Part shown: positions 1 to 64,000 of the stretch, one piece after another | How positions within the stretch are numbered: the stretch's first letter is position 1 | How the letters are laid out: the number at the start of each line of letters is the position of its first letter | NCBI RefSeq assembly: GCF_000220985.1 | Contig: NZ_AFRW01000015.1 | Coordinates: 1-64,000 of the forward strand | Source of the DNA: Nesterenkonia sp. F | Lineage (GTDB): Bacteria; Actinomycetota; Actinomycetes; Actinomycetales; Micrococcaceae | Direction: 5' to 3' | Length of the DNA stretch: 64,000 bases | The notes under the pieces: model-generated | Told to the model about the DNA's origin: nothing | Seen by the model: only the letters and a program-made list of their open reading frames with translations | The model's database searches: none | Position numbers and translations under genes: made by a program

Positions 1-46
1 TCCGGGCGGCGCGCAGCCGGCGGCGCAGCGCAGTCTTCGACGACAT
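1..46 (-). CDS. 5' end of an unidentified gene running off the left edge
   Basis: An ATG on the minus strand at 46 opens a frame (MSSKTALRRRLRAAR) that leaves the window after 15 codons. A TAGGCT hexamer at 58-53 lies 6 nt before the ATG, the same leaderless arrangement seen at many other genes here. The downstream neighbour of the glycosyltransferase gene on the same strand suggests a further cell-envelope gene, but the peptide is too short to identify. The basic start could precede a membrane segment or a glycosyltransferase domain; this is a guess. Confidence 0.45.
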   Translation of the reverse strand, partial: MSSKTALRRRLRAAR

Positions 47-52
47 GCCCCC

Positions 53-58
53 AGCCTA
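53..58 (-). promoter_or_regulatory. -10 element of the left-edge gene (leaderless type)
   Basis: TAGGCT on the minus strand followed by 6 nt and ATG. No clear -35. Confidence 0.45.
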
Positions 59-153
59 TCCGCTGCCTCCGGCCCGCAGTCGGCGCGGTCGGCACGGTCG
101 GCGGGGCCGGGCGGACGTCGGACACAGCACCTTTCACCCCGGGCCGGGGAAGG

Positions 154-1647
154 TCACGCCGGGTCGGGGGAGGCGGCCTCGTCCGGCGTGTCGGCAGCCG
201 TCGAGGTGTCCACCACCGGAATCGGCGTGGTCAGCCCCACATGCGTGCTGCTGGGCAGGCTCAGCAGGCGCAGGACCTCGCCGGCGCGCCGCGTCCAGGT
301 ATGGCGCTCGACGACGGCGGCCCGGCCGGCGAAGGCCATCCGAGCCCGCAGATCCGGCTGGTCGGCCAGCTGGCCCAGCGCCGCGGCCAGGGCGCCGACG
401 TCGCCGGGCGGCACCAGCAGTCCGCGGTCGGCGTCGGAGATACGCTCGGCCGAGTCCACCGGCTCATGGGTCGGCTGATCGCCCGAGGCGTCCTGACGAG
501 AGGCCGGTCCGCGCAGCAGCGCCGGCAGATCGCCGACGGCCGAGGCGACCACCGGCACGCCGCAGGCCAGGTGCTCGTAGACCGTCAGCGGGGAGATCGG
601 TCGTCCCTCGCCCTCCTGCGGGGCGGGGAAGGGGGCCACTGCCACGTCGACGCGGGTGAGCATCTGCGGCATGTCCGAGGAACGGACCGGACCGTGGAAC
701 GTCACCTGACGGTAGACGTCGAGCTCCACGGCGCGGACCTGCAGCTGTTCCATCTGCGGGCCGCCGCCGATGATCTCCAGCATCCAGTCCCGTCGCCGCG
801 GGTGGGGCGCCTCGGCCAGCGCGCGCAGCAGCAGGTCGATGTCGTGGCGGGGGTCCAGCGAGCCGACCAGTCCGATGGTGAACGGAGCATCCGGGTCGCG
901 GTCTGCGGGGATGAAACGGTCGGTGTTGACGCCGTGGGGGACCACCGCGATGCGCGCGGCCGCCGCCTGTGCGGCATCGGAGCCCCGTTCGGCGCCGCGC
1001 TCGTCCCGCTCGTCCGGGTCGTCGCTCCCGTCGCCGGCGAGCAGTTCGCCGGCCCAGCGAGCCAGCGAGCTCGAGGCGCAGGTGATCAGGTCCGCCGCCG
1101 TCAGTGCACGGACGGTGGGCGACCAGCAGGAGGTCTTCGCGTCGGTGCGCTCCTCCACCAGCGGGGCGTCGAGCTCCATGACCAGCTGGGCGGAATGCCC
1201 GGCGGCGGCCAGCTGCTCCTTCGCCCGGGCGCCGGCGTCGGAGAACATCGAGCATCGCTCGTAGATCAGGTCGAACGGCACCGCCTCCTCGACCGCGCGG
1301 GACGCCAGCTGCGCCGCGGCACGGCCGACGGCCTCGCGGCGGGCGTCGGCGGACACGGCCCGGACGGGCCCCGTCGGGGCCCCGTCCTCGGCCTCGGCCG
1401 GCTGCACCGGACTCGGCGGCACCTCGATCGGCACTGTGACCACCGGGAGCCCGCGCAGGTCGGCGGGCTTCAACCCGGGGGCCGCACCCGAGCCCTCCTC
1501 CGGGCGGTCCTGCTGGGTCAGGCAGAACACCGTGACGTCGTGGCCGTGCGCCTGGAAGGCGCGGATCATCTCCTGCACGCGGACCGAGGCCCCAGTCGTG
1601 CCGAAGAGCCCCACCTCAGGGTCGACGAGCAGATAGGCGATCTTCAT
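154..1647 (-). CDS. Family 4 glycosyltransferase
   Basis: Predicted cytoplasmic or membrane-associated GT-B glycosyltransferase of 497 residues. The N-terminus (MKIAYLLVDPEVGLFGTTGAS) is the usual GT4 opening with a glycine loop. The second domain carries VVPHGVNTDRF, then GLVGSLDPRHDIDLLLRAL, and the E-x7-E-like nucleotide-sugar region YEHLACGVPVVASAVGDLP. I chose ATG 1647 because GGAAGGAATTCGC precedes it and the fold begins there. The frame is open 49 codons further to an ATG at 1794 that sits 8 nt after a TACTAT hexamer, so a leaderless start with a basic extension is possible. It is divergent from galE, which suggests a role in exopolysaccharide or glycolipid synthesis. Donor and acceptor are unknown. 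Confidence 0.85.
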   Translation of the reverse strand: MKIAYLLVDPEVGLFGTTGASVRVQEMIRAFQAHGHDVTVFCLTQQDRPEEGSGAAPGLKPADLRGLPVVTVPIEVPPSPVQPAEAEDGAPTGPVRAVSADARREAVGRAAAQLASRAVEEAVPFDLIYERCSMFSDAGARAKEQLAAAGHSAQLVMELDAPLVEERTDAKTSCWSPTVRALTAADLITCASSSLARWAGELLAGDGSDDPDERDERGAERGSDAAQAAAARIAVVPHGVNTDRFIPADRDPDAPFTIGLVGSLDPRHDIDLLLRALAEAPHPRRRDWMLEIIGGGPQMEQLQVRAVELDVYRQVTFHGPVRSSDMPQMLTRVDVAVAPFPAPQEGEGRPISPLTVYEHLACGVPVVASAVGDLPALLRGPASRQDASGDQPTHEPVDSAERISDADRGLLVPPGDVGALAAALGQLADQPDLRARMAFAGRAAVVERHTWTRRAGEVLRLLSLPSSTHVGLTTPIPVVDTSTAADTPDEAASPDPA

Positions 1648-1802
1648 GCGAATTCCTTCCCCACCAGGTGCGTCCTGCAGATCGACCGGGCGACGGCGTC
1701 GGCGACGAGCTGCCCGGGTCGCCTCGGCGACATGCGGCCGTTCGATGCGACGGGTCGGTCCCGGCGGGACGAGCGGCCGAGCCGGGCCCGGCATCGGCGG
1801 TC

Positions 1803-1808
1803 ATAGTA
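1803..1808 (-). promoter_or_regulatory. -10 element upstream of the glycosyltransferase
   Basis: TACTAT on the minus strand, 8 nt before an in-frame ATG at 1794 and 155 nt before the preferred start. Confidence 0.4.
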
Positions 1809-1925
1809 CGCGGCGAGTCTCGACGTCAGCTGTGCAACGCCTGAACGTCCGTCGGCGGTCCGCTGGATCCGCAGTGGACCACGGTCGACCCGGCGATCGA
1901 CCGCGTCGTCCGCCGTCGGGACTGC

Positions 1926-1931
1926 TAGGCT
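1926..1931 (+). promoter_or_regulatory. -10 element of galE
   Basis: TAGGCT, giving a leader of roughly 110 nt before the galE ribosome binding site. Confidence 0.4.
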
Positions 1932-2051
1932 CCGGCACGGAGCAAGGAGGACGGTGCCTCGGCACGGCGTTCCGGCCCCGTCGAGGGACGACGGCGCCGC
2001 GGCGACCACCGGTGGTCCGTCGAGACGGCGAAGCAGCGAGGAGAGACCTGC

Positions 2052-2990
2052 ATGAAGGTGCTGGTGACCGGAGGAGCCGGCTACATCGGAGGCGTGGTGG
2101 CCCAGCAGCTGCTCGCCGGCGATCACGAGGTGGTGATCCTCGACGATCTTTCCACCGGCCATGACGACGCGGTGCTGCCGGGGGCGCAGTGGCGCGCAGG
2201 CAGCATCGCCGACGCGGGCGAGGTGCTGGACTCCAGCTTCGACGCGGTCATCCACCTGGCGGCCAAGTCTCTGGTGGGCGAGTCCGTCCAGCACCCCGAA
2301 CGGTACTGGCACGGCAACATCGTGGCCTCGCTGGCGCTGATCGACGCCGTCCGCGCCGCCGGCGTGCCGCGGTTCATCTTCTCCTCGACCGCGGCGGTCT
2401 ACGGCACTCCCGTCAGCGACGCGATCACCGAGGACCACCCGACTGCTCCGATCAACCCCTATGGCGCCTCGAAGCTGGCCATCGACCACATGCTCGCCGC
2501 CGAGGCGACCGCGCACGGGCTGTCTGCGGCGAGCCTGCGTTACTTCAACGTCGGCGGGGCCAGCGACGGACTGTCCGAGCGCCACGATCCGGAGACGCAT
2601 CTGATCCCGAACCTGCTGCGGGCCGCGGCCGGCGGCGGCGAGCCGGCGAAGCTCTTCGGGACCGACTACCCGACGCACGACGGCACGGCAGTGCGCGACT
2701 ACATCCACGTGCTGGACCTCGCCGACGCGCATCTGCGCGCGATGGAGCAGATCCGGCCGGGCACCCACGAGGTGTTCAACCTCGGCACTGGCGTGGGCTC
2801 CAGCGTGCGCGAGGTCCTCGACGCCGTCGAGACCGTCACCGGTCGGCGGGTGCCGGTGATCGAGGAGGACCGCCGCCCCGGCGACCCGGCCACGCTGGTC
2901 GCCTCCGGGGAGAAGGCCCGCGAGGTGCTGGGCTGGACGCCGCGGCGCGATCTGGTCGGCATCGTCCGCGACGCCTGGGAGCACCTCTGA
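2052..2990 (+). CDS. galE: UDP-glucose 4-epimerase
   Basis: Interconverts UDP-glucose and UDP-galactose using tightly bound NAD, supplying galactose for glycans. The 312-residue protein is an extended short-chain dehydrogenase. The Rossmann glycine motif VTGGAGYIGG is at residues 5-14, the catalytic serine lies in FSSTAAVYG near 117, and the Tyr-x3-Lys pair in NPYGASKLAIDH near 140. A C-terminal EVLGWTPRRDL segment is typical of GalE. GAGGAGAG precedes the ATG. At 312 residues it is shorter than the about 338 of E. coli GalE, as is common in Actinobacteria. The adjacent glycosyltransferase may use its product (inference). Confidence 0.92.
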   Translation: MKVLVTGGAGYIGGVVAQQLLAGDHEVVILDDLSTGHDDAVLPGAQWRAGSIADAGEVLDSSFDAVIHLAAKSLVGESVQHPERYWHGNIVASLALIDAVRAAGVPRFIFSSTAAVYGTPVSDAITEDHPTAPINPYGASKLAIDHMLAAEATAHGLSAASLRYFNVGGASDGLSERHDPETHLIPNLLRAAAGGGEPAKLFGTDYPTHDGTAVRDYIHVLDLADAHLRAMEQIRPGTHEVFNLGTGVGSSVREVLDAVETVTGRRVPVIEEDRRPGDPATLVASGEKAREVLGWTPRRDLVGIVRDAWEHL

Positions 2991-3047
2991 GCCGTCCCCG
3001 GCGCTGAGTCGCCCCCGGCGTCGTCGTGGCGCTCCGCTGCGGGACGA

Positions 3048-4024
3048 TCAGCTCTTCCGGGCGGCGACGGCGGCGTCGTAGAGCTCGCGGGAGGTCGTCC
3101 CGTGCTCGGCGGCGACCTCCTTGGCCGCGGCCTTGACCTTCTCACCGGCTTCGGCGCGGCGCAGCACCGCGGCGACCAGGTCCTCGTGGGAAGGAGCCGC
3201 GCGCTCCTCGGCACCGCCGATGACCAGCACCACCTCGCCGCGCAGCTGCCGGGAAGCGGTCTGCTCGGCCAGCTCGGCGAGGCTGCCGCGCAGCACCTCC
3301 TCGTGCTTCTTGGTCAGCTCCCGGCACATCGCGGCACCGCGTCCGCCGCCGAGCTGTTCGGCGCATTCGGCCAGCGTGGCCGCCGTGCGATGCGGGGACT
3401 CGAAGAGCACGGTGGTCCACTCCTCGTCCGCCAGCCGGCGCAGCAGCCGACGGCGGTCGGCGCCCTTGCGCGGCATGAACCCGGCGAAGGTGAATCGATC
3501 GGTGGGCAGGCCGGAGAGCGCCAGGGCGGTGGGCACCGCCGAGGCTCCGGGGCCGCGGTGACCTCCACTCCCGCCTCGACGGCGGCGGCGACCAGCCGGA
3601 AGCCGGGGTCGGAGACGGCCGGCATCCCGGCGTCGGAGACCACCAGCACCCGGGTTCCTGCGGCGGCCTGCTCGACGACCTCCGCGGCGCGGGAGGCTTC
3701 ATTGTGCTCGTGCAGGCTGACCAGCCGCCCGGCCGGGCGCACGCCCAGTGCCCGGCAGAGGTGCCGGGTGCGGCGGGTATCCTCGGCGGCGATGATCTCG
3801 GCGGTGCCCAGCAGCGCGCGCAGCCGCGCGCTGGCGTCGGAGAGATTGCCGATGGGGGTCGCGGCGAGCACCAGCGGCACGTCCCAGAGCCCGGAGGGGG
3901 CGGCGTCGGCGGTATGACCGGCGGTGTCATCGGCCGTGTCGTCGGCGCGGTCGGCCGGCGCGCCCTCCGAGGCCTCGTCGTGCGGCCCGCCCCGGAGCTC
4001 GTCCTGCGCGTCGTGGTCGGACAT
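3048..4024 (-). pseudogene. rsmI: 16S rRNA 2'-O-methyltransferase RsmI, frameshifted as sequenced
   Basis: RsmI methylates the ribose of C1402 in 16S rRNA using SAM. The first frame, from ATG 4024 (GGAGG 8 nt upstream), runs through [29 protein letters not shown] and [13 protein letters not shown], then becomes [12 protein letters not shown]. The expected continuation ([20 protein letters not shown] to ELYDAAVAARKS) lies in the next frame. Adding one G to the GG at 3548-3547 restores a P-G-A-S-A motif and one 325-residue protein. The N-terminus carries an acidic, low-complexity extension of about 45 residues before the conserved domain. It is divergent from the O-mannosyltransferase gene, the same pairing as in mycobacteria. 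A single missing G in a short G run is most simply a sequencing error. Confidence 0.88.
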
Positions 4025-4130
4025 GGCGGCGGCCTCCATCGGCGGGCGGGGGTGCGGGAGCGTTCCGGAGATGCGGTGCGACGTCGCGACCGTCCGGAGT
4101 GGGAGCGCCGAGGTCTCGGAGCTCGCCACG

Positions 4131-4136
4131 TAGCAT
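4131..4136 (+). promoter_or_regulatory. -10 element of the O-mannosyltransferase gene
   Basis: TAGCAT followed by 7 nt and GTG 4144, predicting a leaderless mRNA. Confidence 0.55.
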
Positions 4137-4143
4137 ACCCATC

Positions 4144-5853
4144 GTGACCCGCCAGACTCCCACCGTCGCCGCGACGGACCGCGCGACGTCGACCGAGGCC
4201 GCCGTCGGCTCCCGGCGCGCGCGGCTGCTCCGTCGGCTGGGCGCAGAGCCCTTCCGCCCGGGGCTGTGGGGCGTCTGGATCCCGGCGCTGGTGACGATGC
4301 TCGCCGCCGCGCTCCGCCTGCCGGGGCTGGCGCGCCCGCACGAGCTCATCTTCGACGAGACCTACTACGCCAAGGACGCCTACGCCCTGCTGCAGGCCGG
4401 CTACGAGCTCTCCTGGCCCGACGAGGCCGACGACGCCTTCCTGGCCGGCTCCCCGGCTCCGCAGGACGAGGCTTCGTTCGTCGTCCATCCGCCGCTGGGC
4501 AAGTGGCTCATCGCGCTGGGCATCCGAGCCGTGGGCGCGGATTCCGCCGTCGGCTGGCGGATCGCCTCGGTGGTCGCCGGGGTCCTCGGCGTGCTGCTGG
4601 TCGCGCTGATCGCGCAGCGGATGTTCCGCTCGGTCTTCCTGGGCGGGGTGGCCGGCGTGCTGCTGGCCGTGGAGGGTCACCATCTGGTGATGAGCCGGGC
4701 GGCGCTGCTCGACATCTTCCTCTCGCTGTTCGTGCTGGCGGCCTTCGGCGCGCTGCTGGCCGATCGCTGGCAGGGACGACGGCGGCTGGCCGAGCTGCTG
4801 TCCCGCGAACCGGAGGCCGGAGGCGTGGGCGGCGGATCCTTCCGGAGCCGCCGCGGTCCGCTGCTGCTCTGGCGCCCGTGGCGGCTGGCGGCCGCAGTGC
4901 TGCTGGGCTGCGCGACGTCGGTGAAGCTCTCGGCCCTGGCCTTCGTCGCCGTCTTCGGCGTCATGGTCGTGCTCTGGGATCTGCAGGCGCGTCGCGCGGC
5001 CGGACTGCGCGGCTGGCCGAGCGCCGGGCTGCGCGACGGACTGCTGGCCGTGGTCACCGTGCTGCCGCTGGCCGCCGTCACCTATACGGCCACCTGGACC
5101 GGATGGCTGGTCACCTCCGGCGGCTGGGGGAGGGGCTGGCATCTGACGCATCCGGCCGAGGGCATCGGGCAGCTGGTGCCCGGGCCGCTGCGTTCGCTGT
5201 GGCAGTACCACGTCTCCATCCTCTCGTTCCACGAGGGGCTCAGCGACGGGCACGACTACGCCTCCTCGCCCTGGACATGGCCGTTCATGGGGCGTCCGGT
5301 GTCGATGCACTACGAGTCGATCGAGGCCGGGTCGTCGGGCTGCGGCGAGGCGGCGTGCTCGCAGGCGGTGCTCGACCTGGCGAATCCGGTGATCTGGTGG
5401 GGCGGGCTGGTCGCGCTGCTGGTCGTCGTCGCGCTCTGGCTGGGGCGTCGGGACTGGCGCCACGGGGCGATCCTCTCCGGGATCCTCGCCGGTTGGGCGG
5501 TCTGGCTGCTCTTCCCTGCCCGGACCATGTTCTTCTTCTACACCGTCGCCTACGAGCCTTTCCTGATCCTGGCGCTCGTCGCCGTCGCCGCCCTGGTGAT
5601 GCGCCGCGGAGCCGCCCGCGCCGGCGGGGTGGACGCCGTCCGGGCCGCCCGCGCGGCGAGCAGACGGCGCGGGGGACGACGGTCCGTGGATCGCCCCGGG
5701 GCCCTCGGTCCGCTTCAGCGTGCAGCGGCGCTCGTGCTGGTCTTCGTGCTGCTGGCGACGGCGGCCTCGATCTTCTTCCACCCGATCTGGACAGCGGAGC
5801 TGATCCCGACGGACCAGTGGCGATGGCGCATGTGGCTGCAGTCCTGGGTCTGA
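4144..5853 (+). CDS. Protein O-mannosyltransferase (PMT family, GT39)
   Basis: Polytopic membrane enzyme that transfers mannose from polyprenyl-phosphate-mannose to Ser/Thr of secreted proteins. The 569-residue protein has a cytoplasmic basic N-terminus, a first membrane segment ([15 protein letters not shown]), and the acidic loop [19 protein letters not shown], whose Asp-Glu pair is the family signature. Repeated hydrophobic segments follow (for example [32 protein letters not shown]), with [15 protein letters not shown] and the P-Y-x-W-type region [16 protein letters not shown] 4144 is chosen because it starts 7 nt after TAGCAT. Neighbouring rsmI is a conserved partner. It should act co-translationally with Sec export. 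Confidence 0.9.
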
Positions 5854-5866
5854 GCCGCCCGGCGGA

Positions 5867-5872
5867 TATAGT
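5867..5872 (+). promoter_or_regulatory. -10 element of the acyl-CoA synthetase gene
   Basis: TATAGT, 7 nt before GTG 5880; leaderless type. Confidence 0.55.
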
Positions 5873-5879
5873 GGCGGGC

Positions 5880-7712
5880 GTGACTGCTGAAGCCCCGATC
5901 ACCGAGGCGGCCACCGAACAGGTGGCGCATCTGGACCCGGCGACCAATGTGACCGACGGCGTCCTCGCCCTGCGCGAGAGCGATCCCGGATGTCCCGTCT
6001 ACGCAGTGCCCAACGGCGCCGGCGGCTGGGTGGACGTGACCATCGACAGCTTCGTGGACCAGGTGCGTCGCACCGCCCGAGGCCTGATCGGTCTCGGCGT
6101 GGACGTCGGCGACCGGGTGGTGGTCATGGCCCCGACCAGCTACTGGTGGGCGGTGATCGATCAGGCCGTCTGGTTCGCCGGCGGCGTCTCGGTCCCGATC
6201 TACGAGACCAGCTCCCCGCGGCAGGTCGCCGACGTCGTACACCATGCTGCGCCGCGGCTGGCGCTGGTCGGCGGCGCGGAGATCGCCGAGACGGTCCGCC
6301 GCGGAGTCGAGGCCGCCGCGGAGGAGGTCCCTGTGCAGGCCTTCGACGGCGCGGAGGCGCTGCGTGCGATCGCCGCCCACGGCGACGGCGTCGACGAGGC
6401 GACGCTGGAGGCGGCCCGCTCGGCGGCGCGCCTGGACGACGTCGCCACGCTGGTCTACACCTCCGGGACCACCGGACGCCCCAAGGGCGTGCGCATCACG
6501 CACCGCAACCTGGCCGAGGGAGCGGCGAACATCGTGCCGTTCGCCCGCGACATCCTCGGCGCAGGGCCTTCGCGCACGCTGATCTTCCTGCCGCTGGCCC
6601 ATGTCCTGGCCCGGGCGGTGCAGCTGATCTGCCTGCACCACGGCATCCAGGTCGCCCACAGCCCCGGCGCCGCCCGGCTCACCGAGGACCTGGCCAGCTT
6701 TCGGCCAGAGTGGATGCTCGCGGTGCCGCGGGTCTACGAGAAGGTCCACCAGTCGCTGCAGGAGGCCGCCCGCGACGCCGGCCGCGAGCAGATCGCCGAG
6801 TCGGCCCGGCGCACGGCGGTGGAGTACTCGCAGGCCCGGCAGCGGCAGGCCGACGGCGGTGAGGGGCCCTCGGCGGCGCTGCGAGCGAAGCGCGCGTTCT
6901 ACGATCGACTGGTCTACCGCCGGCTGCGAGCCCGGCTCGGCGGGCAGATCCGCTATATGGTCTGCGGCGCCTCCGCACTCAACCCGGAGATCGCGCACTT
7001 CTTCACCGGAGCCGGCCTGCCGATCCAGGAGGGCTACGGGCTGACCGAGTCCACCGCCCCGATCACGTTGAACGTCCCCGGCGCCACGCGGCTGGGCACA
7101 GTGGGGCTGCCCGTGCCGGGCAGCATGGTGCGCGTCGCCGACGACGGGGAGGTCCTGCTGCGCGGCTCGGTCGTCTTCGACGGCTACCACCGCGACGGAC
7201 GGGCCACCGACGAGGCCTTCGACGAGGCCGGCTTCTTCCGCACCGGCGACCTGGGTGCACTGGACGAGGACGGGTACCTGGCCATCACCGGCCGGAAGAA
7301 GGAGCTGCTGGTCACCGCCGGGGGCAAGAACATCCACCCGGCGCCGCTGGAGGAACGGATCCGGCTGTGTCCGCTGGTGGCCCAGGCGGTCGTCGTCGGC
7401 GACGACCGGCCCTTCGTGGCCGCGCTGATCACGCTTGACGCCGAGGCGGTGGCCTCCTGGAGCGCCGCGGCCGGCCACGAGCAGATGAGCCTGGCCGAGG
7501 CCGCCGAGCATCCTGAGGTGCGCGACCAGGTGCAGCAGGCGGTGGACGCGGCCAATGAGACGGTCTCCCGAGCCGAGTCGGTGCGGACCTTCCGGATCCT
7601 GCCGCTCGAGTTCAGCGAGGAGACCGGGCACATGACGCCGTCGCAGAAGCTGCAGCGTCACCGGGTGATCGCCGACTGCGCCGAGGAGATCGAGGCGATC
7701 TACTCCCGGTGA
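5880..7712 (+). CDS. Long-chain fatty-acid--CoA ligase (AMP-forming)
   Basis: Activates a fatty acid with ATP to acyl-AMP and then acyl-CoA. The 610-residue protein belongs to the ANL superfamily. The phosphate-binding loop TLVYTSGTTGRPKGVRITH is near residue 195, the adenine region YGLTESTAPITLN near 385, the Asp motif RTGDLGALDEDGY near 455, and the hinge and lysine region GRKKELLVTAGGKNIHPAPLE near 475. The length and the FadD15-like layout match actinobacterial long-chain enzymes rather than short acetyl-CoA synthetases. GTG 5880 is 27 nt after the upstream stop and 7 nt after TATAGT, so it has its own promoter despite the close spacing. Chain-length preference cannot be read from sequence. 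Confidence 0.9.
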   Translation: MTAEAPITEAATEQVAHLDPATNVTDGVLALRESDPGCPVYAVPNGAGGWVDVTIDSFVDQVRRTARGLIGLGVDVGDRVVVMAPTSYWWAVIDQAVWFAGGVSVPIYETSSPRQVADVVHHAAPRLALVGGAEIAETVRRGVEAAAEEVPVQAFDGAEALRAIAAHGDGVDEATLEAARSAARLDDVATLVYTSGTTGRPKGVRITHRNLAEGAANIVPFARDILGAGPSRTLIFLPLAHVLARAVQLICLHHGIQVAHSPGAARLTEDLASFRPEWMLAVPRVYEKVHQSLQEAARDAGREQIAESARRTAVEYSQARQRQADGGEGPSAALRAKRAFYDRLVYRRLRARLGGQIRYMVCGASALNPEIAHFFTGAGLPIQEGYGLTESTAPITLNVPGATRLGTVGLPVPGSMVRVADDGEVLLRGSVVFDGYHRDGRATDEAFDEAGFFRTGDLGALDEDGYLAITGRKKELLVTAGGKNIHPAPLEERIRLCPLVAQAVVVGDDRPFVAALITLDAEAVASWSAAAGHEQMSLAEAAEHPEVRDQVQQAVDAANETVSRAESVRTFRILPLEFSEETGHMTPSQKLQRHRVIADCAEEIEAIYSR

Positions 7713-7790
7713 ACAGCACGGGGCGGATCGGCCGGGGCGCATCGGGGCACCGGAACCGACGTCGCTGGGCGGGCCGACGCCGTCGGCGGC

Positions 7791-7796
7791 TAAGCT
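7791..7796 (+). promoter_or_regulatory. -10 element of tatD
   Basis: TAAGCT, 8 nt before GTG 7805; leaderless type. Confidence 0.5.
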
Positions 7797-7804
7797 GGGG
7801 TGCT

Positions 7805-8794
7805 GTGAGTGATGAAGCTGCGAGCGAGCCCGCTGTCCGCGAACCGCATCCCGTCGTGCCCGGTGAGACCCCGGCGGTCTATCAGCCTCGGGACGCCTCC
7901 ACCCTCGGGGACGAGGCGCCCCGTCGCGATCCGGCCGAGGAGAACTCCGGCCGTCGTCGGCGTCTGGAGTACCCGCCGGCGCCCGAGCCGCTGGCGGTGC
8001 CGGTGATCGACAACCACGCTCATCTGGACTTCCGCGACGGCCAGGTGGCGGTGAGCGTCGTCGAGGCTCTGGACGCGGCCGCGTCGGTCGGCGTCGCCGG
8101 GGCGATCAACGTCGGCTACGACGTCGACTCCAGCGAGTTCTCCGTCCGTGCCGCCCGCCAGGATGGTCGGCTCAAGGCAGCCGTCGCGCTGCACCCCAAC
8201 GATGCCCCGGAGCTGGCGGCCGTCGGCCAGTACGACGACGCGCTGGCCCGCATCGCCGAGCTGGCCGGCGACGAGGAAGTCGTCGCCGTCGGCGAGACCG
8301 GCCTGGACTACTTCCGCACCGGCGAGGAGGGCCGTGCCGCGCAGCGACGCAGCTTCGCCGATCACCTGCAGCTGGCCGCCGAGCGGGGCCTGCCGGTGCA
8401 GATCCACGACCGCGACGCTCACGACGATGTCGTCGCCGTGTTGAAGGACGCCCCGCGGCTGCCCGAGGTGGTGGTCTTCCACTGCTTCTCCGGCGACGCC
8501 GAGCTCGCCCGGATCTGCTCGGAGCACGGCTGGTACATGTCTTTCGCCGGGACGGTGACCTTCAAGAACGCCGAGCCGCTGCGCGAAGGGCTCGACGTCG
8601 CCGATCCCGAGCTCATCCTGGTCGAGACGGACACGCCGTTCCTCACGCCGCACCCGCACCGCGGGCGTCCCAACGCCCCCTACCTCATCCCGCAGACGAT
8701 GCGACTGATGGCCGAGCGGCGCGGCGTCGAGCTGGACGCGCTGTGCCGACAGGTCATGGACAACACGGTCCGCGCCTACGGAGCCTGGCTGTGA
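7805..8794 (+). CDS. tatD: TatD family metal-dependent deoxyribonuclease
   Basis: TatD proteins are TIM-barrel metal-dependent hydrolases with 3'-5' DNA exonuclease activity. The 329-residue protein has the metal-binding signature IDNHAHLDF at about residue 66, AVGETGLDYFR near 160, IHDRDAHDD near 202, VFHCFSGD near 222 and VETDTPFLTPHPHRGRPN near 275. These are all the expected His and Asp ligands. About 60 extra residues, rich in Pro, Glu and Arg, precede the barrel and look disordered. It overlaps rsmA by 4 nt (GTGA), so the two are translationally coupled. In many Actinobacteria an rpfB gene lies between them; it is absent here. Confidence 0.9.
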   Translation: MSDEAASEPAVREPHPVVPGETPAVYQPRDASTLGDEAPRRDPAEENSGRRRRLEYPPAPEPLAVPVIDNHAHLDFRDGQVAVSVVEALDAAASVGVAGAINVGYDVDSSEFSVRAARQDGRLKAAVALHPNDAPELAAVGQYDDALARIAELAGDEEVVAVGETGLDYFRTGEEGRAAQRRSFADHLQLAAERGLPVQIHDRDAHDDVVAVLKDAPRLPEVVVFHCFSGDAELARICSEHGWYMSFAGTVTFKNAEPLREGLDVADPELILVETDTPFLTPHPHRGRPNAPYLIPQTMRLMAERRGVELDALCRQVMDNTVRAYGAWL

Positions 8795-9802
8795 GCGGCC
8801 CGGGCGACGGCGCCGAGAGCGGCGAGCTGCTCAGCGCGCCGCGGATCCGCGCCCTCGCCGCGGAGCTGGGGGTGCATCCCACCAAGCAGTGGGGGCAGAA
8901 CTTCGTCGTGGACCCGAACACCATCCGGCGGATCGTCGGCCTGGCCGAGCTCGACGGCTCCGAGCACGTGCTCGAGGTCCGGCCCCGGGCTGGGGTCGCT
9001 GACGCTGGGCCTGCTGGACGAGGCCGCGCAGGTCACCGCCGTGGAGATCGACCCTCGGCTCGCCGCGCGGCTGCCGGAGACGATGGAACAGATGCGCCCC
9101 GCCGGCGCGCAGCGGCTGCGCGTGATCCGTCAGGACGCGCTGAAGCTGGGAACGGGCCGCGGCGACGGACGGACGATCCACGAAGCTGACTCTCGGGGCG
9201 ATGCGGCCGCCGCCGGAGACGAGGCTGAGCTGGGCTCTCCGGACGTGCTGGTGGCCAATCTGCCCTACAACGTCGCGGTGCCGGTGGTGCTGCACCTGCT
9301 CCAGGTTCTGCCGAGCCTGACTCGTGGGCTGGTCATGGTCCAGGAGGAGGTCGCAGACCGGCTCTGTGCCGGCCCGGGGTCGAAGATCTACGGCGTCCCC
9401 TCGGTCAAGGCCGCCTGGGACACCTCCATGCGCAAGGCCGGTGCCGTGGGCACGCGGGTCTTCTGGCCCGAGCCGCGGATCTCGTCGGGGCTGGTGCGCT
9501 TCGACCGGCGCGAGCCGGCCTCGGAGACGGTGCGTCGTGAGGAGGTCTTCGCCGTCGTCGACGCCGCCTTCGCCCAGCGCCGCAAGACGCTGCGGGCCGC
9601 GCTGTCCTCGCTCGCCGGCTCGGGGGCGGAGGCCGAGGAGGTGCTGCGCGCCGCCGGCGTGGACCCCCGGGCCCGCGGCGAGACCCTGGAGGTCGGCGCC
9701 TACACGCGGATCGCCGAGGCGCTGCGGGACCGGGGCGACGTCGACTCCGACGTCGACTCCGACGTCGACGACGGGCGCGGCACGGAGGCGGGCGCGCGCT
9801 GA
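8791..9802 (+). pseudogene. rsmA: 16S rRNA dimethyladenosine transferase RsmA (KsgA), frameshifted as sequenced
   Basis: RsmA dimethylates A1518 and A1519 of 16S rRNA; its loss confers kasugamycin resistance. The first frame from GTG 8791 gives [20 protein letters not shown] and HVLEV, then RPRAG and nonsense. The second frame gives [39 protein letters not shown] (the NLPY catalytic motif) and [16 protein letters not shown]. Removing one C from the pair at 8979-8980 reads through as [17 protein letters not shown], exactly the SAM-binding motif, and gives one 336-residue protein. An extra loop rich in Asp, Glu and Ala lies before NLPY, and the tail ends with [12 protein letters not shown], encoded by a 12-bp direct repeat. 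Sequencing error is the simplest explanation. Confidence 0.9.
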
Positions 9803-10110
9803 GATGATCCGGCACTCTCCGTCGGCGCCGCCTGGGCGCCGCTGCTCGTCGAGCGGCTGCCCGGCCGGTTCCGTCGAGCGCTGCGCGCGGTCGAGTGGTG
9901 CGCCGTCGTCGCGCTGCTGGCCCACGGCGTCGTCTGGCACATGCTGTTCAGCGGGCTCGGGCTGCTCGGGCTGCTCGGCGCACCGGAGGACCCCGCGGCG
10001 CTGACCGGCCGCCTGCTGATCTGGGGGCCGCTGTTCTCGCTGTGGGCCGCGGCGCTGCTGGCGGCCCTCGCGCGGTCCGGGCCCTCCAGCAGTGATCCCC
10101 TGTTCCAGCT
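9803..10110 (+). pseudogene. Fragment of a membrane protein between rsmA and ispE
   Basis: Directly after the rsmA stop one frame encodes two convincing hydrophobic segments (EWCAVVALLAHGVVWHMLF, and LLIWGPLFSLWAAALLAALA) separated by LLGAPEDPAALTGR. It has no start codon before ATG 9941 and no stop before it runs into ispE. An ATG at 9804 lies in another frame, so one further single-base shift near 9812 would create an N-terminus. The region therefore holds either a remnant of a larger polytopic protein or a small gene damaged by the same indel problem as its neighbours. The C-terminal end is arbitrary; from about 10090 the base composition drops and the ispE promoter region begins. Confidence 0.3.
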
Positions 10111-10187
10111 CCTGACCTGGAGTGTTTCCGTCGTGTCGGCTGACTGTGACCTGGACGTCAGCGCGGACGCCGTCCAGTCGAGCGCGA

Positions 10188-10193
10188 TAGAGT
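10188..10193 (+). promoter_or_regulatory. -10 element of ispE
   Basis: TAGAGT with no clear -35. It gives a leader of about 35 nt containing CAGGAGGAA ahead of ATG 10236. Confidence 0.45.
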
Positions 10194-10235
10194 GCCGGAT
10201 CAAGCACATCGATCTCCCAGGAGGAACTCCCCAGG

Positions 10236-11213
10236 ATGAGGGACAGCGAATTCTTCGGCCATGTCACCGCGGTCGCCCCCGGCAAGGTGAACATGAGTCT
10301 GCGCGTGGGGCCCCTCCGCGAGGACGGCTACCACGAGGTCGCGACCCTCTACCTGGCGGTCTCGCTGCAGGAGGAGGTCAGCGTCGTCCCGCGCGACGAC
10401 GAAGCCATCACGCTGAGCCTCTCCGAACGCTCGGCATTCACCGCCGCTCCCGTCGACGACCCTGACGTGGACGACGCCTCCGATCCCGGGGTGCCGCTTG
10501 ACGAGCGGAACCTGGCCCATCGGGCGGCGTCGAAGCTGCGCGATCGGCTGGGTCATCGCCGCGGGGTGGACATCACCCTGACGAAGAACGTCCCTGTGGC
10601 CGGGGGGATGGGCGGCGGATCCGCGGACGCGGCGGCGACGCTGGTCGCCTGCTCGGCGCTCTGGGAGGCCGGGCTGACCAAGGAGCAGCTGGCCGAGACC
10701 GGCGCCGAGCTGGGGGCGGACGTGCCCTTCGCCATCCTCGGCGGCGCCGCCGTCGGGCAGGGCGTCGGCGACGAGCTCTCCCCGCTGCTGACCCGCGGCG
10801 AGCTGCACCTGGTCATCGTCCCGGCCGCCGCGGGACTGTCGACGCCGCAGGTCTACCGGCGACTGGACACGATGCGCGCCGAGTCCGAGGTGGAGGTCGA
10901 GGCTCCGCAGCTGGACCCCGACCTGGTGCGCGCGGTGTGCACCGCCGACGCCGAGATGATCGCCACGCTGATGGCCAACGACCTACAGGCTCCGGCGGTG
11001 AGCCTGATCCCGTCGCTGGAGGACATGCTCGACGCCGGACTCGTCGACGGCGCGCTGCAGGGCATCGTCTCCGGCTCCGGGCCGACGGTGATGTTCCTGG
11101 CCCGCGACGCCGAGTCGGCCGGCCAGGTCGCCACACGGCTGCAGGAGCGCACCTCGGCCTGGGCGATCCCGGTGACTGCTCCGGCGCCGGGGGCGCGGCT
11201 GCTGACCGCCTGA
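10236..11213 (+). CDS. ispE: 4-diphosphocytidyl-2-C-methyl-D-erythritol kinase
   Basis: Fourth-committed-step kinase of the non-mevalonate (MEP) isoprenoid pathway; it phosphorylates CDP-ME with ATP. The 325-residue GHMP kinase opens with VTAVAPGKVNMSLRVG (motif 1), has the ATP-loop VAGGMGGGSADAAATL near residue 120, and ends with the motif 3 region GIVSGSGPTVMFLA. The start at 10236 keeps the N-terminal PGKVN motif and has AGGAGG 11 nt upstream. An acidic insert (DDPDVDDASDPG) near residue 75 is longer than usual. ispH lies in the same window at 50.8 kb. It follows rsmA, as in most Actinobacteria. Confidence 0.93.
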   Translation: MRDSEFFGHVTAVAPGKVNMSLRVGPLREDGYHEVATLYLAVSLQEEVSVVPRDDEAITLSLSERSAFTAAPVDDPDVDDASDPGVPLDERNLAHRAASKLRDRLGHRRGVDITLTKNVPVAGGMGGGSADAAATLVACSALWEAGLTKEQLAETGAELGADVPFAILGGAAVGQGVGDELSPLLTRGELHLVIVPAAAGLSTPQVYRRLDTMRAESEVEVEAPQLDPDLVRAVCTADAEMIATLMANDLQAPAVSLIPSLEDMLDAGLVDGALQGIVSGSGPTVMFLARDAESAGQVATRLQERTSAWAIPVTAPAPGARLLTA

Positions 11214-11313
11214 TCGACGGGAGCGGGTGCAGCTCGTCGCCGTCGCACCGACTCTGCGGTTCCGGGTCTGCGTCCCGTCCGTCCCGTCCGTCCCGCCCGT
11301 CCCATTCGCTCTC

Positions 11314-11379
11314 GTGTCACGTCCGCACCGTGTCGTCACGTCCCTGTGCGGGCGTGAGAACCCGGTGCGGACGTGACAC
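11314..11379. repeat. 17-bp perfect inverted repeat between ispE and the ABC-F gene
   Basis: The arms at 11314-11330 and 11363-11379 are perfect reverse complements containing CACGTCCGCACC. The 32-nt centre contains a second related half-site (CACGTCCC and GGGCGTG) that can form a smaller hairpin. There is no T run. A run of CCCGTCCGT-like repeats lies just upstream at about 11271-11304. It could terminate ispE transcription or be a dispersed palindromic element. Confidence 0.7.
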
Positions 11380-11449
11380 ATCGCAGTGGGCGAACCGGAG
11401 TCGTCGCCCCGCTCGGGCCGCTGATTCTGCCTGAATCCGGGCGGTTCAA

Positions 11450-11455
11450 TACCCT
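11450..11455 (+). promoter_or_regulatory. -10 element of the ABC-F gene
   Basis: TACCCT, 7 nt before ATG 11463; leaderless type. Confidence 0.5.
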
Positions 11456-11462
11456 GGAGTCC

Positions 11463-13388
11463 ATGGCGCATCTCCTCGGAGCCGAAGGGCTCACTCTGAC
11501 GTTCGGCACCCGCACCATCCTCGACGGGCTGACCATCGGCATCGACGCCGGCGACCGGATCGGCATCGTCGGCCGCAACGGCGACGGCAAGTCGACTCTG
11601 ATGCGTCTGCTGGCCGGCCGCGCGGAGGCCGACGACGGCCGGGTCACCTGGCGCGGCGGCGTCGACGTCGGTTATCTGGACCAGTCCGACGTCCTCGACG
11701 GCGACGACTCGATCCGGCGGGCGGTGGTCGGCGAGATGGCCGACTACGAATGGGCCTCCAGCCCGGTGCTCCGCGACGTCGCCGACGGGCTGCTGGGCGG
11801 CCTCGACTGGGATCAGCCGGTCGGCGCCCTCTCCGGCGGCCAGCGGCGTCGCGTGGCGCTGGCGAAGCTGCTGATGGGCGAGCACGACGTGCTGATGCTC
11901 GACGAGCCGACCAACCACCTCGACGTCGAGGGCGTCGCCTGGCTGGCCGACCATCTGAAGAAGCGCTGGAAGGCCGACGAGGGCGCGTTCCTGGTGGTCA
12001 CCCACGACCGCTGGTTCCTCGACGAGGTCTGCACCACCACCTGGGAGGTGCACGACGCGACGGTCGACACCTACGAGGGCGGCTATGCCGCCTACACGCT
12101 GGCCCGCGCCGAGCGGGACCGGGCCGCCGCCGTCGAGGAGCAGAAGCGCCAGCAGCTGGTGAAGAAGGAGCTCGCCTGGCTGCGCCGCGGCGCCCCGGCG
12201 CGCACCTCGAAGCCCAAGTTCCGCGTGGACGCGGCGACTGCGCTGATCAACGACGTGCCCGAGCCGCGCGACACCGTCTCGCTGCGCCGGATGGCCACCG
12301 CCCGGCTGGGCAAGGACGTCCTCGACCTGGAACATGTCACCCTGCGGCTGCGCGGCGAGGGCGACGAGCCGGCGGTCGCCGACGGGCGCACCCTCTTCGA
12401 CGATGTCACCTTCCGGCTCGGGCCCGGCGAGCGGGTCGGCGTCGTCGGCGTCAACGGCGCCGGCAAGTCCACGCTGCTGCGCCTGCTGGACGGGCAGGTC
12501 GAGCCGGACGACGGGCGGATCAAGCGCGGCAAGACCGTCCAGACCGCGATCCTCTCCCAGGAGGTCGAGGAGCTGACGGCGAAGGCGCATATGCGCGTCC
12601 ACGAGGTGATGACCGAGGAGAAGAACGTCTTCTTCGTCGGCGGCAAGGAGCTCTCCGGGGCGCAGCTGCTCGAGCAGATCGGCTTCAGCCGCACGCGCCA
12701 GTGGACGCCGGTGGGCGACCTCTCCGGCGGCGAGCGACGGCGGCTGCAGCTGCTGAAGCTGATGACCGGCGAGCCGAACGTGCTGATGCTCGACGAGCCG
12801 ACCAACGACCTCGACACCGACACGCTGGCGTCGATGGAGGATCTGCTCGACGACTGGCCCGGCACGCTGGTGGTCGTCAGCCACGACCGCTATCTGCTCG
12901 AACGGGTCACCGACCATCAGGTCGCGCTGCTCGGCGACGGCTCGGTCCGCCTGCTCCCCGGAGGAGTCGAGCAGTACCTGCGCATCCGGTCGGGCAAGGA
13001 GCCGGCCCCCGGCGAGGCGATCCGCACGTACCACGGTCAGACCAGCACCGAGGCCGGGGCGACGGCCGGATCGCGCGGACCGGCGGCCTCGAAGGCGACG
13101 GCGCGCTCGGCGTCGTCCTCCGGCTCCGCGCCCGCCGGCGGGGCTGAGGGAACCGACGGCGTCTCCGAGGCCGCGAAGCGGCAGGCTCGCAAACAGATGC
13201 AGCGGGTGGAGAAGCAGATGGAGAAGCTCTCCTCCCGGCAGCAGGAGCTGCACCAGGAGATGGCGGGGGCCTCAGAGGCCGGCGACGTCGACCGGCTGCG
13301 CACGCTGCAGGCGAAGCTCGACGACGTCGACGCCCAGCTCGGCGAGCTCGAGGAGACCTGGCTGGAGGCCGGCGAGCTCGTCGAGTGA
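11463..13388 (+). CDS. ABC-F family ATPase (Uup/EttA-like translation factor)
   Basis: Soluble protein of 641 residues with two ABC domains and no membrane domain. The first has Walker A GRNGDGKST, signature LSGGQRRRVALAK and Walker B LMLDEPTNHLD. The second has GVNGAGKST, LSGGERRRLQLLK and LMLDEPTNDLD. A linker rich in Glu, Lys and Arg (EQKRQQLVKKELAWLRRG) forms the ABC-F interdomain region. The C-terminus, from about residue 545, is an Ala/Ser-rich spacer and then a coiled coil (KQMQRVEKQMEKLSSRQQEL) as in Uup. Family members act on the ribosome or on branched DNA; some give antibiotic resistance. Its place beside ispE is conserved, which favours a housekeeping role. ATG 11463 fits the leaderless pattern. 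Confidence 0.88.
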   Translation: MAHLLGAEGLTLTFGTRTILDGLTIGIDAGDRIGIVGRNGDGKSTLMRLLAGRAEADDGRVTWRGGVDVGYLDQSDVLDGDDSIRRAVVGEMADYEWASSPVLRDVADGLLGGLDWDQPVGALSGGQRRRVALAKLLMGEHDVLMLDEPTNHLDVEGVAWLADHLKKRWKADEGAFLVVTHDRWFLDEVCTTTWEVHDATVDTYEGGYAAYTLARAERDRAAAVEEQKRQQLVKKELAWLRRGAPARTSKPKFRVDAATALINDVPEPRDTVSLRRMATARLGKDVLDLEHVTLRLRGEGDEPAVADGRTLFDDVTFRLGPGERVGVVGVNGAGKSTLLRLLDGQVEPDDGRIKRGKTVQTAILSQEVEELTAKAHMRVHEVMTEEKNVFFVGGKELSGAQLLEQIGFSRTRQWTPVGDLSGGERRRLQLLKLMTGEPNVLMLDEPTNDLDTDTLASMEDLLDDWPGTLVVVSHDRYLLERVTDHQVALLGDGSVRLLPGGVEQYLRIRSGKEPAPGEAIRTYHGQTSTEAGATAGSRGPAASKATARSASSSGSAPAGGAEGTDGVSEAAKRQARKQMQRVEKQMEKLSSRQQELHQEMAGASEAGDVDRLRTLQAKLDDVDAQLGELEETWLEAGELVE

Positions 13389-13394
13389 GTCCGC

Positions 13395-13441
13395 CCTGCG
13401 GCGGGACAGCCTCTCCGGTCGTCGGGAGGCGGTCCCGCAGG
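13395..13441. terminator. Bidirectional hairpin between convergent ABC-F gene and HAD-EEP gene
   Basis: CCTGCG..GGGAC at the left pairs with GTCCCGCAGG at the right. An inner GCCTC/GAGGC stem lies inside. No T tract. Confidence 0.5.
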
Positions 13442-13457
13442 GGAGAGGCTTCGGGCC

Positions 13458-15098
13458 TCACTCGGCGGCGAGCACCGTGCGCACCGCCAGGTGGTCGGAC
13501 GGAAAGTCGTTGTCCTGATGGTCAGGGATGTGCCGGCACACGCCGCCGAACTCCACGAAGCCTTCGTCGGCCGGGGCGTCCTCGGCATCGGCCGCGCCGC
13601 CGAGGTGGTCGGCGGCGAGCACGTCGAGCCCGCGCACGTAGACGAAGTCGATGCGGTCGCGCGGCTCGTCGTCCAATGTGTGGATCTGCGCCCAGGAGCG
13701 CCCCGGTGCGCGGCGCGGGTCCGGGTGCACGATGCGGAAGGCGTCGGCGTAGCCGGCGTCGACCAGCCGGCGGGTCGCCGGCCAGTCGACCGCAGGGCGG
13801 TCTGCGCCGTCCCAGTCGACGGCGGAGGGCACGTTGAAGTCGCCGGCGATGATGACCGGCATCGAGCCGTGCTGCTCGAGCAGTCGGTCCGTCTCCTCCA
13901 GGACGCGCTGCGCCTGTCGGTCGCGGGCGACCTCGCCGGACTGCGCGAAGACCTCCTCGCTGGCCGCGGGCAGCTCGTCGGCGCGATAGGGGCCGTAGTC
14001 CTCGGGAGCCAGATGCACCGACCAGGCCAGCACCTGGCCGGCGGCAGTACCGACGACGGCCGCCGTGGCGTAGGGGGCGGTGTCGGTGGTCAGCAGCTGA
14101 GCGGGCCCGGTGCTGAGCACCGCGTTGTCCCAGGACTGCTGCGCGACGGTCATCCCGAGGGTGCGGCCCAGCCGGCCGCCGGCGTCGCCCCAGCATTCCT
14201 GGAGGAACAGCAGGTCCGCCTGCTGCTCGCGCAGCACGTCGACCTGCTTATGGCGGCCGTTCTCGACCTCGGCTCCGCCGAACCAGAGGTTCCAGCTGAT
14301 CAGGCGCAGAGTCGGACGGTCGGTCTCGGCGGTGAGTGCGGTGACAGGCATGGTCTCCTCCAAGGAGCGGGCGGATCGGTCGGCGGAACGGGTGGGATCG
14401 GTCGGTCGCGTCGGGAGGACGTCCAGCCCGACCAGGGAGTCGATTCGGTGGCTGCAGGGCATCGTGGCCTCCTCGGCGTCGACGCCGACGACGGTCATAC
14501 CCGCCGCGCGGGCCGCCTCGGCCCCGGCGACGGAGTCTTCGAAGGCCACGGTCCGGGACGGGTCGACGTCCAGGGCCCGGGCCGCGGCCAGGTACACGTC
14601 CGGTGCCGGCTTGGCCGCGTCGACGTCGTCCAGCGTCCGGACGACGTCGACGAGCTCGAGCAGCCCGACGTCGGCGAGCATCGCGGCGACGTCGGCCCGC
14701 AGGCCGTTGCTGGCCACGGCCACCGGGACGCGGCCGACGAGGGCGCGGACCAGAGCCACCGCCCCGGGCATCGGCGTCACGCCGGCGGCCAGCCGGGCGG
14801 AGTAGTCCTCGACCAGGACGTCGCGCAGTTCGGCGACGGGTTGGGTCTCCCGGCTCCGGGAGGCCAGGCGTGCCGCGGCGTCGCCGACGTCGAGTCCGCG
14901 GAACTGTCCCGCGGCCTCGACGGCGGCCGTCGCCGAGAGTCCCAGCCGGCGGTGCTGCTCGGCGATCAGCTCCAGCCAGACCGACTCCGAATCGACCAGC
15001 AGGCCGTCGCAGTCGAAGACGACCGCCTCGGCGTCCAGGAGGAACTCGGGGGAGCGGGACGAGATGATGGCGATGCCGCGCGGGGCCTCGGCGCTCAT
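13458..15098 (-). CDS. HAD-family phosphatase fused to an endonuclease/exonuclease/phosphatase (EEP) domain
   Basis: One open frame of 546 residues carries two complete enzymes. Residues 20-215 are a beta-phosphoglucomutase-like HAD hydrolase: nucleophile motif VVFDCDGLLVDSES, VAVASNG, lysine motif AAKPAPDVYL, and FEDSVAGAEAARAAGM. Residues 250-546 are an EEP phosphodiesterase: ISWNLWFGG, LFLQECWGD, VHLAPED, IIAGDFNVPS, DRIDFVYV and PSDHLAVRT, so all metal-binding and catalytic positions are present. GGAGGAGACC stands just before an in-frame ATG at 14351, so the EEP domain may also be made alone (297 residues). The start overlaps the ATPase gene by 4 nt. Together the domains could cleave a phosphodiester and then remove the phosphate from a ligand imported by the linked transporter. 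That is inference; the substrate is unknown. Confidence 0.85.
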   Translation of the reverse strand: MSAEAPRGIAIISSRSPEFLLDAEAVVFDCDGLLVDSESVWLELIAEQHRRLGLSATAAVEAAGQFRGLDVGDAAARLASRSRETQPVAELRDVLVEDYSARLAAGVTPMPGAVALVRALVGRVPVAVASNGLRADVAAMLADVGLLELVDVVRTLDDVDAAKPAPDVYLAAARALDVDPSRTVAFEDSVAGAEAARAAGMTVVGVDAEEATMPCSHRIDSLVGLDVLPTRPTDPTRSADRSARSLEETMPVTALTAETDRPTLRLISWNLWFGGAEVENGRHKQVDVLREQQADLLFLQECWGDAGGRLGRTLGMTVAQQSWDNAVLSTGPAQLLTTDTAPYATAAVVGTAAGQVLAWSVHLAPEDYGPYRADELPAASEEVFAQSGEVARDRQAQRVLEETDRLLEQHGSMPVIIAGDFNVPSAVDWDGADRPAVDWPATRRLVDAGYADAFRIVHPDPRRAPGRSWAQIHTLDDEPRDRIDFVYVRGLDVLAADHLGGAADAEDAPADEGFVEFGGVCRHIPDHQDNDFPSDHLAVRTVLAAE

Positions 15099-16159
15099 GC
15101 CGGGACCCGCTCGGCGGCCGATGCCGCGGCCGGCAGGCGCAGCGCCGGCTCGTCGAGGACATGCGGGATCACTCGGGTGCCGGGGACGAGGTCGGCGGCC
15201 TCGGCGGCGGAGACCGAGCTGATCAGCTCCGGGCCCTCGTCACCGGAGGCGCGGACGATGGTCCGCTCGCCGGTGAACGTCTGGGAGACCACAGTGCAGG
15301 TGCCCTCCGCCGCGGGGCTCAGCGTGAGGTCCTCAGGGCGGACGAACAGCGTGTCCAGGCCGTGGGCGGGCCCCTGCACCGGCAGCGCGCCGCGGGTGAA
15401 GGAGGGATCGGCCCCGAGCCGGGTCACCGTGCCCACGAACTGGGCGACGAACTCGGTGGCCGGTCGGCGGTAGATCGTGCGGGGCTCGTCGACCTGCTCG
15501 ATCACCCCGCCGTTGAGCACGGCGACCCGGTCGGCGATGGCCAGCGCCTCCTCCTGGTCGTGGGTGACGAACATCGTGGTGATGCCCAGCTGCTGCTGCA
15601 GCCGGCGGATCTCCTCGCGGATCTGGTGGCGCACGATGGCGTCCAGGGCCGAGAGCGGCTCGTCGAGCAGCAGCACCGAGGGCTGGACGGCGAGCGCGCG
15701 GGCCAGCGCCACCCGTTGCTGCTGTCCGCCGGAGAGCTGGTGGGGGTAGCGGTCGGCCAGCTGCGGCAGGCCGCACATCTCCAGCAGCTCCTCGGCGGTG
15801 CGACGGCGCGCTTCGCGCCGGACGCGGCGCACGCGCAGTCCGTACTCGACGTTCTGCCGGACCGAGAGGTTCGGGAAGAGGCTGTAGGCCTGGAAGACCA
15901 TGCCGATGTCCCGGCGGTTCGGGGCGACGGCGGTGAGGTCCTTCCCGCTGACCAGCACGCGGCCGGTGGTCGGCTTCTCGAAGCCGGCGAGGATCCGCAT
16001 CGCAGTGGTCTTGCCGCAGCCCGAGGGACCCAGCACCGAGACCAGCTCGCCGGCGGAGATGTGCAGGCTGAGGTCGTCGAGCACTGTGGTGGGGCCGAAG
16101 CGCTTCGTGATGCCGTCGAGGACGACGGCGTTGTCCTGGGTGGTGGTCGTGCTCATCAT
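15095..16159 (-). CDS. ABC transporter ATP-binding protein (PotA/FbpC/PhnT-like)
   Basis: The 354-residue ATPase powers the importer encoded upstream. Walker A GPSGCGKTT, Q-loop GMVFQAYSLFPNL, signature HQLSGGQQQRVALARAL, Walker B VLLLDEPLSALD and switch VTHDQEEALAIADRV are all present. After residue 240 comes a TOBE-type regulatory domain (RPEDLTLSPAAEG). Domain layout matches the iron/polyamine/2-aminoethylphosphonate class. Two ATG codons lie in tandem; the first overlaps the upstream permease stop by 4 nt. The stop overlaps the HAD-EEP start by 4 nt, which ties expression of the enzyme to the transporter. Confidence 0.93.
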   Translation of the reverse strand: MMSTTTTQDNAVVLDGITKRFGPTTVLDDLSLHISAGELVSVLGPSGCGKTTAMRILAGFEKPTTGRVLVSGKDLTAVAPNRRDIGMVFQAYSLFPNLSVRQNVEYGLRVRRVRREARRRTAEELLEMCGLPQLADRYPHQLSGGQQQRVALARALAVQPSVLLLDEPLSALDAIVRHQIREEIRRLQQQLGITTMFVTHDQEEALAIADRVAVLNGGVIEQVDEPRTIYRRPATEFVAQFVGTVTRLGADPSFTRGALPVQGPAHGLDTLFVRPEDLTLSPAAEGTCTVVSQTFTGERTIVRASGDEGPELISSVSAAEAADLVPGTRVIPHVLDEPALRLPAAASAAERVPA

Positions 16160-17157
16160 CGGGTCACCTTCTCGGGGTCGGCCTGCTCACAGGTGGGTGA
16201 GTGCGGGGCGTGGGCGCGGGTGCGGTCCTCGGCAGATGAACCGTCGGGGGAGGGCCCGTCCTCGGCGTCGTCGGCGGAGGTCTCCTCGCCGGTGCCGCCG
16301 GTGCCGCCGGAGCGGCCCGGGGCGAATCGCTGGGTGGCGAGGGTGCCGATCAGCATCAACCCCCAGGTGGTCAGGTTCAGCAGGACCGCGACGGCGATGG
16401 AGGCCCGGAAGTCTGTGTTCGAGACGGTGAACAGCCAGACCGGCACCGTGTCCTGGCTCAGCGTGGCCGCCACGGAGAACTCGCCGAAGCACAGGGCGGT
16501 GGTGAAGAAGATCGAGAACAGCACGGGGCCGCGGATGTTGGGCAGCACCACCCGCAGGATCGTCCCCCAGGTGCTCGAGCCCAGGCTCGCCGATCCCTCC
16601 ACCATGGCCTTCAGCGGGATGGTGCGCAGCCCGGCGTCGATGGAGCGGAAGGTGAACGGCAGGCAGAGCACGACGTAGGTGCCCACCAGGATCAGCGGCA
16701 GGTCCGGATGCTGGACGAACTGGCTGATCGCATTCGGCAGCGTGCCCCGCCCCTGCTGGGCGCCCCACCGCAGCAGGGAGACGATGCCGGCGGCCAGCGC
16801 GATCGCCGGGACGACCAGCGGCAGCGTGCACAGGATCTCCAGCACCGGGCGCAGCCGCGGGGCCCAGAGATGCACGGCGACGACGGCGGGCACCAGCGTC
16901 AGCAGCAGCGCGACCACGGTCAGCACCGCCACGGTGACGGTGCGTCCGGCCGCCGAGAGGAGGCTGGCGTCGTCGCCGAGCACCGAATAGGCGCTCAGCG
17001 AGAACGACCAGCCGGGCAGCACGGCGTAGCCGATGCTGCAGAGCAGCGGCACCGCGATGTAGATCGCGACGGCGAGGACCGGCAGCCACATGGTGGCGCG
17101 GCCGCTCCGCCGGGCGAGGGTCGGGCGGTCGTGCGGGACAGGGGTCACTGCAGCCAT
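16156..17157 (-). CDS. ABC transporter permease, second subunit (PhnV/PotC-like)
   Basis: A 333-residue inner-membrane permease with about six membrane segments (first: WLPVLAVAIYIAVPLLCSIG). The EAA loop that contacts the ATPase reads EGSASLGSSTWGTILRVVLPNI. I start it at ATG 17157 because GAGGAGGAGC lies just upstream and it overlaps the first permease gene by 13 nt. A longer upstream frame exists but would be out-of-frame readthrough of the other permease. The C-terminal 60 residues after the last membrane segment are acidic and low-complexity (GGTGGTGEETSADDAEDG), unusual for this family. Confidence 0.9.
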   Translation of the reverse strand: MAAVTPVPHDRPTLARRSGRATMWLPVLAVAIYIAVPLLCSIGYAVLPGWSFSLSAYSVLGDDASLLSAAGRTVTVAVLTVVALLLTLVPAVVAVHLWAPRLRPVLEILCTLPLVVPAIALAAGIVSLLRWGAQQGRGTLPNAISQFVQHPDLPLILVGTYVVLCLPFTFRSIDAGLRTIPLKAMVEGSASLGSSTWGTILRVVLPNIRGPVLFSIFFTTALCFGEFSVAATLSQDTVPVWLFTVSNTDFRASIAVAVLLNLTTWGLMLIGTLATQRFAPGRSGGTGGTGEETSADDAEDGPSPDGSSAEDRTRAHAPHSPTCEQADPEKVTR

Positions 17158-18050
17158 CGAGCGCTCCTCCTCTGCAGACGGGTGAACAGGAACAGCACGA
17201 CGACGGCGATGACCACCATGGTCACGCCGAGGGCCATGGCCGTGGCCTCCCCGCCGGTGCTCGCCCCGGAGCGCAGCTCGGAGGCGATGGTCAGCGGGAC
17301 CAGCGGGTAGACGCCGGTGCCGATGAGCACTGCTGCCGAGGCGTGGGTGGCATAGGCTGAGCCGACCAGCAGGATCCAGCCGCCCAGCAGCCCCGGTGCG
17401 GCGACCGGCAGCCCCACGCGACGCCAGAAGGTCCAGGAGGATCCGCCCAGGGCGGTGTTGGCCTCGCGCCACTGACGGCGCAGTCCGGCGAAGGTCGGCA
17501 ACGTGACCATCACCATGGTGGGGATCAGGAAGTACTGGTACATCACCACCAGGCCCTGCCAGCTGTAGAGCGAGAAGCCCGTCGCATCGAGATGCAGGAG
17601 GCTGAACAGCAGTCCCGCATTGCCCAGCGTGACGATGAAGGAGAACGCCAGCGGCGCCCCGCCGTCGTTGGCCAGCACCGAGGACAGCACGGCGACGACG
17701 GAGTCCAGCCGACGGCTGCGGATCTGCGAGATGCAGAAGGAGGTCACTGCGCCGATGGCCGCGCCCACGGTCGCGCCGATCAGCGAGACGCGGGCGGAGT
17801 TTCCCAGGGCCTCGGCATGGTCGGTCAGATCGGCGAAGTGCGTCAGCCCCGCCCGGGCCGCGCCGGAGGGTCCCTCGACGGTGAAGGCGATCAGCGCCAT
17901 GCCGCCGATGGGCAGGGCGAAGAAGAGCAGCAGCACCAGCGTCATCGGTGCCAGCGAGACCACGGCCGGCGAGCCGAGGCGGCTGAGCAGTCGCCCGCCG
18001 CCGGACCGGGCGCCGGCGGCGGAGTCGGTGGGTGTGGTCGCCGAGCTCAC
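17145..18050 (-). CDS. ABC transporter permease, first subunit (PhnU/PotB-like)
   Basis: A 301-residue membrane protein with the binding-protein-dependent transport fold. Membrane segments include LAPMTLVLLLFFALPIGGMA near the N-terminus, and the EAA loop reads EANTALGGSSWTFWRRVGLPV. I chose GTG 18050, whose GTGA overlaps the lipoprotein stop. Another GTG six codons upstream at 18068 is possible. It forms a heterodimeric channel with the product of 16156-17157. The separate permease genes are typical of the iron/2-aminoethylphosphonate/spermidine class. Confidence 0.9.
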   Translation of the reverse strand: MSSATTPTDSAAGARSGGGRLLSRLGSPAVVSLAPMTLVLLLFFALPIGGMALIAFTVEGPSGAARAGLTHFADLTDHAEALGNSARVSLIGATVGAAIGAVTSFCISQIRSRRLDSVVAVLSSVLANDGGAPLAFSFIVTLGNAGLLFSLLHLDATGFSLYSWQGLVVMYQYFLIPTMVMVTLPTFAGLRRQWREANTALGGSSWTFWRRVGLPVAAPGLLGGWILLVGSAYATHASAAVLIGTGVYPLVPLTIASELRSGASTGGEATAMALGVTMVVIAVVVLFLFTRLQRRSARWLQ

Positions 18051-19189
18051 TGGATGGCTCCCGACCACTGCTCCTCGAGCACCTTCTGGTTGGCCTCGCG
18101 CTGGGCCAGCGTCGGGATCTCGCCGGCGATGCCCTCGTCGGAGGGCAGCGCGTCCAGGGCCTCCTGGTCGATGGTGCCGGCCTCGATCATCGCATCCAGG
18201 CGTACGGGGGTCACCGCGCCCTCGAGCAACAGGTTCTGGCCCTCGTCGGAGAAGAGGAACTCGTAGAACAGCCGGGCCACCGCCGGGTGCGGGGCGTCGT
18301 CATTGATCGAGGCCGCGTAGAACGAGGAGATCCGGCCGTCCTCGGGCAGGGTGATCTCCAGTTCGATGCCGGAGTCTGCCTGCAGGTCCTCGGCGATGGG
18401 CTGCAGCAGGTAGTCCCAGTTGAGCACGATCGGCGTCTCGCCGGTCTCGATGGTCCCGGCGCCGGCCTCGACGGGGATGAAGTTGCCGCCGGAGGAGAGC
18501 TCGGAGAAGAACTCGACGCCGGGCTCGATGTCGTCGAGGCTTCCGCCGTTGGCCAGCGCGGCGGCCTGGACGATCATGAAGCCGGACTCTCCGGTGGTCG
18601 GGTCGCCGGGGATGGCGACCTGGCCCTCGTACTGCTCGTCGAGCAGATCTTCGAAGGAGGTCGGGCACTCCTGGACGCGGGAGGTGTCGCAGCCGATCGC
18701 GACGGTCCCGCCCAGGTGATTGATCCAGGTGCCGTTCTCCCCGATGTGCTCGTCGGCGATGTCGTCGACGCTCGCCGGGCTGTATTCGGCCAGCAGGCCG
18801 TCGGCGTCGGCCTCCTCCGCGAAGCTGGTGCCGGTGTCCAGATAGTCGAGCGAATCGTCCTGTCCCTGACGATTGACCACGGCGTTGATCAGGTCCTGGC
18901 TGGATCCGGTCGAGGTGTCGTTGACGATCTCGATGTCGTACTTCTCGGAGAAGGCCTGCAGCAGGCCGCCGTAGTTCGCCCAGTCCTCGTAGAGGCCCAT
19001 GGCGTTGAACGTGCCCTCGGCCTGGGCGTCCTCGATCAGTTGCTCCATGCCGCCGCCGTCCTCGGCGGAGGTGGCCTCGCGCCATCCTTCGGAGGCCGCG
19101 CCCTCACCTCCTCCGCAGGCGGTCAGCCCCAGGGTCGCGATGGTCAGCGTGCCGAGCAGCGTCCGCGTCGTCGTGCGCATCGTCCTCAT
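18047..19189 (-). CDS. ABC transporter substrate-binding lipoprotein
   Basis: Extracytoplasmic solute-binding protein of 380 residues, anchored by lipid. The N-terminus has twin basic residues, a hydrophobic core and the lipobox LGLTACGGG. The body resembles the iron/spermidine/2-aminoethylphosphonate cluster: YEDWANYGGLLQAFSEKYDIEIVN, DTGTSFAEEADADGLLAEY, VAIGCDTSRVQECPTSFEDLL and PTTGESGFMIV. It is Asp/Glu-rich, which suits a salt-tolerant host. ATG 19189 is the first of two close starts (the other is 19180). It is the first gene of a fully overlapping five-gene operon. Its ligand decides the role of the operon and cannot be assigned from sequence. Confidence 0.88.
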   Translation of the reverse strand: MRTMRTTTRTLLGTLTIATLGLTACGGGEGAASEGWREATSAEDGGGMEQLIEDAQAEGTFNAMGLYEDWANYGGLLQAFSEKYDIEIVNDTSTGSSQDLINAVVNRQGQDDSLDYLDTGTSFAEEADADGLLAEYSPASVDDIADEHIGENGTWINHLGGTVAIGCDTSRVQECPTSFEDLLDEQYEGQVAIPGDPTTGESGFMIVQAAALANGGSLDDIEPGVEFFSELSSGGNFIPVEAGAGTIETGETPIVLNWDYLLQPIAEDLQADSGIELEITLPEDGRISSFYAASINDDAPHPAVARLFYEFLFSDEGQNLLLEGAVTPVRLDAMIEAGTIDQEALDALPSDEGIAGEIPTLAQREANQKVLEEQWSGAIQ

Positions 19190-19268
19190 CAGCGGTGTAC
19201 CAAGCCTTTCAGCGTCGTGGTGTCGAGTGTCGTCGCGCCGGACTCCGGCGGCGGCAACGAACACTATG

Positions 19269-19311
19269 TTCACTAGTGAAGTTGTGGGAGTCAAGTCTAA
19301 GGTCACTAGTG
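19269..19311. promoter_or_regulatory. Paired palindromic operator in the divergent GntR/ABC promoter
   Basis: TTCACTAGTGAA (19269-19280) is a perfect 12-bp palindrome, and its core CACTAGTG recurs at 19304-19311. The centres are 33 bp apart, about three helical turns. On the minus strand a -35-like TTGACT (19294-19289) lies between the two copies, so site 1 falls in the spacer/-10 region and site 2 just upstream of -35. This is the expected layout for repression by a dimeric GntR protein, and the gntR gene is adjacent. Confidence 0.75.
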
Positions 19312-19332
19312 GAAATGACGATCAGGGCACGC

Positions 19333-19338
19333 TACAGT
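19333..19338 (+). promoter_or_regulatory. -10 element of the gntR gene
   Basis: TACAGT about 158 nt before GTG 19496. It lies 22 bp from operator copy 2, so the regulator could control itself. Confidence 0.35.
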
Positions 19339-19495
19339 GGATCAGCGATGAACAGTTCTCGACGGCCCGGGTCCGCCGGGGGTCTCGTCGGGATCGGGCC
19401 GATCGGAGCCTCCGCGTACACTGGCCGACGACGTCGGGGCGCTGTGCGGGGGCGCCGTCGAGCACTGTCGTGATCGGTGACGAGGGGGAGATGAC

Positions 19496-20257
19496 GTGGG
19501 CGCATTCGCCTTCCGGCACATCGCCGAAGCTCTGCGCGAGGACATCCGCGGCGGCGTCGTCGGCGTCGGCGGCTCGCTGCCGTCGGAGCGCGAGCTCAGC
19601 CGCCGTTTCGAGGTCTCGCCGGGGACGGTGCGCGTGGCGCTGAAGGAGCTCGTCGCCGAGGGTACCGTGGACGGTACGCGCGGGCGGCCGAAGACCGTGG
19701 TGCGGGTCCCGCGCCCGAGCTCCAGCTTCGACGAGTTCCACAGCTTCGCCCAGTGGGCCCGCGGCCACGGCCGTGCTCCGGGCGGCCGCGTGGTGGAGAA
19801 GCGCTGGCAGATCGCCTCGGAGATGGACGAGACGCTGCTGCAGGCGGCGCCGGGGCGTCGGATCCTGGCGGTGACCCGCGTGCGCACGCTGGACGGGGAG
19901 ACGGTGATGCTCGAGCGGACCCACTACCCGGAGTGGCTCGGCGAGATCGTCGACGCGCTGCCCGACGACGTCGCCTCCGTCACGTCCCGGCTCGCCGACG
20001 AGCACGGAGTGCATTTCAGCCACGCCGAGCACATGTTCGGCGCCGAGGGGGCCAGGGCCAGGGATGCGGCGATGCTCGGGATCTCGCGCGGGACCGCGCT
20101 GCTGATGCACCGGCGCGTCTCCCGCGACCCCGCGGGTCGGCTCCTGGAGTGGGCGACCGACCGTTATATCTCCGGGCGGATCATGGTCTCGGTGGGAAAT
20201 TCGCGGAACTCCAACCCGCTGCGCTGGGCGCTCCCCGGCTCCGAGCCGGGGATCTGA
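19496..20257 (+). CDS. GntR-family regulator, HutC/UTRA type
   Basis: A 253-residue transcription factor. The winged helix (residues 5-70: FRHIAEALREDIRGG, LPSERELSRRFEVSPGTVRVAL) is followed by a UTRA ligand-binding domain (VTRVRTLDGETVMLERTHYP near 135, ATDRYISGRI near the end). UTRA regulators are released by small metabolites, often phosphorylated sugars or amines. GGGGGAG precedes GTG 19496. It is divergent from the transporter operon with two palindromes between, so it most likely represses that operon. PhnR, the regulator of 2-aminoethylphosphonate use in enterobacteria, is of the same type, which gives one hypothesis for the ligand. Confidence 0.88.
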   Translation: MGAFAFRHIAEALREDIRGGVVGVGGSLPSERELSRRFEVSPGTVRVALKELVAEGTVDGTRGRPKTVVRVPRPSSSFDEFHSFAQWARGHGRAPGGRVVEKRWQIASEMDETLLQAAPGRRILAVTRVRTLDGETVMLERTHYPEWLGEIVDALPDDVASVTSRLADEHGVHFSHAEHMFGAEGARARDAAMLGISRGTALLMHRRVSRDPAGRLLEWATDRYISGRIMVSVGNSRNSNPLRWALPGSEPGI

Positions 20258-20343
20258 ACGGTTCCGCGCCGGGCGGACCGGCGGATGTGAACTCCCCGCG
20301 CCTCCCATGCGAAGATGGACTGCATGCGTGCCCGCGCGTGTGG

Positions 20344-20415
20344 TCCGCCCTGGTGTAATGGCAGCACGCCAGCCTTTGGAGCTGTGCAGTCTAGGTTCGA
20401 GTCCTAGGGGCGGAA
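20344..20415 (+). tRNA. tRNA-Gln (anticodon TTG)
   Basis: Acceptor TCCGCCC (20344-20350) pairs with GGGCGGA (20408-20414), discriminator A. The D arm is GTGTAATGGCAGCAC. The anticodon loop CTTTGGA has TTG at positions 34-36 and a stem CCAGC/GCTGT with one mismatch at its base. The T arm is CTAGG-TTCGAGT-CCTAG. CCA is not encoded. A tRNA-Gln directly before glmU is common in related genomes. Confidence 0.93.
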
Positions 20416-20454
20416 CGGCCCCGGCCCCAGGCTCCCGGATCGTCGGGTTCCCGA

Positions 20455-20460
20455 TAGGAT
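20455..20460 (+). promoter_or_regulatory. -10 element of glmU
   Basis: TAGGAT, giving a leader of about 33 nt with AAGGAG before GTG 20500. Confidence 0.45.
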
Positions 20461-20499
20461 CGAGGGGTCCTCCGCCCCCGTGTCAAGGAGCATCAGCAC

Positions 20500-21975
20500 G
20501 TGCCCACGCTCAAGACTCGCCCCGCCGCAGTGATCGTCTTGGCGGCCGGCGCCGGCACCCGCATGAAGTCGCGGACGCCGAAGATCATGCATCGTCTCGG
20601 GGGAGTGTCCATGATCGGGCACGCTCTCACCGCCGCCGCCGGCCTGCGCCCCGAGCACCTGGTGGCCGTCGTGCGCCATCAGCGCGAGACCGTCGCCGGG
20701 CACATCACCACCTTCGACCCGTCGGTCGTCCTCGCCGACCAGGACGAGGTCCCCGGCACCGGTCGCGCCGTCGAATGCGGCCTGGAGAAGCTCGCCGCCG
20801 ACGGCGTCGCCGCCGAGTCCGGCACCGTGGTGGTCACCTACGGCGATGTGCCGCTGCTGAGCACCGAGATGCTGACCGAGCTCGTCGCCGCCCATGAGGC
20901 CGACTCCAATGCCGTCACCGTGCTGACCACGGTGCTCGACGACGCCGGCGCCTACGGCCGGGTGCTGCGCGCCGAAGACGGGTCGGTCACCGGCATCGTC
21001 GAATACAAGGACGCCACCGAGCAGCAGCGCGCCGTCCGCGAGATCAACTCCGGGATCTACGCCTTCGACGCCGCCGTGCTGAGCCGTGCGCTGGCGCAGG
21101 TCTCCACCGACAACGTCCAGGGCGAGAAGTACCTGACCGATGTGCTCTCCCTGGCACGGGCCGAGGGCGGCCGCGTCGCCGCCGTCGTCACCGAGGACCG
21201 CTGGCAGGTCGAGGGCGCCAACGACCGCGTCCAGCTGCAGGCCCTGGGCGCGGAGCTGAACCGGCGCACCGTCGAGGCGCATATGCGCGGCGGCACCACC
21301 GTCGTCGACCCGGCGACCACCTGGATCGACGCCACCGTCACCCTCGACGAGGACACCACCGTGCTGCCCGGCACCCAGCTGCACGGTGCCACGCGCATCG
21401 GCCGCGACGCCGTCGTCGGGCCGGACACCACGCTGACCGACGTGATCGTCGGCGAGGGCGCGGAGATCGTCCGCACCCACGGCGAGGGTGCGGAGATCGG
21501 CGACGGTGCGCGCGTCGGCCCCTTCACCTACCTCCGCCGCGGCACCCGGCTCGGCGAGACCGGCACGATCGGCGCGTTCTACGAGACGAAGAACGTCGAG
21601 ATCGGCCGCGGCGCGAAGCTCTCCCACCTGGGCTACGCCGGCGACGCGGTCATCGGTGAGCACACCAACATCGGCTGCGGCAACATCACCGCCAACTACG
21701 ACGGCGAGGCCAAGCACCGCACGGTGATCGGCTCGCATGTGCGCACCAGCTCGAACACGGTGTTCGTCGCGCCGGTCGAAGTCGGCGACGGCGCCTACAC
21801 CGGCGCCGGTGCGGTGGTCCGCAAGGATGTGCCCGCCGGAGCGCTTGCGCTGTCGGTGGCCCCGCAGCGCAACGCCGACGGCTGGGTGGAGCGCAGGCGT
21901 CCGGACAGCGGATCGGCCGAGGCGGCCCGTCGCGCGGCGGGATCCTCGGACGAGCCGGCGGATGCGGCGGAGTAG
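20500..21975 (+). CDS. glmU: Bifunctional N-acetylglucosamine-1-phosphate uridyltransferase / glucosamine-1-phosphate acetyltransferase
   Basis: Makes UDP-GlcNAc for peptidoglycan in two steps: acetylation of GlcN-1-P and UMP transfer. The 491-residue protein starts with the uridyltransferase domain: VLAAGAGTRMKSRTPKIMH (nucleotide loop), DEVPGTGRAVECGLE, and VTYGDVPLLS (metal Asp). From about residue 260 it becomes a left-handed beta helix of hexapeptide repeats ending in the acetyltransferase site: GAFYETKNVEIGRGAKLSHLGYAGD and NIGCGNITANYDGEAKHRT, with the lysines and histidine expected for catalysis. GTG is the start. glmU-prs is a conserved pair; both make activated sugars and nucleotides. 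Confidence 0.95.
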   Translation: MPTLKTRPAAVIVLAAGAGTRMKSRTPKIMHRLGGVSMIGHALTAAAGLRPEHLVAVVRHQRETVAGHITTFDPSVVLADQDEVPGTGRAVECGLEKLAADGVAAESGTVVVTYGDVPLLSTEMLTELVAAHEADSNAVTVLTTVLDDAGAYGRVLRAEDGSVTGIVEYKDATEQQRAVREINSGIYAFDAAVLSRALAQVSTDNVQGEKYLTDVLSLARAEGGRVAAVVTEDRWQVEGANDRVQLQALGAELNRRTVEAHMRGGTTVVDPATTWIDATVTLDEDTTVLPGTQLHGATRIGRDAVVGPDTTLTDVIVGEGAEIVRTHGEGAEIGDGARVGPFTYLRRGTRLGETGTIGAFYETKNVEIGRGAKLSHLGYAGDAVIGEHTNIGCGNITANYDGEAKHRTVIGSHVRTSSNTVFVAPVEVGDGAYTGAGAVVRKDVPAGALALSVAPQRNADGWVERRRPDSGSAEAARRAAGSSDEPADAAE

Positions 21976-21978
21976 AGT
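21973..21978 (+). promoter_or_regulatory. -10 element of prs inside the glmU stop codon
   Basis: TAGAGT: its first three bases are the glmU TAG stop. The leader contains GAGAAGGAAG before ATG 22024. Confidence 0.45.
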
Positions 21979-22023
21979 CGAGACAGCAGCCAGGGAACCG
22001 ACCGGAGAGAAGGAAGAACAGGC

Positions 22024-23004
22024 ATGGACGAGATCAGGCTGAGCGGGGAGAAGACCCTCGTCGTGGCATCCGGACGGGCACACCCCGAGCTGGGGGACGA
22101 GATCGCCGCCGAGCTGGGGACCGAGCTGCTGCCGATGAGCGCCTACGAGTTCGCCAACGGCGAGCTCTATGTGCGCTCCTCGGAGTCGGTGCGCGGAAAG
22201 GACGTGTTCCTGCTGCAGTCGCACCCGTACCCGCTGAACAACTGGCTCATGGAGCAGCTCATCATGATCGACTCCATGAAGCGCGCCTCGGCCAAGCGCA
22301 TCACCGTCGTCTCGCCGTTCTACCCGTATGCGCGGCAGGACAAGAAGGGCCGCGGCCGTGAGCCGATCTCGGCGCGCCTGGTCTCCGACCTGTACAAGAC
22401 CTCCGGCGCCGACCGGATCATGTCGGTCGACCTGCACACCGCGCAGATCCAGGGCTTCTTCGACGGCCCGGTCGACCATCTCTTCGCCGTCCCGCTGCTG
22501 GCCGACCACATCAAGGCCCAGGTCGCCGGCGACGAGGTCACCGTGGTCTCGCCGGACACCGGCCGGGTGCGCGTCGCCGAGCAGTGGGCCGAGCGCCTCG
22601 GCGGGGCCCCGCTGGCCTTCGTGCACAAGACCCGTGATCTGACCCAGCCGAACATGGCCGAGTCCAAGCAGGTCGTCGGCGAGATCGAGGGCCGGACCTG
22701 CGTGCTCATCGACGACATGATCGACACCGGCGGCACGATCTCCGGTGCGGTGAAGGTGCTCAAGGACGCCGGCGCCAAGGACGTCATCATCGCCGCCACC
22801 CACGCGGTGCTCTCCGAGCCGGCGCCCGAGCGCCTCGAGCAGTCCGGCGCCCGGGAGGTCGTGGTCACCAACACGCTGCCGATCCCGGACGAGAAGCGCT
22901 TCAGCAACCTCACGGTCCTCTCCATCGCCCCGATCCTGGCGCGGGCGATCCGCGAGGTCTTCGAGGACGGCTCGGTGACCTCGCTCTTCGAGGGCAACGC
23001 CTGA
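22024..23004 (+). CDS. prs: Ribose-phosphate pyrophosphokinase
   Basis: Makes PRPP from ribose-5-phosphate and ATP, the precursor of nucleotides, His, Trp, NAD and, in Actinobacteria, decaprenyl-phosphoarabinose. The 326-residue class I enzyme has the ATP region FANGELYVRSSESVRG, the flexible catalytic loop YPYARQDKKGRGREPISARL, metal-binding histidine in VDLHTAQIQGFFDGPVD, and the PRPP loop VLIDDMIDTGGTISGAV. ATG 22024 has GAAGGA upstream. It follows glmU by 48 nt but has its own -10. A strong hairpin lies 57 nt beyond the stop. Confidence 0.96.
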   Translation: MDEIRLSGEKTLVVASGRAHPELGDEIAAELGTELLPMSAYEFANGELYVRSSESVRGKDVFLLQSHPYPLNNWLMEQLIMIDSMKRASAKRITVVSPFYPYARQDKKGRGREPISARLVSDLYKTSGADRIMSVDLHTAQIQGFFDGPVDHLFAVPLLADHIKAQVAGDEVTVVSPDTGRVRVAEQWAERLGGAPLAFVHKTRDLTQPNMAESKQVVGEIEGRTCVLIDDMIDTGGTISGAVKVLKDAGAKDVIIAATHAVLSEPAPERLEQSGAREVVVTNTLPIPDEKRFSNLTVLSIAPILARAIREVFEDGSVTSLFEGNA

Positions 23005-23060
23005 CGGACCCCGCCGTCGGCGGCTCAGCACAGCGTGAGCCGCGGGCCTGAGCCGGTGCA

Positions 23061-23100
23061 CAGTGCGGGCCGCCGACCGGATGGTCGGCGGCCCGCACTG
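23061..23100. terminator. Perfect 18-bp hairpin between convergent prs and hydrolase genes
   Basis: Arms 23061-23078 and 23083-23100 are perfect reverse complements around a GGAT loop. No T run on either strand, so if it is a terminator it is of the GC-only type common in Actinobacteria. Confidence 0.75.
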
Positions 23101-23121
23101 CGTCCGCGGCCGGGCGGCGCA

Positions 23122-23943
23122 CTAGCCCTGCAGGAAACCGCGCAGCAGCTCGGCCGTCTCGGCCGGCTTCTGCGTGGGGATCTGGTGGGCGACGCCGGGC
23201 ACCGTCGTCGCCGATCCCTGAGGCACGCCGGCGGCGATGGTCTCGGCCTGCTCCGGCGGGGCCACCGGATCGTGCTCTCCGGCGACGGCGAGCACCGGCA
23301 CGGCGACCTCGGAGAGCCGGTCGCGCAGGTCGAAGCGGCTCTGCACGCTGCACAGCGCCGCGTAGCTGGCGTCGTCGGCGGTGCGCAGCGAGTCCAGCAC
23401 CGCCTCGACCTCGTGAGCGTGCTCGCGCCGGAAGTCCTCGGTGAACCACTTGCCCGCGCTGCCCTCGGCCAGCGAGGCGGTGCCCGCGGCGCGGATCGTC
23501 TCGGCCCGCTCGATCCAGGTCTGCGGGTCGCCGAAGCGCGGCGCCCCGCCGACGACGACCAGGCGGGCGAAGCGGTCGGGGTGGTCGATGCCCAGCTGCA
23601 GCATCAGACCCCCGGCCAGCGAGGTCCCGGCGGCGCTGACCGGCACCTCGGTCAGCTCGGGGCGGCGGGCGCGGTGCTCGACCACCGCCTCGACCAGCAG
23701 GTTCCCCAGGGCGCTCATCGTCGGCTCCGCAGGGGCGTCGGTCCACGGGGCGGAGAGCCCGTGGCCGGGCAGGTCGACGCCGATCACCTGGGGGCCGGCC
23801 GCGGCCCCGCCGTCGACCAGGTGGGCGGCGGTGTGCGCCCAGGTGCTCGCCACGTCGGTGCCGAGACCCGGCACCAGGACGAACAGCGCGGTCGGCTCGC
23901 TCGGGGCGTGCAGCGTGGTGGTGCTCAGCGTGGTGTGCTCCAT
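23122..23943 (-). CDS. Alpha/beta-fold hydrolase
   Basis: A 273-residue single-domain hydrolase. The oxyanion-hole region is LVPGLGTDVASTW, the nucleophile elbow is SAAGTSLAGGLML (G-T-S-L-A), the acid lies in AGEHDPVAPPEQAE and the histidine in VPGVAHQIPTQKP, so the Ser-Asp-His triad is complete. The pattern is closest to 3-oxoadipate enol-lactonase/haloperoxidase-like enzymes, but no pathway neighbours support a substrate. I place the start at ATG 23943, 7 nt after a GATACT hexamer and just before the fold begins. The frame is open further upstream, but that stretch is proline/alanine-rich noise. Confidence 0.85.
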   Translation of the reverse strand: MEHTTLSTTTLHAPSEPTALFVLVPGLGTDVASTWAHTAAHLVDGGAAAGPQVIGVDLPGHGLSAPWTDAPAEPTMSALGNLLVEAVVEHRARRPELTEVPVSAAGTSLAGGLMLQLGIDHPDRFARLVVVGGAPRFGDPQTWIERAETIRAAGTASLAEGSAGKWFTEDFRREHAHEVEAVLDSLRTADDASYAALCSVQSRFDLRDRLSEVAVPVLAVAGEHDPVAPPEQAETIAAGVPQGSATTVPGVAHQIPTQKPAETAELLRGFLQG

Positions 23944-23950
23944 GGTGCCG

Positions 23951-23956
23951 AGTATC
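23951..23956 (-). promoter_or_regulatory. -10 element of the alpha/beta hydrolase gene
   Basis: GATACT on the minus strand, 7 nt before ATG 23943; leaderless type. Confidence 0.4.
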
Positions 23957-24056
23957 GTCGTCCGCGCCGTCGGCGGGCAAGGTCGGGGTGCGCCGTCTCC
24001 GGTCGCGGGCGGCTGCGGCGGCGTCGTGGGCGTCTTGGGCGCCGCCCGGGCCGTGA

Positions 24057-24062
24057 TAGCAT
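24057..24062 (+). promoter_or_regulatory. -10 element of rplY, with a long leader
   Basis: TAGCAT. The predicted leader to ATG 24231 is about 160 nt. It ends with AAGGACACATC before the start. Confidence 0.45.
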
Positions 24063-24230
24063 GAGCGACTGTGCCCAGGCGAGGGAGCGCGGTCGGCGAG
24101 GCCGCCGCGACTCCGTGATCGACGAGGCGACGCTCGAGAGCCCACCGCATGCTGTGCAGCGTGCGACGGTCCGACGTCTTCCCCCGTCGGCCCCTGGACG
24201 TCAGGACCGTCGACCAACGAAGGACACATC

Positions 24231-24875
24231 ATGTCGGACAAGATCGTCATTCAGGCCCACCTCCGGAGCGACTTCGGCAAGGGTGCGGCCCGCCGGGCCC
24301 GCCGCGAGGGCTGGATCCCCGCCGTCGTCTACGGCCACGGCGAGGACCCGCAGCACCTGCTTCTGCCGAAGCACGAGACCACGCTGGCGGTCCGCAACCC
24401 CAACGCGCTGATCACCCTGGACATCGAGGGCAAGGACCAGATGGTGCTGCCCAAGGACATCCAGCGCGACGCCATCTACCGCAGCGTCGACCACCTCGAC
24501 CTCATCGTCGTCCGTCGCGGCGAGAAGGTCGTCGTCGACGTCACCGTCGAGGTCATCGGCGAGCCGGCCGCGGGCCTGGCCCACCTGCTGGACCAGCCGA
24601 CCGTCTCCGTCGAGGCCGAGGCGACCCACCTGCCGGAGTCGGTCAGCATCGACATCACCGACCGCACCGAGCACGCGCTGCCGGAGCTGCTGCAGCTGCC
24701 CAAGGGCACCACCCTGGCGCTGTCGGACCTCGAGTCCCCGATCGTGACCATCTACGAGCCCGCCGCGCAGGACCTGGGCGAGGACGAGGAGTCCGACGAG
24801 GACGAGGACGAGGCCGCCGAGGCGTCCTCCTCCGAGGAGTCGGGCGAGGGCGAGGGCTCCTCCGAGGAGGAGTGA
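24231..24875 (+). CDS. rplY: 50S ribosomal protein L25/general stress protein Ctc
   Basis: Binds 5S rRNA in the large subunit. The 214-residue protein has the two-domain Ctc form: an N-terminal L25 domain (FGKGAARRARREGWIPAVVYGHG, with VDHLDLIVVRRGEKVVVDV) and a C-terminal TL5-like beta domain (LPESVSIDITDRTEHALPELL). The last 35 residues are almost all Glu, Asp and Ser (EDEESDEDEDEAAEASSSEE), longer than in most homologues. The AAGGA site supports ATG 24231. The pair with pth downstream is conserved in Actinobacteria. The long leader could allow autoregulation, as many r-proteins do; this is inference. Confidence 0.94.
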   Translation: MSDKIVIQAHLRSDFGKGAARRARREGWIPAVVYGHGEDPQHLLLPKHETTLAVRNPNALITLDIEGKDQMVLPKDIQRDAIYRSVDHLDLIVVRRGEKVVVDVTVEVIGEPAAGLAHLLDQPTVSVEAEATHLPESVSIDITDRTEHALPELLQLPKGTTLALSDLESPIVTIYEPAAQDLGEDEESDEDEDEAAEASSSEESGEGEGSSEEE

Positions 24876-24914
24876 GCGCTCCGGAGCCGATGCGACCCGC
24901 GGCGAGCGGGTCGA

Positions 24915-24920
24915 TAGACT
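24915..24920 (+). promoter_or_regulatory. -10 element of pth
   Basis: TAGACT, 7 nt before ATG 24928; leaderless type. Confidence 0.55.
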
Positions 24921-24927
24921 CGACTCC

Positions 24928-25512
24928 ATGAGTTCAGAGAACTGGCTGGTGGCGGGGCTCGGGAATCCCGGGCCCCGCTACTCGCGCACGCGGCACAACG
25001 TGGGGCAGATGGTCGTCGACGAGCTCGTCGGCCGCATGGGGGCCGGCCTGGCCCGCACCAAGGTCGGCGCGCGGATGGTCGGCGCCCGCCTGCAGCCCGG
25101 CGGTCCCAAGATGCTCTTCGCCGTCTCCGAGGGCTATATGAACACCTCGGGCCAGCCGATCCGCCGGTTGATGGACTACTACGACGTCGACCCGGCGCGG
25201 CTGATCGTCGTCCACGACGAGGTCGACCTGGACTTCGAGCGGATCAAGCTCAAGCGCGGCGGATCCGAGGGCGGGCACAACGGGCTGAAGTCCATCACGC
25301 AGCACCTCGGCGGCGACCGCGACTACATCCGGGTGCGGGTGGGCGTCTCCCGCCCGCCGGGGCGCATGGACACCGCCGACTATGTGCTGCAGAACTTCTC
25401 CGCCGAGGAGCGGAAGGCGCTGCCGCAGCTGCTGCAGCGCGCCGGCGACGCCGTCGAGAACGTCATCACCGACGGCCTGACCGCCGCGCAGAACCGCGTG
25501 CACCAGCTCTGA
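24928..25512 (+). CDS. pth: Peptidyl-tRNA hydrolase
   Basis: Releases peptides from peptidyl-tRNAs that drop off the ribosome. The 194-residue enzyme begins WLVAGLGNPGPRYSRTRHNVGQMVVDEL, with the catalytic His in RHNVG. It continues with SEGYMNTSGQPIRRLMDYY (substrate Asn), VVHDEVDLDF (catalytic Asp) and RGGSEGGHNGLKSITQHLG. All active-site residues are present. The start is fixed by a TAGACT hexamer 7 nt upstream and by the conserved N-terminus. An 18-bp hairpin follows. Confidence 0.95.
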   Translation: MSSENWLVAGLGNPGPRYSRTRHNVGQMVVDELVGRMGAGLARTKVGARMVGARLQPGGPKMLFAVSEGYMNTSGQPIRRLMDYYDVDPARLIVVHDEVDLDFERIKLKRGGSEGGHNGLKSITQHLGGDRDYIRVRVGVSRPPGRMDTADYVLQNFSAEERKALPQLLQRAGDAVENVITDGLTAAQNRVHQL

Positions 25513-25524
25513 GGCTCCGGTTCC

Positions 25525-25575
25525 GACGACGCCGGCCCGGGCTCCGCTCACCGCGGGGCCCGGGCCGGCGTCGTC
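25525..25575. terminator. Perfect 18-bp hairpin between convergent pth and DUF2505 genes
   Basis: Arms 25525-25542 and 25558-25575 match perfectly across a 15-nt loop. No T tract. Confidence 0.7.
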
Positions 25576-25588
25576 GTGTCGGGGCGGA

Positions 25589-26092
25589 TCAGCCCTGCTG
25601 GTCGATCCAGGCGGAGACCTCCCGGGCCTGCACCGCCACGAACTTCTTCATGTAGGGCTCGGCCGCTGAGGCCAGCTTCTTGCCGATCAGCGGCACCGAC
25701 GTGGTCACCTCGCCGCGCACCGTCGCCAGCGTCTCGGAGTCGCCGCGCGCGTGCAGCACCTGCGAGGCGGTGGCCTTCACCGGGGCGGAGTGGATCGCGA
25801 CGTCCATGTCGGAGCGGCGGGAGCCGTCGGCGTCCGGACCGGACCAGGTCTCGGTCACGGTGACCTGGACCTGACCCTTGATGACCTTCTTGGCGATGTC
25901 CGGCAGCTGGTCCACCGACATTCGCTGCTCGGAGGTGACGGTGACGGCTCCGGCCGGATCGCCGTCGACGGCGAAGCTGATCAGCTCCGAGCCGACGCGA
26001 TCCGCCAGATGCGCGTGGAAGTCGCGGGAGGTGTAGGCCTGCAGGATCTGCTCGGCGCCGTGGGGTATCACGGTCTCGGTCTCGAGGGCCAC
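25589..26092 (-). CDS. DUF2505 domain protein (SRPBCC-like)
   Basis: A 167-residue soluble protein matching the actinobacterial DUF2505 pattern. It starts with VALETETVIPHGAEQILQAY, continues with FHAHLADRVGSELISFAVDG, DQLPDIAKKVIKGQVQVTVTETW, and ends with GKKLASAAEPYMKKFVAVQA. The fold resembles START/Bet v I ligand-binding cups, but no function is established for the family. I chose GTG 26092 (AAGGAG 8 nt upstream) because family homology begins there. It is divergent from mfd. Confidence 0.82.
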   Translation of the reverse strand: MALETETVIPHGAEQILQAYTSRDFHAHLADRVGSELISFAVDGDPAGAVTVTSEQRMSVDQLPDIAKKVIKGQVQVTVTETWSGPDADGSRRSDMDVAIHSAPVKATASQVLHARGDSETLATVRGEVTTSVPLIGKKLASAAEPYMKKFVAVQAREVSAWIDQQG

Positions 26093-26399
26093 GGAGGGGT
26101 CTCCTTCGCTGGGGGACGTATCCCGATCATCATAGGGGGCGGCGCGGTCGATCTGCTCTCGGCAGGTCCGCCGTGAGCAGGATTCGTGGGCGCCGGGACG
26201 TCGCCGCGCGGCCGGCCGACGTTCCGTTCGCGCCTCCGTCCGACGTTCCCGCTGAGCGGACGCATGTGCCCGCGGCCCGGCGGGGCAGTATCCTGTGGAG
26301 GTCCTCCCGACCGGGGCGCGGGATCCGTCCGCCGGCCCGGACGGCACCTGCGAAGGCACCCCGACGACGGTCCTGTCACGAAGCGAGGCGAGCAACTCC
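26093..26399. other. Divergent promoter region between DUF2505 and mfd
   Basis: Contains minus-strand TATGAT (26135-26130), a good -10 for DUF2505, and plus-strand TATCCT (26289-26294), a candidate -10 for mfd. No gene is apparent; open frames are arginine/proline-rich. Confidence 0.45.
26130..26135 (-). promoter_or_regulatory. -10 element of the DUF2505 gene
   Basis: TATGAT, close to consensus, about 37 nt before GTG 26092. Confidence 0.5.
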
Positions 26400-29300
26400 A
26401 TGGCATTGTCCGGTCTGCGTACTGCCCTGGCGGCGGATTCCTCCTATGCGCGGGTCGCCGCGGCGGCGTCGAGGCCGGCGCCCGAGCGGACCGAGGAGCT
26501 GCAGATCGCCGCGACGCCCGGCATGCGCCCGGCGCTGGTCGCCGAAGTCGCCGAGCAGCTGCGCGCCGCCTCCGACTCCGGAGTGCTGCTCACCGTCACC
26601 GCCACCGACCGCGAGGCCGAGGACCTGGCCTCCTCGCTGCGGGCCTACCGGCCCGACACCCGGGTCGCCCACTTCCCCTCCTGGGAGACGCTGCCGCATG
26701 AGCGGCTCTCGCCGCGCTCGGACACCGTCGGCCGTCGGCTGGCGGTGCTGCGCCGGCTGGCCCACCCGGAGGAGGCCGGCGCGCTCGACGTCGTCGTCGC
26801 CCCGGTGCGCGCCGTGGTCCAGCCGATCGTCGCCGGGCTGGGGGAGCTGGCCCCGGTGCGGCTGAGCGTCGGCGAGGAGCGGGACTTCGACGCGATCGTC
26901 TCCGCGCTGGCAGACGCCGCCTACTCCCGTGTGGACATGGTCACCCGGCGCGGCGAGTTCGCCGTCCGCGGCGGCATCCTCGACGTCTTCCCGCCCACGG
27001 AGCCGCATCCGCTGCGCGTGGAGTTCTTCGGCGACGAGGTCGAGCAGATGCGGTACTTCTCCGTGGCCGACCAGCGCTCCCTCGACGACGAGGGGCCCGC
27101 CGTCCTCGACGCGGCTCCCTGCCGCGAACTGCTGATCACCGACGACGTCGCCGCCCGGGCGAAGGCGCTGCTGCCGCAGATGCCCCATGCTCAGGACCTG
27201 CTGACCAAGATCGCCGAGGGCATGGCCGCCGAGGGCATGGAGTCGCTGGCTCCGGTGCTGGTCGAGCAGATGGTCCCGTTCGTCTCCGAGCTGCCGGAGA
27301 GCTCGCTGACGATGGTCGTCGAGCCGGAGAAGACCCGCACCCGCGCCCACGACCTGAACACCACCAACGAGGAGTTCCTCGCCGCGGCCTGGCAGGCCAG
27401 CAGCGACGGCGGCTCCGCCCCGCTGGACCTGACCAGCGCCGAGCGCGACGACCTCGCGGCCGGCTCCTTCGCCAGCCTCGCCGAGACGCGGGAGGCCTCG
27501 CTGGAGCACGGCGCCGGCTGGTGGTCGATCACCTCGCTGGGCCTGGACGAGGAGCTCGAACAGGACGCCGACATCGCCTCCATCGACTCCCGCGAGCCCT
27601 TCGGCTACCGGGGCAGCGTCGACGAGGTGATGACCTTCCTCGCCGAGCGCGCCCGCGACCGCTGGTCGGTGGTCGTCACCACCGCCGGCGCCGGATCCGC
27701 CCAGCGGGTGGCCGAGCTGCTCACCGAGAACCGGGTGCCGGTCGAGCGGGTCGAGGAGCTCGCCGAGCCGCCGACGCCGGGACGGATCACCGTCACCACC
27801 GCCGAGGTCTCGCAGGGCTTCGGGATCGACTCGCTGCAGCTGGCGCTGCTGACCGAGTCGGAGATGCTGGGCCGCTCGATGCGTTCCAGCCCCGGCGAGG
27901 GGCGGAGGATGCCGGCGCGGCGCCGGCGGCACGCCGTCGACCCGCTGGCGCTGAGCCCCGGCGACTACGTCGTCCACGAGCAGCACGGCATCGGCCAGTT
28001 CGTCGAGCTCGTCCAGCGCAAGGTCGGCTCCGCCCAGGCGGTCAAGGCCGGCACCGCCGGCATCCGCGAATATCTGGTGCTGGAGTACGCGGCCTCGAAG
28101 CGCGGCGGGCCCAAGGACCGGCTGATGGTGCCCACCGACCAGCTCGATCAGGTCAGCCAGTACGTCGGCGGGGATGCGCCGAGCCTGTCGAAGATGGGCG
28201 GCAGCGACTGGGCGCAGACGAAGAAGAAGGCCCGGAAGGCCGTCCGTGAGATCGCCGGCGAGCTGATCCGGCTCTACGCCGCCCGCATGGCCTCCCGCGG
28301 CCACGCCTTCGCTCCCGACACCCCCTGGCAGGCCGAGCTGGAGGACGCCTTCCCGCATCCGGAGACCCCGGACCAGCTGACCACCATCGACGACGTCAAG
28401 CGCGACATGGAGCGCGAGATCCCGATGGACCGGCTGATCTCCGGCGACGTCGGCTACGGCAAGACCGAGATCGCCGTCCGCGCGGCGTTCAAGGCCGTCC
28501 AGGACGGCAAACAGGTCTCGCTGCTGGTGCCCACCACGCTGCTGGCCTCCCAGCACTATGAGACCTTCACCGAGCGCTTCGCCGGCTTCCCGGTCACCGT
28601 GCGCGCACTCTCGCGCTTCCAGACGGCCAAGGAGTCGCGCGAGGTCCTCGACGGCGTGCACAGCGGCGAGATCGACGTCGTCATCGGCACCCACCGGCTG
28701 CTCAGCAGCGAGGTGAAGTTCAAGGACCTCGGGCTGGTGATCATCGACGAGGAGCAGCGCTTCGGCGTCGAGCACAAGGAGGCGCTGAAGAAGCTGCGCA
28801 CCAACGTCGACGTGCTGGCGATGTCGGCGACGCCGATCCCGCGGACCCTGGAGATGTCGATGGCCGGCATCCGCGAGACCTCCACGCTGGCCACCCCGCC
28901 GGAGGAGCGCCACCCGGTGCTGACCTACGTCGGGCCCTTCACCGACAAACAGGTCTCGGCGGCGATCCGCCGCGAGCTGATGCGCGAGGGCCAGGTGTTC
29001 TTCGTGCACAACCGGGTCTCGTCCATCGAGGAGACCGCCGCGAAGGTCCGTGAGCTGGTGCCCGAGGCGCGCGTGGAGGTCGCCCACGGGCAGATGAGCG
29101 AGTCCCGGCTGGAGCAGATCATCCAGGACTTCTGGGAGAAGCGCTTCGACGTGCTGGTCTCGACCACGATCATCGAGACCGGCCTGGACATCTCCAACGC
29201 CAACACGCTGATCGTCGACCGCGCCTCGACCTACGGACTCTCCCAGCTGCATCAGCTGCGCGGCCGCGTCGGGCGCTCGCGGGAGCGCGCCTACGCCTAC

Positions 29301-30020
29301 TTCCTCTACCCGGCGGAGAAGCCGCTGGGCGAGGTCGCCCTGGAGCGGCTGAAGGCCGTGGCGGCGAACAACGAGCTCGGCGCCGGGCTGCAGCTGGCGA
29401 TGAAGGACCTCGAGATCCGCGGGGCCGGCAACCTGCTCGGCGGCGAGCAGTCCGGTCACATCGCAGGCGTCGGCTTCGACCTCTATCTGCGGCTGGTCGG
29501 CGAGGCGGTGGCCGACTACCGAGGCGAGGCCGAGGAGCGGACCACCGAGGTCAAGATCGAGCTGCCCGTCGACGCGCATCTGCCCGAGGACTACGCCCCC
29601 GGCGAGCGGCTGCGGCTGGAGGGATACCGGAAGCTGGCCGCCGCCGACACCGACGAGGCGATCGAGGAGGTCGTCACCGAGTGGCGCGACCGCTACGGCG
29701 AGCCGCCGCAGGCGGTGGCGAACCTGGTCGAGGTCGCCCGGCTGCGCAACCGGGCCCGGGCGATCGGCATCGACGACATCGGCACCCAGGGGAAGTTCAT
29801 CCGCTTCGCCCCGGTGGAGGAGCTGCCCGAGTCGCGGCAGATGCGACTCGATCGGATGTACCCGGGCAGTCAGATCAAGTCCTCGCTGAAGGCGGTTCTC
29901 ATCCCGAAGCCGACCACGGGCGGGATCAGCGGCCGGGAGCTGGCCGACGCCGAGCTGCTGTCCTGGCTGGACCAGGTGCTCACCGCGATCTTCGAGCCCG
30001 CGGCGTCGTCGACGAGCTGA
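26400..30020 (+). CDS. mfd: Transcription-repair coupling factor Mfd
   Basis: Removes RNA polymerase stalled at DNA lesions and recruits UvrA. The 1206-residue protein has the UvrB-like N-terminal module ([21 protein letters not shown], with [21 protein letters not shown]), the RNA-polymerase-binding domain near residue 518 ([21 protein letters not shown]), a RecG-like motor with Walker [14 protein letters not shown] box [11 protein letters not shown], and [12 protein letters not shown]. It then has [31 protein letters not shown] and the C-terminal TRCF domain. ATG 26400 starts the conserved region; an in-frame GTG at 26295 would add 35 residues. No frameshift is seen over 3.6 kb. It meets the next gene tail-to-tail with only 6 bp between. 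Confidence 0.96.
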
Positions 30021-30026
30021 GCCGGA

Positions 30027-30293
30027 TCAGTGGCCGGACGCGTCCGCCGGCGTCGGCGACGATGGCGAGGCGAGGGCGGCGGCGCCGCGCCTGACCGCCT
30101 CGCGGCGGTGGGACCAGCGCACGACGGTCAGCGCCGCATAGCCGCTGCAGAAGACCGTGACGAGCACATACAGACGCGGCCATCCGGTGAGCTGGACGAG
30201 GATCTCGGAGAGCACGGCCAGCAGCACGGGGAAGAGGGCGAGCGACAGTCGCTCGCCCCGTGTCGAGCCGTCGTGGGCGCCCTTCACGATCAC
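30027..30293 (-). CDS. Small two-helix membrane protein
   Basis: An 88-residue protein with two predicted membrane segments (LALFPVLLAVLSEILVQL, and LYVLVTVFCSGYAALTVV) and a basic cytoplasmic tail (RWSHRREAVRRG). I do not recognise a family. The start is GTG 30293; a second in-frame GTG two codons later is possible. TATGCT at 30308-30303 lies 9 nt upstream. The 95 bp before the gene form an unusually AT-rich pocket with palindromes, suggesting specific regulation. Confidence 0.65.
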   Translation of the reverse strand: MIVKGAHDGSTRGERLSLALFPVLLAVLSEILVQLTGWPRLYVLVTVFCSGYAALTVVRWSHRREAVRRGAAALASPSSPTPADASGH

Positions 30294-30302
30294 CGGTCCC
30301 GG

Positions 30303-30308
30303 AGCATA
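30303..30308 (-). promoter_or_regulatory. -10 element of the small membrane protein gene
   Basis: TATGCT, 9 nt before GTG 30293. Confidence 0.4.
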
Positions 30309-30324
30309 TCGATGTCAGTGATCT

Positions 30325-30339
30325 CCATGTCGGACATGG
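30325..30339. promoter_or_regulatory. Palindromic operator-like site CCATGTC-G-GACATGG
   Basis: A perfect 7+1+7 palindrome in a local AT-rich pocket. The pentamer ATGTC also occurs at about 30312 and 30351 around it. The site lies 17 bp upstream of the TATGCT element, where an activator or repressor could act. No regulator gene is adjacent. Confidence 0.5.
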
Positions 30340-30388
30340 TGTCACATATCATGTCGCCCCGGCGACGGCATCCTGACCGCCGACGGCG

Positions 30389-31432
30389 TCAGGCTCGCGC
30401 GGCGGCGCCCCGGGCCGGCAGTCCGGTCAGGCAGGGCGACAGCCGCGTGCGATTGACCAGCACGCCGAGCGCCCAGCACACCAGCAGGGCGAGGATCACC
30501 CGCAGTCCGGAGGACTCGACGCCCAGCGCCTGGTGGGTGAGATGCAGGATCACCGGGTGCAGGAAGACGACCAGCGTGGCCACCCGGACCAGCTCGGAGA
30601 CCACGGTCACCGCCGGCCGGGACCGGCTCAGCAGGTCGTCCACCGGATGGGCGAAGATCAGCACCATTCCGCAGGAGATCAGCACCGCCAGCGCCGGGGA
30701 GAGCAGGAAGGTGCCGAAGCCCGACCACTTCATGTTCATCGGCTCGGCCCCCAGGGCGACGGCTCCCAGTCCGACGGCGACGGCGAGCGGTCCGGTCAGC
30801 CGCGGCAGCGGCACCCGATGCCGGATCCGGCGGAACCAGAAGCCGGCGAGCATGAAGCCCAGGCAGGCCGGCACCAGCCCGATGCCCAGCGGAGTGTAGG
30901 CCGCCGCGGAGTCGGGCAGTTCGGCGAGCACCAGTCCGGCCAGCGTGATCGCGGCTCCGACCCACCAGGGCAGGCCGACCACTGCGCGCATCAGCACCGC
31001 GGTGAAGAACAGCACGGAGATGAACCAGATCGCCAGATACGGCATGTCGGTGAAGGCCCCGCCGATCAGCGCGCGGGCGACGACGCCGTCGTCGAAGGGC
31101 CAGGGAGTCGCCGCCATCGCGGCCACAGCCGCCGAGACCAGGACGAACCAGACGATGTAGGGTACGCCCAGCGTCCGCCAGCGGGTGCGGACCTCTCCGC
31201 CGAGGGTGCGGGCGTCGGAGAAGAAGAAGCCGGCCAGGACGAAGAACAGCGGCATCCGCCAGATCTGCAGGAACTCGGCGCCGGGCATCCCCGGAGTGGC
31301 ATGGCCGACGACGACGGCGCTGACCGAGACCACGCGCAGCGCGTCGATGCCGACGTTGCGCCGCGCGGTCTCCTGGATGCGCGAAGAGCGCGGTGAACGA
31401 CGTCCCCGCCGGTCACCGCGCTCTCGGTCCAT
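30389..31432 (-). CDS. Acyltransferase family 3 membrane protein
   Basis: A 347-residue polytopic protein with about ten membrane segments. It begins, after a basic stretch (RERGDRRGRRSPRSSR), with VGIDALRVVSVSAVVVGHATPGMPG. The R-x10-H spacing resembles the conserved Arg/His of membrane O-acyltransferases of this family. Later segments include WRMPLFFVLAGFFFSDARTL and VSELVRVATLVVFLHPVILHL. Such enzymes acylate cell-surface sugars or lipids. Start is uncertain: ATG 31432 lacks a clear Shine-Dalgarno but sits 11 nt after the upstream gene, so coupling is likely. Confidence 0.8.
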   Translation of the reverse strand: MDRERGDRRGRRSPRSSRIQETARRNVGIDALRVVSVSAVVVGHATPGMPGAEFLQIWRMPLFFVLAGFFFSDARTLGGEVRTRWRTLGVPYIVWFVLVSAAVAAMAATPWPFDDGVVARALIGGAFTDMPYLAIWFISVLFFTAVLMRAVVGLPWWVGAAITLAGLVLAELPDSAAAYTPLGIGLVPACLGFMLAGFWFRRIRHRVPLPRLTGPLAVAVGLGAVALGAEPMNMKWSGFGTFLLSPALAVLISCGMVLIFAHPVDDLLSRSRPAVTVVSELVRVATLVVFLHPVILHLTHQALGVESSGLRVILALLVCWALGVLVNRTRLSPCLTGLPARGAAARA

Positions 31433-31443
31433 GCTGTCCAGGC

Positions 31444-31719
31444 TCAGTGGGCCTTCGGCTCGACGGGTTCCCCGTGCTCGCCGTGGATGTCCTGCTGGGT
31501 CAGCGTGTCGCCGCGGCCGAGGAACTGCTTGGTCACCAGGAAGGCCAGGGTCCACAGCAGCATGAAGGACAGGCCCGGGATCCAGGCGTCCTCCAGCGTC
31601 CAGAACGACAGGGCGTAGACCGAGCCGAGCAGCAGCCCGAAGACGAAGATGAAGGCGACGACGTTCCCGACGACGTTGCCCTGGCCGGAGTAGGAAGTGA
31701 CCTTGCCGTTGCTGATCAT
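31444..31719 (-). CDS. Small membrane protein of unknown function
   Basis: A 91-residue protein with two membrane segments (VVGNVVAFIFVFGLLLGSVYAL and IPGLSFMLLWTLAFLVT) and a polar C-terminus (GRGDTLTQQDIHGEHGEPVE). ATG 31719 is preceded by AAGGGG. It lies 11 nt before the acyltransferase gene in the same direction, probably one transcript. Not recognised. Confidence 0.7.
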   Translation of the reverse strand: MISNGKVTSYSGQGNVVGNVVAFIFVFGLLLGSVYALSFWTLEDAWIPGLSFMLLWTLAFLVTKQFLGRGDTLTQQDIHGEHGEPVEPKAH

Positions 31720-31808
31720 GGAGTCGGATCCCCTTGTGAGTGCTGCGGTGCGTGCTGCGTGCGGGTGGTGTCGTCTGTCGCCGTCGTCGGCTCGGCGCCG
31801 GTCCTGCG

Positions 31809-31827
31809 CCGGCTCAGTAGGAGCCGG
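31809..31827 (-). terminator. Short hairpin at the end of deoC
   Basis: CCGGCTC and GAGCCGG form a 7-bp perfect stem that includes the deoC stop codon. No T run. Confidence 0.35.
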
Positions 31828-32551
31828 TCGCGGAGGAGGCGGACGACGCGTCGTCGCCTGCCAGGATATCAAGCGAGGAACTGGCCCCGATCCGGGTCGC
31901 ACCGGAGGCGACCATCGCCGCGGCGTCCGCGTAGGTGCGCACGCCGCCGGAGGCCTTGATGCCCAGCCGTCCGCCGACGATGCGATGCATCAGCGCGATG
32001 TCGGCCTCCGTCGCCCCTCCGCCGGCGAAGCCGGTGGAGGTCTTGACGAAGTCGGCACCGGCCTCCGCGGCGGCGCGGCAGACGAGCTCCTTGGCGTCCT
32101 CGGTGAGCAGGGCGGTCTCCAGGATGACCTTCAGGATGGCCCCGCCCTCGTGCGCGGCGGTGGCCACGGCGCGGATCTGCGAGACGACCTCGAACTCCTC
32201 GCCGGCGTTCGCCGCGGCGATGTCGACGACCATGTCGATCTCTGCGGCCCCGCCGGCGACCGCGTCGTCGGTCTCGGCGACCTTGGTCGCGGTGGTGCTC
32301 GCGCCCAGCGGGAAGCCGACGACGGTGCAGGTCACCGTCGAGGACCCCTGCAGCTCGGCGTGGACCTGCCGGACCCAGCGCGGATTCACGCAGACGGAGG
32401 CGAAGCCGTGCTCCCGGGCCTCGGCGGCCACGCGCAGCACAGTGGCCTCGTCGGCGTCGGGCTTGAGCATCGTGTGGTCGATGAGCCCGGCCATCTGGGC
32501 CGGGGCGGGGAGGGGGGAGCCGTCGGGGGCGGTGGCGGAGGCGGTGGCCAT
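31814..32551 (-). CDS. deoC: Deoxyribose-phosphate aldolase
   Basis: Cleaves 2-deoxyribose-5-phosphate to glyceraldehyde-3-phosphate and acetaldehyde in nucleoside breakdown. The 245-residue TIM barrel has GLIDHTMLKPDAD at residue 23, ASVCVNPRWV, VVGFPLGASTTATKV, the Schiff-base lysine in ADFVKTSTGFAGGGAT, and the second lysine in LGIKASGGVRTYAD. A Ser/Ala-rich tail of about 15 residues is extra. GGAGAGGAC precedes the ATG. It follows the phosphosugar mutase and purine nucleoside phosphorylase genes on the same strand, completing a nucleoside-to-glycolysis route. Confidence 0.95.
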   Translation of the reverse strand: MATASATAPDGSPLPAPAQMAGLIDHTMLKPDADEATVLRVAAEAREHGFASVCVNPRWVRQVHAELQGSSTVTCTVVGFPLGASTTATKVAETDDAVAGGAAEIDMVVDIAAANAGEEFEVVSQIRAVATAAHEGGAILKVILETALLTEDAKELVCRAAAEAGADFVKTSTGFAGGGATEADIALMHRIVGGRLGIKASGGVRTYADAAAMVASGATRIGASSSLDILAGDDASSASSATGSY

Positions 32552-32695
32552 GGGGATGTCCTCTCCGGATCCCGGTGGGGATCCGCGTCGGGGTGATCGG
32601 GCCCGGGATCTCCGGGCGAGCGTCTGCGGCGGTGGTCCCGCCGCGGGGACGGGCGACGGCGCGCGGTCGTCGCCGCACGGTCGCGGTCGGGACGG

Positions 32696-34539
32696 TCAGC
32701 CCAGCAGCCGGCCCATGTCCTCGCGCAGGGCCTCGAGCCGCTCGCCGGCCCGGGCGCGGGCGGCGGCGATCTGCTGGGTCGAGGCGTCGGCGCCGGGGGA
32801 TTCGGCGACGGCCTCCAGGTAGCACTTGACCTTCGGCTCGGTGCCGGAGGGGCGGACGATGACGCGGTCGCCGGCCTCGGTGAGGTGGATCAGCGCATCG
32901 GTGGTCTTCGCCTCGTCGAAGGTCGCACCCGGCAGCGGTTCCCGGGCGAGGTCCAGCGACTCGACCACCGGCGAGCCGGCGATCGCCGTCGGCGGCGTCG
33001 CCCGCAGACCCGCGGTGATCTCGCCGAGCTGGGCGAGGTCGTCGACCCGGACGGTCACCTGGCCGGTGACGAAGATCCCGGCCTCGGCGGCGATCGCGTC
33101 CAGGGCGTCGAAGACGGTGCGGCCCTGGGCCTTCAGGGTCGCGACCAGCTCGGCGAAGATCAGCGCGGCGGAGACGCCGTCCTTGTCCTTCACGCTCGTC
33201 GGGTCGACGTTGAAGCCGATGGCCTCCTCGTAGCCGAAGCTCATGCCCGCCACGCGCGCCAGCCACTTGAAGCCGGTCAACGTGGACTCGTGGCCGACCC
33301 CGCGAGCCCGGCACAGGGCGGAGAGCTGGCGGGAGGACACGATCGAGCTGGCCATCACCGGTTCGGCGTCCTCGTCGCCGGCGGCGCGCAGCGGCCCGCG
33401 GTCGAGCAGATGCGCGCCCAGCAGCGCGCCCATCTCATCGCCGGTGAGCTGGCGCCAGGCCTGCTGCGCCGGGTCGAAGAGCGCCGCCGAGAGCCGGTCG
33501 GCGTCGGGGTCGTTGGCCAGCAGCAGGTCGGCGTCGTGCTCGGCGGCGGCCTGCAGACCCAGGTCCAGCGCGCCGGGCTCCTCGGGATTGGGGAAGTCTG
33601 CGGTGGGGAAGTCCGGGTCCGGGTCGAACTGTGCGGACACCGGGATCACGCGTTCGAAACCGGCCGCGGAGAGCAGGTCGGTGACCATCTCGCCGCCGAC
33701 GCCGTGCATCGCGGTGTAGATGACCGTCAGGTCCCGGTGCGGGTGCTCGGTCGGGTCGAGCAGCTCGAGGGCGCGCTCGCGGTAGGCGGTGCGCGCCTCG
33801 TCGCCGATCGTCTCGGCCGCGTCCGGGAAGTCCGGACTCGGGGTCGGGGCCACCTCCGGGGCCGGAGAGTCGGCGGCGAAGTCCTCGGCGACGACCTCGT
33901 CGATCGTCGCGGCGATGGCCTGGTCGATCGGCGCGGTGATCTGCGCGCCGGTCCCGCGGCCGTGCGGCTCCAGGTGCTGCGAGAGCGCCCCGCCCAGGTA
34001 GACCTTGTAGCCGTTGTCCTGCGGCGGGTTGTGGCTGGCGGTGACCATCACGCCGACGTCGGCCGAGCGGACCAGCACCTGGCGGGCCAGCAGCGGCGTG
34101 GGTCCCGGACGGTCGAAGAGGTGGACGTCCCAGCCGGCGTCGGCGAAGAGCCGGGCCGTCTCGGCGGCGAACGCGTCGGACTGGTGGCGGGCGTCGTAGC
34201 CGATCACGATCCGGCCGGAGCCGTCGCCGCCGGCGGCGGCCAGCTCGCGGGAGGCGTGGCGCAGCAGCCCGGCGGCGGTCTGCCGGACGACCAGGCGGTT
34301 CATCCGCAGCGGGCCCGGGCCCAGCTCGGCGCGCAGCCCGGCGGTGCCGAAGGCCAGCCGCCCGGCGAAGAGCTGCTCGAGGCTCTGCCGGGCGTCGTCG
34401 GCGCCGGCCGCGGCGGACTCGGCGCGGTCCAGCAGCTCGGTCAGCTGCTCACGCGTGGTCGGGTCGGGGTCAGCTCGATCCACCGGTGGACGGTGGTCAG
34501 CAGCTGATCGGCGGAGGCGGTCTCCGGCACGTCGCTCAT
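32696..34539 (-). pseudogene. Phosphosugar mutase (phosphomannomutase/phosphopentomutase type), frameshifted near the start
   Basis: Alpha-D-phosphohexomutase fold, 614 residues if repaired. The catalytic serine loop is VMVTASHNPPQDNGYKVYLG, the metal loop LLANDPDADRLSAALF, the sugar loop GYEEAIGFNVDP and the phosphate loop VIVRPSGTEPKVKCYLEA. The main frame opens only at GTG 34483. A second frame begins at ATG 34539 (MSDVPETASADQLLTTVHRW) and dies soon after. Inserting one G between 34474 and 34473 joins them as HRWIEADPDPTTREQLTELL, as expected for the family. Lying between punA and deoC, it may interconvert pentose-1- and pentose-5-phosphates as well as, or instead of, hexose phosphates. 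The mutase may still be made from GTG 34483 if the shift is real. Confidence 0.87.
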
Positions 34540-34641
34540 CTCCTCTGCGGCGGCTGTGTCAGTGGTCTGGGGCTCGGGCGAGTCCCGGGACGTCTCGGGC
34601 GTCTCGATGGGGCTCGCCCCGGGCGCGGCGGTCGGGTCCGT

Positions 34642-35532
34642 TCAGTCCTGCAGCGAGCGGGCGATCACCCGGGCCAGCAGGTCGGAGATCCGCGGGGCGG
34701 CCTCGCGCCCGGCGTCGACGACCTCCTGGTGGCTCAGCGGCTCCGGCGAGATGCCGGCGGCCTGGTTGGTCACCAGCGAGATGCCGAAGACCTCCATGCC
34801 CGCCGCCCGGCCGGCGATCGCCTCCAGCGCCGTGGACATGCCCACCAGGTCGGCACCGATGATGCCGGCGTGGCGGACCTCGGCGGGGGTCTCGTAGTGC
34901 GGGCCCGGCATCTGGGCGTAGACGCCCTCGGGCAGAGCGGGGTCGATCTCCCGGGCGATGCCGCGCATCCGCGGCGAGTAGAGGTCGGTGAGGTCCACGA
35001 AGTGCGCTCCGCGCAGCGGGGAGATGCCGGTGAGGTTGATGTGGTCGCTGATCAGCACCGCCGTGCCGGGGGCCCAGTCGGGGTTCAGCCCGCCGCAGCC
35101 GTTGGTCAGCACCATCGTCTGCGCGCCGGCGGCGGCCGCGGTGCGCACGCCGTGGGCGACGGCGTCCACGCCGCGGCCTTCGTAGTAGTGGGTGCGGGCG
35201 CCGACGACGAGCACATGCGCGCCGGACTCGGTGCGGATGATCGTCAGCCGCCCGGAGTGGCCGGCGACGCCGGAGACGTGGAAGCCGGGCACCTCGTCGG
35301 CGTCGACGACGGTGACGACCTCGCCGAGCTGGTCGGCGGCGCCGCCCCAGCCGGAGCCCAGGGTGCAGGCCAGGTCGACGGATTCGACGCCTGCGCGGTC
35401 CAGCAACACGGCGGCGGCCTCTTCGGCCAGCCGGTTGGCGGGCGCAGTGGGGTCGTTGGTCGGGGTCAGGTCCTGGGGCGCGGCCGTCCCGGGCGCGCCG
35501 TCGGCGTCGGTGCGGACTGTGTTCTCACTCAT
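34642..35532 (-). CDS. punA: Purine nucleoside phosphorylase
   Basis: Phosphorolyses purine (deoxy)nucleosides to base and pentose-1-phosphate. The 296-residue trimeric-type PNP has TLGSGWGGAADQL (phosphate loop), GVAGHSGRLTII, VGARTHYYEGRGV, VLTNGCGGLNPDWAPGTAVLI, and the base-recognition region VYAQMPGPHYETPAEVR, then VGMSTALEAIAGRAAGM and SLVTNQAAGIS. An acidic 30-residue N-terminal extension precedes the fold. ATG 35532 lies 8 nt after TAGATT. The divergent neighbour is the LpdA-like gene, as in mycobacteria. Confidence 0.93.
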   Translation of the reverse strand: MSENTVRTDADGAPGTAAPQDLTPTNDPTAPANRLAEEAAAVLLDRAGVESVDLACTLGSGWGGAADQLGEVVTVVDADEVPGFHVSGVAGHSGRLTIIRTESGAHVLVVGARTHYYEGRGVDAVAHGVRTAAAAGAQTMVLTNGCGGLNPDWAPGTAVLISDHINLTGISPLRGAHFVDLTDLYSPRMRGIAREIDPALPEGVYAQMPGPHYETPAEVRHAGIIGADLVGMSTALEAIAGRAAGMEVFGISLVTNQAAGISPEPLSHQEVVDAGREAAPRISDLLARVIARSLQD

Positions 35533-35540
35533 CGCCCACC

Positions 35541-35546
35541 AATCTA
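35541..35546 (-). promoter_or_regulatory. -10 element of punA
   Basis: TAGATT on the minus strand, 8 nt before ATG 35532; leaderless type. Confidence 0.5.
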
Positions 35547-35674
35547 CCGGCTGTCGGCCCCCGACGCTCCCTCCGCAGGCCGGGGGAGGAGATCGCTCGG
35601 CGCCGACCGGCGCTGACCGGCGGCGTCGTCGGCCCGCCGCCGGTCGGCGGGGCGCGGCGCCGTGTGCGGCGGAC

Positions 35675-35703
35675 CTGACAAGACGCGCCCGACTCGGCAG
35701 AAT
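35675..35703 (+). promoter_or_regulatory. Promoter of the LpdA-like gene
   Basis: CTGACA (35675-35680), 17-nt spacer, CAGAAT (35698-35703), then 7 nt to GTG 35711. It is one of the few promoters here with both elements. It places the nearby ATG 35702 upstream of the predicted transcript start. Confidence 0.55.
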
Positions 35704-35710
35704 GGCTCCT

Positions 35711-37142
35711 GTGACTTCTGAGACTCCGAACAGCCTTTTCGCCCCTGCACGCGTCGCGATCCTCGGAGGCGGCCCCGGCGGCTACGAGGCCGCGCTGGTC
35801 GCCGCCCACGCCGGTGCGGACGTCACCATCGTGGAGGAGAAGGGCGTCGGCGGCTCGGCGGTGCTCACCGACGTCGTCCCGTCGAAGACGCTCATCGCCA
35901 CGGCGGACGCGATGCGCCGGGTCAACGCCTCCACCGCGTTCGGAGTCCGCTTCGGCCAGGACGACGGCGACTCGTACACCACCGACGCCTGGGCCGACTT
36001 CTCCACCGTCAACTCTCGGCTCCTCGAGCTGGCCCGCAGCCAGTCCCAGGACATCCGGGAGTCGCTGGAGGCCGCCGGGGTGACGATCATCGACGGCCGC
36101 GGGAGGCTGAAGCCGCCGCACAGCATCGAGGCGACCCGCGCCGACGGCTCGGTCGAGCTGGTCGAGGCCGACGCGGTCATCGTCGCCACCGGCGCCCACC
36201 CCCGCCGAGCTGCCCACGGCGGTGCCCGACGGCGAGCGCATCCTCAACTGGACCCAGGCCTACTCGCTGACCGAGCCGCCGGAGCACATGATCGTCGTCG
36301 GCTCCGGCGTCACCGGCGCGGAGTTCGCCTCGGCCTACTGCCGGCTGGGCACCGAGGTCACCCTGGTCTCCTCGCGCGACCGGGTGCTGCCCGGCGAGGA
36401 CCCCGACGCCGCCCGCGTGCTGGAGAACTCCTTCGCCCGGGTGGGGGTCAACGTCGCCTCGCGGACCCGCGCGGAGAAGGTCGAGCGCACTGCCGACGGC
36501 GTGGCCGTGACGCTCTCCGACGGACGGGTCCTGGAGGGCTCGCACTGCCTGATGGCCGTCGGCGGCGTGCCGAACACCGAGGGCATCGGCCTTCAGGAAT
36601 GCGGGGTGCAGACCGCCGACTCCGGCCACATCATGGTCGACACCGTCTCGCGGACGACGGCGACCAACATCTACGCCGCCGGCGACTGCACCGGCCAGAT
36701 GCCGCTGGCCTCGGTGGCGGCGATGCAGGGCCGCGTGGCGGTCTCGCACATGCAGGGCGATGCGGTGAAGCCGCTGAAGCTGCACCATGTGGCCTCCAAC
36801 GTCTTCACCTCTCCGGAGATCGCCACCGTCGGCGTCAGCCAGGCGCAGGTCGACTCCGGCGCCTACCAGGCCGACGTGGTCAAGCTGGACCTGGCGACGA
36901 ATCCGCGGGCGAAGATGACCAACATCCAGGACGGCTTCGTCAAGATCTTCGCGCGCAAGGGCTCGGGCACGACGATCGGCGCGGTCGTCGTCGCCCCGCG
37001 CGCCTCCGAGCTGATCTTCCCGCTCGCGCTGGCGGTGACCCAGAAGATCCACGTCGACGACGTCGCCTCCACCTTCACCGTCTATCCGTCGCTGACCGGC
37101 TCGCTCTCCGAGGCCGCCCGTCGACTCCACGTCCACCAGTGA
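35711..37142 (+). pseudogene. lpdA: NAD(P)H-quinone dehydrogenase LpdA-like flavoprotein, frameshifted as sequenced
   Basis: Resembles dihydrolipoamide dehydrogenase: FAD loop VAILGGGPGGYEAALVAAHAG, NAD loop IVVGSGVTGAEFASAYCRLG, FAD motif NIYAAGDCTGQMPLASVAA, and dimer domain TVYPSLTGSLSEAARRLH. The usual redox cysteine pair is absent: the segment reads GVGGSAVLTDVVPSKTLIAT. That marks the quinone-reducing LpdA branch rather than a pyruvate dehydrogenase E3. The frame breaks after ADAVIVATGAHP; removing one C from the C-rich run at 36199-36206 restores ELPTAVPDGERILNW and one 476-residue protein. GTG 35711 is chosen from the promoter position. Its stop overlaps the next gene (GTGA). Confidence 0.88.
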
Positions 37143-38890
37143 GCGGCGCGACGACGCCGCGGCAGCGGCAGGATCAGGCGCCGGAGCCGTCCCTCCGCTC
37201 GGCGGGGGAGCGGACTCCGACCGCCGTCGACGTCTGCGCCGAGGAACACTTCGAGCGCTGGCTGGCGCTGCACCCGGACGAGGCGACGGTCCTCGGGCGC
37301 TCCGGCGTCGAGACCCAGTACGCCGACTATTCGCCCGCCGGCCGGGAGGCCGTCGCCGCACTGAACCGCGAGACGCTGGCGCGGCTGGAGGACCTCGAGC
37401 CGGCCGACGTCGTCGACGAGGTCACCGTCCACGCGATGCGCGAGCGGCTGGGCCTGGAGCTCGAGCTGCACGCGACCGGCCGCACCGAGCTGAACAACCT
37501 GGCCTCCGTCCCGCAGGAGGTGCGGATGGTCCCCGAGCTGATGCCGCAGTCCACGGCGGAGGACTTCGCGCACCTCGCCGGCCGGCTGCGGAATCTGCCC
37601 GGGGCGCTCGAGGGCTGGTGGGAGTCGCTGCGCGCCTCGCAGGCGGCCGGGCACGTGCCGGCGGCCCGGCAGATCCGTGCGGTCATCGAGCAGTCGCGCA
37701 GCTATGCGGCCTCCGACGGCGCGCTGTCCACGTTCGTCGACGCCGCCCGGCAGGCGGGGCTCGACGACGCCGAGGTGACGGCGGTGCGCGAGGGTGCGGC
37801 CGCCGCGGCGGCCGGCTATGAGCGGCTCGCCGACCGGCTGGCCGAGGATCTGCTGCCGACGGCGCCGCAGACCGACGCCGTCGGCGTCGAGCACTACCGA
37901 CTGGCCTCGCGGGTGTTCACCGGCACCGAGCTCGACCTCGAGGAGACCTACCGGTGGGGCCTGGAGGAGCTCGAATCCATCGTCGCCCGCCAGCGGGAGG
38001 TCGCCGAGCGCATCCGACCCGGCGCCGACGTCGCCGAAGCCCGGCGGATCCTCGACGCCGACCCGGCGCGCCGGCTGGAGGGCACCGAGGCCCTGCAGAC
38101 CTGGATGCAGCGGCTCTCCGACGAGGCCGTCGCCGCGCTGTCCGGCACCCACTTCGACATCCCGGCTCCGATGGACGTGCTGGAATGCCGGATCGCCCCG
38201 ACCCAGGACGGCGGGGTCTACTACACCGGCCCCAGCGACGACTTCTCGCGGCCGGGCCGGATGTGGTGGTCGGTGCCGCCGGAGGACACCAGCTTCACCA
38301 CCTGGGCGGAGACCACCACGGTCTACCACGAGGGCGTGCCCGGCCATCATCTGCAGATCGGCACCGCCACGCTGGTGAAGGACCGGCTGAACAGCTGGCG
38401 GCGGCACGGCTGCCATGTCTCCGGATTCGCCGAGGGCTGGGCGCTCTATGCCGAGCAGCTCATGGACGAGCTGGGCTTCCTCTCCGACCCGGGCGATGAG
38501 CTCGGCATGCTGGACATGCAGCGGATGCGCGCCGCCCGCGTGGTCTTCGACATCGGCGTGCACTGCGGCTTCGCCGCGCCCGAGGCCTTCGGCGGCGGCG
38601 TCTGGACCCCGGAGCAGGGGCGGGAGTTCCTGCGCGAGCACCTGCCGATCTCCGAGGCCCAGCAGGAGTTCGAGTTCGTCCGCTACCTCGGCTGGCCGGG
38701 GCAGGCGCCCTCCTACAAGGTCGGCCAGCGGGTCTTCGAGCAGCTGCGCGCCGAGCGCCGCGCGGCCGAGGGCGAGGCCTTCGACCTGCAGGCCTTCCAC
38801 ACCGAGCTGCTGCAGCTCGGCATGGTCGGCCTCGATACGCTGCGCCTGGCCGTCGGCCCCCGCGATGGAGCGTCCCCGGGAGCGCGATGA
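37139..38890 (+). CDS. DUF885 family predicted zinc peptidase
   Basis: A 583-residue, mostly helical protein. The metal site is TTTVYHEGVPGHHLQIGTA (H-E-x4-H-H) near residue 398, followed about 25 residues later by SGFAEGWALYAEQLMDELG, whose Glu is the likely third ligand. YYTGPSDDFSRPGRMWWSVP precedes it. The layout matches DUF885 proteins, thought to be M1/M32-like metallopeptidases acting in the cytoplasm; no signal peptide is seen. GTG 37139 overlaps the LpdA stop by 4 nt and the stop overlaps the next ATG by 4 nt, so three genes are coupled. Confidence 0.87.
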   Translation: MSGATTPRQRQDQAPEPSLRSAGERTPTAVDVCAEEHFERWLALHPDEATVLGRSGVETQYADYSPAGREAVAALNRETLARLEDLEPADVVDEVTVHAMRERLGLELELHATGRTELNNLASVPQEVRMVPELMPQSTAEDFAHLAGRLRNLPGALEGWWESLRASQAAGHVPAARQIRAVIEQSRSYAASDGALSTFVDAARQAGLDDAEVTAVREGAAAAAAGYERLADRLAEDLLPTAPQTDAVGVEHYRLASRVFTGTELDLEETYRWGLEELESIVARQREVAERIRPGADVAEARRILDADPARRLEGTEALQTWMQRLSDEAVAALSGTHFDIPAPMDVLECRIAPTQDGGVYYTGPSDDFSRPGRMWWSVPPEDTSFTTWAETTTVYHEGVPGHHLQIGTATLVKDRLNSWRRHGCHVSGFAEGWALYAEQLMDELGFLSDPGDELGMLDMQRMRAARVVFDIGVHCGFAAPEAFGGGVWTPEQGREFLREHLPISEAQQEFEFVRYLGWPGQAPSYKVGQRVFEQLRAERRAAEGEAFDLQAFHTELLQLGMVGLDTLRLAVGPRDGASPGAR

Positions 38891-39579
38891 GGCTGCGGCG
38901 TCGAGCGTCCGGCTGGCCGGTGGAGCTCTCCGTGGAGGTCGACGGCGGGCTGCTGAGCCTGCGCCCCTGCGCGCTGCGCGACGAGCACCGCTTCCTGGCG
39001 CTGCGGCTGGCCAACGAAGACTGGCTGGCCCCCTGGGACGCCACCGTCCCGGAGGCTCCGCGGGCTCGGATGACCTCGACGGCCTTCCGCACCATGGTCC
39101 GCGGGCTGACCCGCGAGGCCCGCGCCGGGACCCAGCTGCCCTGGTTCCTCTGGTTCGCCGACGCCGCCGGCGCGCCGTCGCTGATCGGGCAGCTGACCGT
39201 CGGTCCCATCATCGGCGGCTCGGCGCGCAGCGCAGGGCTGGGCTACTGGATAGACCGCGACCATGCCGGCCGCGGGCTGATGACCGTCGCCGTCGCCGCC
39301 GCCGTCGATCACCTGATCCTGGAGCGCCGGCTGCACCGGGTCGAGATCGCCGTCCGTCCGGAGAACGTCGCCAGCCTGCGCGTGGTGGAGAAGCTGGGGC
39401 TGCGCGAGGAAGGGCTGCGCGAGCGCTACCTGCACATCGACGGCGCCTGGGTCGACCACCGCTGCTTCGCGCTCACCGCCGAGGATCTCGGCTCGGGACT
39501 GCTGCCCCGCGTGCCGGGATCCGGGCCGCTGCGCACCCGGTACCTGCGGGACTCGCCGCTGACCCCCACCGGTGCGTGA
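38887..39579 (+). CDS. GNAT acetyltransferase (RimJ/RimL type)
   Basis: A 230-residue N-acetyltransferase using acetyl-CoA. Characteristic stretches are LSLRPCALRDEHRFLALRLA near residue 23, LIGQLTVGPIIGGSARSAGL, GYWIDRDHAGRGLMTVAVAA (the acetyl-CoA loop R-x-x-G-x-G/A variant DHAGRGLM), and NVASLRVVEKLGLREEGLRE. RimJ-type members acetylate ribosomal protein N-termini or small amines; the target here is unknown. The ATG overlaps the upstream stop (ATGA). Confidence 0.88.
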   Translation: MRLRRRASGWPVELSVEVDGGLLSLRPCALRDEHRFLALRLANEDWLAPWDATVPEAPRARMTSTAFRTMVRGLTREARAGTQLPWFLWFADAAGAPSLIGQLTVGPIIGGSARSAGLGYWIDRDHAGRGLMTVAVAAAVDHLILERRLHRVEIAVRPENVASLRVVEKLGLREEGLRERYLHIDGAWVDHRCFALTAEDLGSGLLPRVPGSGPLRTRYLRDSPLTPTGA

Positions 39580-39631
39580 CACGCCGCACGCTCCGCGGGG
39601 CGGATCCCCCGGATCCGGGAGGATCGTCGGC

Positions 39632-39637
39632 TAGGGT
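39632..39637 (+). promoter_or_regulatory. -10 element ahead of the 39.7-42.2 kb gene pair
   Basis: TAGGGT; predicted transcript start near 39645. Confidence 0.35.
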
Positions 39638-39716
39638 GGGGCACTGAACTTCATGATCAGCGACACCCTCGGCCGCGGCGCCGCGGAGTGTGCGAAGAAG
39701 GGCAGGTGGGGGCACG

Positions 39717-40856
39717 GTGACGCTGGGCCTCGGTCGCCTCGACACGGCGATCATCGACGTGCTCCCCAGTCTGCCCGTCCATTCTTCGGCGCTCTTCGCC
39801 GTCGTCGCCGGGCTCTTCCTGGCGGCGCTGATCACGAGGGCCCAGCGGATGCCGAACCGACCATCCGAGAATCCGACGGCGCGACCGACTGTGCGCCGGA
39901 CCCGACGCGGGCGCGACGCCGCCGGCGCCGGGCCCGCTCCGCCGGCCGGTCGTGCGGAGCATGCAGGACGAAGGGCTTCCATGACTGACGCGACATCCCG
40001 CGGCGACGCCAGCGCCGCAGCCGCCGATTCCGCCTCCCCGGCCGCCGCGCCGCGCGGGGCGGTCTCCGGCGGCGAGTTCACCGTCCACTGGGGCCGCTCC
40101 GCCGTCGCGCTGATCGTCGCGCTGGCGCTGCTGACCACGCTGGCCGCCGGCCTGCTGGTGGGCGTCGGCGTCGTGCCGGGACCGGTGCCGCTGGTCTCCG
40201 GCGGCGTCGCGCTGCTGGGCGTGGCCACGCTGCGCACCATGGCGGTGGTCCGCCGTCGTCGCCGGCGTCGCGCCCGGCTGGACGAGGCGCTGCGCGAGGC
40301 GATGAACCCCGACGTCGAGGCCTCCGACGTGCGCCGGCCGAGCGTGCCGACCACCGACCGGGCGGCCACCGAGGCCCGCACCTCGCCGTTCGACGCGCTG
40401 ACCCACGACGAGAGCGGCCGCGGCGGGCCCGGCTCGCTGCAGGAGCTCGACGCCGACGGTCTGCCGAGGGAGCTGGGCCGGACCTTCGCCGACGCCCCGC
40501 ACGAGCAGCCCGTCCCGCCGGCGGCGCATGCGGCCTCGCCGGCCCGCGCCTGGGAGCCGCGCGAGGTTCCGAAGCCGAAGTACCTCGAGGCGCGCGCCGC
40601 CGAGCGTCCGGCGCCGGAGCCGCTGGTCCCGGAGGAGCCGCGGCCGGAGGGGGAGGTCAAGCTCAAGGACGCCGCCGCGCAGGTCCGCGCCGAGCAGCAG
40701 GCGGCCGCCGGGGAGGTCTCCGACGCCTCCGACGTTTCTGACGCCCAGGACGCCGAGGCGGCCGACGAGGTCCGCGAGATGCCGCGGCCGCGCCGGCAGG
40801 TCGCGGTCCAGGAGTCGCTGGACCTGGATGCCGTGCTCAAGCGGCGGCGGGCCTGA
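39717..40856 (+). CDS. Membrane protein with cytoplasmic charged tail, unknown function
   Basis: A 379-residue protein as drawn. Residues 17-40 form one membrane segment (HSSALFAVVAGLFLAALITR), then a Pro/Arg-rich linker, then two close segments (AVALIVALALLTTLAAGLLVG and VPLVSGGVALLGVATLRTMA) followed by RRRRRRR. The remaining 190 residues are charged, with acidic and Pro-rich stretches, and end LDLDAVLKRRRA, a tail I have seen in actinobacterial hypothetical proteins. GTG 39717 has AGGTGGGGG upstream. An alternative start at ATG 39981 with GAAGGG would drop the first helix and may be the true one. The next gene follows by 16 nt. Confidence 0.65.
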   Translation: MTLGLGRLDTAIIDVLPSLPVHSSALFAVVAGLFLAALITRAQRMPNRPSENPTARPTVRRTRRGRDAAGAGPAPPAGRAEHAGRRASMTDATSRGDASAAAADSASPAAAPRGAVSGGEFTVHWGRSAVALIVALALLTTLAAGLLVGVGVVPGPVPLVSGGVALLGVATLRTMAVVRRRRRRRARLDEALREAMNPDVEASDVRRPSVPTTDRAATEARTSPFDALTHDESGRGGPGSLQELDADGLPRELGRTFADAPHEQPVPPAAHAASPARAWEPREVPKPKYLEARAAERPAPEPLVPEEPRPEGEVKLKDAAAQVRAEQQAAAGEVSDASDVSDAQDAEAADEVREMPRPRRQVAVQESLDLDAVLKRRRA

Positions 40857-40872
40857 GGAGACCGGCGACTCG

Positions 40873-42198
40873 ATGGAGCAGCCCCAGGACGTATCCCGCG
40901 CCGCCCCGGAGAGCCGCAGCGCCGAGCAGGAGGCTCGGCAGATCGCGTTCCTGGAGTCCTACGACGCCCATTCGCCCATCGCGGCGGCGATCCAGCACAC
41001 CGGCGTCTATGCCACCTCGGTGCATCTGGAATCCATCCAGCATCGTCCCGGGGCGGGGGTGACCGGCATCTACCGGGTCTCCACCGCCCGGCCGGTGATG
41101 GCCCGGTCCTGGCCGGCCGGCGCCTACACCGAGACCTCCGACCACGTCGACGACCTCTACGTCGGCATGACCACCGAGTCCGTGCCCGAGCATGGGCCGG
41201 GGGTGATCTATTCGCACAGCCCGCACGGGCGGCTGGCGATCTGGCAGCATCCGCTGGACCCGGCGCTGCCCGGGCTGCCCATCGCCACCGACCCGGTCTC
41301 GGTGGTCGAGACCTGGGGGCGAGGGCGTCGTCTGGTGGGTCTGGAGACGATCAGCTATCGGCCGCTGCGTCGGGCGGTCATCGCCGCGGCCTTCGACGAC
41401 GGCTCGCGGCTGTACCTGAAGGTGCTGCGCGCCGGCCGTGCGGCGGATCTGCACGCCCGGCACCGGATGCTGCTCGACGCCGGCATTCCGGCTCCGGTGC
41501 CGGTGCGCGAGCCGGTCGACGACGTCGTCGCCCTGGAGGCCGGTGCCGGCGAGCCGCTGGCCGAGCACATCCTCGCCGACGGCGGCGAGACCCTCGACCC
41601 TGCCCGGTTCCTCGGGCTGCTGCAGGCGATGCCGGCGGAGGTGATGACGCTGCCCGCCCGCGACGCGTGGACCGACCGGCTGCCGGCCTACGCCTCGGCG
41701 GCGCTCTCCGCCCTGCCGCGGCGCACCGAGCGGATCCGTCGGGTGGAGCAGACGATCCTCGACGGGCTGCCGCACACCGAGCGCGGACCGGTGGTGCCCA
41801 CCCATGGGGACTTCTACGAGGCCAACGTGCTGATGCGCGGCCAGGAGGTCTCCTGCCTGCTCGACGTCGACTCCCTGGGGCCCGGCCATCGGGTGGACGA
41901 TCTGGCCTGCTTCCTCGGGCATGTGGCCGTGCTGCCGGCCGTCGACGTCCGCTACGTCCACGCCCCCGCCGCACTGGCCCGCTTCGCCCGGGCCTTCTCC
42001 GCGGTCGTGGATCCGGAGGCGCTGCGGCTGCGCTCGGCCTCGGTGGCGCTCTCGCTGGTGGCCGGTGCGCGGGACGCCCACCGGTCCGACTGGCAGCACC
42101 AGGCCGAGCATCGGCTGGCCTGCGCCGAGGCGCTGCTGGGGTTCTTCCCCACTGACAGCCCTGTGCCGGAGTGGCCGGCGGAGCTGCTGCCGCGGTGA
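40873..42198 (+). CDS. Aminoglycoside-phosphotransferase-like kinase
   Basis: A 441-residue protein with a protein-kinase-like APH fold. The catalytic loop VVPTHGDFYEANVLMRGQ (HGDxxxxN) is near residue 313, followed by the metal-binding motif SCLLDVDSLGPGHRVDDLACFLG. The N-lobe lysine is probably in DGSRLYLKVLRAGRA. The first 130 residues precede the kinase core and contain a separate beta-rich segment (TGIYRVSTARPVMAR). Substrates of this broad family range from drugs to sugars and lipids; nothing nearby decides. GAGGAG lies about 11 nt before ATG 40873. Confidence 0.8.
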   Translation: MEQPQDVSRAAPESRSAEQEARQIAFLESYDAHSPIAAAIQHTGVYATSVHLESIQHRPGAGVTGIYRVSTARPVMARSWPAGAYTETSDHVDDLYVGMTTESVPEHGPGVIYSHSPHGRLAIWQHPLDPALPGLPIATDPVSVVETWGRGRRLVGLETISYRPLRRAVIAAAFDDGSRLYLKVLRAGRAADLHARHRMLLDAGIPAPVPVREPVDDVVALEAGAGEPLAEHILADGGETLDPARFLGLLQAMPAEVMTLPARDAWTDRLPAYASAALSALPRRTERIRRVEQTILDGLPHTERGPVVPTHGDFYEANVLMRGQEVSCLLDVDSLGPGHRVDDLACFLGHVAVLPAVDVRYVHAPAALARFARAFSAVVDPEALRLRSASVALSLVAGARDAHRSDWQHQAEHRLACAEALLGFFPTDSPVPEWPAELLPR

Positions 42199-42229
42199 CC
42201 GCCGGCCGGTGCGCTCCGGTGTGCCGTCG

Positions 42230-44008
42230 TCAGCTCCGGTGGCGCTTCAGTCGGGTGAGCTCCCGTCGCAGCTCGGCGGCCTCGTCCGCCTTGTCCTGGT
42301 GCATCAGCGCCTCGATGCGGGCCTCCAGCGCCTCGAGGAGCAGGTCCTGCTCGGGCTCACGCTCGCCGACGGCCATGCGCAGGATGGCCTCGGCCTCGTC
42401 GGGACGTCCCATCTCCAGCAGCACCTTTCCTGCGAAGACCTCGGCGCCGCCGGCGGCCCGCTCGTCGCCGGCCGCCCCGAAGAGGTCGGCGGCGTCCAGC
42501 GCCTTGGCCACCGCCTGCGTGCCCTCGCCCAGGGCGACGTAGCCGCGGGCCAGCGAATCGGTGATGTCGGCGACCTGCCATTCGGTGCCGTGCTCCTGGG
42601 CGACGTCGAGGGCGCGCTGCAGGTAGCCGACCCCCTCGGAGTCCTCGGTGCGCGTGAGCAGGTGGCCCAGCGCATGCAGCGCCTGCACCAGCGTCAGCGG
42701 GTCCTCGTCCTCCTCGCGGCGGGCCAGCTCCAGGCCCTGCTCGTAGTGCCGCCGCGCCTCGTCGAGCCGGTCCAGCGACGCCGAGAGCGCCCCGGCGGCC
42801 AGATGCGCGCGGGCGGCCTCCTCGGGCTCGTCGGACCGGGCGAAGAGCCGGGCGGCCTCCTCCCAGTGGGCCAGCGCCTCCAGCGGGCGCTGCTGCTGGG
42901 TGACCGCGTGGCCGAGCCCCATCAGCGCCCTCGCCCGAGTGGAGAGGTCCTCCTCGGTGCTGCCCAGCCGCAGTGAGAGCGCGTCGAGGACGCTCTCGGC
43001 CTCGGCATGGTCCTCGAGCTCGAGGAGCTGCTGGCCCAGCGCCAGCGAGAGCATCCGCGCCTCGGGGAACTCGCCGAGCTCGGCCTGCTGGACTGCGATC
43101 CGCCAGGCGAGCACCGCGGCCTCGCCCTGGTCCAGGGCCGAGACCATGCCGGCCAGCAGGGCCGCGGCCGAGGCCGCCCCCTTGCGCACTCCGCAGGCCG
43201 AGTAGAGCTCGGCCGAGGTGATCGCGCTGTCCACCGCCTCGTGGTGACGGTCGTCGTGATGGTGGATGGTGGCCTTCAGCATGGCCATCGCCCCGCGCAC
43301 TGCGCGGTTGGCCGGGCCGTGGAGCACGTCGTCGGCGATCTGCAGGGCCGCGGCCGACTCGCCGGTGAGCAGCAGCGTGTGGGCCAGGAACATCCGTGCG
43401 CCGGCCAGCGCCTCCTGGCGGTCGTGCCGCTCGAGAACCTCCACCGCCTCGCGCACCAGCTCCAGCGCGGGCTCGGGGCCCTCGTCGTGCAGCACCCGCA
43501 CCGCCAGCGAGGAGAGCACGTCGGCCAGCTCCAGGCTGCCGCCCGTGCCGGCGGCGCGGTCCTCGTCGCGCAGCTCCTCGGCGACCCGGGCGAGGATGTC
43601 GCCTTCGACCGCATCGGGCTCGCGCAGCAGCATGCCGCCGAGCTCCTCCTCGATGCGGGCCTGGCGGCCCCGGCCGAGTTCGCGCAGCAGCGCGACCCGC
43701 GCGGCGAGGTGCGGGGCGGAGGCGGCCGTGTCCCCGCGCATCTCGTGGACCCCGGAGAGGATGCGCAGCAGCATCAGCCGATTCTCCGGATCGTCGCCGC
43801 CGCGGGACTCGAGGCCGCGGGAGGCGGCGTCGGCGGCCGCGTGGTAGCGCTCGCCGTAGGCGGCCTCATAGGCGAGGTCGAGCCAGCCGCGGGCGGTCCG
43901 CGCCTCGGGCTCGGTCGGCTGCGGACCGTGCAGCAGCGCCTGCAGGCGCGTGACGAGCCGCGCCGCACCGGGGAGCTGGACCTGGTCATCAGCCGCATCG
44001 GAGGTCAT
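42230..44008 (-). CDS. Tetratricopeptide-repeat protein
   Basis: A 592-residue all-helical cytoplasmic protein with TPR-like motifs throughout. Examples are AYGERYHAAADAASRGLE, LALGQQLLELEDHAEAESVL, ALGHLLTRTEDSEGVGYLQR and LLEMGRPDEAEAILRMAVGE. No catalytic or DNA-binding domain is visible, so it is probably a protein-interaction scaffold. ATG 44008 lies 6 nt after TAGGCT. It is divergent from the betaine-binding-like lipoprotein, with only 60 bp between the two start codons. Confidence 0.82.
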   Translation of the reverse strand: MTSDAADDQVQLPGAARLVTRLQALLHGPQPTEPEARTARGWLDLAYEAAYGERYHAAADAASRGLESRGGDDPENRLMLLRILSGVHEMRGDTAASAPHLAARVALLRELGRGRQARIEEELGGMLLREPDAVEGDILARVAEELRDEDRAAGTGGSLELADVLSSLAVRVLHDEGPEPALELVREAVEVLERHDRQEALAGARMFLAHTLLLTGESAAALQIADDVLHGPANRAVRGAMAMLKATIHHHDDRHHEAVDSAITSAELYSACGVRKGAASAAALLAGMVSALDQGEAAVLAWRIAVQQAELGEFPEARMLSLALGQQLLELEDHAEAESVLDALSLRLGSTEEDLSTRARALMGLGHAVTQQQRPLEALAHWEEAARLFARSDEPEEAARAHLAAGALSASLDRLDEARRHYEQGLELARREEDEDPLTLVQALHALGHLLTRTEDSEGVGYLQRALDVAQEHGTEWQVADITDSLARGYVALGEGTQAVAKALDAADLFGAAGDERAAGGAEVFAGKVLLEMGRPDEAEAILRMAVGEREPEQDLLLEALEARIEALMHQDKADEAAELRRELTRLKRHRS

Positions 44009-44014
44009 CCGTCC

Positions 44015-44020
44015 AGCCTA
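44015..44020 (-). promoter_or_regulatory. -10 element of the TPR gene
   Basis: TAGGCT on the minus strand, 6 nt before ATG 44008; leaderless type. Confidence 0.5.
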
Positions 44021-44055
44021 AGACGTCCGCGTGGGAAGCGGAGAACCTTCGTCCG

Positions 44056-44061
44056 TAGAAT
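44056..44061 (+). promoter_or_regulatory. -10 element of the lipoprotein gene
   Basis: TAGAAT, 7 nt before ATG 44069; leaderless type. Confidence 0.55.
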
Positions 44062-44068
44062 GAAGCCC

Positions 44069-45157
44069 ATGACTCCTGAGCACCGTCCGTCGCGCCCTGC
44101 TCCGGGACCCGGTCGGCGGTCGGCGGTGCAGAGCGTCGAGCAGGCCTCCGGGCGGGTCTGCGGGCGCGTCGTCGGCGTCGCGGTCCTCGCCGTGCTCGCG
44201 ACGGCCCTGCCGGGCTGCTCGGGCCCGCCCCCGGCGGAGGAGCCCACCGGTGAGGAGGCCGAGGAGGCGCTGACGATCGCCGTCGCCGAGGACCCGCTGG
44301 AGCGCGCCGTGGCCGGCATCTACTCGCTGGCGATGAATTCCCGCGACGTGCCGACGGTGGTCGAGGTCCGTGATGCTCAGCCCGGCGAGCTGGTCGCCGC
44401 CTTCGCCGAGGACGGCGGAGACGCGGAGGCCGCCGCCGATGCCATGGTCGTCGCCGGCACGCTGGACCTGGCCCGGCAGCTCGACCCCGAGGGCTATCAG
44501 GAGCAGGCCGTTCCCTCGCCGAAGACGACCGCCGCGGCCGCCGCCCCGGCGCCGACGGCCGAGGACGTGCTGGAGCTGGTCGAGGACGCCGTCGACGGCG
44601 CCGAGGTTCTGGAACCGTCCGCCGCGGTGTTCGCCGAGACGCTGGTGGTGACCACTGTCACGGCCGTCGAAGAGGACATCCCCCGCGACTCCGCCGACGC
44701 CGGCGACGCGTCCGTCGCCGACGCCTGCGAGCACCTCGCGGTGGGCGTGCGCGAGGACCTGCCCGCTCCCGAGGAGTCGCTGGCCGCGATCTACGACTGC
44801 GAGCCGTCCTCGGTGACCAGCGGTGCCGAGGATGAGCTGGTGCAGCAGGTGGTCTCCGCCGAGCTCGACGCGGCGGTGATCAGCTCGACCCATCCGGGCA
44901 TCGACCAGCACGCGCTGGTCGCCCTGGACGACGCCGACCATGCTTTCCCGCGCGAGCAGATGGCGCCGGTGGTCGACGAGGCCGCGGCCGACGAGATCCC
45001 CGACATCGTCGGCCAGGTCTCCTCGCGGCTGGATGCCGGGGCGGTGACCACGCTGCGCCGGCTGCTCTCCGGCGAGCACGGGCTCTCGCCGCGCGAGGCC
45101 GCCGAGTACTGGCTGGTCGAGGAGGAGCTCATCGCCGCGCCGGAGGACTGGGGATAG
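44069..45157 (+). CDS. Lipoprotein resembling OpuAC/ProX betaine-binding proteins
   Basis: A 362-residue exported protein. A basic N-terminus, the core VVGVAVLAVLATALPGC and the following acidic linker make a lipoprotein signal. LTIAVAEDPLERAVAGIYSLAMNSRDVPTVVEV resembles the start of the osmoprotectant-binding OpuAC fold, and a later STHPGIDQHALVALDDADHAFP matches the second lobe. The central part has a Pro/Ala-rich insert (SPKTTAAAAAPAPTAED). No permease or ATPase gene is nearby, so it is an orphan or partners a transporter elsewhere. Very Asp/Glu-rich. Binding of betaine is inferred only from fold resemblance. Confidence 0.65.
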   Translation: MTPEHRPSRPAPGPGRRSAVQSVEQASGRVCGRVVGVAVLAVLATALPGCSGPPPAEEPTGEEAEEALTIAVAEDPLERAVAGIYSLAMNSRDVPTVVEVRDAQPGELVAAFAEDGGDAEAAADAMVVAGTLDLARQLDPEGYQEQAVPSPKTTAAAAAPAPTAEDVLELVEDAVDGAEVLEPSAAVFAETLVVTTVTAVEEDIPRDSADAGDASVADACEHLAVGVREDLPAPEESLAAIYDCEPSSVTSGAEDELVQQVVSAELDAAVISSTHPGIDQHALVALDDADHAFPREQMAPVVDEAAADEIPDIVGQVSSRLDAGAVTTLRRLLSGEHGLSPREAAEYWLVEEELIAAPEDWG

Positions 45158-45266
45158 GGTGGAGCGCGGCCTCCACGACGCGGGGGATCGGAGGGCGGCG
45201 GCGATCTCCGCAGCGTCCGGGGACATTCCTCCGCGGCGACCCCTGTGCGGGAGCGAGCCGATGAGG

Positions 45267-45272
45267 CAGGAT
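45267..45272 (+). promoter_or_regulatory. -10 element of aminotransferase 1
   Basis: CAGGAT, 6 nt before ATG 45279. The block GAGGCAGGAT-N6-ATGGAGGAGTT is shared with the paralogue downstream. Confidence 0.5.
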
Positions 45273-45278
45273 TGCTCC

Positions 45279-46532
45279 ATGGAGGAGTTCGAGGAGTTCA
45301 CCCAGGCGGACAAGCTGCGCGGCGTCCGGTACGACGTCCGCGGTCCCATCGCGACGGAGGCGGCACGCCTGGAGGCGGCCGGCCACCGCATCACCAAGCT
45401 CAACATCGGCAATCTCGCGCCCTTCGGCTTCGAGGCTCCGGATTCGATCCTGGTCGACATGATCAAGAATCTGCCGACCGCCCAGGGCTATTCGGACTCG
45501 CAGGGCATCTACTCCGCCCGCACCGCGGTCGCGCAGTACTACCAGACTCGCGGGATGAAGGAGGCCGACGTCGACGACGTCATCCTCGGCAACGGGGTCT
45601 CCGAACTGATCACCATGGTGCTGCAGACCATGCTCAACCCGGGCGACGAGGTCCTCATCCCCGCCCCGGACTATCCGCTCTGGACTGCGGTGACGACGCT
45701 CTGCGGCGGCCGGCCGGTGCACTACATCTGCGACGAGCAGAACAAGTGGTATCCGGACGCCGAAGAGATCGAGTCGAAGGTCACCGACCGGACGAAGGCG
45801 CTGGTGATCATCAACCCGAACAACCCCACCGGCGCGGTCTACCCGCAGGAGGTCCTCGAGGACCTGGTCGACGTCGCCCGGCGGCACAACCTGATGCTGC
45901 TCTCCGACGAGATCTACGAGAAGATCACCTACGACGACGCGGAGACCGTCAACGTCTGCACGCTGGCCGACGACGTCTTCACCATCACCTTCTCCGGGCT
46001 GTCGAAGACCTGGCGGGTGGCCGGCTTCCGCTCCGGCTGGATCTACATCTCCGGGGCGAAGCATCTGGCCAAGAACTACCTCGAGGGCCTGAACCTGATG
46101 TCGAATCTGCGGATGTGCCCGAACGTGCCGGCCCAGCACGCCATTCAGACCGCGCTCGGCGGCTATCAGTCCATCGACGAATTCATCCAGCCCGGCGGGC
46201 GGCTCTATGAACAGCGGAACGTCGCGCACAAGCTGCTCTCGGAGATCGAGGGCGTCGACGTCCATCAGGCCGACGGCGCGCTGTATCTCTTTCCGCGGCT
46301 GGATCCGGAGATCTACCCCATCGAGAGCGACGAGGCTTTCGTCATCGAGCTGCTGCGCCAGCAGAAGATCCTGGTCTCTCACGGACGGGCCTTCAACTGG
46401 ATCGACGACAACCACTTCCGTCTGGTCACCCTGCCCGCCGTGGAGGAGCTGGAGGAGGCCATCGCCGGCATCGCCGACTTCCTCGCCGGCTATCGCGATG
46501 CGGTGTCGCCGGGGGCCGTCGGCGTCGACTGA
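45279..46532 (+). CDS. AlaA-like PLP aminotransferase, copy 1
   Basis: A 417-residue class I/II aminotransferase. The pattern is that of alanine (glutamate-pyruvate) aminotransferase AlaA: YDVRGPIATEAARLEAAGHR, LNIGNLAPFGFEAPDSI, GYSDSQGIYSARTAVAQYY, PAPDYPLWTAVTTL, NPNNPTGAVYPQEVL, the PLP lysine in TFSGLSKTWRVAGFRSGWIY, and RAFNWIDDNHFRLVTLP. The product is about 85% identical by eye to the next gene. The Gly-Asn-Leu (GNLAPFG) differs from the usual Gly-Asn-Pro kept in copy 2. Leaderless start at ATG 45279. Confidence 0.92.
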   Translation: MEEFEEFTQADKLRGVRYDVRGPIATEAARLEAAGHRITKLNIGNLAPFGFEAPDSILVDMIKNLPTAQGYSDSQGIYSARTAVAQYYQTRGMKEADVDDVILGNGVSELITMVLQTMLNPGDEVLIPAPDYPLWTAVTTLCGGRPVHYICDEQNKWYPDAEEIESKVTDRTKALVIINPNNPTGAVYPQEVLEDLVDVARRHNLMLLSDEIYEKITYDDAETVNVCTLADDVFTITFSGLSKTWRVAGFRSGWIYISGAKHLAKNYLEGLNLMSNLRMCPNVPAQHAIQTALGGYQSIDEFIQPGGRLYEQRNVAHKLLSEIEGVDVHQADGALYLFPRLDPEIYPIESDEAFVIELLRQQKILVSHGRAFNWIDDNHFRLVTLPAVEELEEAIAGIADFLAGYRDAVSPGAVGVD

Positions 46533-46600
46533 GCGCTCTCGGAAGCGCTCGGAGTCCTTCATGAGACGGCATGTGGCCGCAGGCACCCGGCTCGGTGAGG

Positions 46601-46606
46601 CAGGAT
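46601..46606 (+). promoter_or_regulatory. -10 element of aminotransferase 2
   Basis: CAGGAT, 6 nt before ATG 46613, in the same context as for copy 1. Confidence 0.5.
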
Positions 46607-46612
46607 AGGGGG

Positions 46613-47851
46613 ATGGAGGAGTTCGAGGATTTCACCCAGTCGCCCAAGCTCCGCGAGGTCCGCTACGACGTCCGCGGGCCGATCGCCCGGGAGGCCGCCC
46701 GACTCGAGCGTGAAGGGCACCGCATCACCCGGCTGAACATCGGCAATCCGGCGCCCTTCGGCTTCGAGGCGCCGGACTCGATCCGGATGACGATGATCAA
46801 CAACCTGGCCACCGCCCAGGGATACTCGGACTCGCAGGGCATCTACTCGGCACGGATCGCCGTCGCGCAGTACTACCAGAGCCGCGGGATGACCGAGACC
46901 GATCCGGACGACATCTACCTGGGCAACGGCGTCTCCGAGCTGATCTCGATGGTGCTGCAGGCGATGCTCGGCCCCGGGGACGAGGTCCTCATCCCCGCGC
47001 CGGACTACCCGCTGTGGACCGGCGCGACGACGCTGGCCGGCGGCACCGCGGTCCACTACATCTGCGACGAGCAGAACAACTGGTGGCCGGATCCCGAGGA
47101 GGTCGAGTCGAAGGTCACCGACCGGACGAAGGCGCTGGTGATCATCAACCCGAACAACCCGACCGGGGCCGTGTACCCCCGCGAGGTCCTCGAAGGGCTG
47201 GTGGACGTCGCCCGGCGGCACAACCTCATCCTGCTCTCCGACGAGATCTACGAGAACATCACCTTCGACGACGCCGAGATGGTCAACGTCTGCACGCTCT
47301 CCGACGACGTCTTCACCATCACCTTCTCCGGGCTGTCGAAGACCTGGCGGGTGGCCGGCTTCCGGTCGGGGTGGATCTATGTCTCCGGACCGAAGCACCG
47401 GGCGAAGAACTACCTCGAGGGCCTGACTCTGCTGATGAACATGCGCATGTGCGCCAATGTGCCGGCCCAGCACGCCATCCAGGCCGCGCTCGGCGGCCAC
47501 CAGTCCATCGAAGATCTGATCAGTCCCGGCGGGCGGCTGCACGAGCAGCGCACCGTCGCCCACCGGCTGCTCTCGGAGATCGAGGGCGTCGACGTCCATC
47601 AGGCCGACGGTGCGCTGTATCTCTTCCCGCGGCTCGACCCGGAGATCTATCCGATCGAGGACGACGAGGCCTTCGTCATCGAGCTGCTGCGCCAGCAGAA
47701 GATCCTGGTCTCGCACGGCCGCGCGTTCAACTGGATCGACGACAACCACTTCCGGCTGGTGACCCTGCCCGGCGTCGAGGAGCTGGAGGAGGCCGTCGCC
47801 GGCATCGCCGACTTCCTGCAGAGCTACCGCGACGCGACGGTGCGCGCCTGA
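46613..47851 (+). CDS. AlaA-like PLP aminotransferase, copy 2
   Basis: A 412-residue paralogue of the preceding gene, with identical key motifs: LNIGNPAPFGFEAPDSI, PAPDYPLWTGATTL, NPNNPTGAVYPREVL, PLP lysine in TFSGLSKTWRVAGFRSGWIY, and RAFNWIDDNHFRLVTLPGVE. It keeps the conserved GNPAPFG. It probably catalyses pyruvate/alanine and related transaminations in the cytoplasm. The 80-bp gap between the copies includes the duplicated promoter, so each copy is likely transcribed alone. A perfect 19-bp hairpin follows. Confidence 0.93.
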   Translation: MEEFEDFTQSPKLREVRYDVRGPIAREAARLEREGHRITRLNIGNPAPFGFEAPDSIRMTMINNLATAQGYSDSQGIYSARIAVAQYYQSRGMTETDPDDIYLGNGVSELISMVLQAMLGPGDEVLIPAPDYPLWTGATTLAGGTAVHYICDEQNNWWPDPEEVESKVTDRTKALVIINPNNPTGAVYPREVLEGLVDVARRHNLILLSDEIYENITFDDAEMVNVCTLSDDVFTITFSGLSKTWRVAGFRSGWIYVSGPKHRAKNYLEGLTLLMNMRMCANVPAQHAIQAALGGHQSIEDLISPGGRLHEQRTVAHRLLSEIEGVDVHQADGALYLFPRLDPEIYPIEDDEAFVIELLRQQKILVSHGRAFNWIDDNHFRLVTLPGVEELEEAVAGIADFLQSYRDATVRA

Positions 47852-47867
47852 TCGCCTGACCTGGAAA

Positions 47868-47924
47868 CGACGACGGCGGCCGCCCGGTCGGCGCATGCCG
47901 CGCCTCGGGCGGCCGCCGTCGTCG
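47868..47924. terminator. Perfect 19-bp hairpin between convergent aminotransferase 2 and xseB
   Basis: Arms 47868-47886 and 47906-47924 are perfect reverse complements. The 19-nt loop holds a small GGC-GCAT-GCC hairpin. No T tract. Confidence 0.72.
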
Positions 47925-47960
47925 CGCGGGGCTCGTCCGCGGTGTTCGGGACCTGCCGGG

Positions 47961-48260
47961 TCAGGAGGAGGCCGTGTCCTCGGAGCCGCCGTCGGCGCCG
48001 TCCGGACCGTCGGACTCCAGGCTCGCGCGGACCTCCTGCAGCTTGGTGCGGGCGCCGTCGAGCCACCGCTCGCAGCGGTCGGCCAGCGCCTCGCCGCGCT
48101 GCCACAGCGCCAGCGACTCCTCCAGCGGCGCGCCGCCGGTCTCCAGCTTGGTCACCACCTGGACCAGCTCGTCGCGGGCCTGCTCGTAGCTCATCGACTC
48201 GACGTCGTCGAGCTCGGCGGTGCTGAAGCTGGTCTCGGGGGTCTCGGGGGTCTCGCTCAT
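47961..48260 (-). CDS. xseB: Exodeoxyribonuclease VII small subunit
   Basis: A 99-residue helical subunit that packs on XseA. The conserved stretch [20 protein letters not shown], then [29 protein letters not shown], is complete. The N-terminal 20 residues and C-terminal tail are acidic and low-complexity. Its ATG overlaps the xseA stop (ATGA), so the subunits are coupled. Confidence 0.94.
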
Positions 48261-49597
48261 CGGGGCTCCTCGTCCTGGGTGGTCTGATCGTCCTGGGGGT
48301 CCTGGATGGTCCGATCCTGATCATCCGGGCCGCCGCGCCGCTCACGGATCGTGCGGACCTCGGCGTCGAACTCGCCCGAGGCGACCATGACGCGCACGTC
48401 GTCGCCGGGGGAGAGGGCCGCGGCGTCGCGGACGATGCCCTCGCCGTCCTGGACGACGGCATAGCCGCGGTCCAGCGTGGACTGCGGCGACAGCGCGGTG
48501 ACCCGGGCCCGGGCCTGGCCGATCCAGTCCTGGGCGCGGGCCGTCGCGGACTCCATCGACACCAGCGCCCGTCGGCGCAGCCCGGCGATCTCCTCGGCAC
48601 GGCCGGCGACCATCGTCTCCGGGGCGGCGAGCACCGGGCGGGAGCGCAGCGCGGCCAGCCACTCGACCTCGCGGCCGATCATCCGCTCCACACCGGAGGA
48701 CATCCGGGAGCGGGCCTGGGTGATCTGTTCACGCTCGACGGCCTCGTCGACCACCAGCAGCCGGGCCGAGCCGGTCGGGGTGGAGGCACGGACGTCGGCG
48801 ACCTCGTCGAGCAGCGGCCGGTCGGCCTCGTGGCCGATGGCCGAGACCACCGGAGTCGAGGCCTCGGAGACCGCGCGGATCAGCCGCTCGTCGGAGAAGG
48901 GCAGCACGACCTCCTCCAGGGCGCCGCCGCCGCGGGCGATGACGATGACGTCGACGTCGTCGCGGGCGTCCAGCTCGGCCAGCGCCACGGAGACGTCGAC
49001 CGGGGCCGCGGTCCCCTGGGTGGCGACCTCGCGGATCTCGAACTCCGCGGCGGCCCACCGGGCGCGGGTGTTGCGCAGGATGTCCTTCTTCGCGTCCGAG
49101 TCGCGGCCGGTGATCAGCCCGATGCGCCGGGGCAGCACCGGCAGCGGCTTCTTCCGCGCCGGGTCGAAGAGCCCCTCTGCGCCCAGCTGGCGCTTGAGCT
49201 GCTCGACGCGGGCGAGCAGGTCGCCCAGCCCCACCGGACGCATCTGGTGGGTGACCAGCGACAGCCGCCCGGTCTTCGCGTAGAGGTTGGGCTTCACCTG
49301 GGCGACCACGCGCGCACCGGGCTGGACGACGCCGTCGAGCCCGGAGGCGACGTTGCGCCAGGCCACCGCGTTGAAGGAGATCTCCTGCTCCAGATCCCGC
49401 AGGGTCATCCACGCGTTGCCGTTGCGCATGCTGAACTCGACGAGCTGGCCCTCCACCCAGGTGGGGGTGACCTTCTCGATGTGGGCCTTGAGCTTGCCGG
49501 AGAAGTGGCTCAGCGGCCACGGGGTGTCCGGCGAGGTCTCCTGGCTGGTCGCCGGCAGGGCGGCGGGCCCGGAGGACTGCTCCGCGGATCCGGTCAC
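48257..49597 (-). CDS. xseA: Exodeoxyribonuclease VII large subunit
   Basis: Catalytic subunit that degrades single-stranded DNA in both directions. The 446-residue protein has an N-terminal OB fold ([20 protein letters not shown], with [20 protein letters not shown]), and the catalytic core [63 protein letters not shown] and STPTGSA. The C-terminal region ends [21 protein letters not shown] 49597 has GGAGA upstream. xseA-xseB near ispH is a conserved actinobacterial order. Confidence 0.95.
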
Positions 49598-49686
49598 GTG
49601 CGTCTCCTCGCGGTCGTCGGGCGGGTCGAGCTGGTCAGGTCGTCCGGTCGGGGCTGGCAGTCCGGCCGCCGGCCAGGATGGGGCAG

Positions 49687-49692
49687 TACCCT
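49687..49692 (+). promoter_or_regulatory. -10 element upstream of the 49.8 kb membrane protein gene
   Basis: TACCCT; leader of about 115 nt to ATG 49810. Confidence 0.35.
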
Positions 49693-49809
49693 GGGCTTCC
49701 GGCGAGGGGCCGGCCCGTCGTGCGCCACTCTACCGAGCCGCGGCGTCACGGTCCGCCTCGTCGTCCCCGTTGTGGAGAACATCTCACCGCCCACGTCAGG
49801 AGCTCGTCG

Positions 49810-50766
49810 ATGCGTCACGTCCTCAGCGCGATCTGTCTGGTGCTGGCCGGGCTGCTCGCCGCGGCCTCGACCGCCGGCCAGCAGGTCGACCAGCTGCTGC
49901 GCGAGCCGGAGCCGATCCGTGAGATCGCCGGGCAGCTGCCCGCCGACGAGGCCTTCGCCGACGCGGTCTCCGAGCGCATCGCCGACGACGCCGCCGAGCA
50001 GCTGCCGGCCGGCATCTCCGGCCTGGTCGGGTCCGGTCTGGAGAACCTGGTCTCCTCGGCGGTGTCGGATCTGCTGGAGGACGAGGACGCCCGTGCGGCC
50101 TGGGAGGAGTCGCTGCAGAGCACACGGGCCGACTATGCCGATCAGCTGGAGGCGATCTTCCACGACGGGGCCGCCGGCGAGGCCGGGGAGCTGGCGGTGT
50201 CGCTGGACCTCACCCCGGTGGCCCAGGTGCTGGTCGGTCGGATCCCGATGGTCGGCGAGGAGACCGCCGAGCAGCTCGCCCCGGAGATCGTCGTCGACGT
50301 CGATCCGGTCTCGGACTCCGGCGCCGACGCCTACGGAGTCGCCACGCTCGCCCAGGCCTCCTCCCACTGGTCCGTCGCCGCGATCGCCGCGGGCGTGCTG
50401 GCGGTGCTGGGCCTGCTGGCCGGCCGTGGCCGCGGCCGCTGGATGAACCTCGCCCTCGGCGGGCTGGCGGCGGCGGGCGTGGGGCTGGTCGTCGCGCTGG
50501 GCCCGGCGTCGCCGGATCCGCCGGCGACGGCGGGGGCGAGCCCGGCCTCGGCGGCGGTGGTCGAGCATGTCGCCGACGAGTTCGCCGCCTGGGCCCAGCC
50601 GACCTGGTGGCTGTTCCTCGCCGGGGCCGGCGTGGTCGTCGTCGGCGGCCTCGTCGGACTGCTCGCCGCCCGCGGACAGCGCGGCGTCGACGGCGATCGG
50701 TCGGGGCCGCGCGGAGAGGGCCCGGCGGTCCATCATCCTGATCACAGCGCCGTCTCCCAGGTCTGA
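49810..50766 (+). CDS. Membrane protein of unknown function
   Basis: A 318-residue protein. An N-terminal hydrophobic segment (ILSAICLVLAGLLAAA-like, residues 3-20) acts as signal or anchor. About 165 residues of predicted extracytoplasmic, acidic sequence follow (REPEPIREIAGQLPADEAFA, EDEDARAAWEESLQSTRADY). Three C-terminal membrane segments (WSVAAIAAGVLAVLGLLAG, LALGGLAAAGVGLVVALG, WWLFLAGAGVVVVGGLVGLLA) end in a charged tail. The layout is common in actinobacterial hypothetical proteins near ispH. AGGAGC precedes ATG 49810. No function assigned. Confidence 0.78.
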   Translation: MRHVLSAICLVLAGLLAAASTAGQQVDQLLREPEPIREIAGQLPADEAFADAVSERIADDAAEQLPAGISGLVGSGLENLVSSAVSDLLEDEDARAAWEESLQSTRADYADQLEAIFHDGAAGEAGELAVSLDLTPVAQVLVGRIPMVGEETAEQLAPEIVVDVDPVSDSGADAYGVATLAQASSHWSVAAIAAGVLAVLGLLAGRGRGRWMNLALGGLAAAGVGLVVALGPASPDPPATAGASPASAAVVEHVADEFAAWAQPTWWLFLAGAGVVVVGGLVGLLAARGQRGVDGDRSGPRGEGPAVHHPDHSAVSQV

Positions 50767-50785
50767 TCGCCTTGTCCTCGGCCGG

Positions 50786-50791
50786 TAGACT
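50786..50791 (+). promoter_or_regulatory. -10 element of ispH
   Basis: TAGACT, 6 nt before ATG 50798; leaderless type. Confidence 0.55.
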
Positions 50792-50797
50792 GGGGCC

Positions 50798-51901
50798 ATG
50801 ACTACCAGCACGACTACGGAGGCTCCCGCTCACGGCCAGCACATCTCGGTGCCGACGCCGATGGTTCCGCGTCGGCGACGTTCGCCGGAGGACGTCGCCG
50901 CCGCCTCGACCTTCGAGGGCGAGCGGCGAGTGCTGCTGGCGGCCCCGCGCGGGTACTGCGCCGGCGTCGACCGCGCCGTCGTCGCGGTGGAGAAGGCCCT
51001 GGAGCGCTACGGGCCGCCGGTCTACGTGCGCAAGGAGATCGTGCACAACCGCCACGTGGTCGACACGCTCACCGAGAAGGGCGTGATCTTCGTCGAGGAG
51101 GCCGACGAGGTGCCCGAGGGGGCGCTGCTGGTCTTCTCCGCCCACGGGGTCTCGCCGCAGGTGAAGCAGACCGCCGCGGATCGGAACCTGCAGACCATCG
51201 ACGCGACCTGCCCGCTGGTCACCAAGGTCCACCGCGAGGCGGTGCGCTTCGCCAAGGACGAGCGTGAGATCCTGCTCATCGGCCATGACGGCCACGAGGA
51301 GGTCGAGGGCACCTACGGCGAGGCGCCCGAGGCGACGACGGTGGTGAACAACCCCGAGGAGGCCCGCACCGTCGAGGTGCAGAACCCGGACCAGCTGGTC
51401 TGGCTCTCGCAGACCACGCTCTCGGTGGACGAGACCATGGAGATCGTCCAGATCCTGCGCGAACGCTTCCCGAACCTGCAGGATCCGCCCAGCGATGACA
51501 TCTGCTATGCGACCAGCAACCGGCAGGCGGCGATCAAGAAGATCTCGCCGGAGTCCGACCTGGTCATCGTGGTCGGCTCGGCGAACTCGTCGAACTCGGT
51601 GCGGCTGAAGGAGGTCGCCCTGGAGCACGGCGCGGCGCGCGCCGAGCGGGTAGACTTCGCCAACCAGATCGACGAGTCGTGGTTCGAGGACGCCCGCACC
51701 ATCGGCGTGACCTCCGGGGCTTCAGTGCCCGAGGTGCTCGTCGACGAGGTCCTGCGGCTGCTGGCCGACTACGGCTACGGCGAGGCCGCGGAGGTCGTCA
51801 CCGCCGAGGAGGACATCGTGTTCTCCCTGCCCAAGGAGATCCGCAAGGCATTGCAGGACGCCGGGCACGAGGACACCGGCCGCGGGGGCCGGACGCGCTG
51901 A
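50798..51901 (+). CDS. ispH: 4-hydroxy-3-methylbut-2-enyl diphosphate reductase
   Basis: Last enzyme of the MEP pathway; a [4Fe-4S] protein making IPP and DMAPP. The 367-residue protein has its three cluster cysteines in [29 protein letters not shown] and [13 protein letters not shown]. The catalytic Glu and ligand residues lie in [19 protein letters not shown] and [17 protein letters not shown]. About 40 polar residues precede the core, longer than in enterobacteria but common here. With ispE at 10.2 kb, two MEP genes lie in the window. The leaderless start is predicted from TAGACT. Confidence 0.96.
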
Positions 51902-51940
51902 GCCGGGGCCGCAGCGCCACGCGTTGCCCCCCAGACTCCG

Positions 51941-52144
51941 ATGGGCCCCTATGCCGACGAGACCCACTCCTGGACCGATGCGATGGCCCTGACCCCTGAC
52001 GAGACCGACCGCACCCCGTTGCTCTACACCGGCGGCACGGCCCGGGGCAGCGTGGCGATCGCCGTGCCGGACGACGGCGACGGCATGGTCCGCACCCGGG
52101 GTGGACTGTTCAGCACCACCGAGGTCTTCTTCGATGTACGGTGA
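51941..52144 (+). CDS. Small protein of unknown function
   Basis: A 67-residue frame with strong G/C third-position bias, unlike the noise frames around it: DETHSWTDAMALTPDETDRT, VAIAVPDDGDGMVRTRGG and LFSTTEVFFDVR. No membrane segment and no recognised family. There is no good ribosome binding site or -10 directly before ATG 51941; a second ATG at 51983 is possible. It occupies the 347-bp gap between ispH and the TauE-type gene. Confidence 0.5.
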   Translation: MGPYADETHSWTDAMALTPDETDRTPLLYTGGTARGSVAIAVPDDGDGMVRTRGGLFSTTEVFFDVR

Positions 52145-52235
52145 CTGCAGCACGGCGGGAGCGGAGCCGAGCGTGAGGTGACGGTGAGTCCGACGCGCGT
52201 GTCGTCTCCGGCGTCGTCCGCCCGGCGCGAGCTCA

Positions 52236-52241
52236 TAGGCT
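52236..52241 (+). promoter_or_regulatory. -10 element of the TauE-type gene
   Basis: TAGGCT, 7 nt before ATG 52249; leaderless type. Confidence 0.5.
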
Positions 52242-52248
52242 GTGGTTC

Positions 52249-53013
52249 ATGACGACTCTGACTCTGGTGCTCGCGATCGTCGCCGCGGTGCTGTTGGGCA
52301 CGGTGCTGCAGCGGGTCTCGGGCACCGGGGTCGGCCTGGTGGTCTCGCCGGTGCTGTCGATCCTGCTGGGTCCGGCGCTCGGGGTGCTGATCACCAACAT
52401 GACCACTGTGGTCTCCGGGGCGTTGATCATGGCCGCGGTCTGGTCGCGGATCAGCTGGCGGCGCTTCGCGGTGATCCTTCCGGCTGCAGTGGTCGGCGCA
52501 GTCCCGGCTGCCTGGATGGTCGGCGCCGTCGATGCCGGGTGGCTGTCCATTCTGGTCGGGGTGATCGTGGTCTGCGCGCTGCTCGTCGCCGTCTCGCTGC
52601 CGCGGCTGCCCGAATGGTCCTCGACGAGCTCGCGGCTGACCGCCGGGCTGCTCGGAGGATTCTTCAACACCGCCTGCGGAGTCGCCGCCCCGGTGATGGT
52701 CATCCACGCGAAGCTCTCGCGCTGGGAGCAGGGCAGCTTCTCCGCCACGCTGCAGCCGATCTTCCTCTCCATGGGCCTGACCTCGGTCGTCGTCAAGCTG
52801 ATGATGGGATCGGTGCCTCTCGACGACGCCGTCGGCGTCGCACCGGCGCTGCTGGCTTCGGCGACGGTGGTCACCGTGCTGGCCGGCGTGCTGATCGGCG
52901 GGCGCGCGGCCCAGGCGGTCACGCCGACGACGGCGCGGCGGGTCGCGGTCACGCTGGCCGGCCTCGGCGGGGTCGGCGCGATCCTGCGCGGCGTGCTGGA
53001 TCTGGCCGGGTGA
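52249..53013 (+). CDS. TSUP family transporter (TauE/SafE)
   Basis: A 254-residue polytopic membrane protein with about eight segments in two repeats. Repeat 1 starts VLLGTVLQRVSGTGVGLVVSPVLSILLGP and repeat 2 SRLTAGLLGGFFNTACGVAAPVMVIHAKL, each with the glycine- and proline-rich TauE/SafE signature. TSUP proteins move sulfite, sulfoacetate or other organic anions, usually outward. No sulfur-metabolism genes are near, so the substrate is open. It meets rmuC tail-to-tail with 9 bp between. Confidence 0.88.
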   Translation: MTTLTLVLAIVAAVLLGTVLQRVSGTGVGLVVSPVLSILLGPALGVLITNMTTVVSGALIMAAVWSRISWRRFAVILPAAVVGAVPAAWMVGAVDAGWLSILVGVIVVCALLVAVSLPRLPEWSSTSSRLTAGLLGGFFNTACGVAAPVMVIHAKLSRWEQGSFSATLQPIFLSMGLTSVVVKLMMGSVPLDDAVGVAPALLASATVVTVLAGVLIGGRAAQAVTPTTARRVAVTLAGLGGVGAILRGVLDLAG

Positions 53014-53022
53014 TCGGGCGGA

Positions 53023-54300
53023 TCAGGAGCGTGGAGGGGTCGCCGCGCCGTCCGTCCCGGCGTCCTCTCCGGCGAGATCGGCGCCCTGGGCCAGCCGCGG
53101 GCCCAGGTCGTTGACGTCGTGGCCGACTTCGGCGACGGTCAGCGTCTCGCCCAGGTCCTCCAGGGCGGCGTCGTCTGCGTCGGCGCTGTCGGCGACCTGC
53201 AGCCGGCTGATCGCCTCGACCTTCGGCAGCACCTGCCGCTCGATGTTGCCGATCAGCCCGTTGTAGGCCTGCACCGCCTGGCGCAGCCGGTCGCCCGTCC
53301 TGCCCAGGTGGTCGCTCATCTTCTGCAGCCGCTTGTAGAGGTCGCGGGAGTGGTCGACGATCTCACGCATGTTCTGCGCCAGCCGCTCATGCCGCCAGGC
53401 CGTCTCCACCGCCTTGAGGCTGGCCAGCAGCGAGGCCGGCGAGACCAGCGAGACCCCGCGGGAGAGCGCGTGGTCGAGCAGCTCCGGATCGGCCTCCAGA
53501 GCCGAGGAGAGCAGCGACTCGGCCGGCACGAAGCAGAAGATCACATCGGGGGAGCGGTCGACGGTCGCGGCGTAGTCCTTCGACGCCAGCACCCCGACAT
53601 GCTGCTTCAGCGCCTTGGCCTGGCCGGCGGCGTCGGTCAGGCTCAGCGGCGCCTTGGCATCGATGATCAGCTGACGCTCGCCCGGCAGGTGCACCACCAT
53701 GTCCGGGCGCAATGCGGCGCCGTCGCCGTCGGTGCCGCTGTGCTGCTCGACGAAGTCGACGTGCGGCAGCATGCCCGCGGCCTCGACGATGCGGCGCAGC
53801 TGCACCTCGCCCCAGTAGCCGCGTGCGGAGGTGGAGTGCAGGCTGCCGAGCAGCGCCTGGGTGGAGTCGTAGAGGCGCTGGTCGTTCTTCGCCGCCTCGC
53901 TCAGCTGGGCCTTCAGCTGCGAATGCTGGGCGGTGCGCTCCTTCTCCAGCGTCTGGACCTGCCGGTGCATCTCCGTCACCCCCTGGCGGACCGGCTGGAG
54001 CATCTCCACCAGCGATTCGCGCTCGCGGGCGGCGTCGGCGTCCTCGGCCCGCTGCTGCTCGACTGCCTCCAGCCGGGAGCGCAGCGAGGCCGCCTGCACC
54101 TCGGCGGCGTGGAGCTGCTCGCGGAGGCGCTCACCGGAGGAGCGGGCTTCGTCGCGCTCGGCGCGGGCCTCGTCCCGCTCGCCGCGCAGCATCTCGGCCT
54201 CCTGGGAGGAGTCGGCGGCGTCGGGCCTGCTGAGCAGGCGGGCGCCGACGGCGCCGGCGAGCAGACCGATCACGAGTCCCAGCAGCAGCATCGTCCACAT
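53023..54300 (-). CDS. rmuC: DNA recombination protein RmuC
   Basis: A 425-residue protein with an N-terminal membrane anchor (LLLGLVIGLLAGAVGARLL) and a long coiled coil (residues 30-130, SGERLREQLHAAEVQAASLR). It then has the nuclease-like RmuC core: STSARGYWGEVQLRRIVEAAGM, PDMVVHLPGERQLIIDAKAPL, VIFCFVPAESLLSSALEADP and LVSPASLLASLKAVETAW. RmuC limits inversion between short repeats in E. coli. Two ATGs occur in tandem (54303 and 54300); GGAGG spacing slightly favours 54300. A much longer open frame upstream lacks coding character. Confidence 0.93.
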   Translation of the reverse strand: MWTMLLLGLVIGLLAGAVGARLLSRPDAADSSQEAEMLRGERDEARAERDEARSSGERLREQLHAAEVQAASLRSRLEAVEQQRAEDADAARERESLVEMLQPVRQGVTEMHRQVQTLEKERTAQHSQLKAQLSEAAKNDQRLYDSTQALLGSLHSTSARGYWGEVQLRRIVEAAGMLPHVDFVEQHSGTDGDGAALRPDMVVHLPGERQLIIDAKAPLSLTDAAGQAKALKQHVGVLASKDYAATVDRSPDVIFCFVPAESLLSSALEADPELLDHALSRGVSLVSPASLLASLKAVETAWRHERLAQNMREIVDHSRDLYKRLQKMSDHLGRTGDRLRQAVQAYNGLIGNIERQVLPKVEAISRLQVADSADADDAALEDLGETLTVAEVGHDVNDLGPRLAQGADLAGEDAGTDGAATPPRS

Positions 54301-54426
54301 CATGCCTCCAGCATCCCACCTGCCGCCGACACGGCCGGGGGCCACGGACGCGACGTGCACCGCCGGCCGAGTCGTGGAATCCTGGAACGCCTCGGCCATC
54401 TGTGAGGACACTGGAGGAGGACACCG

Positions 54427-55272
54427 ATGACCAGCAGTCGTCCGTCCGTGGAAGTGCCGTCGGATCCGTCGTCGACGAGCACGTCGACGGCGCCTGTCAG
54501 TCGTGAAGGCCTGGGTGCTCTGGTGGTCGCGCTGGCGGTGCTCTGGCAGGGGATCGGCACCGGCGTGGTCGGCCACGTCGTTGCTCCGGAGCACTCGGTG
54601 CTCACCACGGCGACGGCCTTCCTGGTCGCCGCCGTCGTCGGGGTCGCCGGCTGGCAGCTCGACGGCCTCCGCCGCGGGAATCGGCCGCGGCCGGGACCGC
54701 TGCTGGTCACGTGGCGGTCCGTCCGGCATCGTGCCGCGGCCTGGATCCATCCGCTGCTGGTGCTCGTCCTCGCCGGGGTCACGGCGACGCTGATCCTCGC
54801 CGAGGCCTCGCGCTCCGGCGTCGACGCCGGTCGGCTGCTGCTGGGCACGCTGCTCTGGCTGGCCGCCGGCGTCTGCGCCGTCGGCGTGCTGCTGGTCTCG
54901 AAATCCATGGCCTCCCGGGGAATCGAAGCCTGGGAGATCAGCGCGGTGCGCTTCCACATCGTCTGGACGGCAGGCCTGGCGCTGACGGTGCCCGGCGCCG
55001 TCGACGCCGGGCTGTCCGCCGGCGAGCTGACCGGCATCGTGCTGGTGGGCGCGGCGGCGATCGCCGGGCCGATCCTGCTGCTGCAGTGGGGCGTGACGCT
55101 GGCGAAGACGCTGCATGCCGCGCTGCTGCTGGCCTGCCTGCCGGCGGTGGTGCTGGCGGCCGACCTGGTCCTCGGCGCGCAGTTCCCGTCGCTCGTCGTC
55201 GCCGGCGTCGTCGGCATCGTGCTGGTCTCGGTCTGGTCCACCATCCGCGACCGCCGGCAGGCCGCCGGATGA
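54427..55272 (+). CDS. Polytopic membrane protein, possibly DMT/EamA-like
   Basis: A 281-residue protein with a Ser/Thr-rich 25-residue N-terminus and about eight membrane segments, from LGALVVALAVLWQGIGTGVVG to LVVAGVVGIVLVSVWSTI. The even hydrophobic spacing and VSKSMASRGIEAWEISAVRF near the middle resemble drug/metabolite transporters of the EamA type, but the match is loose. AGGAGG 7 nt before ATG 54427 gives a firm start. Followed by a histidine phosphatase gene 96 nt on. Confidence 0.7.
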   Translation: MTSSRPSVEVPSDPSSTSTSTAPVSREGLGALVVALAVLWQGIGTGVVGHVVAPEHSVLTTATAFLVAAVVGVAGWQLDGLRRGNRPRPGPLLVTWRSVRHRAAAWIHPLLVLVLAGVTATLILAEASRSGVDAGRLLLGTLLWLAAGVCAVGVLLVSKSMASRGIEAWEISAVRFHIVWTAGLALTVPGAVDAGLSAGELTGIVLVGAAAIAGPILLLQWGVTLAKTLHAALLLACLPAVVLAADLVLGAQFPSLVVAGVVGIVLVSVWSTIRDRRQAAG

Positions 55273-55368
55273 GGGCATAGAATCGAAGCCGGTCCGCAGG
55301 CCGTCGGGCCCCCTCCGATGCCGCGCCCCCCGTCGACTGTCCCGCCACGACCTTCCAGGAGCGTCCCC

Positions 55369-56124
55369 ATGATCCGAGTCCTGCTCGTCCGCCACGGAGA
55401 GACCCCGTGGAACAAGGAACACCGGCTGCAGGGCCGGTCGGACATCTCGCTGGCGGACTCCGGCCGTGAGCAGGCGACGGTGACCGGCGGCTTCGTCCGC
55501 GCACAGAACCCGTGTCAGGGGCATGCCTCGGCCCTGGTGCGCACGCAGCAGACCTATGCGGCCTTCGGGCTGGAGCACCCGCCGCGCATCTGGGATGACC
55601 TGGTCGAGCAGGGTCTCGGCGAGTGGGAGGGCGCCTACGCGGCCGCCGTCCGCGACGCCGAGCCGGAGGAGTTCGCCGGCTGGCGCGCCGGGGCCTACAC
55701 CCCGGCCGGCGGCGAGACCCAGCAGGAGCTCAGCGACCGGATGCTCGCGGCCTTCTGCGAGATCGCCCGGGCGACGGCGGAGAGCGAGCCCACGCCGTCG
55801 CCGGACTTGAGCTTCGACGTACGCACCACTGTGGCCGTCAGCCACGGAGCGGCGCTGCGCGTGCTGCTCGAGCGCCTGCGACTCATCGACCGGGCGCAGT
55901 CGATCCCGCTGACCCCGGCGGCGGTGACCGTCGTCGACGTGCCGCTGACCACCGGGCCGGTGTCCAGCTCGCTGCCGCACGGCGGCCTCGACGACGACGC
56001 CGCCCGCCAGGCCGAGCAGATCGCGGGACTGACCGACGACGAGATCATCGGCCAGTCCCGACTGCGGGTGCTGAACCTGTCCCCGGAGTTGCTCAACCCG
56101 GCGGTGGACTCCGTCGCGGTCTGA
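55369..56124 (+). CDS. Histidine phosphatase family protein
   Basis: A 251-residue phosphoglycerate-mutase-like phosphatase. The phosphohistidine motif is LLVRHGETPWNKEHRLQGRSD; the second Arg lies in ALVRTQQTYAAFG, the acid in LVEQGLGEWEGAYAAAV, and the second His in VAVSHGAALRVLLERL. All catalytic residues are present. Substrates of this family are diverse (sugar phosphates, alpha-ribazole-P, adenosylcobalamin precursors). AGGAGC precedes ATG 55369; a longer frame upstream is proline-rich noise. Ends 10 bp from the convergent universal stress gene. Confidence 0.9.
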   Translation: MIRVLLVRHGETPWNKEHRLQGRSDISLADSGREQATVTGGFVRAQNPCQGHASALVRTQQTYAAFGLEHPPRIWDDLVEQGLGEWEGAYAAAVRDAEPEEFAGWRAGAYTPAGGETQQELSDRMLAAFCEIARATAESEPTPSPDLSFDVRTTVAVSHGAALRVLLERLRLIDRAQSIPLTPAAVTVVDVPLTTGPVSSSLPHGGLDDDAARQAEQIAGLTDDEIIGQSRLRVLNLSPELLNPAVDSVAV

Positions 56125-56134
56125 GCCGAGGCGC

Positions 56135-57097
56135 TCAGTCGGAGACGCGGTCGTCCGCCAGGGCGGGGACGACCATGACCGGGCTGTGCGCGTGATGCAG
56201 CACCCCGCGCGAGGTCGATCCCAGCAGCGTGCCGGCCACGGCGCCGCGGCCGCGGGTGCCGACGACGGTCAGCTGCGCCTCGCGCGAGTGATCCGTCAGC
56301 AGCGGGACCGAGCTGCCGATCTCGACCGAGGAGCGGATCGTCACCTCCGGGACGTGGCGTGCGAGCCAGGCGGCCTCGGCCTCCAGCGAAGTCTCCAGCT
56401 CCTGCCGCTGCGCCGCGAGGGCCTGCTCCTCGACGAGATTCGGGTACCACTGGGCCAGTCCGTCGCGGGACGGGGCGGCCATGACCAGCTGCAGCTCGGC
56501 GCCGCGCTCCTCGGCGGCGTGGGCGGCGTGCAGGGCGGCGACCCGGCTCTCCGGCGAGCCGTCGACGCCCACCACCACCGGCCCCGCGTCGCCCGCCGCG
56601 TGCGAGGCCGCAGCCTCGTCCGCAGGGACGATGACCGTCGGCGCCTTCGCGTGGGACGGCAGCGCCGAGGCGACCGATCCCAGGACGAGCTCCAGGAAGC
56701 CGCCGCGGCCGCGGGCGCCGACGACGACCAGTTCGGCGGAGGCCGAGAGCTCGGCCAGCACTCCGGTGGAGTCTCCACGCTCGGCGCGATAGTCGACGCG
56801 CCCCGGGTGGCCGGCCAGGTGTTTCCGCGCGGCTTCGAGGACCGCCTCGACTTCGCGGCGGCGGACCTCTTCCTCGGGCTCCTCCGGCACGGCGGCCAGC
56901 GTCGTGTAGATCGGCGGCGAGGAACGATAGGCGGTGACGACGGTCAATGGCGACTCCCGGCGCCGAGCGATCTCGGCGGCATGGTCGAGTGCGCGTCGGG
57001 AGTTCTCGGAACCGTCGAAGCCGACGACGACGCCGAGCGGTCGCTGAGCGGCGTCGAAGGCGATGGAGGAGTGAGCGGTGGTCGTCTCTCGTGACAT
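56135..57097 (-). CDS. Tandem-domain universal stress protein
   Basis: A 320-residue protein with two UspA domains. Domain 1 (residues 18-160) has VVVGFDGSENSRRALDHAAE and the ATP-binding VVVGARGRGGFLELVLGSVA. Domain 2 (residues 172-312) has VVVGVDGSPESRVAALHAAH and VVGTRGRGAVAGTLLGSTSR. Both carry the G-x2-G-x9-G-(S/T) nucleotide motif, so ATP binding is likely. Tandem USPs in Actinobacteria respond to hypoxia and other stress. AGGAGG 6 nt before ATG 57097 is an ideal ribosome binding site. Its promoter carries a palindrome and its leader a large hairpin. Confidence 0.92.
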   Translation of the reverse strand: MSRETTTAHSSIAFDAAQRPLGVVVGFDGSENSRRALDHAAEIARRRESPLTVVTAYRSSPPIYTTLAAVPEEPEEEVRRREVEAVLEAARKHLAGHPGRVDYRAERGDSTGVLAELSASAELVVVGARGRGGFLELVLGSVASALPSHAKAPTVIVPADEAAASHAAGDAGPVVVGVDGSPESRVAALHAAHAAEERGAELQLVMAAPSRDGLAQWYPNLVEEQALAAQRQELETSLEAEAAWLARHVPEVTIRSSVEIGSSVPLLTDHSREAQLTVVGTRGRGAVAGTLLGSTSRGVLHHAHSPVMVVPALADDRVSD

Positions 57098-57130
57098 GGT
57101 GTTCCTCCTGTGTCGGAGTCCTGAGTGAGA

Positions 57131-57168
57131 CGACGGCGGACCGCCCTCGATCCGGCGGACCGCCGTCG
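57131..57168 (-). promoter_or_regulatory. Leader hairpin upstream of the universal stress gene
   Basis: Arms 57131-57145 and 57154-57168 pair over 15 positions with one central mismatch and an 8-nt loop. Each arm contains the self-complementary GGCGGACCGCC. It lies between the predicted transcript start and the ribosome binding site, so it could be an attenuator or an mRNA stabiliser. It could also stop readthrough from the response-regulator gene. Confidence 0.55.
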
Positions 57169-57174
57169 AGGGCG

Positions 57175-57206
57175 AGTCTACTCCCCGATTTCTACACGCT
57201 GTAGAA
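57175..57206 (-). promoter_or_regulatory. Promoter and palindromic operator of the universal stress gene
   Basis: Minus-strand TAGACT (57180-57175) is the -10. TTCTACA-CGC-TGTAGAA (57190-57206) is a perfect 7+3+7 palindrome covering the -35 position. The site begins 10 bp after the response-regulator stop codon. Confidence 0.6.
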
Positions 57207-57216
57207 CTCTCGTCCG

Positions 57217-57858
57217 TCACAACCACCCGTGCTCGGCGGCGAGGCGGGCGGCGTCGTGTCGGTTCTGTGCATGGGTCTTGCCGATGATCGCCGAGAGGTG
57301 ATTGCGCACCGTGCCGGGGGAGAGGTGGATCGTCTCGGCGATCGTCCGCACCGAGGCGCCGTCGGCCGCGGCGCGCAGCACCTGCTGCTCGCGCGCGGTG
57401 AGCGGGTTCTCGCCGCCGGCCAGCGAGGCGGCGGCCAGCTGCGGGTCGACGACGCGTTCGCCCGCGGCGACCCGGCGCACCGCCTGGGCGAGCTGCTCGG
57501 CGGGGGTGTCCTTGACGATGAATCCGGCCGCGCCTGCGTCCATGGCCCGGCGCAGGTAGCCCGGTCGGCCGAAGGTAGTCACGATCAGGCACCGGCAGTC
57601 GGGAGCCTCGCGGGTCAGCTGTCCGGCGACGGCGAGCCCGTCGGCGCCGGGCATCTCGATGTCGACCAGCGCGACATCGGGACGATGGGCCTGCACGGCG
57701 GCCAGCACCTCGTCGCCGCGGCCGACGGCGGCGACGACGGTCAGGTCCGGCTCCAGCTCGAGCAGCGCGGCGAGCCCGCCGCGGACCAGGTCCTGGTCGT
57801 CGGCCAGCAGCAGGCGGATCGGCGCGTCGGCGGTCGAGGGGGCCTTCGGCGAGCTCAT
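57217..57858 (-). CDS. LuxR/NarL-type response regulator (DesR-like)
   Basis: A 213-residue two-domain regulator. The receiver domain has IRLLLADDQDLVRGGLAALL (acidic pair), the phospho-Asp in PDVALVDIEMPGADG, CLIVTTFGRPGYL (Thr switch) and FIVKDTPAEQLAQA (Lys). The C-terminal LuxR helix-turn-helix is LTAREQQVLRAAADGASVRTIAETIHLSPGTVRNH in two parts around residue 165. The ATG overlaps the kinase stop (ATGA). It probably controls its own operon and may act on the palindrome just downstream. Confidence 0.93.
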   Translation of the reverse strand: MSSPKAPSTADAPIRLLLADDQDLVRGGLAALLELEPDLTVVAAVGRGDEVLAAVQAHRPDVALVDIEMPGADGLAVAGQLTREAPDCRCLIVTTFGRPGYLRRAMDAGAAGFIVKDTPAEQLAQAVRRVAAGERVVDPQLAAASLAGGENPLTAREQQVLRAAADGASVRTIAETIHLSPGTVRNHLSAIIGKTHAQNRHDAARLAAEHGWL

Positions 57859-59036
57859 CCGGCGATCACCTCCACACGTGTGCCGGACCCGGAAGCCTCG
57901 TCGGCCGGCCCCAGCCGGACCTCGGCCCCCTGGGCGGCGGCGCGCTCGCGGAGTCCGCGCAGCCCGGTGCCGCCGGCGGCACCGTCGTAGGACGCGACGG
58001 GGGCGGGCGCCCCGTCGCCGTGGGGCCGCGGGCAGCCGACGCCGTCGTCGACGATCTCCATCCGCTCCGGCGTCACGGTGATCCGGCAGCGCTCCGCCTG
58101 CGCGTGGCGGACCACATTGGTCACCGCCTCGCGCAGCGCCCAGGCGAAGAGCCTCCGGCGCTCGGCCTCGTCCTCTTCCGGGCCGCCCGGCTCGGGCGGA
58201 TCCTCGAGCCGCAGCTCCTCGGCGACGTCGATCTGCGCGGTGATCCCGGCGGCGGCCAGCGTCCTGCGCGCGGTGGCCAGCTCGCCGGCCAGTTCCGGGG
58301 TGCGCAGCCGGCTGACGGTGCTGCGCACCTGATCCAGCGCCTCGCGGGAGAGCGCGTCGATGGTGTCCAGCTCGGCGCGGGCCCGCTCGGGGTCGGTGTC
58401 GATGAGCCGCCGGGCCAGCTGCGTGCGGATGGACAGTCCGGTCAGCGAGTGGCCGAGCACGTCGTGGACGTCGCGGGCGATGGCGTCGCGCTCGGCGGCC
58501 GAACGCAGCCGATCCTCGACCAGCCGCGTGCGCCGCTCGTTGTGCTCCACGAGCCTGGCGAAGATGATGATCAGCACGCCGAATCCCGGGCCGGCCAGCA
58601 CCCAGATCTCCTCGGCGACCAGCGCCCAGACGACGCTGGGGACCAGCCAGAGGGCGACGCCGAGCGGCAGCCCGAGGCGCAGCGGCAGGGTGAAGACCAG
58701 CAGGGCGGTGAGGAACGGGGTGTAGGCCGTCGACCAGGAGCCGGCGCCCGGGGCGGCCAGCACGATCAGTCCGATGAGCACGATCAGTCCGACCAGCAGG
58801 ATCCTGCGCTCGCGCCGGCCCACCAGATGACTGTCCGGCAGGCGCCAGAACAGCCACAGGTAGACGATGCTGAACAGCAGCGTCGCCGCCACGGTCAGCG
58901 CGGTCCAGACCGGCGCGACCGGCCGCAGGAACGCCGAGCCCACCGGCAGCGCGAGCACGGCCAGCCAGATGCCGGCATAGGCGACGCCGTGGAACGACCC
59001 CGTGCCGTCGTGGCTGGGCTGGCTGTCGGTCCTCAT
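57855..59036 (-). CDS. Membrane sensor histidine kinase (DesK-like)
   Basis: A 393-residue kinase with four to six membrane segments in the first 155 residues (GIWLAVLALPVGSAFL, LLVGLIVLIGLIVLAAPG and others) and no large sensor domain. The HisKA_3 box with phospho-His is ERDAIARDVHDVLGHSLTGL near residue 190. The ATPase domain has LREAVTNVVRHAQAERCRI (N box), IVDDGVGC (G1) and GTGLRGLRERAAAQGAEV (G2). I chose ATG 59036, 7 nt after TAGCAT; ATG 59054 would lie upstream of that promoter. It likely senses membrane state or a membrane-active compound. It has its own promoter, although the exporter genes are just upstream. Confidence 0.92.
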   Translation of the reverse strand: MRTDSQPSHDGTGSFHGVAYAGIWLAVLALPVGSAFLRPVAPVWTALTVAATLLFSIVYLWLFWRLPDSHLVGRRERRILLVGLIVLIGLIVLAAPGAGSWSTAYTPFLTALLVFTLPLRLGLPLGVALWLVPSVVWALVAEEIWVLAGPGFGVLIIIFARLVEHNERRTRLVEDRLRSAAERDAIARDVHDVLGHSLTGLSIRTQLARRLIDTDPERARAELDTIDALSREALDQVRSTVSRLRTPELAGELATARRTLAAAGITAQIDVAEELRLEDPPEPGGPEEDEAERRRLFAWALREAVTNVVRHAQAERCRITVTPERMEIVDDGVGCPRPHGDGAPAPVASYDGAAGGTGLRGLRERAAAQGAEVRLGPADEASGSGTRVEVIAG

Positions 59037-59043
59037 GCCGCCC

Positions 59044-59049
59044 ATGCTA
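59044..59049 (-). promoter_or_regulatory. -10 element of the sensor kinase gene
   Basis: TAGCAT on the minus strand, 7 nt before ATG 59036; leaderless type. Confidence 0.5.
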
Positions 59050-59100
59050 CGCATCCCCTCCGTCTGCTCCGCGGTGGACCTTCGCCGCTCATGCCCACGC

Positions 59101-59862
59101 TCACTGCCGACGTGTCCGCCGTCGTTGGGCGAGCAGGCACAGTGCTCCGAAGATCAGCGTCCAGGCGAGGACGTTGGCCAGCACCATCCACAGCGGATCG
59201 GTCCCGCCGGGTCCGGCCATGCCGACCAGCATCCCGTCGGTGAGCGGGTAGCGAGCCAGCGCGACCAGGCCGTACATCGGGGTGAGTCGACCGATGTCGA
59301 GGAGGACGCCGTCCAGCGGCATGAAGCCGTTGCCGAGGAAGCTGAAGATCACCAGGATCCCGCTGGCGGTGCCGACGGCGGCGTCCGAGCGGAAGGTCAG
59401 TCCGATCGCCAGCCCGTAGAGGGCGAAGGGGGCCGCACCGAGGATGGTCAGCGCCGCGGCGGCCAGCCAGGTGCCCAGCGGCATGTCGGCGATGGTGAGC
59501 ACCCCGGCGAGGTTGAGCACCACCACCGGCAGCGCGGCCATCGCCAACGAGATCACCGTCTTGGCTCCGACGAAGACCCCGGGCGGCATCGCGGTCAGCG
59601 ACAGCTGCCGACCCCACCCCTGCTGCAGCTCGACGGCGGCGGATCCGGCCAGCGAGGCGGTCGCCATCGCCGCGCCGTAGCAGGCGATGCCGATCATGAT
59701 CCAGGCACTGACGTTGCCGTCCTCGACCGGGCGGTCGGACCAGTCCATCGAGGCGCCGAAGAACAGGAACAGCGCCGTGGGCAGCACGATCACGAAGAAG
59801 GAGTTTCCCGCATTGCGCAGGTTCCTCCAGAAGTCCATGGCGATGTAGGTGGTCAGTCTCAT
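59101..59862 (-). CDS. ABC-2 type exporter permease
   Basis: A 253-residue membrane protein with six predicted segments. It starts with an amphipathic MRLTTYIAMDFWRNLRN and the first segment FFVIVLPTALFLFFGAS. Later come WIMIGIACYGAAMATASLAGSA, VVVLNLAGVLTIADM and ILVIFSFLGNGFMPLDG, the typical ABC-2 pattern. It forms a dimer energised by the ATPase upstream, with a 4-nt ATGA overlap. Substrate unknown; such pairs next to DesKR-like systems often export peptides or lipophilic drugs. Confidence 0.88.
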   Translation of the reverse strand: MRLTTYIAMDFWRNLRNAGNSFFVIVLPTALFLFFGASMDWSDRPVEDGNVSAWIMIGIACYGAAMATASLAGSAAVELQQGWGRQLSLTAMPPGVFVGAKTVISLAMAALPVVVLNLAGVLTIADMPLGTWLAAAALTILGAAPFALYGLAIGLTFRSDAAVGTASGILVIFSFLGNGFMPLDGVLLDIGRLTPMYGLVALARYPLTDGMLVGMAGPGGTDPLWMVLANVLAWTLIFGALCLLAQRRRTRRQ

Positions 59863-60833
59863 CGGAGCAGCTCCTCGGGATTCTGGGCGGTGGCCTGGTC
59901 GGTGGAGCGGCCCGCGGCGTCCCCGTCGTCGCCGGTGAGCATCTGGAAGGCCTCCTCGAGACTCGCCGGTCGGACGGTGAGGTCGTGGGCGGCGGTGCGG
60001 GTGAGCAGATGGACCGCCGCGGCGTCGGGGTCGTCAGTGCGCAGCGCCAGTCGGCTGCCGCGCTGCTCGACCGCGCGGACGTCGGGCACGGCCTCCTGCA
60101 GGACGGCGAGCTCGGCCTCGGTCGGCGACCAGGTCACCTGCAGATGCGCCGCGCCGGCGCGGGAGCGGACCTCGTCGGTGGCGCCGTCGGCGAGCATCCT
60201 CCCGTGGTCGAGCAGCATCGTCCGGCGGGCGAACTGCTCGGCCTCCTCCAGGTAGTGGGTGGCGAAGAGGACGGTGGCCCCGGCGTCGGCCTGGGCGCGC
60301 ATCCGGTCCCAGAACTCGTGGCGGGCGGAGACGTCCATGCCGGCGGTGGGCTCGTCGAGGATCAGCACTTCCGGGCGGGGCAGCAGCGCCAGGGCGAAGC
60401 GCAGGCGCTGCTGCTGGCCGCCGGAGCACTTGCCGACCCGGCGAGAGGCGAAGGGGCGGACGCCGGCGATGTCGATGACCTCGTCGACGTCGGCGGGGTT
60501 CCGGTGCAGCGCGGCGATCATCCGCACCGTCTCCACGGCGGTGAGATCCGGCAGCAGCCCGCCGGTCTGCAGCAGTGCGGAGATCCGGCCGTCGCGCACG
60601 GCGGCGGTCGGCGTGGTGCCCAGCACCTCGACAGAGCCCTGCTCGGGCGCCGTCAGGCCCAGGAGCACGTCGATCAGTGTGGTCTTGCCGGCGCCGTTGG
60701 GCCCCAGCAGGGCGGTTACTTCGCCGCGGGAGACGTCGAGGTCGACGCCGTCGACGGCGTGGACTCTGCCGCCGGCCCCGTCGGGATAGGTCACGCGGAC
60801 GTCGCGGGTGGTGATGACTGAGGTGCGGCTCAT
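59859..60833 (-). CDS. ABC exporter ATP-binding protein
   Basis: A 324-residue DrrA/CcmA-like ATPase. Walker A LLGPNGAGKTTLIDVLLG, Q-loop ISALLQTGGLLPDL, signature KCSGGQQQRLRFALALL, Walker B VLILDEPTAGMD and switch FATHYLEEAEQFARR are intact. The signature begins CSGG rather than LSGG, a minor change. The C-terminal 90 residues form the extra domain of exporter ATPases (VRPASLEEAFQMLTGDD). First gene of the set ATPase-permease-kinase-regulator. Confidence 0.93.
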   Translation of the reverse strand: MSRTSVITTRDVRVTYPDGAGGRVHAVDGVDLDVSRGEVTALLGPNGAGKTTLIDVLLGLTAPEQGSVEVLGTTPTAAVRDGRISALLQTGGLLPDLTAVETVRMIAALHRNPADVDEVIDIAGVRPFASRRVGKCSGGQQQRLRFALALLPRPEVLILDEPTAGMDVSARHEFWDRMRAQADAGATVLFATHYLEEAEQFARRTMLLDHGRMLADGATDEVRSRAGAAHLQVTWSPTEAELAVLQEAVPDVRAVEQRGSRLALRTDDPDAAAVHLLTRTAAHDLTVRPASLEEAFQMLTGDDGDAAGRSTDQATAQNPEELLR

Positions 60834-60956
60834 GCCTTCAGTCTGCTCCGGGCGTCGGACCGCGCCCAGGGCCGGGAGTCATCGATCAGCCATGACAGAT
60901 GTCAGGTCCCGCCCGCGCCGTTCGGTCCAGGGCTGGCGGGGCGAGCATCACGTCAG

Positions 60957-60962
60957 TAGTCT
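60957..60962 (+). promoter_or_regulatory. -10 element of the SdpI-like gene
   Basis: TAGTCT. The predicted transcript start is at about 60969, directly before the 11-bp repeat array. Confidence 0.4.
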
Positions 60963-60971
60963 CAGGGGCGA

Positions 60972-61037
60972 CGCCGCCGTCGCGCCGCCGTCGCGCCGCC
61001 GTCGCGCCGCCGTCGCGCCGCCGTCGCGCCGCCGTCG
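60972..61037 (+). repeat. Six perfect copies of an 11-bp tandem repeat
   Basis: The unit CGCCGCCGTCG occurs six times without change, ending 18 bp before ATG 61055. It fills the predicted 5' leader of the SdpI-like gene. Because 11 is not a multiple of 3 and no stop occurs, shadow frames show repeating Arg/Ala/Pro peptides. The array is the only long perfect microsatellite I saw in the window. Confidence 0.9.
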
Positions 61038-61054
61038 GCGGGGAAGGGAGGAGC

Positions 61055-61465
61055 ATGGAGCCGATCGACCTGCTGCTGCCCGGCGGCCTGCTCCATGCAG
61101 GGCTGCTGACCGTGGTGATCTGCTGGGCCGGTCGCACCGGCGAACGGAACTCGCTCATCGGCATCCGCCTGTGGTCCACCGGCTCCTCGTGCGCGGCTTG
61201 GCAGGCCGGCCATCGGGCCGCACTGGGCTGGGCCTGTGCGATGCTCGGCGTCGCCGCGGCCTCCTTCGCCGTCGGCCTGGTGCTGCTGAACGGTGTCGAG
61301 AACCTGGTCGCAGGCGCGTCGATATGGCATGCGGTCCTGACCGTCGTCGTCTTCTCGGCCTGCGGGGCACTCATGATCCGTCGGGCCGATCAGGCGGCGA
61401 AGCAGATGCTGCTCGCCGAGTATGAGGAGACCGGCGAGGTTCCGGGCGCCGGAGCCGGACCCTGA
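61055..61465 (+). CDS. SdpI-like membrane protein
   Basis: A 136-residue protein with three or four membrane segments (LLHAGLLTVVICWAG, ALGWACAMLGVAAASFAVGLVL, IWHAVLTVVVFSACGALMI). The segment RNSLIGIRLWSTGSSCAAWQAGHR matches the SdpI/YhfL motif (N-x-x-I-G-I-R-x-x-x-T). In Bacillus, SdpI gives immunity to the SdpC toxin and signals its presence; actinobacterial members are mostly uncharacterised. GGGAGGAG precedes ATG 61055. Confidence 0.8.
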   Translation: MEPIDLLLPGGLLHAGLLTVVICWAGRTGERNSLIGIRLWSTGSSCAAWQAGHRAALGWACAMLGVAAASFAVGLVLLNGVENLVAGASIWHAVLTVVVFSACGALMIRRADQAAKQMLLAEYEETGEVPGAGAGP

Positions 61466-61507
61466 ACCTGCTGCTCTCGCGCCGTGAGCGCTCCCGTCGA
61501 CGCACGA

Positions 61508-61560
61508 ACGCCCCGGGCGACGGGGGAGACATCGTCGATGCCGTCCCATGCCCGGGGCGT
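61508..61560. terminator. Hairpin between convergent SdpI-like gene and betA
   Basis: The 11-nt arms 61508-61518 and 61550-61560 are perfect reverse complements. GACGG/CCGTC inside can extend the stem. No T run. Confidence 0.5.
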
Positions 61561-61609
61561 CCGAGGGGGTCGCCTGTCGACGGTCAGGGACCGTCGGAGG
61601 CGGGGAGCC

Positions 61610-63184
61610 TCAGCGCGTGGCCTTGATCAGGTCCGCGCAGCGCTCGCCGATCATCATCGTGGTGATGTTCGGGTTGACCGTCGTCAGCTCCGGCATCACC
61701 GAGGCGTCGGCGACGCGCAGACTACTCACGCCCTTGACCCGCAGCTCGGGGTCCAACGGGGACATGTCGTCGTCTGCCGCGCCCATCCTCACGGTGCCGG
61801 CCGGGTGGTAGACGGTGTTGTGGGTCCGCGAGACGTAGTCGGCGATCTGCTCGTCGGTGACCACGTCCTTGCCCGGGTAGAGCTCCTCGCCGGCCCACTC
61901 GGCCATCGCCGGCTGCGAGACGATCTCGCGGGCCAGCTTGATGCCCTCGACGGCCACGCGCATGTCGTGGCCCTCGGCGTCGGTGAAGTACCGCGGGTCC
62001 ACATGCGGCTTGTCCCGGTAGTCCCGCGACTGCAGCCGCACGGTGCCGCGCGACTTGGCGTGGGTGATGTTCGGGGTCAGGCAGAAGGTGTTCTCACTGG
62101 TGGGGTACCCCTGACGCAGCGTGTGCATGTCGAAGGGCACCGCGCCGTAGTGCATCATCAGGTCCGGACGGCCCGGCTTGTCGGACTCGCCGTTGCCCTC
62201 CTTGGTGTCGGCGAAGATGCCGATCTCCCACCACTGGTAGCCCTCCTCGATCATCGGCTTCTTCGCATCCCAGCCGATGACCGCCTCGGGGTGGTCCTGC
62301 AGGTGCTCGCCGACGCCGCGCGAGTCCACGCGGGAGGCGATGCCGTGCTCGGCCAGGTGCTCGGCCGGGCCGATGCCGGAGAGCATCAGCAGCTTCGGCG
62401 AGTCGATGGCGCCGGCGGAGAGCACGATCTCCCGGTTCGCGGTGATCGTGTGGGCCTTGCCGAAGGCGCCGCCGACCGCCGAGAGCCCGACGGCGCGGTC
62501 GCCGTCGAAGAGGATCTCCTTCACCCAGGTGTCGGTGAGGATGGAGAGGTTCTCGCGGTCCAGGATCGGATGCAGGTAGGAGACCGACGACGACGAGCGC
62601 GTGCCGTCCTCCTTGCGATTGACCTGGAAGAAGTTCGCGCCCTTGACCACGGTCTCGCCGGTGTTGAACTGCACCCGCGGGATGCCGGCCTGCTCGCAGG
62701 CGTCCAGCAGCGAGACGCCGCAGGGGTCGTGCGGCGGGATGGTCATCAGGTTCACCGGGCCGGTGCGGCCGTGGTGGTCGCCCTCGGCGTCGTTGGTCTC
62801 CAGGCGCTGGTAGATCGGGTAGGTGGCTTCGGCGTTCCAGCCCGCCGCGCCCATCGACTCCCACTCGTCGAGGTCCTCCTTGGGCGCCCAGAAGGCGATG
62901 CAGGAGTTGTGCGAGGAGCAGCCGCCGAGGACCTTGGCACGGGCGTGGCGCATGAAGGAGTTGCCGTTCTCCTGCGGCTCGATGGGGTAGTCCCAGTCGT
63001 AGCCGGACTCGAGCAGCTCCATCCAGCGGTTCAGCCGCAGGACGACGTCCTTGTCGGCGTCGGTCGGGCCGGCCTCCAGCAGCGCGACGCTGACCTCGGA
63101 GTCCTCGCTCAGCCGGGCGGCGACCGCCGCGCCGGCGGAGCCGCCGCCGACGACGACGTAGTCGAAAGTGGTGTTCTCAGTCAT
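61610..63184 (-). CDS. betA: Choline dehydrogenase-like GMC oxidoreductase
   Basis: FAD enzyme that oxidises choline to betaine aldehyde. The 524-residue GMC protein starts with the FAD loop FDYVVVGGGSAGAAVAARLSE, then has KVLGGCSSHNSCIAFWAPKED, the signature-2 region EIVLSAGAIDSPKLLMLSGIGP and the active-site stretch HNTVYHPAGTVRMG (catalytic His), ending VNPNITTMMIGERCADLI. A betaine-aldehyde dehydrogenase gene lies 14 nt upstream on the same strand, which supports choline as substrate and glycine betaine (osmoprotectant) as product. Length and motifs match the shorter actinobacterial BetA. AGGAGAG precedes ATG 63184. Confidence 0.88.
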   Translation of the reverse strand: MTENTTFDYVVVGGGSAGAAVAARLSEDSEVSVALLEAGPTDADKDVVLRLNRWMELLESGYDWDYPIEPQENGNSFMRHARAKVLGGCSSHNSCIAFWAPKEDLDEWESMGAAGWNAEATYPIYQRLETNDAEGDHHGRTGPVNLMTIPPHDPCGVSLLDACEQAGIPRVQFNTGETVVKGANFFQVNRKEDGTRSSSSVSYLHPILDRENLSILTDTWVKEILFDGDRAVGLSAVGGAFGKAHTITANREIVLSAGAIDSPKLLMLSGIGPAEHLAEHGIASRVDSRGVGEHLQDHPEAVIGWDAKKPMIEEGYQWWEIGIFADTKEGNGESDKPGRPDLMMHYGAVPFDMHTLRQGYPTSENTFCLTPNITHAKSRGTVRLQSRDYRDKPHVDPRYFTDAEGHDMRVAVEGIKLAREIVSQPAMAEWAGEELYPGKDVVTDEQIADYVSRTHNTVYHPAGTVRMGAADDDMSPLDPELRVKGVSSLRVADASVMPELTTVNPNITTMMIGERCADLIKATR

Positions 63185-63198
63185 TCTCTCTCCTGTCC

Positions 63199-64000
63199 TC
63201 ACTTCTCCGGCATCGAGAACCAGCCGCTGACCGCCGGCTCGGTGTTCTGATAGATGTGCTTGGTCTCGCGGTACTCCTCCAAGCCGCCCAGGCCGAGCTC
63301 GCGCCCGATGCCGGACTGCTTGAAGCCGCCCCACTCCGCCTGCGGCAGGTAGGGGTGGTAGTCGTTGACCCAGATGGTGCCGTGGCGCAGCTTCGACGAC
63401 ACCCGGTGGGCGATGCCCGCATCGGAGGTCCACACCGCGCCGGCCAGTCCGTAGTGGGTGTCGTTGGCCGTGGCGATGGCCTCCTGTTCGGTGGAGAAGG
63501 TCTCCACGGTGATCACCGGGCCGAAGGCCTCCTCGACGACGACGCTCATCCCGCGGGTGACCTGGTCGAGGACGGTCGGGGCGTAGAAGCAGCCGTCCTT
63601 GAGCTCCTCGCCGCCCCAGTGGCCGCCGGTGCGCAGCCGCGCACCCTCGGCGACGCCCTGCTCGACGTAGCGGGTGACCTTGTCGCGGTGCTCGGCCGAG
63701 ATCAGCGGGCCGGTCTCGGCGGACTCGTCGAACGGGCCGCCCATGCGGATGTGCTCCGCGCGGCGGACCAGCTCGTCGACGAACTTCTCCGCGATGGTGT
63801 CCTGGACGATCAGCCGGCTGCCGGCGGAGCAGACCAGGCCGGAGTCCAGGAATCCGGCGTTGAGCGCGTTGTCCACCGCGGCATCGAAGTCGGCGTCGGC
63901 GAAGACCACGTTGGGGTTCTTGCCGCCGAGCTCCAGGGCGATCTTCTTGACGGTCTCCGAGGCGGCCGCGGCGATCTTCCGGCCGGTGACCAGACCGCCG
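63199..64000 (-). CDS. betB: Betaine-aldehyde dehydrogenase, 3' part (continues past the right edge)
   Basis: NAD(P)-dependent aldehyde dehydrogenase; the last 266 residues are visible. The catalytic Glu lies in KKIALELGGKNPNVVFADAD, the catalytic Cys in GFLDSGLVCSAGSRLIVQD, and later FAD-independent fold markers VVEEAFGPVITVETFSTEQE and YLPQAEWGGFKQSGIGRELG are present. The motif FKQSGIGRELG and pairing with betA point to oxidation of betaine aldehyde to glycine betaine. The N-terminal NAD domain is outside the window. The gap to betA is only 14 nt, so one mRNA is likely. Confidence 0.88.
   Translation of the reverse strand, partial: GGLVTGRKIAAAASETVKKIALELGGKNPNVVFADADFDAAVDNALNAGFLDSGLVCSAGSRLIVQDTIAEKFVDELVRRAEHIRMGGPFDESAETGPLISAEHRDKVTRYVEQGVAEGARLRTGGHWGGEELKDGCFYAPTVLDQVTRGMSVVVEEAFGPVITVETFSTEQEAIATANDTHYGLAGAVWTSDAGIAHRVSSKLRHGTIWVNDYHPYLPQAEWGGFKQSGIGRELGLGGLEEYRETKHIYQNTEPAVSGWFSMPEK

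Follow-up and report, generated by a model that had tools for sequence, protein, structure and literature searches.

The 64-kb stretch of the Nesterenkonia sp. F genome analyzed here (hereafter, the window) contains five minus-strand genes, taken as an operon, to the left of two short operator-like sites, and a regulator gene on the plus strand to the right of them (Table 1). The operon comprises the components of an ABC transporter and a protein in which two phosphatase-type domains are joined. The regulator has the two-part architecture of the GntR/HutC group, namely an N-terminal GntR winged helix and a C-terminal UTRA domain. At approximately 20350–20420, 3′ of the regulator gene, lies a sequence resembling a tRNA, by eye one for Gln.

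Table 1. Genes and regulatory features at the transporter–regulator locus of the window
Feature	Position	Strand	Remarks
HAD phosphatase fused in frame to an endonuclease/exonuclease/phosphatase (EEP) domain	13458..15098	-	
ABC ATPase with TOBE domain	15095..16159	-	
ABC permease 2 (BPD_transp_1)	16156..17157	-	start by eye
ABC permease 1	17145..18068	-	no Pfam match; NCBIfam permease models below cut-off
Solute-binding protein (SBP_bac_6), lipoprotein by signal sequence (by eye)	18047..19189	-	start 19189 or 19180
Predicted -10 hexamer, GAACAT	19266..19271	-	17 bp from -35, overlaps O1; read from locus comparison
O1, proximal operator, TTCACTAGTGAA, perfect 12-bp palindrome	19269..19280	n/a	in -35/-10 spacer of transporter promoter, touching -10
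-35 hexamer of transporter promoter, TTGACT	19289..19294	-	between O1 and O2; read from sequence
O2, distal operator, GTCACTAGTGGA, perfect 8-bp core	19302..19313	n/a	5′ of -35 of transporter promoter
PHO-box-like pair of 11-bp units, GTTCATCGCTG ATCCACTGTAG	19332..19353	-	starts 42 bp upstream of O2 core; matrix match
GntR/UTRA (HutC-type) regulator, recognition helix SPGTVR (Pro42 versus NagR Arg48)	19496..20257	+	PF00392 and PF07702 above cut-off

O2 differs from the O1 12-mer at two positions and retains the 8-bp core, CACTAGTG, exactly. The cores start at 19271 and 19304, giving a spacing of 33 bp, which corresponds to 3.14 turns (at 10.5 bp per turn) and places the two sites approximately 50 degrees away from exactly the same helical face. 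An initial annotation, made from the sequence of the window, had described a 12-bp palindrome and an 8-bp core copy 33 bp apart, a TTGACT between them and an adjacent UTRA regulator gene, and all three elements were confirmed. Comparison with other Nesterenkonia loci placed the core promoter: TTGAC[TC] was conserved in position in 11 of 12 loci, starting 9 bp after the O2 core, and GA[AG]NAT was found at the -10 place in all 12, lying 17 bp past TTGAC[TC] and having the last base of the O1 core in common. The complete arrangement, TTGAC[TC]-N17-GA[AG]NAT overlapping O1, was observed in 11 of the 12. If transcription is assumed to start at about 19259, the centres of O1 and O2 lie at about -15 and -48. 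The -10 of this promoter is poor, and a promoter scan with a 9-of-12 threshold did not list the transporter promoter.

A genome search for further operator copies, proposed in the initial annotation, found CACTAGTG nowhere in the 2.81-Mb assembly (138 contigs, 93% complete) but at O1 and O2, and two or more copies of the word arose in 1 of 100 dinucleotide shuffles of the window. The 12-mer with up to two mismatches occurred at 6 places genome-wide, including O1 and O2, compared with 8 for a reversed-letter control; matches no commoner than the control give no sign of further strong targets in this genome, and a wider regulon in the source genome was rejected on these grounds and for want of a third CACTAGTG. 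The 8-mer alone is not always rare: the 30 Nesterenkonia genomes contained between 0 and 20 copies each. However, among the 34 CACTAGTG sites listed for eight regulator-less genomes of the genus (G002, G003, G004, G006, G008, G009, G010 and G012), no two were 100 bp or less apart, so that the signal is the conserved pair and not the single 8-mer. In G002, the control word GTGATCAC occurred 5 times, versus 78 to 203 times in each of the other 29 genomes of the genus, a pattern that looks like avoidance of GATC-containing words, perhaps caused by a restriction system.

The regulator was detected (E 1e-20 or better) in 12 of the 30 Nesterenkonia genomes searched, and each of the 12 carried the pair at exactly 33 bp, with two exact cores in nine and one exact plus one one-mismatch core in three; in one of these genomes (G015) the regulator gene is broken in its assembly. 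Three further loci (L023, L024 and L061) showed the same spacing, giving a 33-bp group of 15 loci, in which both cores were exact in 10 and one core had a single mismatch in 5. These three belong to Frigoribacterium sp. JB110 and Microbacterium halotolerans, with one one-mismatch core each, and to genome G543 of the same order, found by the two-box pattern, with two exact cores. More distant loci, found through the solute-binding protein, had spacings of 32 bp (ten loci) or 34 bp (one locus, L137), with at most three mismatches summed over both cores. Taken over all 26 loci, the spacing was almost constant and near a whole number of helical turns, at 33 bp in 15, 32 bp in 10 and 34 bp in 1. 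These 26 loci of the regulator group had been collected by protein similarity, and every one has the pair. Because the loci are related, some of them nearly identical, their number overstates the independent evidence; one contig that had been retrieved as L009, L051 and L022 was counted once. When each locus was subjected to 100 mononucleotide shuffles, with the spacing free from 20 to 59 bp, the observed match was reached in none of 100 in 25 of the 26 loci and in 4 of 100 at L137.

The search with the solute-binding protein returned 59 rows, 30 of them with loci that were looked at. In 13 of these 30, the divergent regulator lay within the flank retrieved (the window, L127 to L137, and L126, identical in place to L061); in the other 17, it did not. 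The exact two-box pattern occurred in 2 of 396 genomes of the order, which include only two of the genus Nesterenkonia, and both times at the present operon; a one-mismatch match (G494:C31) lay in a stretch without any of the genes of the operon. For regulators from other genera of the Micrococcaceae (at most 40% identity), 22 loci were examined and contained no CACTAGTG; of these, only L026 and L034 adjoin a solute-binding protein homolog. In practice, this operon can be recognized by CACTAGTG pairs with a spacing of 32 to 34 bp, which provide a defined candidate operator for a regulator group in Micrococcales. The open-access literature searched yielded no description of this operator or operon among the matches listed, and in the one paper that mentioned CACTAGTG together with GntR, CACTAGTG was part of a PCR primer. 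In one relative (L057, positions 3900–4400, genome G021), the operon ends early, after the first part of the solute-binding protein gene, and the regulator survives; there, one of the two cores carries a mutation and the -35 has been lost. This single case fits decay of the operator after loss of its target.

The position of the promoter relative to the pair was not the same in all loci. In nine of the ten loci with 32-bp spacing (L128 to L136, but not L127), the layout differs from that in Nesterenkonia: a TTGnnn-N17-TAnnGT promoter starts 7 bases past the downstream end of the proximal core, which would leave both boxes upstream of it. L015, L023, L024 and L061 have no -35 between the two boxes. 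These loci bear on the question of whether the two boxes function together. The boxes could be independent, each occupied by one dimer, with a spacing that merely mirrors the fixed parts of a promoter; in Nesterenkonia, the spacing does also fix the boxes with respect to the -35 and the -10. We consider this somewhat unlikely, since the 32 to 34 bp are kept where the likely promoter is elsewhere or has no -35. The layout over the transporter promoter is the one to be expected of cooperative repression.

We then compared the position of the pair with the starts of the two divergent genes. The distance from the pair to the start of the solute-binding protein gene was 79 bp on average (sd 20) in the 33-bp group and 109 bp (sd 9) in the 32/34-bp group. 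The distance to the regulator start varied far more (sd 47 and 88 bp, respectively), with the pair lying 57 to 468 bp from that start across the loci. Regression assigned 79% (33-bp group) and 99% (32/34-bp group) of the extra intergenic length to the regulator side of the pair. The position of the pair follows the transporter promoter and is not tied to the start of the regulator gene. In PMC4494728, the two sites of a constant-spacing pair are described as functioning jointly, and a pair close to one operon as controlling it. Comparison of the sequences makes control of the transporter by the adjacent GntR/UTRA regulator well supported.

The initial annotation had also raised the possibility of autoregulation. 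Control of both divergent genes, by the pair or by an extra box, is common in HutC divergons with constant-spacing double sites (PMC4494728), and an extra one-mismatch core, CACCAGTG, was found 70 bp from the regulator start in L128 and 64 bp in L129; a separate autoregulatory box is therefore possible in that lineage. In the other 24 of the 26 loci, including the window, the examined stretch 5′ of the regulator contained no further core with up to one mismatch. Autoregulation through the pair itself is disfavored, because the pair stays with the transporter start as the intergenic length grows, and, following the argument of PMC4494728, a constant pair would act on the operon that it lies close to. 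Repression of the regulator gene as well thus appears unlikely. Of the initial interpretation, the conserved pair of near-fixed spacing over the transporter promoter, with the neighboring UTRA regulator as its obvious ligand, was retained, and autoregulation through the pair was not borne out.

The second promoter geometry also has implications for the sign of regulation. Plain occlusion by O1 does not explain the promoters of the 32-bp group, where the same protein–DNA module may work by another route, e.g., by blocking an activator or by activating. The regulator could accordingly be an activator throughout, or have two modes, an occluding repressor in Nesterenkonia and an upstream-acting protein in the 32-bp group, where nine of ten loci have a better promoter 7 bases after the O1 core and the boxes upstream of its -35. 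We regard this as improbable: O1 in Nesterenkonia overlaps the spacer and the -10, which is a repressor position, and the closest solved relatives, NagR and DasR, are described as repressors (PMC4333415 and PMC4918961).

Upstream of O2, on the transporter strand, the window contains GTTCA repeats with an 11-bp period, which were first spotted by eye and tested afterwards. Actinobacterial PHO boxes are described in PMC4415409 and PMC7866108 as 11-bp direct repeats with GTTCACC. A reference set was assembled from the pstS genes of the genus (32 rows, of which 7 below the family cut-off were left out, giving 25 genes). GTTCA-type 11-bp repeats were present upstream in 24 of the 25 pstS regions; the region without a regular-expression match (L119) was excluded, and a 22-bp matrix was built from the remaining 24. 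The pstS consensus is GTTCACCnagc GTTCACC, with a further GGTCACCT unit starting 22 bp after the start of the second unit. In the 33-bp group, the best matrix match was located on the transporter strand, upstream of O2, in 15 of 15 loci (p 0 to 0.044, 500 dinucleotide shuffles each). The match in the window is the weakest of these 15 orthologous boxes, at 7.7 bits (p 0.032, 500 dinucleotide shuffles), versus 18.9 to 34.6 bits for the pstS boxes that trained the matrix. At this score there are 5 places on both strands of the 64-kb window, and 2.35% of random 315-bp stretches contain one. A PHO box of the genus type is thereby present upstream of the promoter in all 15 loci of the 33-bp group, weakly so in the window, as a Pho-regulon operon would have it.

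The PHO-box units were in 11-bp register with O2 in 14 of the 15 loci, where the match started upstream of the O2 core at a distance of 20, 31 or 42 bp, each equal to 9 bp plus whole 11-bp periods. In L010, this distance was 18 bp. The comparison of loci establishes the paired sites, their near-fixed spacing, their tie to the regulator and the transporter promoter, and a PHO-like box in register with them. In L016 and L061, the last PHO unit extends two bases into the O2 core, so that competition at O2 would be a direct expectation. These repeats beside the distal operator had been missed in the initial annotation, as had the orthologs with both boxes upstream of the promoter and the departure of the operator from the HutC norm described below. 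In the 32/34-bp group, a PHO-like match of at least 7.5 bits within 80 bp of O2 was found in only 4 of 11 loci, a count made with no shuffle control. Among the distant R-type loci, L026 (p 0), L034 (p 0) and L064 (p 0.016) had a PHO match and L063 had none (p 0.604). Four of the 17 solute-binding protein homologs with no neighboring regulator (L140, L142, L145 and L147) had upstream PHO-like matches of 12.6 to 17.3 bits, again with no shuffle control, which suggests phosphate control with no local repressor. A search of the genome with the PhoB model matched 23 places, none of them above the cut-off (best 241.4 versus 296.2 bits), and none was assigned as the PhoP gene. A genome-wide search for GTTCAY-N6-GTTCAY with one mismatch gave 38 forward and 48 reverse matches and lacked the specificity needed to delimit a regulon.

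The transporter subunits are similar to those of 2-aminoethylphosphonate systems yet miss the curated cut-offs. Identification as a 2-aminoethylphosphonate transporter was rejected, as the best NCBIfam scores were 62.3 versus 310 bits for the solute-binding protein and 378.8 versus 457.7 bits for the ATPase, and the permeases were also below; phosphonatase models matched the HAD protein only far below cut-off (31.8 versus 220 bits). An AlphaFold model of the solute-binding protein was too poor for use (mean pLDDT 41.5), and its best solved relative, 5t1p, is annotated merely as an ABC substrate-binding protein. The EEP domain had no PDB sequence match at E 0.01. HAD and EEP homologs follow the transporter in 12 of 14 relatives; the contig ends in L055 and the operon is cut short in L057. 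The two domains are encoded in separate frames in the two relatives inspected (L050 and L051) and in one frame in the window. HAD and EEP proteins after the transporter, together with the PHO box, suggest that an organophosphate, perhaps a diester, is taken up and cleaved, and the operon is probably a Pho-regulon organophosphate importer. In the regulator, Arg128 and Arg130 of the UTRA domain are invariant in 17 aligned sequences and align with Arg142 and Arg144 of DasR, which coordinate the phosphate of its effector (PMC4918961). A phosphorylated effector is plausible on the basis of this alignment.

Taken together, these observations led us to propose a model that we consider likely as a whole. 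The divergently transcribed GntR/UTRA regulator would recognize O1 and O2 as its operator pair, and two of its dimers, probably bound cooperatively, would repress the promoter of the ABC-transporter/phosphatase operon, O1 lying in the spacer and touching the -10 and O2 lying just upstream of the -35. Under phosphate scarcity, a PhoP/RegX3-type response regulator would occupy the PHO-box array just upstream of O2. Because the array lies close to O2, and overlaps it in some relatives, the repressor may in addition keep this activator off the DNA. Repression would be lifted by a phosphorylated compound that the system imports or releases, and high output would require phosphate starvation and substrate at once. 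Here we infer binding, cooperativity, repression, PhoP action and the role of an organophosphate as both substrate and effector. The model provides this importer family with a testable logic, in which phosphate starvation is combined with the presence of substrate.

The closest likeness, judged by analogy, is to the PhnF-phnDCE system of Mycobacterium smegmatis, for which PMC7866108 describes a divergent GntR-family repressor with two sites in a bidirectional promoter region and an ABC importer induced by phosphate limitation. The present transporter is, however, of another type (SBP_bac_6, two permeases, ATPase, and HAD plus EEP). The regulator scored 73.8 bits against the PhnF equivalog TIGR02325, far below its NCBIfam cut-off of 156.8, and 74 versus 296.75 bits against the PhnR equivalog TIGR03337, and neither assignment was adopted. 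The present system would work like PhnF-phnDCE and is no member of PhnF by curated score. As described in PMC3353115, Corynebacterium glutamicum pctABCD is likewise an ABC importer, thought to import phosphorus-containing compounds and raised in phosphate starvation; it is likened here by that description. The regulator shares its GntR plus UTRA architecture with NagR/YvoA and DasR (PMC4333415 and PMC4918961), and with DasR also the conserved arginines for the effector phosphate. The PHO box agrees in unit sequence and period with the actinobacterial box of PMC4415409 and PMC7866108 and with that at pstS of the genus, and differs from the usual one in being close to the operator of a local repressor and, in the 14 loci mentioned, in register with it. 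The kinds of parts are ordinary and known, but the sequence of the switch departs from the one usual for the regulator family.

HutC operators are usually GT-N4-AC, with the consensus GTMTAKAC, although exceptions are listed in PMC4494728. The present operator, CACTAGTG, is CA-N4-TG and so lacks this usual, non-defining form, while sharing the 8-bp frame with a central TA. C was found at -4 in 51 of the 52 boxes of the 26 loci. In NagR, Arg38 reads G-5 and Arg48 reads G-4 (PMC4333415). In an alignment with YvoA/NagR, Pro42 of the present regulator was opposite the Arg of the SRMTVR helix, which we take as NagR Arg48 on the strength of the alignment, and Arg32 was opposite Arg38. The operator has C-4 where that of NagR has G-4, and none of the 26 regulators with the pair has an Arg at the Arg48 position, Pro occupying it in 24 and Leu in L023 and L024.

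When a more distant regulator was used as the query, homologs were found in 34 of 394 genomes of the class (39 matches, 30 with loci), and the helix was read in 29 of the 30 loci (all but L160). The recognition-helix Arg was present in 29 of 29 helices, and a solute-binding homolog lay divergently beside the regulator in 26 of the 30 loci. Upstream of these Arg-type regulators, a candidate TTGT-N4-ACAA was found in 23 of 29 loci and was absent from the six others, and CACTAGTG was found in none of the 29. CACTAGTG was also absent from the four R-type loci L026, L034, L063 and L064, of which L063 has TTGT-N4-ACAA and the other three have another inverted repeat, by eye, with G at -4.

That the boxes bind some other factor, the regulator reading a different site, would account for their departure from GTMTAKAC but is very unlikely, given the 8-bp frame and central TA shared with HutC operators, the pair in each of the 26 loci of the regulator group, and the fact that operator type and recognition helix differ together. 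With the regulator retained as the ligand, the co-variation of operator and helix fits the loss of an Arg–G contact, a natural case in which a base-reading residue and the operator base that it reads differ together. As one clade contrasts with the rest, this probably reflects one evolutionary event. We tentatively suggest, as a possibility that falls short of the favored account, that the HutC-type repressor of one actinobacterial clade was re-coded, helix Arg changing to Pro or Leu along with GT-N4-AC to CA-N4-TG while the divergent order and the transporter were kept, and that the pair was then fitted to two promoter geometries, either over the core promoter in register with PHO units, or upstream of it, perhaps acting otherwise than by occlusion. 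Upstream of 11 of the 29 Arg-type regulators (L161, L168, L170, L171, L174 to L176, L180 to L182 and L184), a longer palindrome, ACTTGT-N4-ACAAGT, was observed, and this sequence is a likely operator of a wider actinobacterial family.
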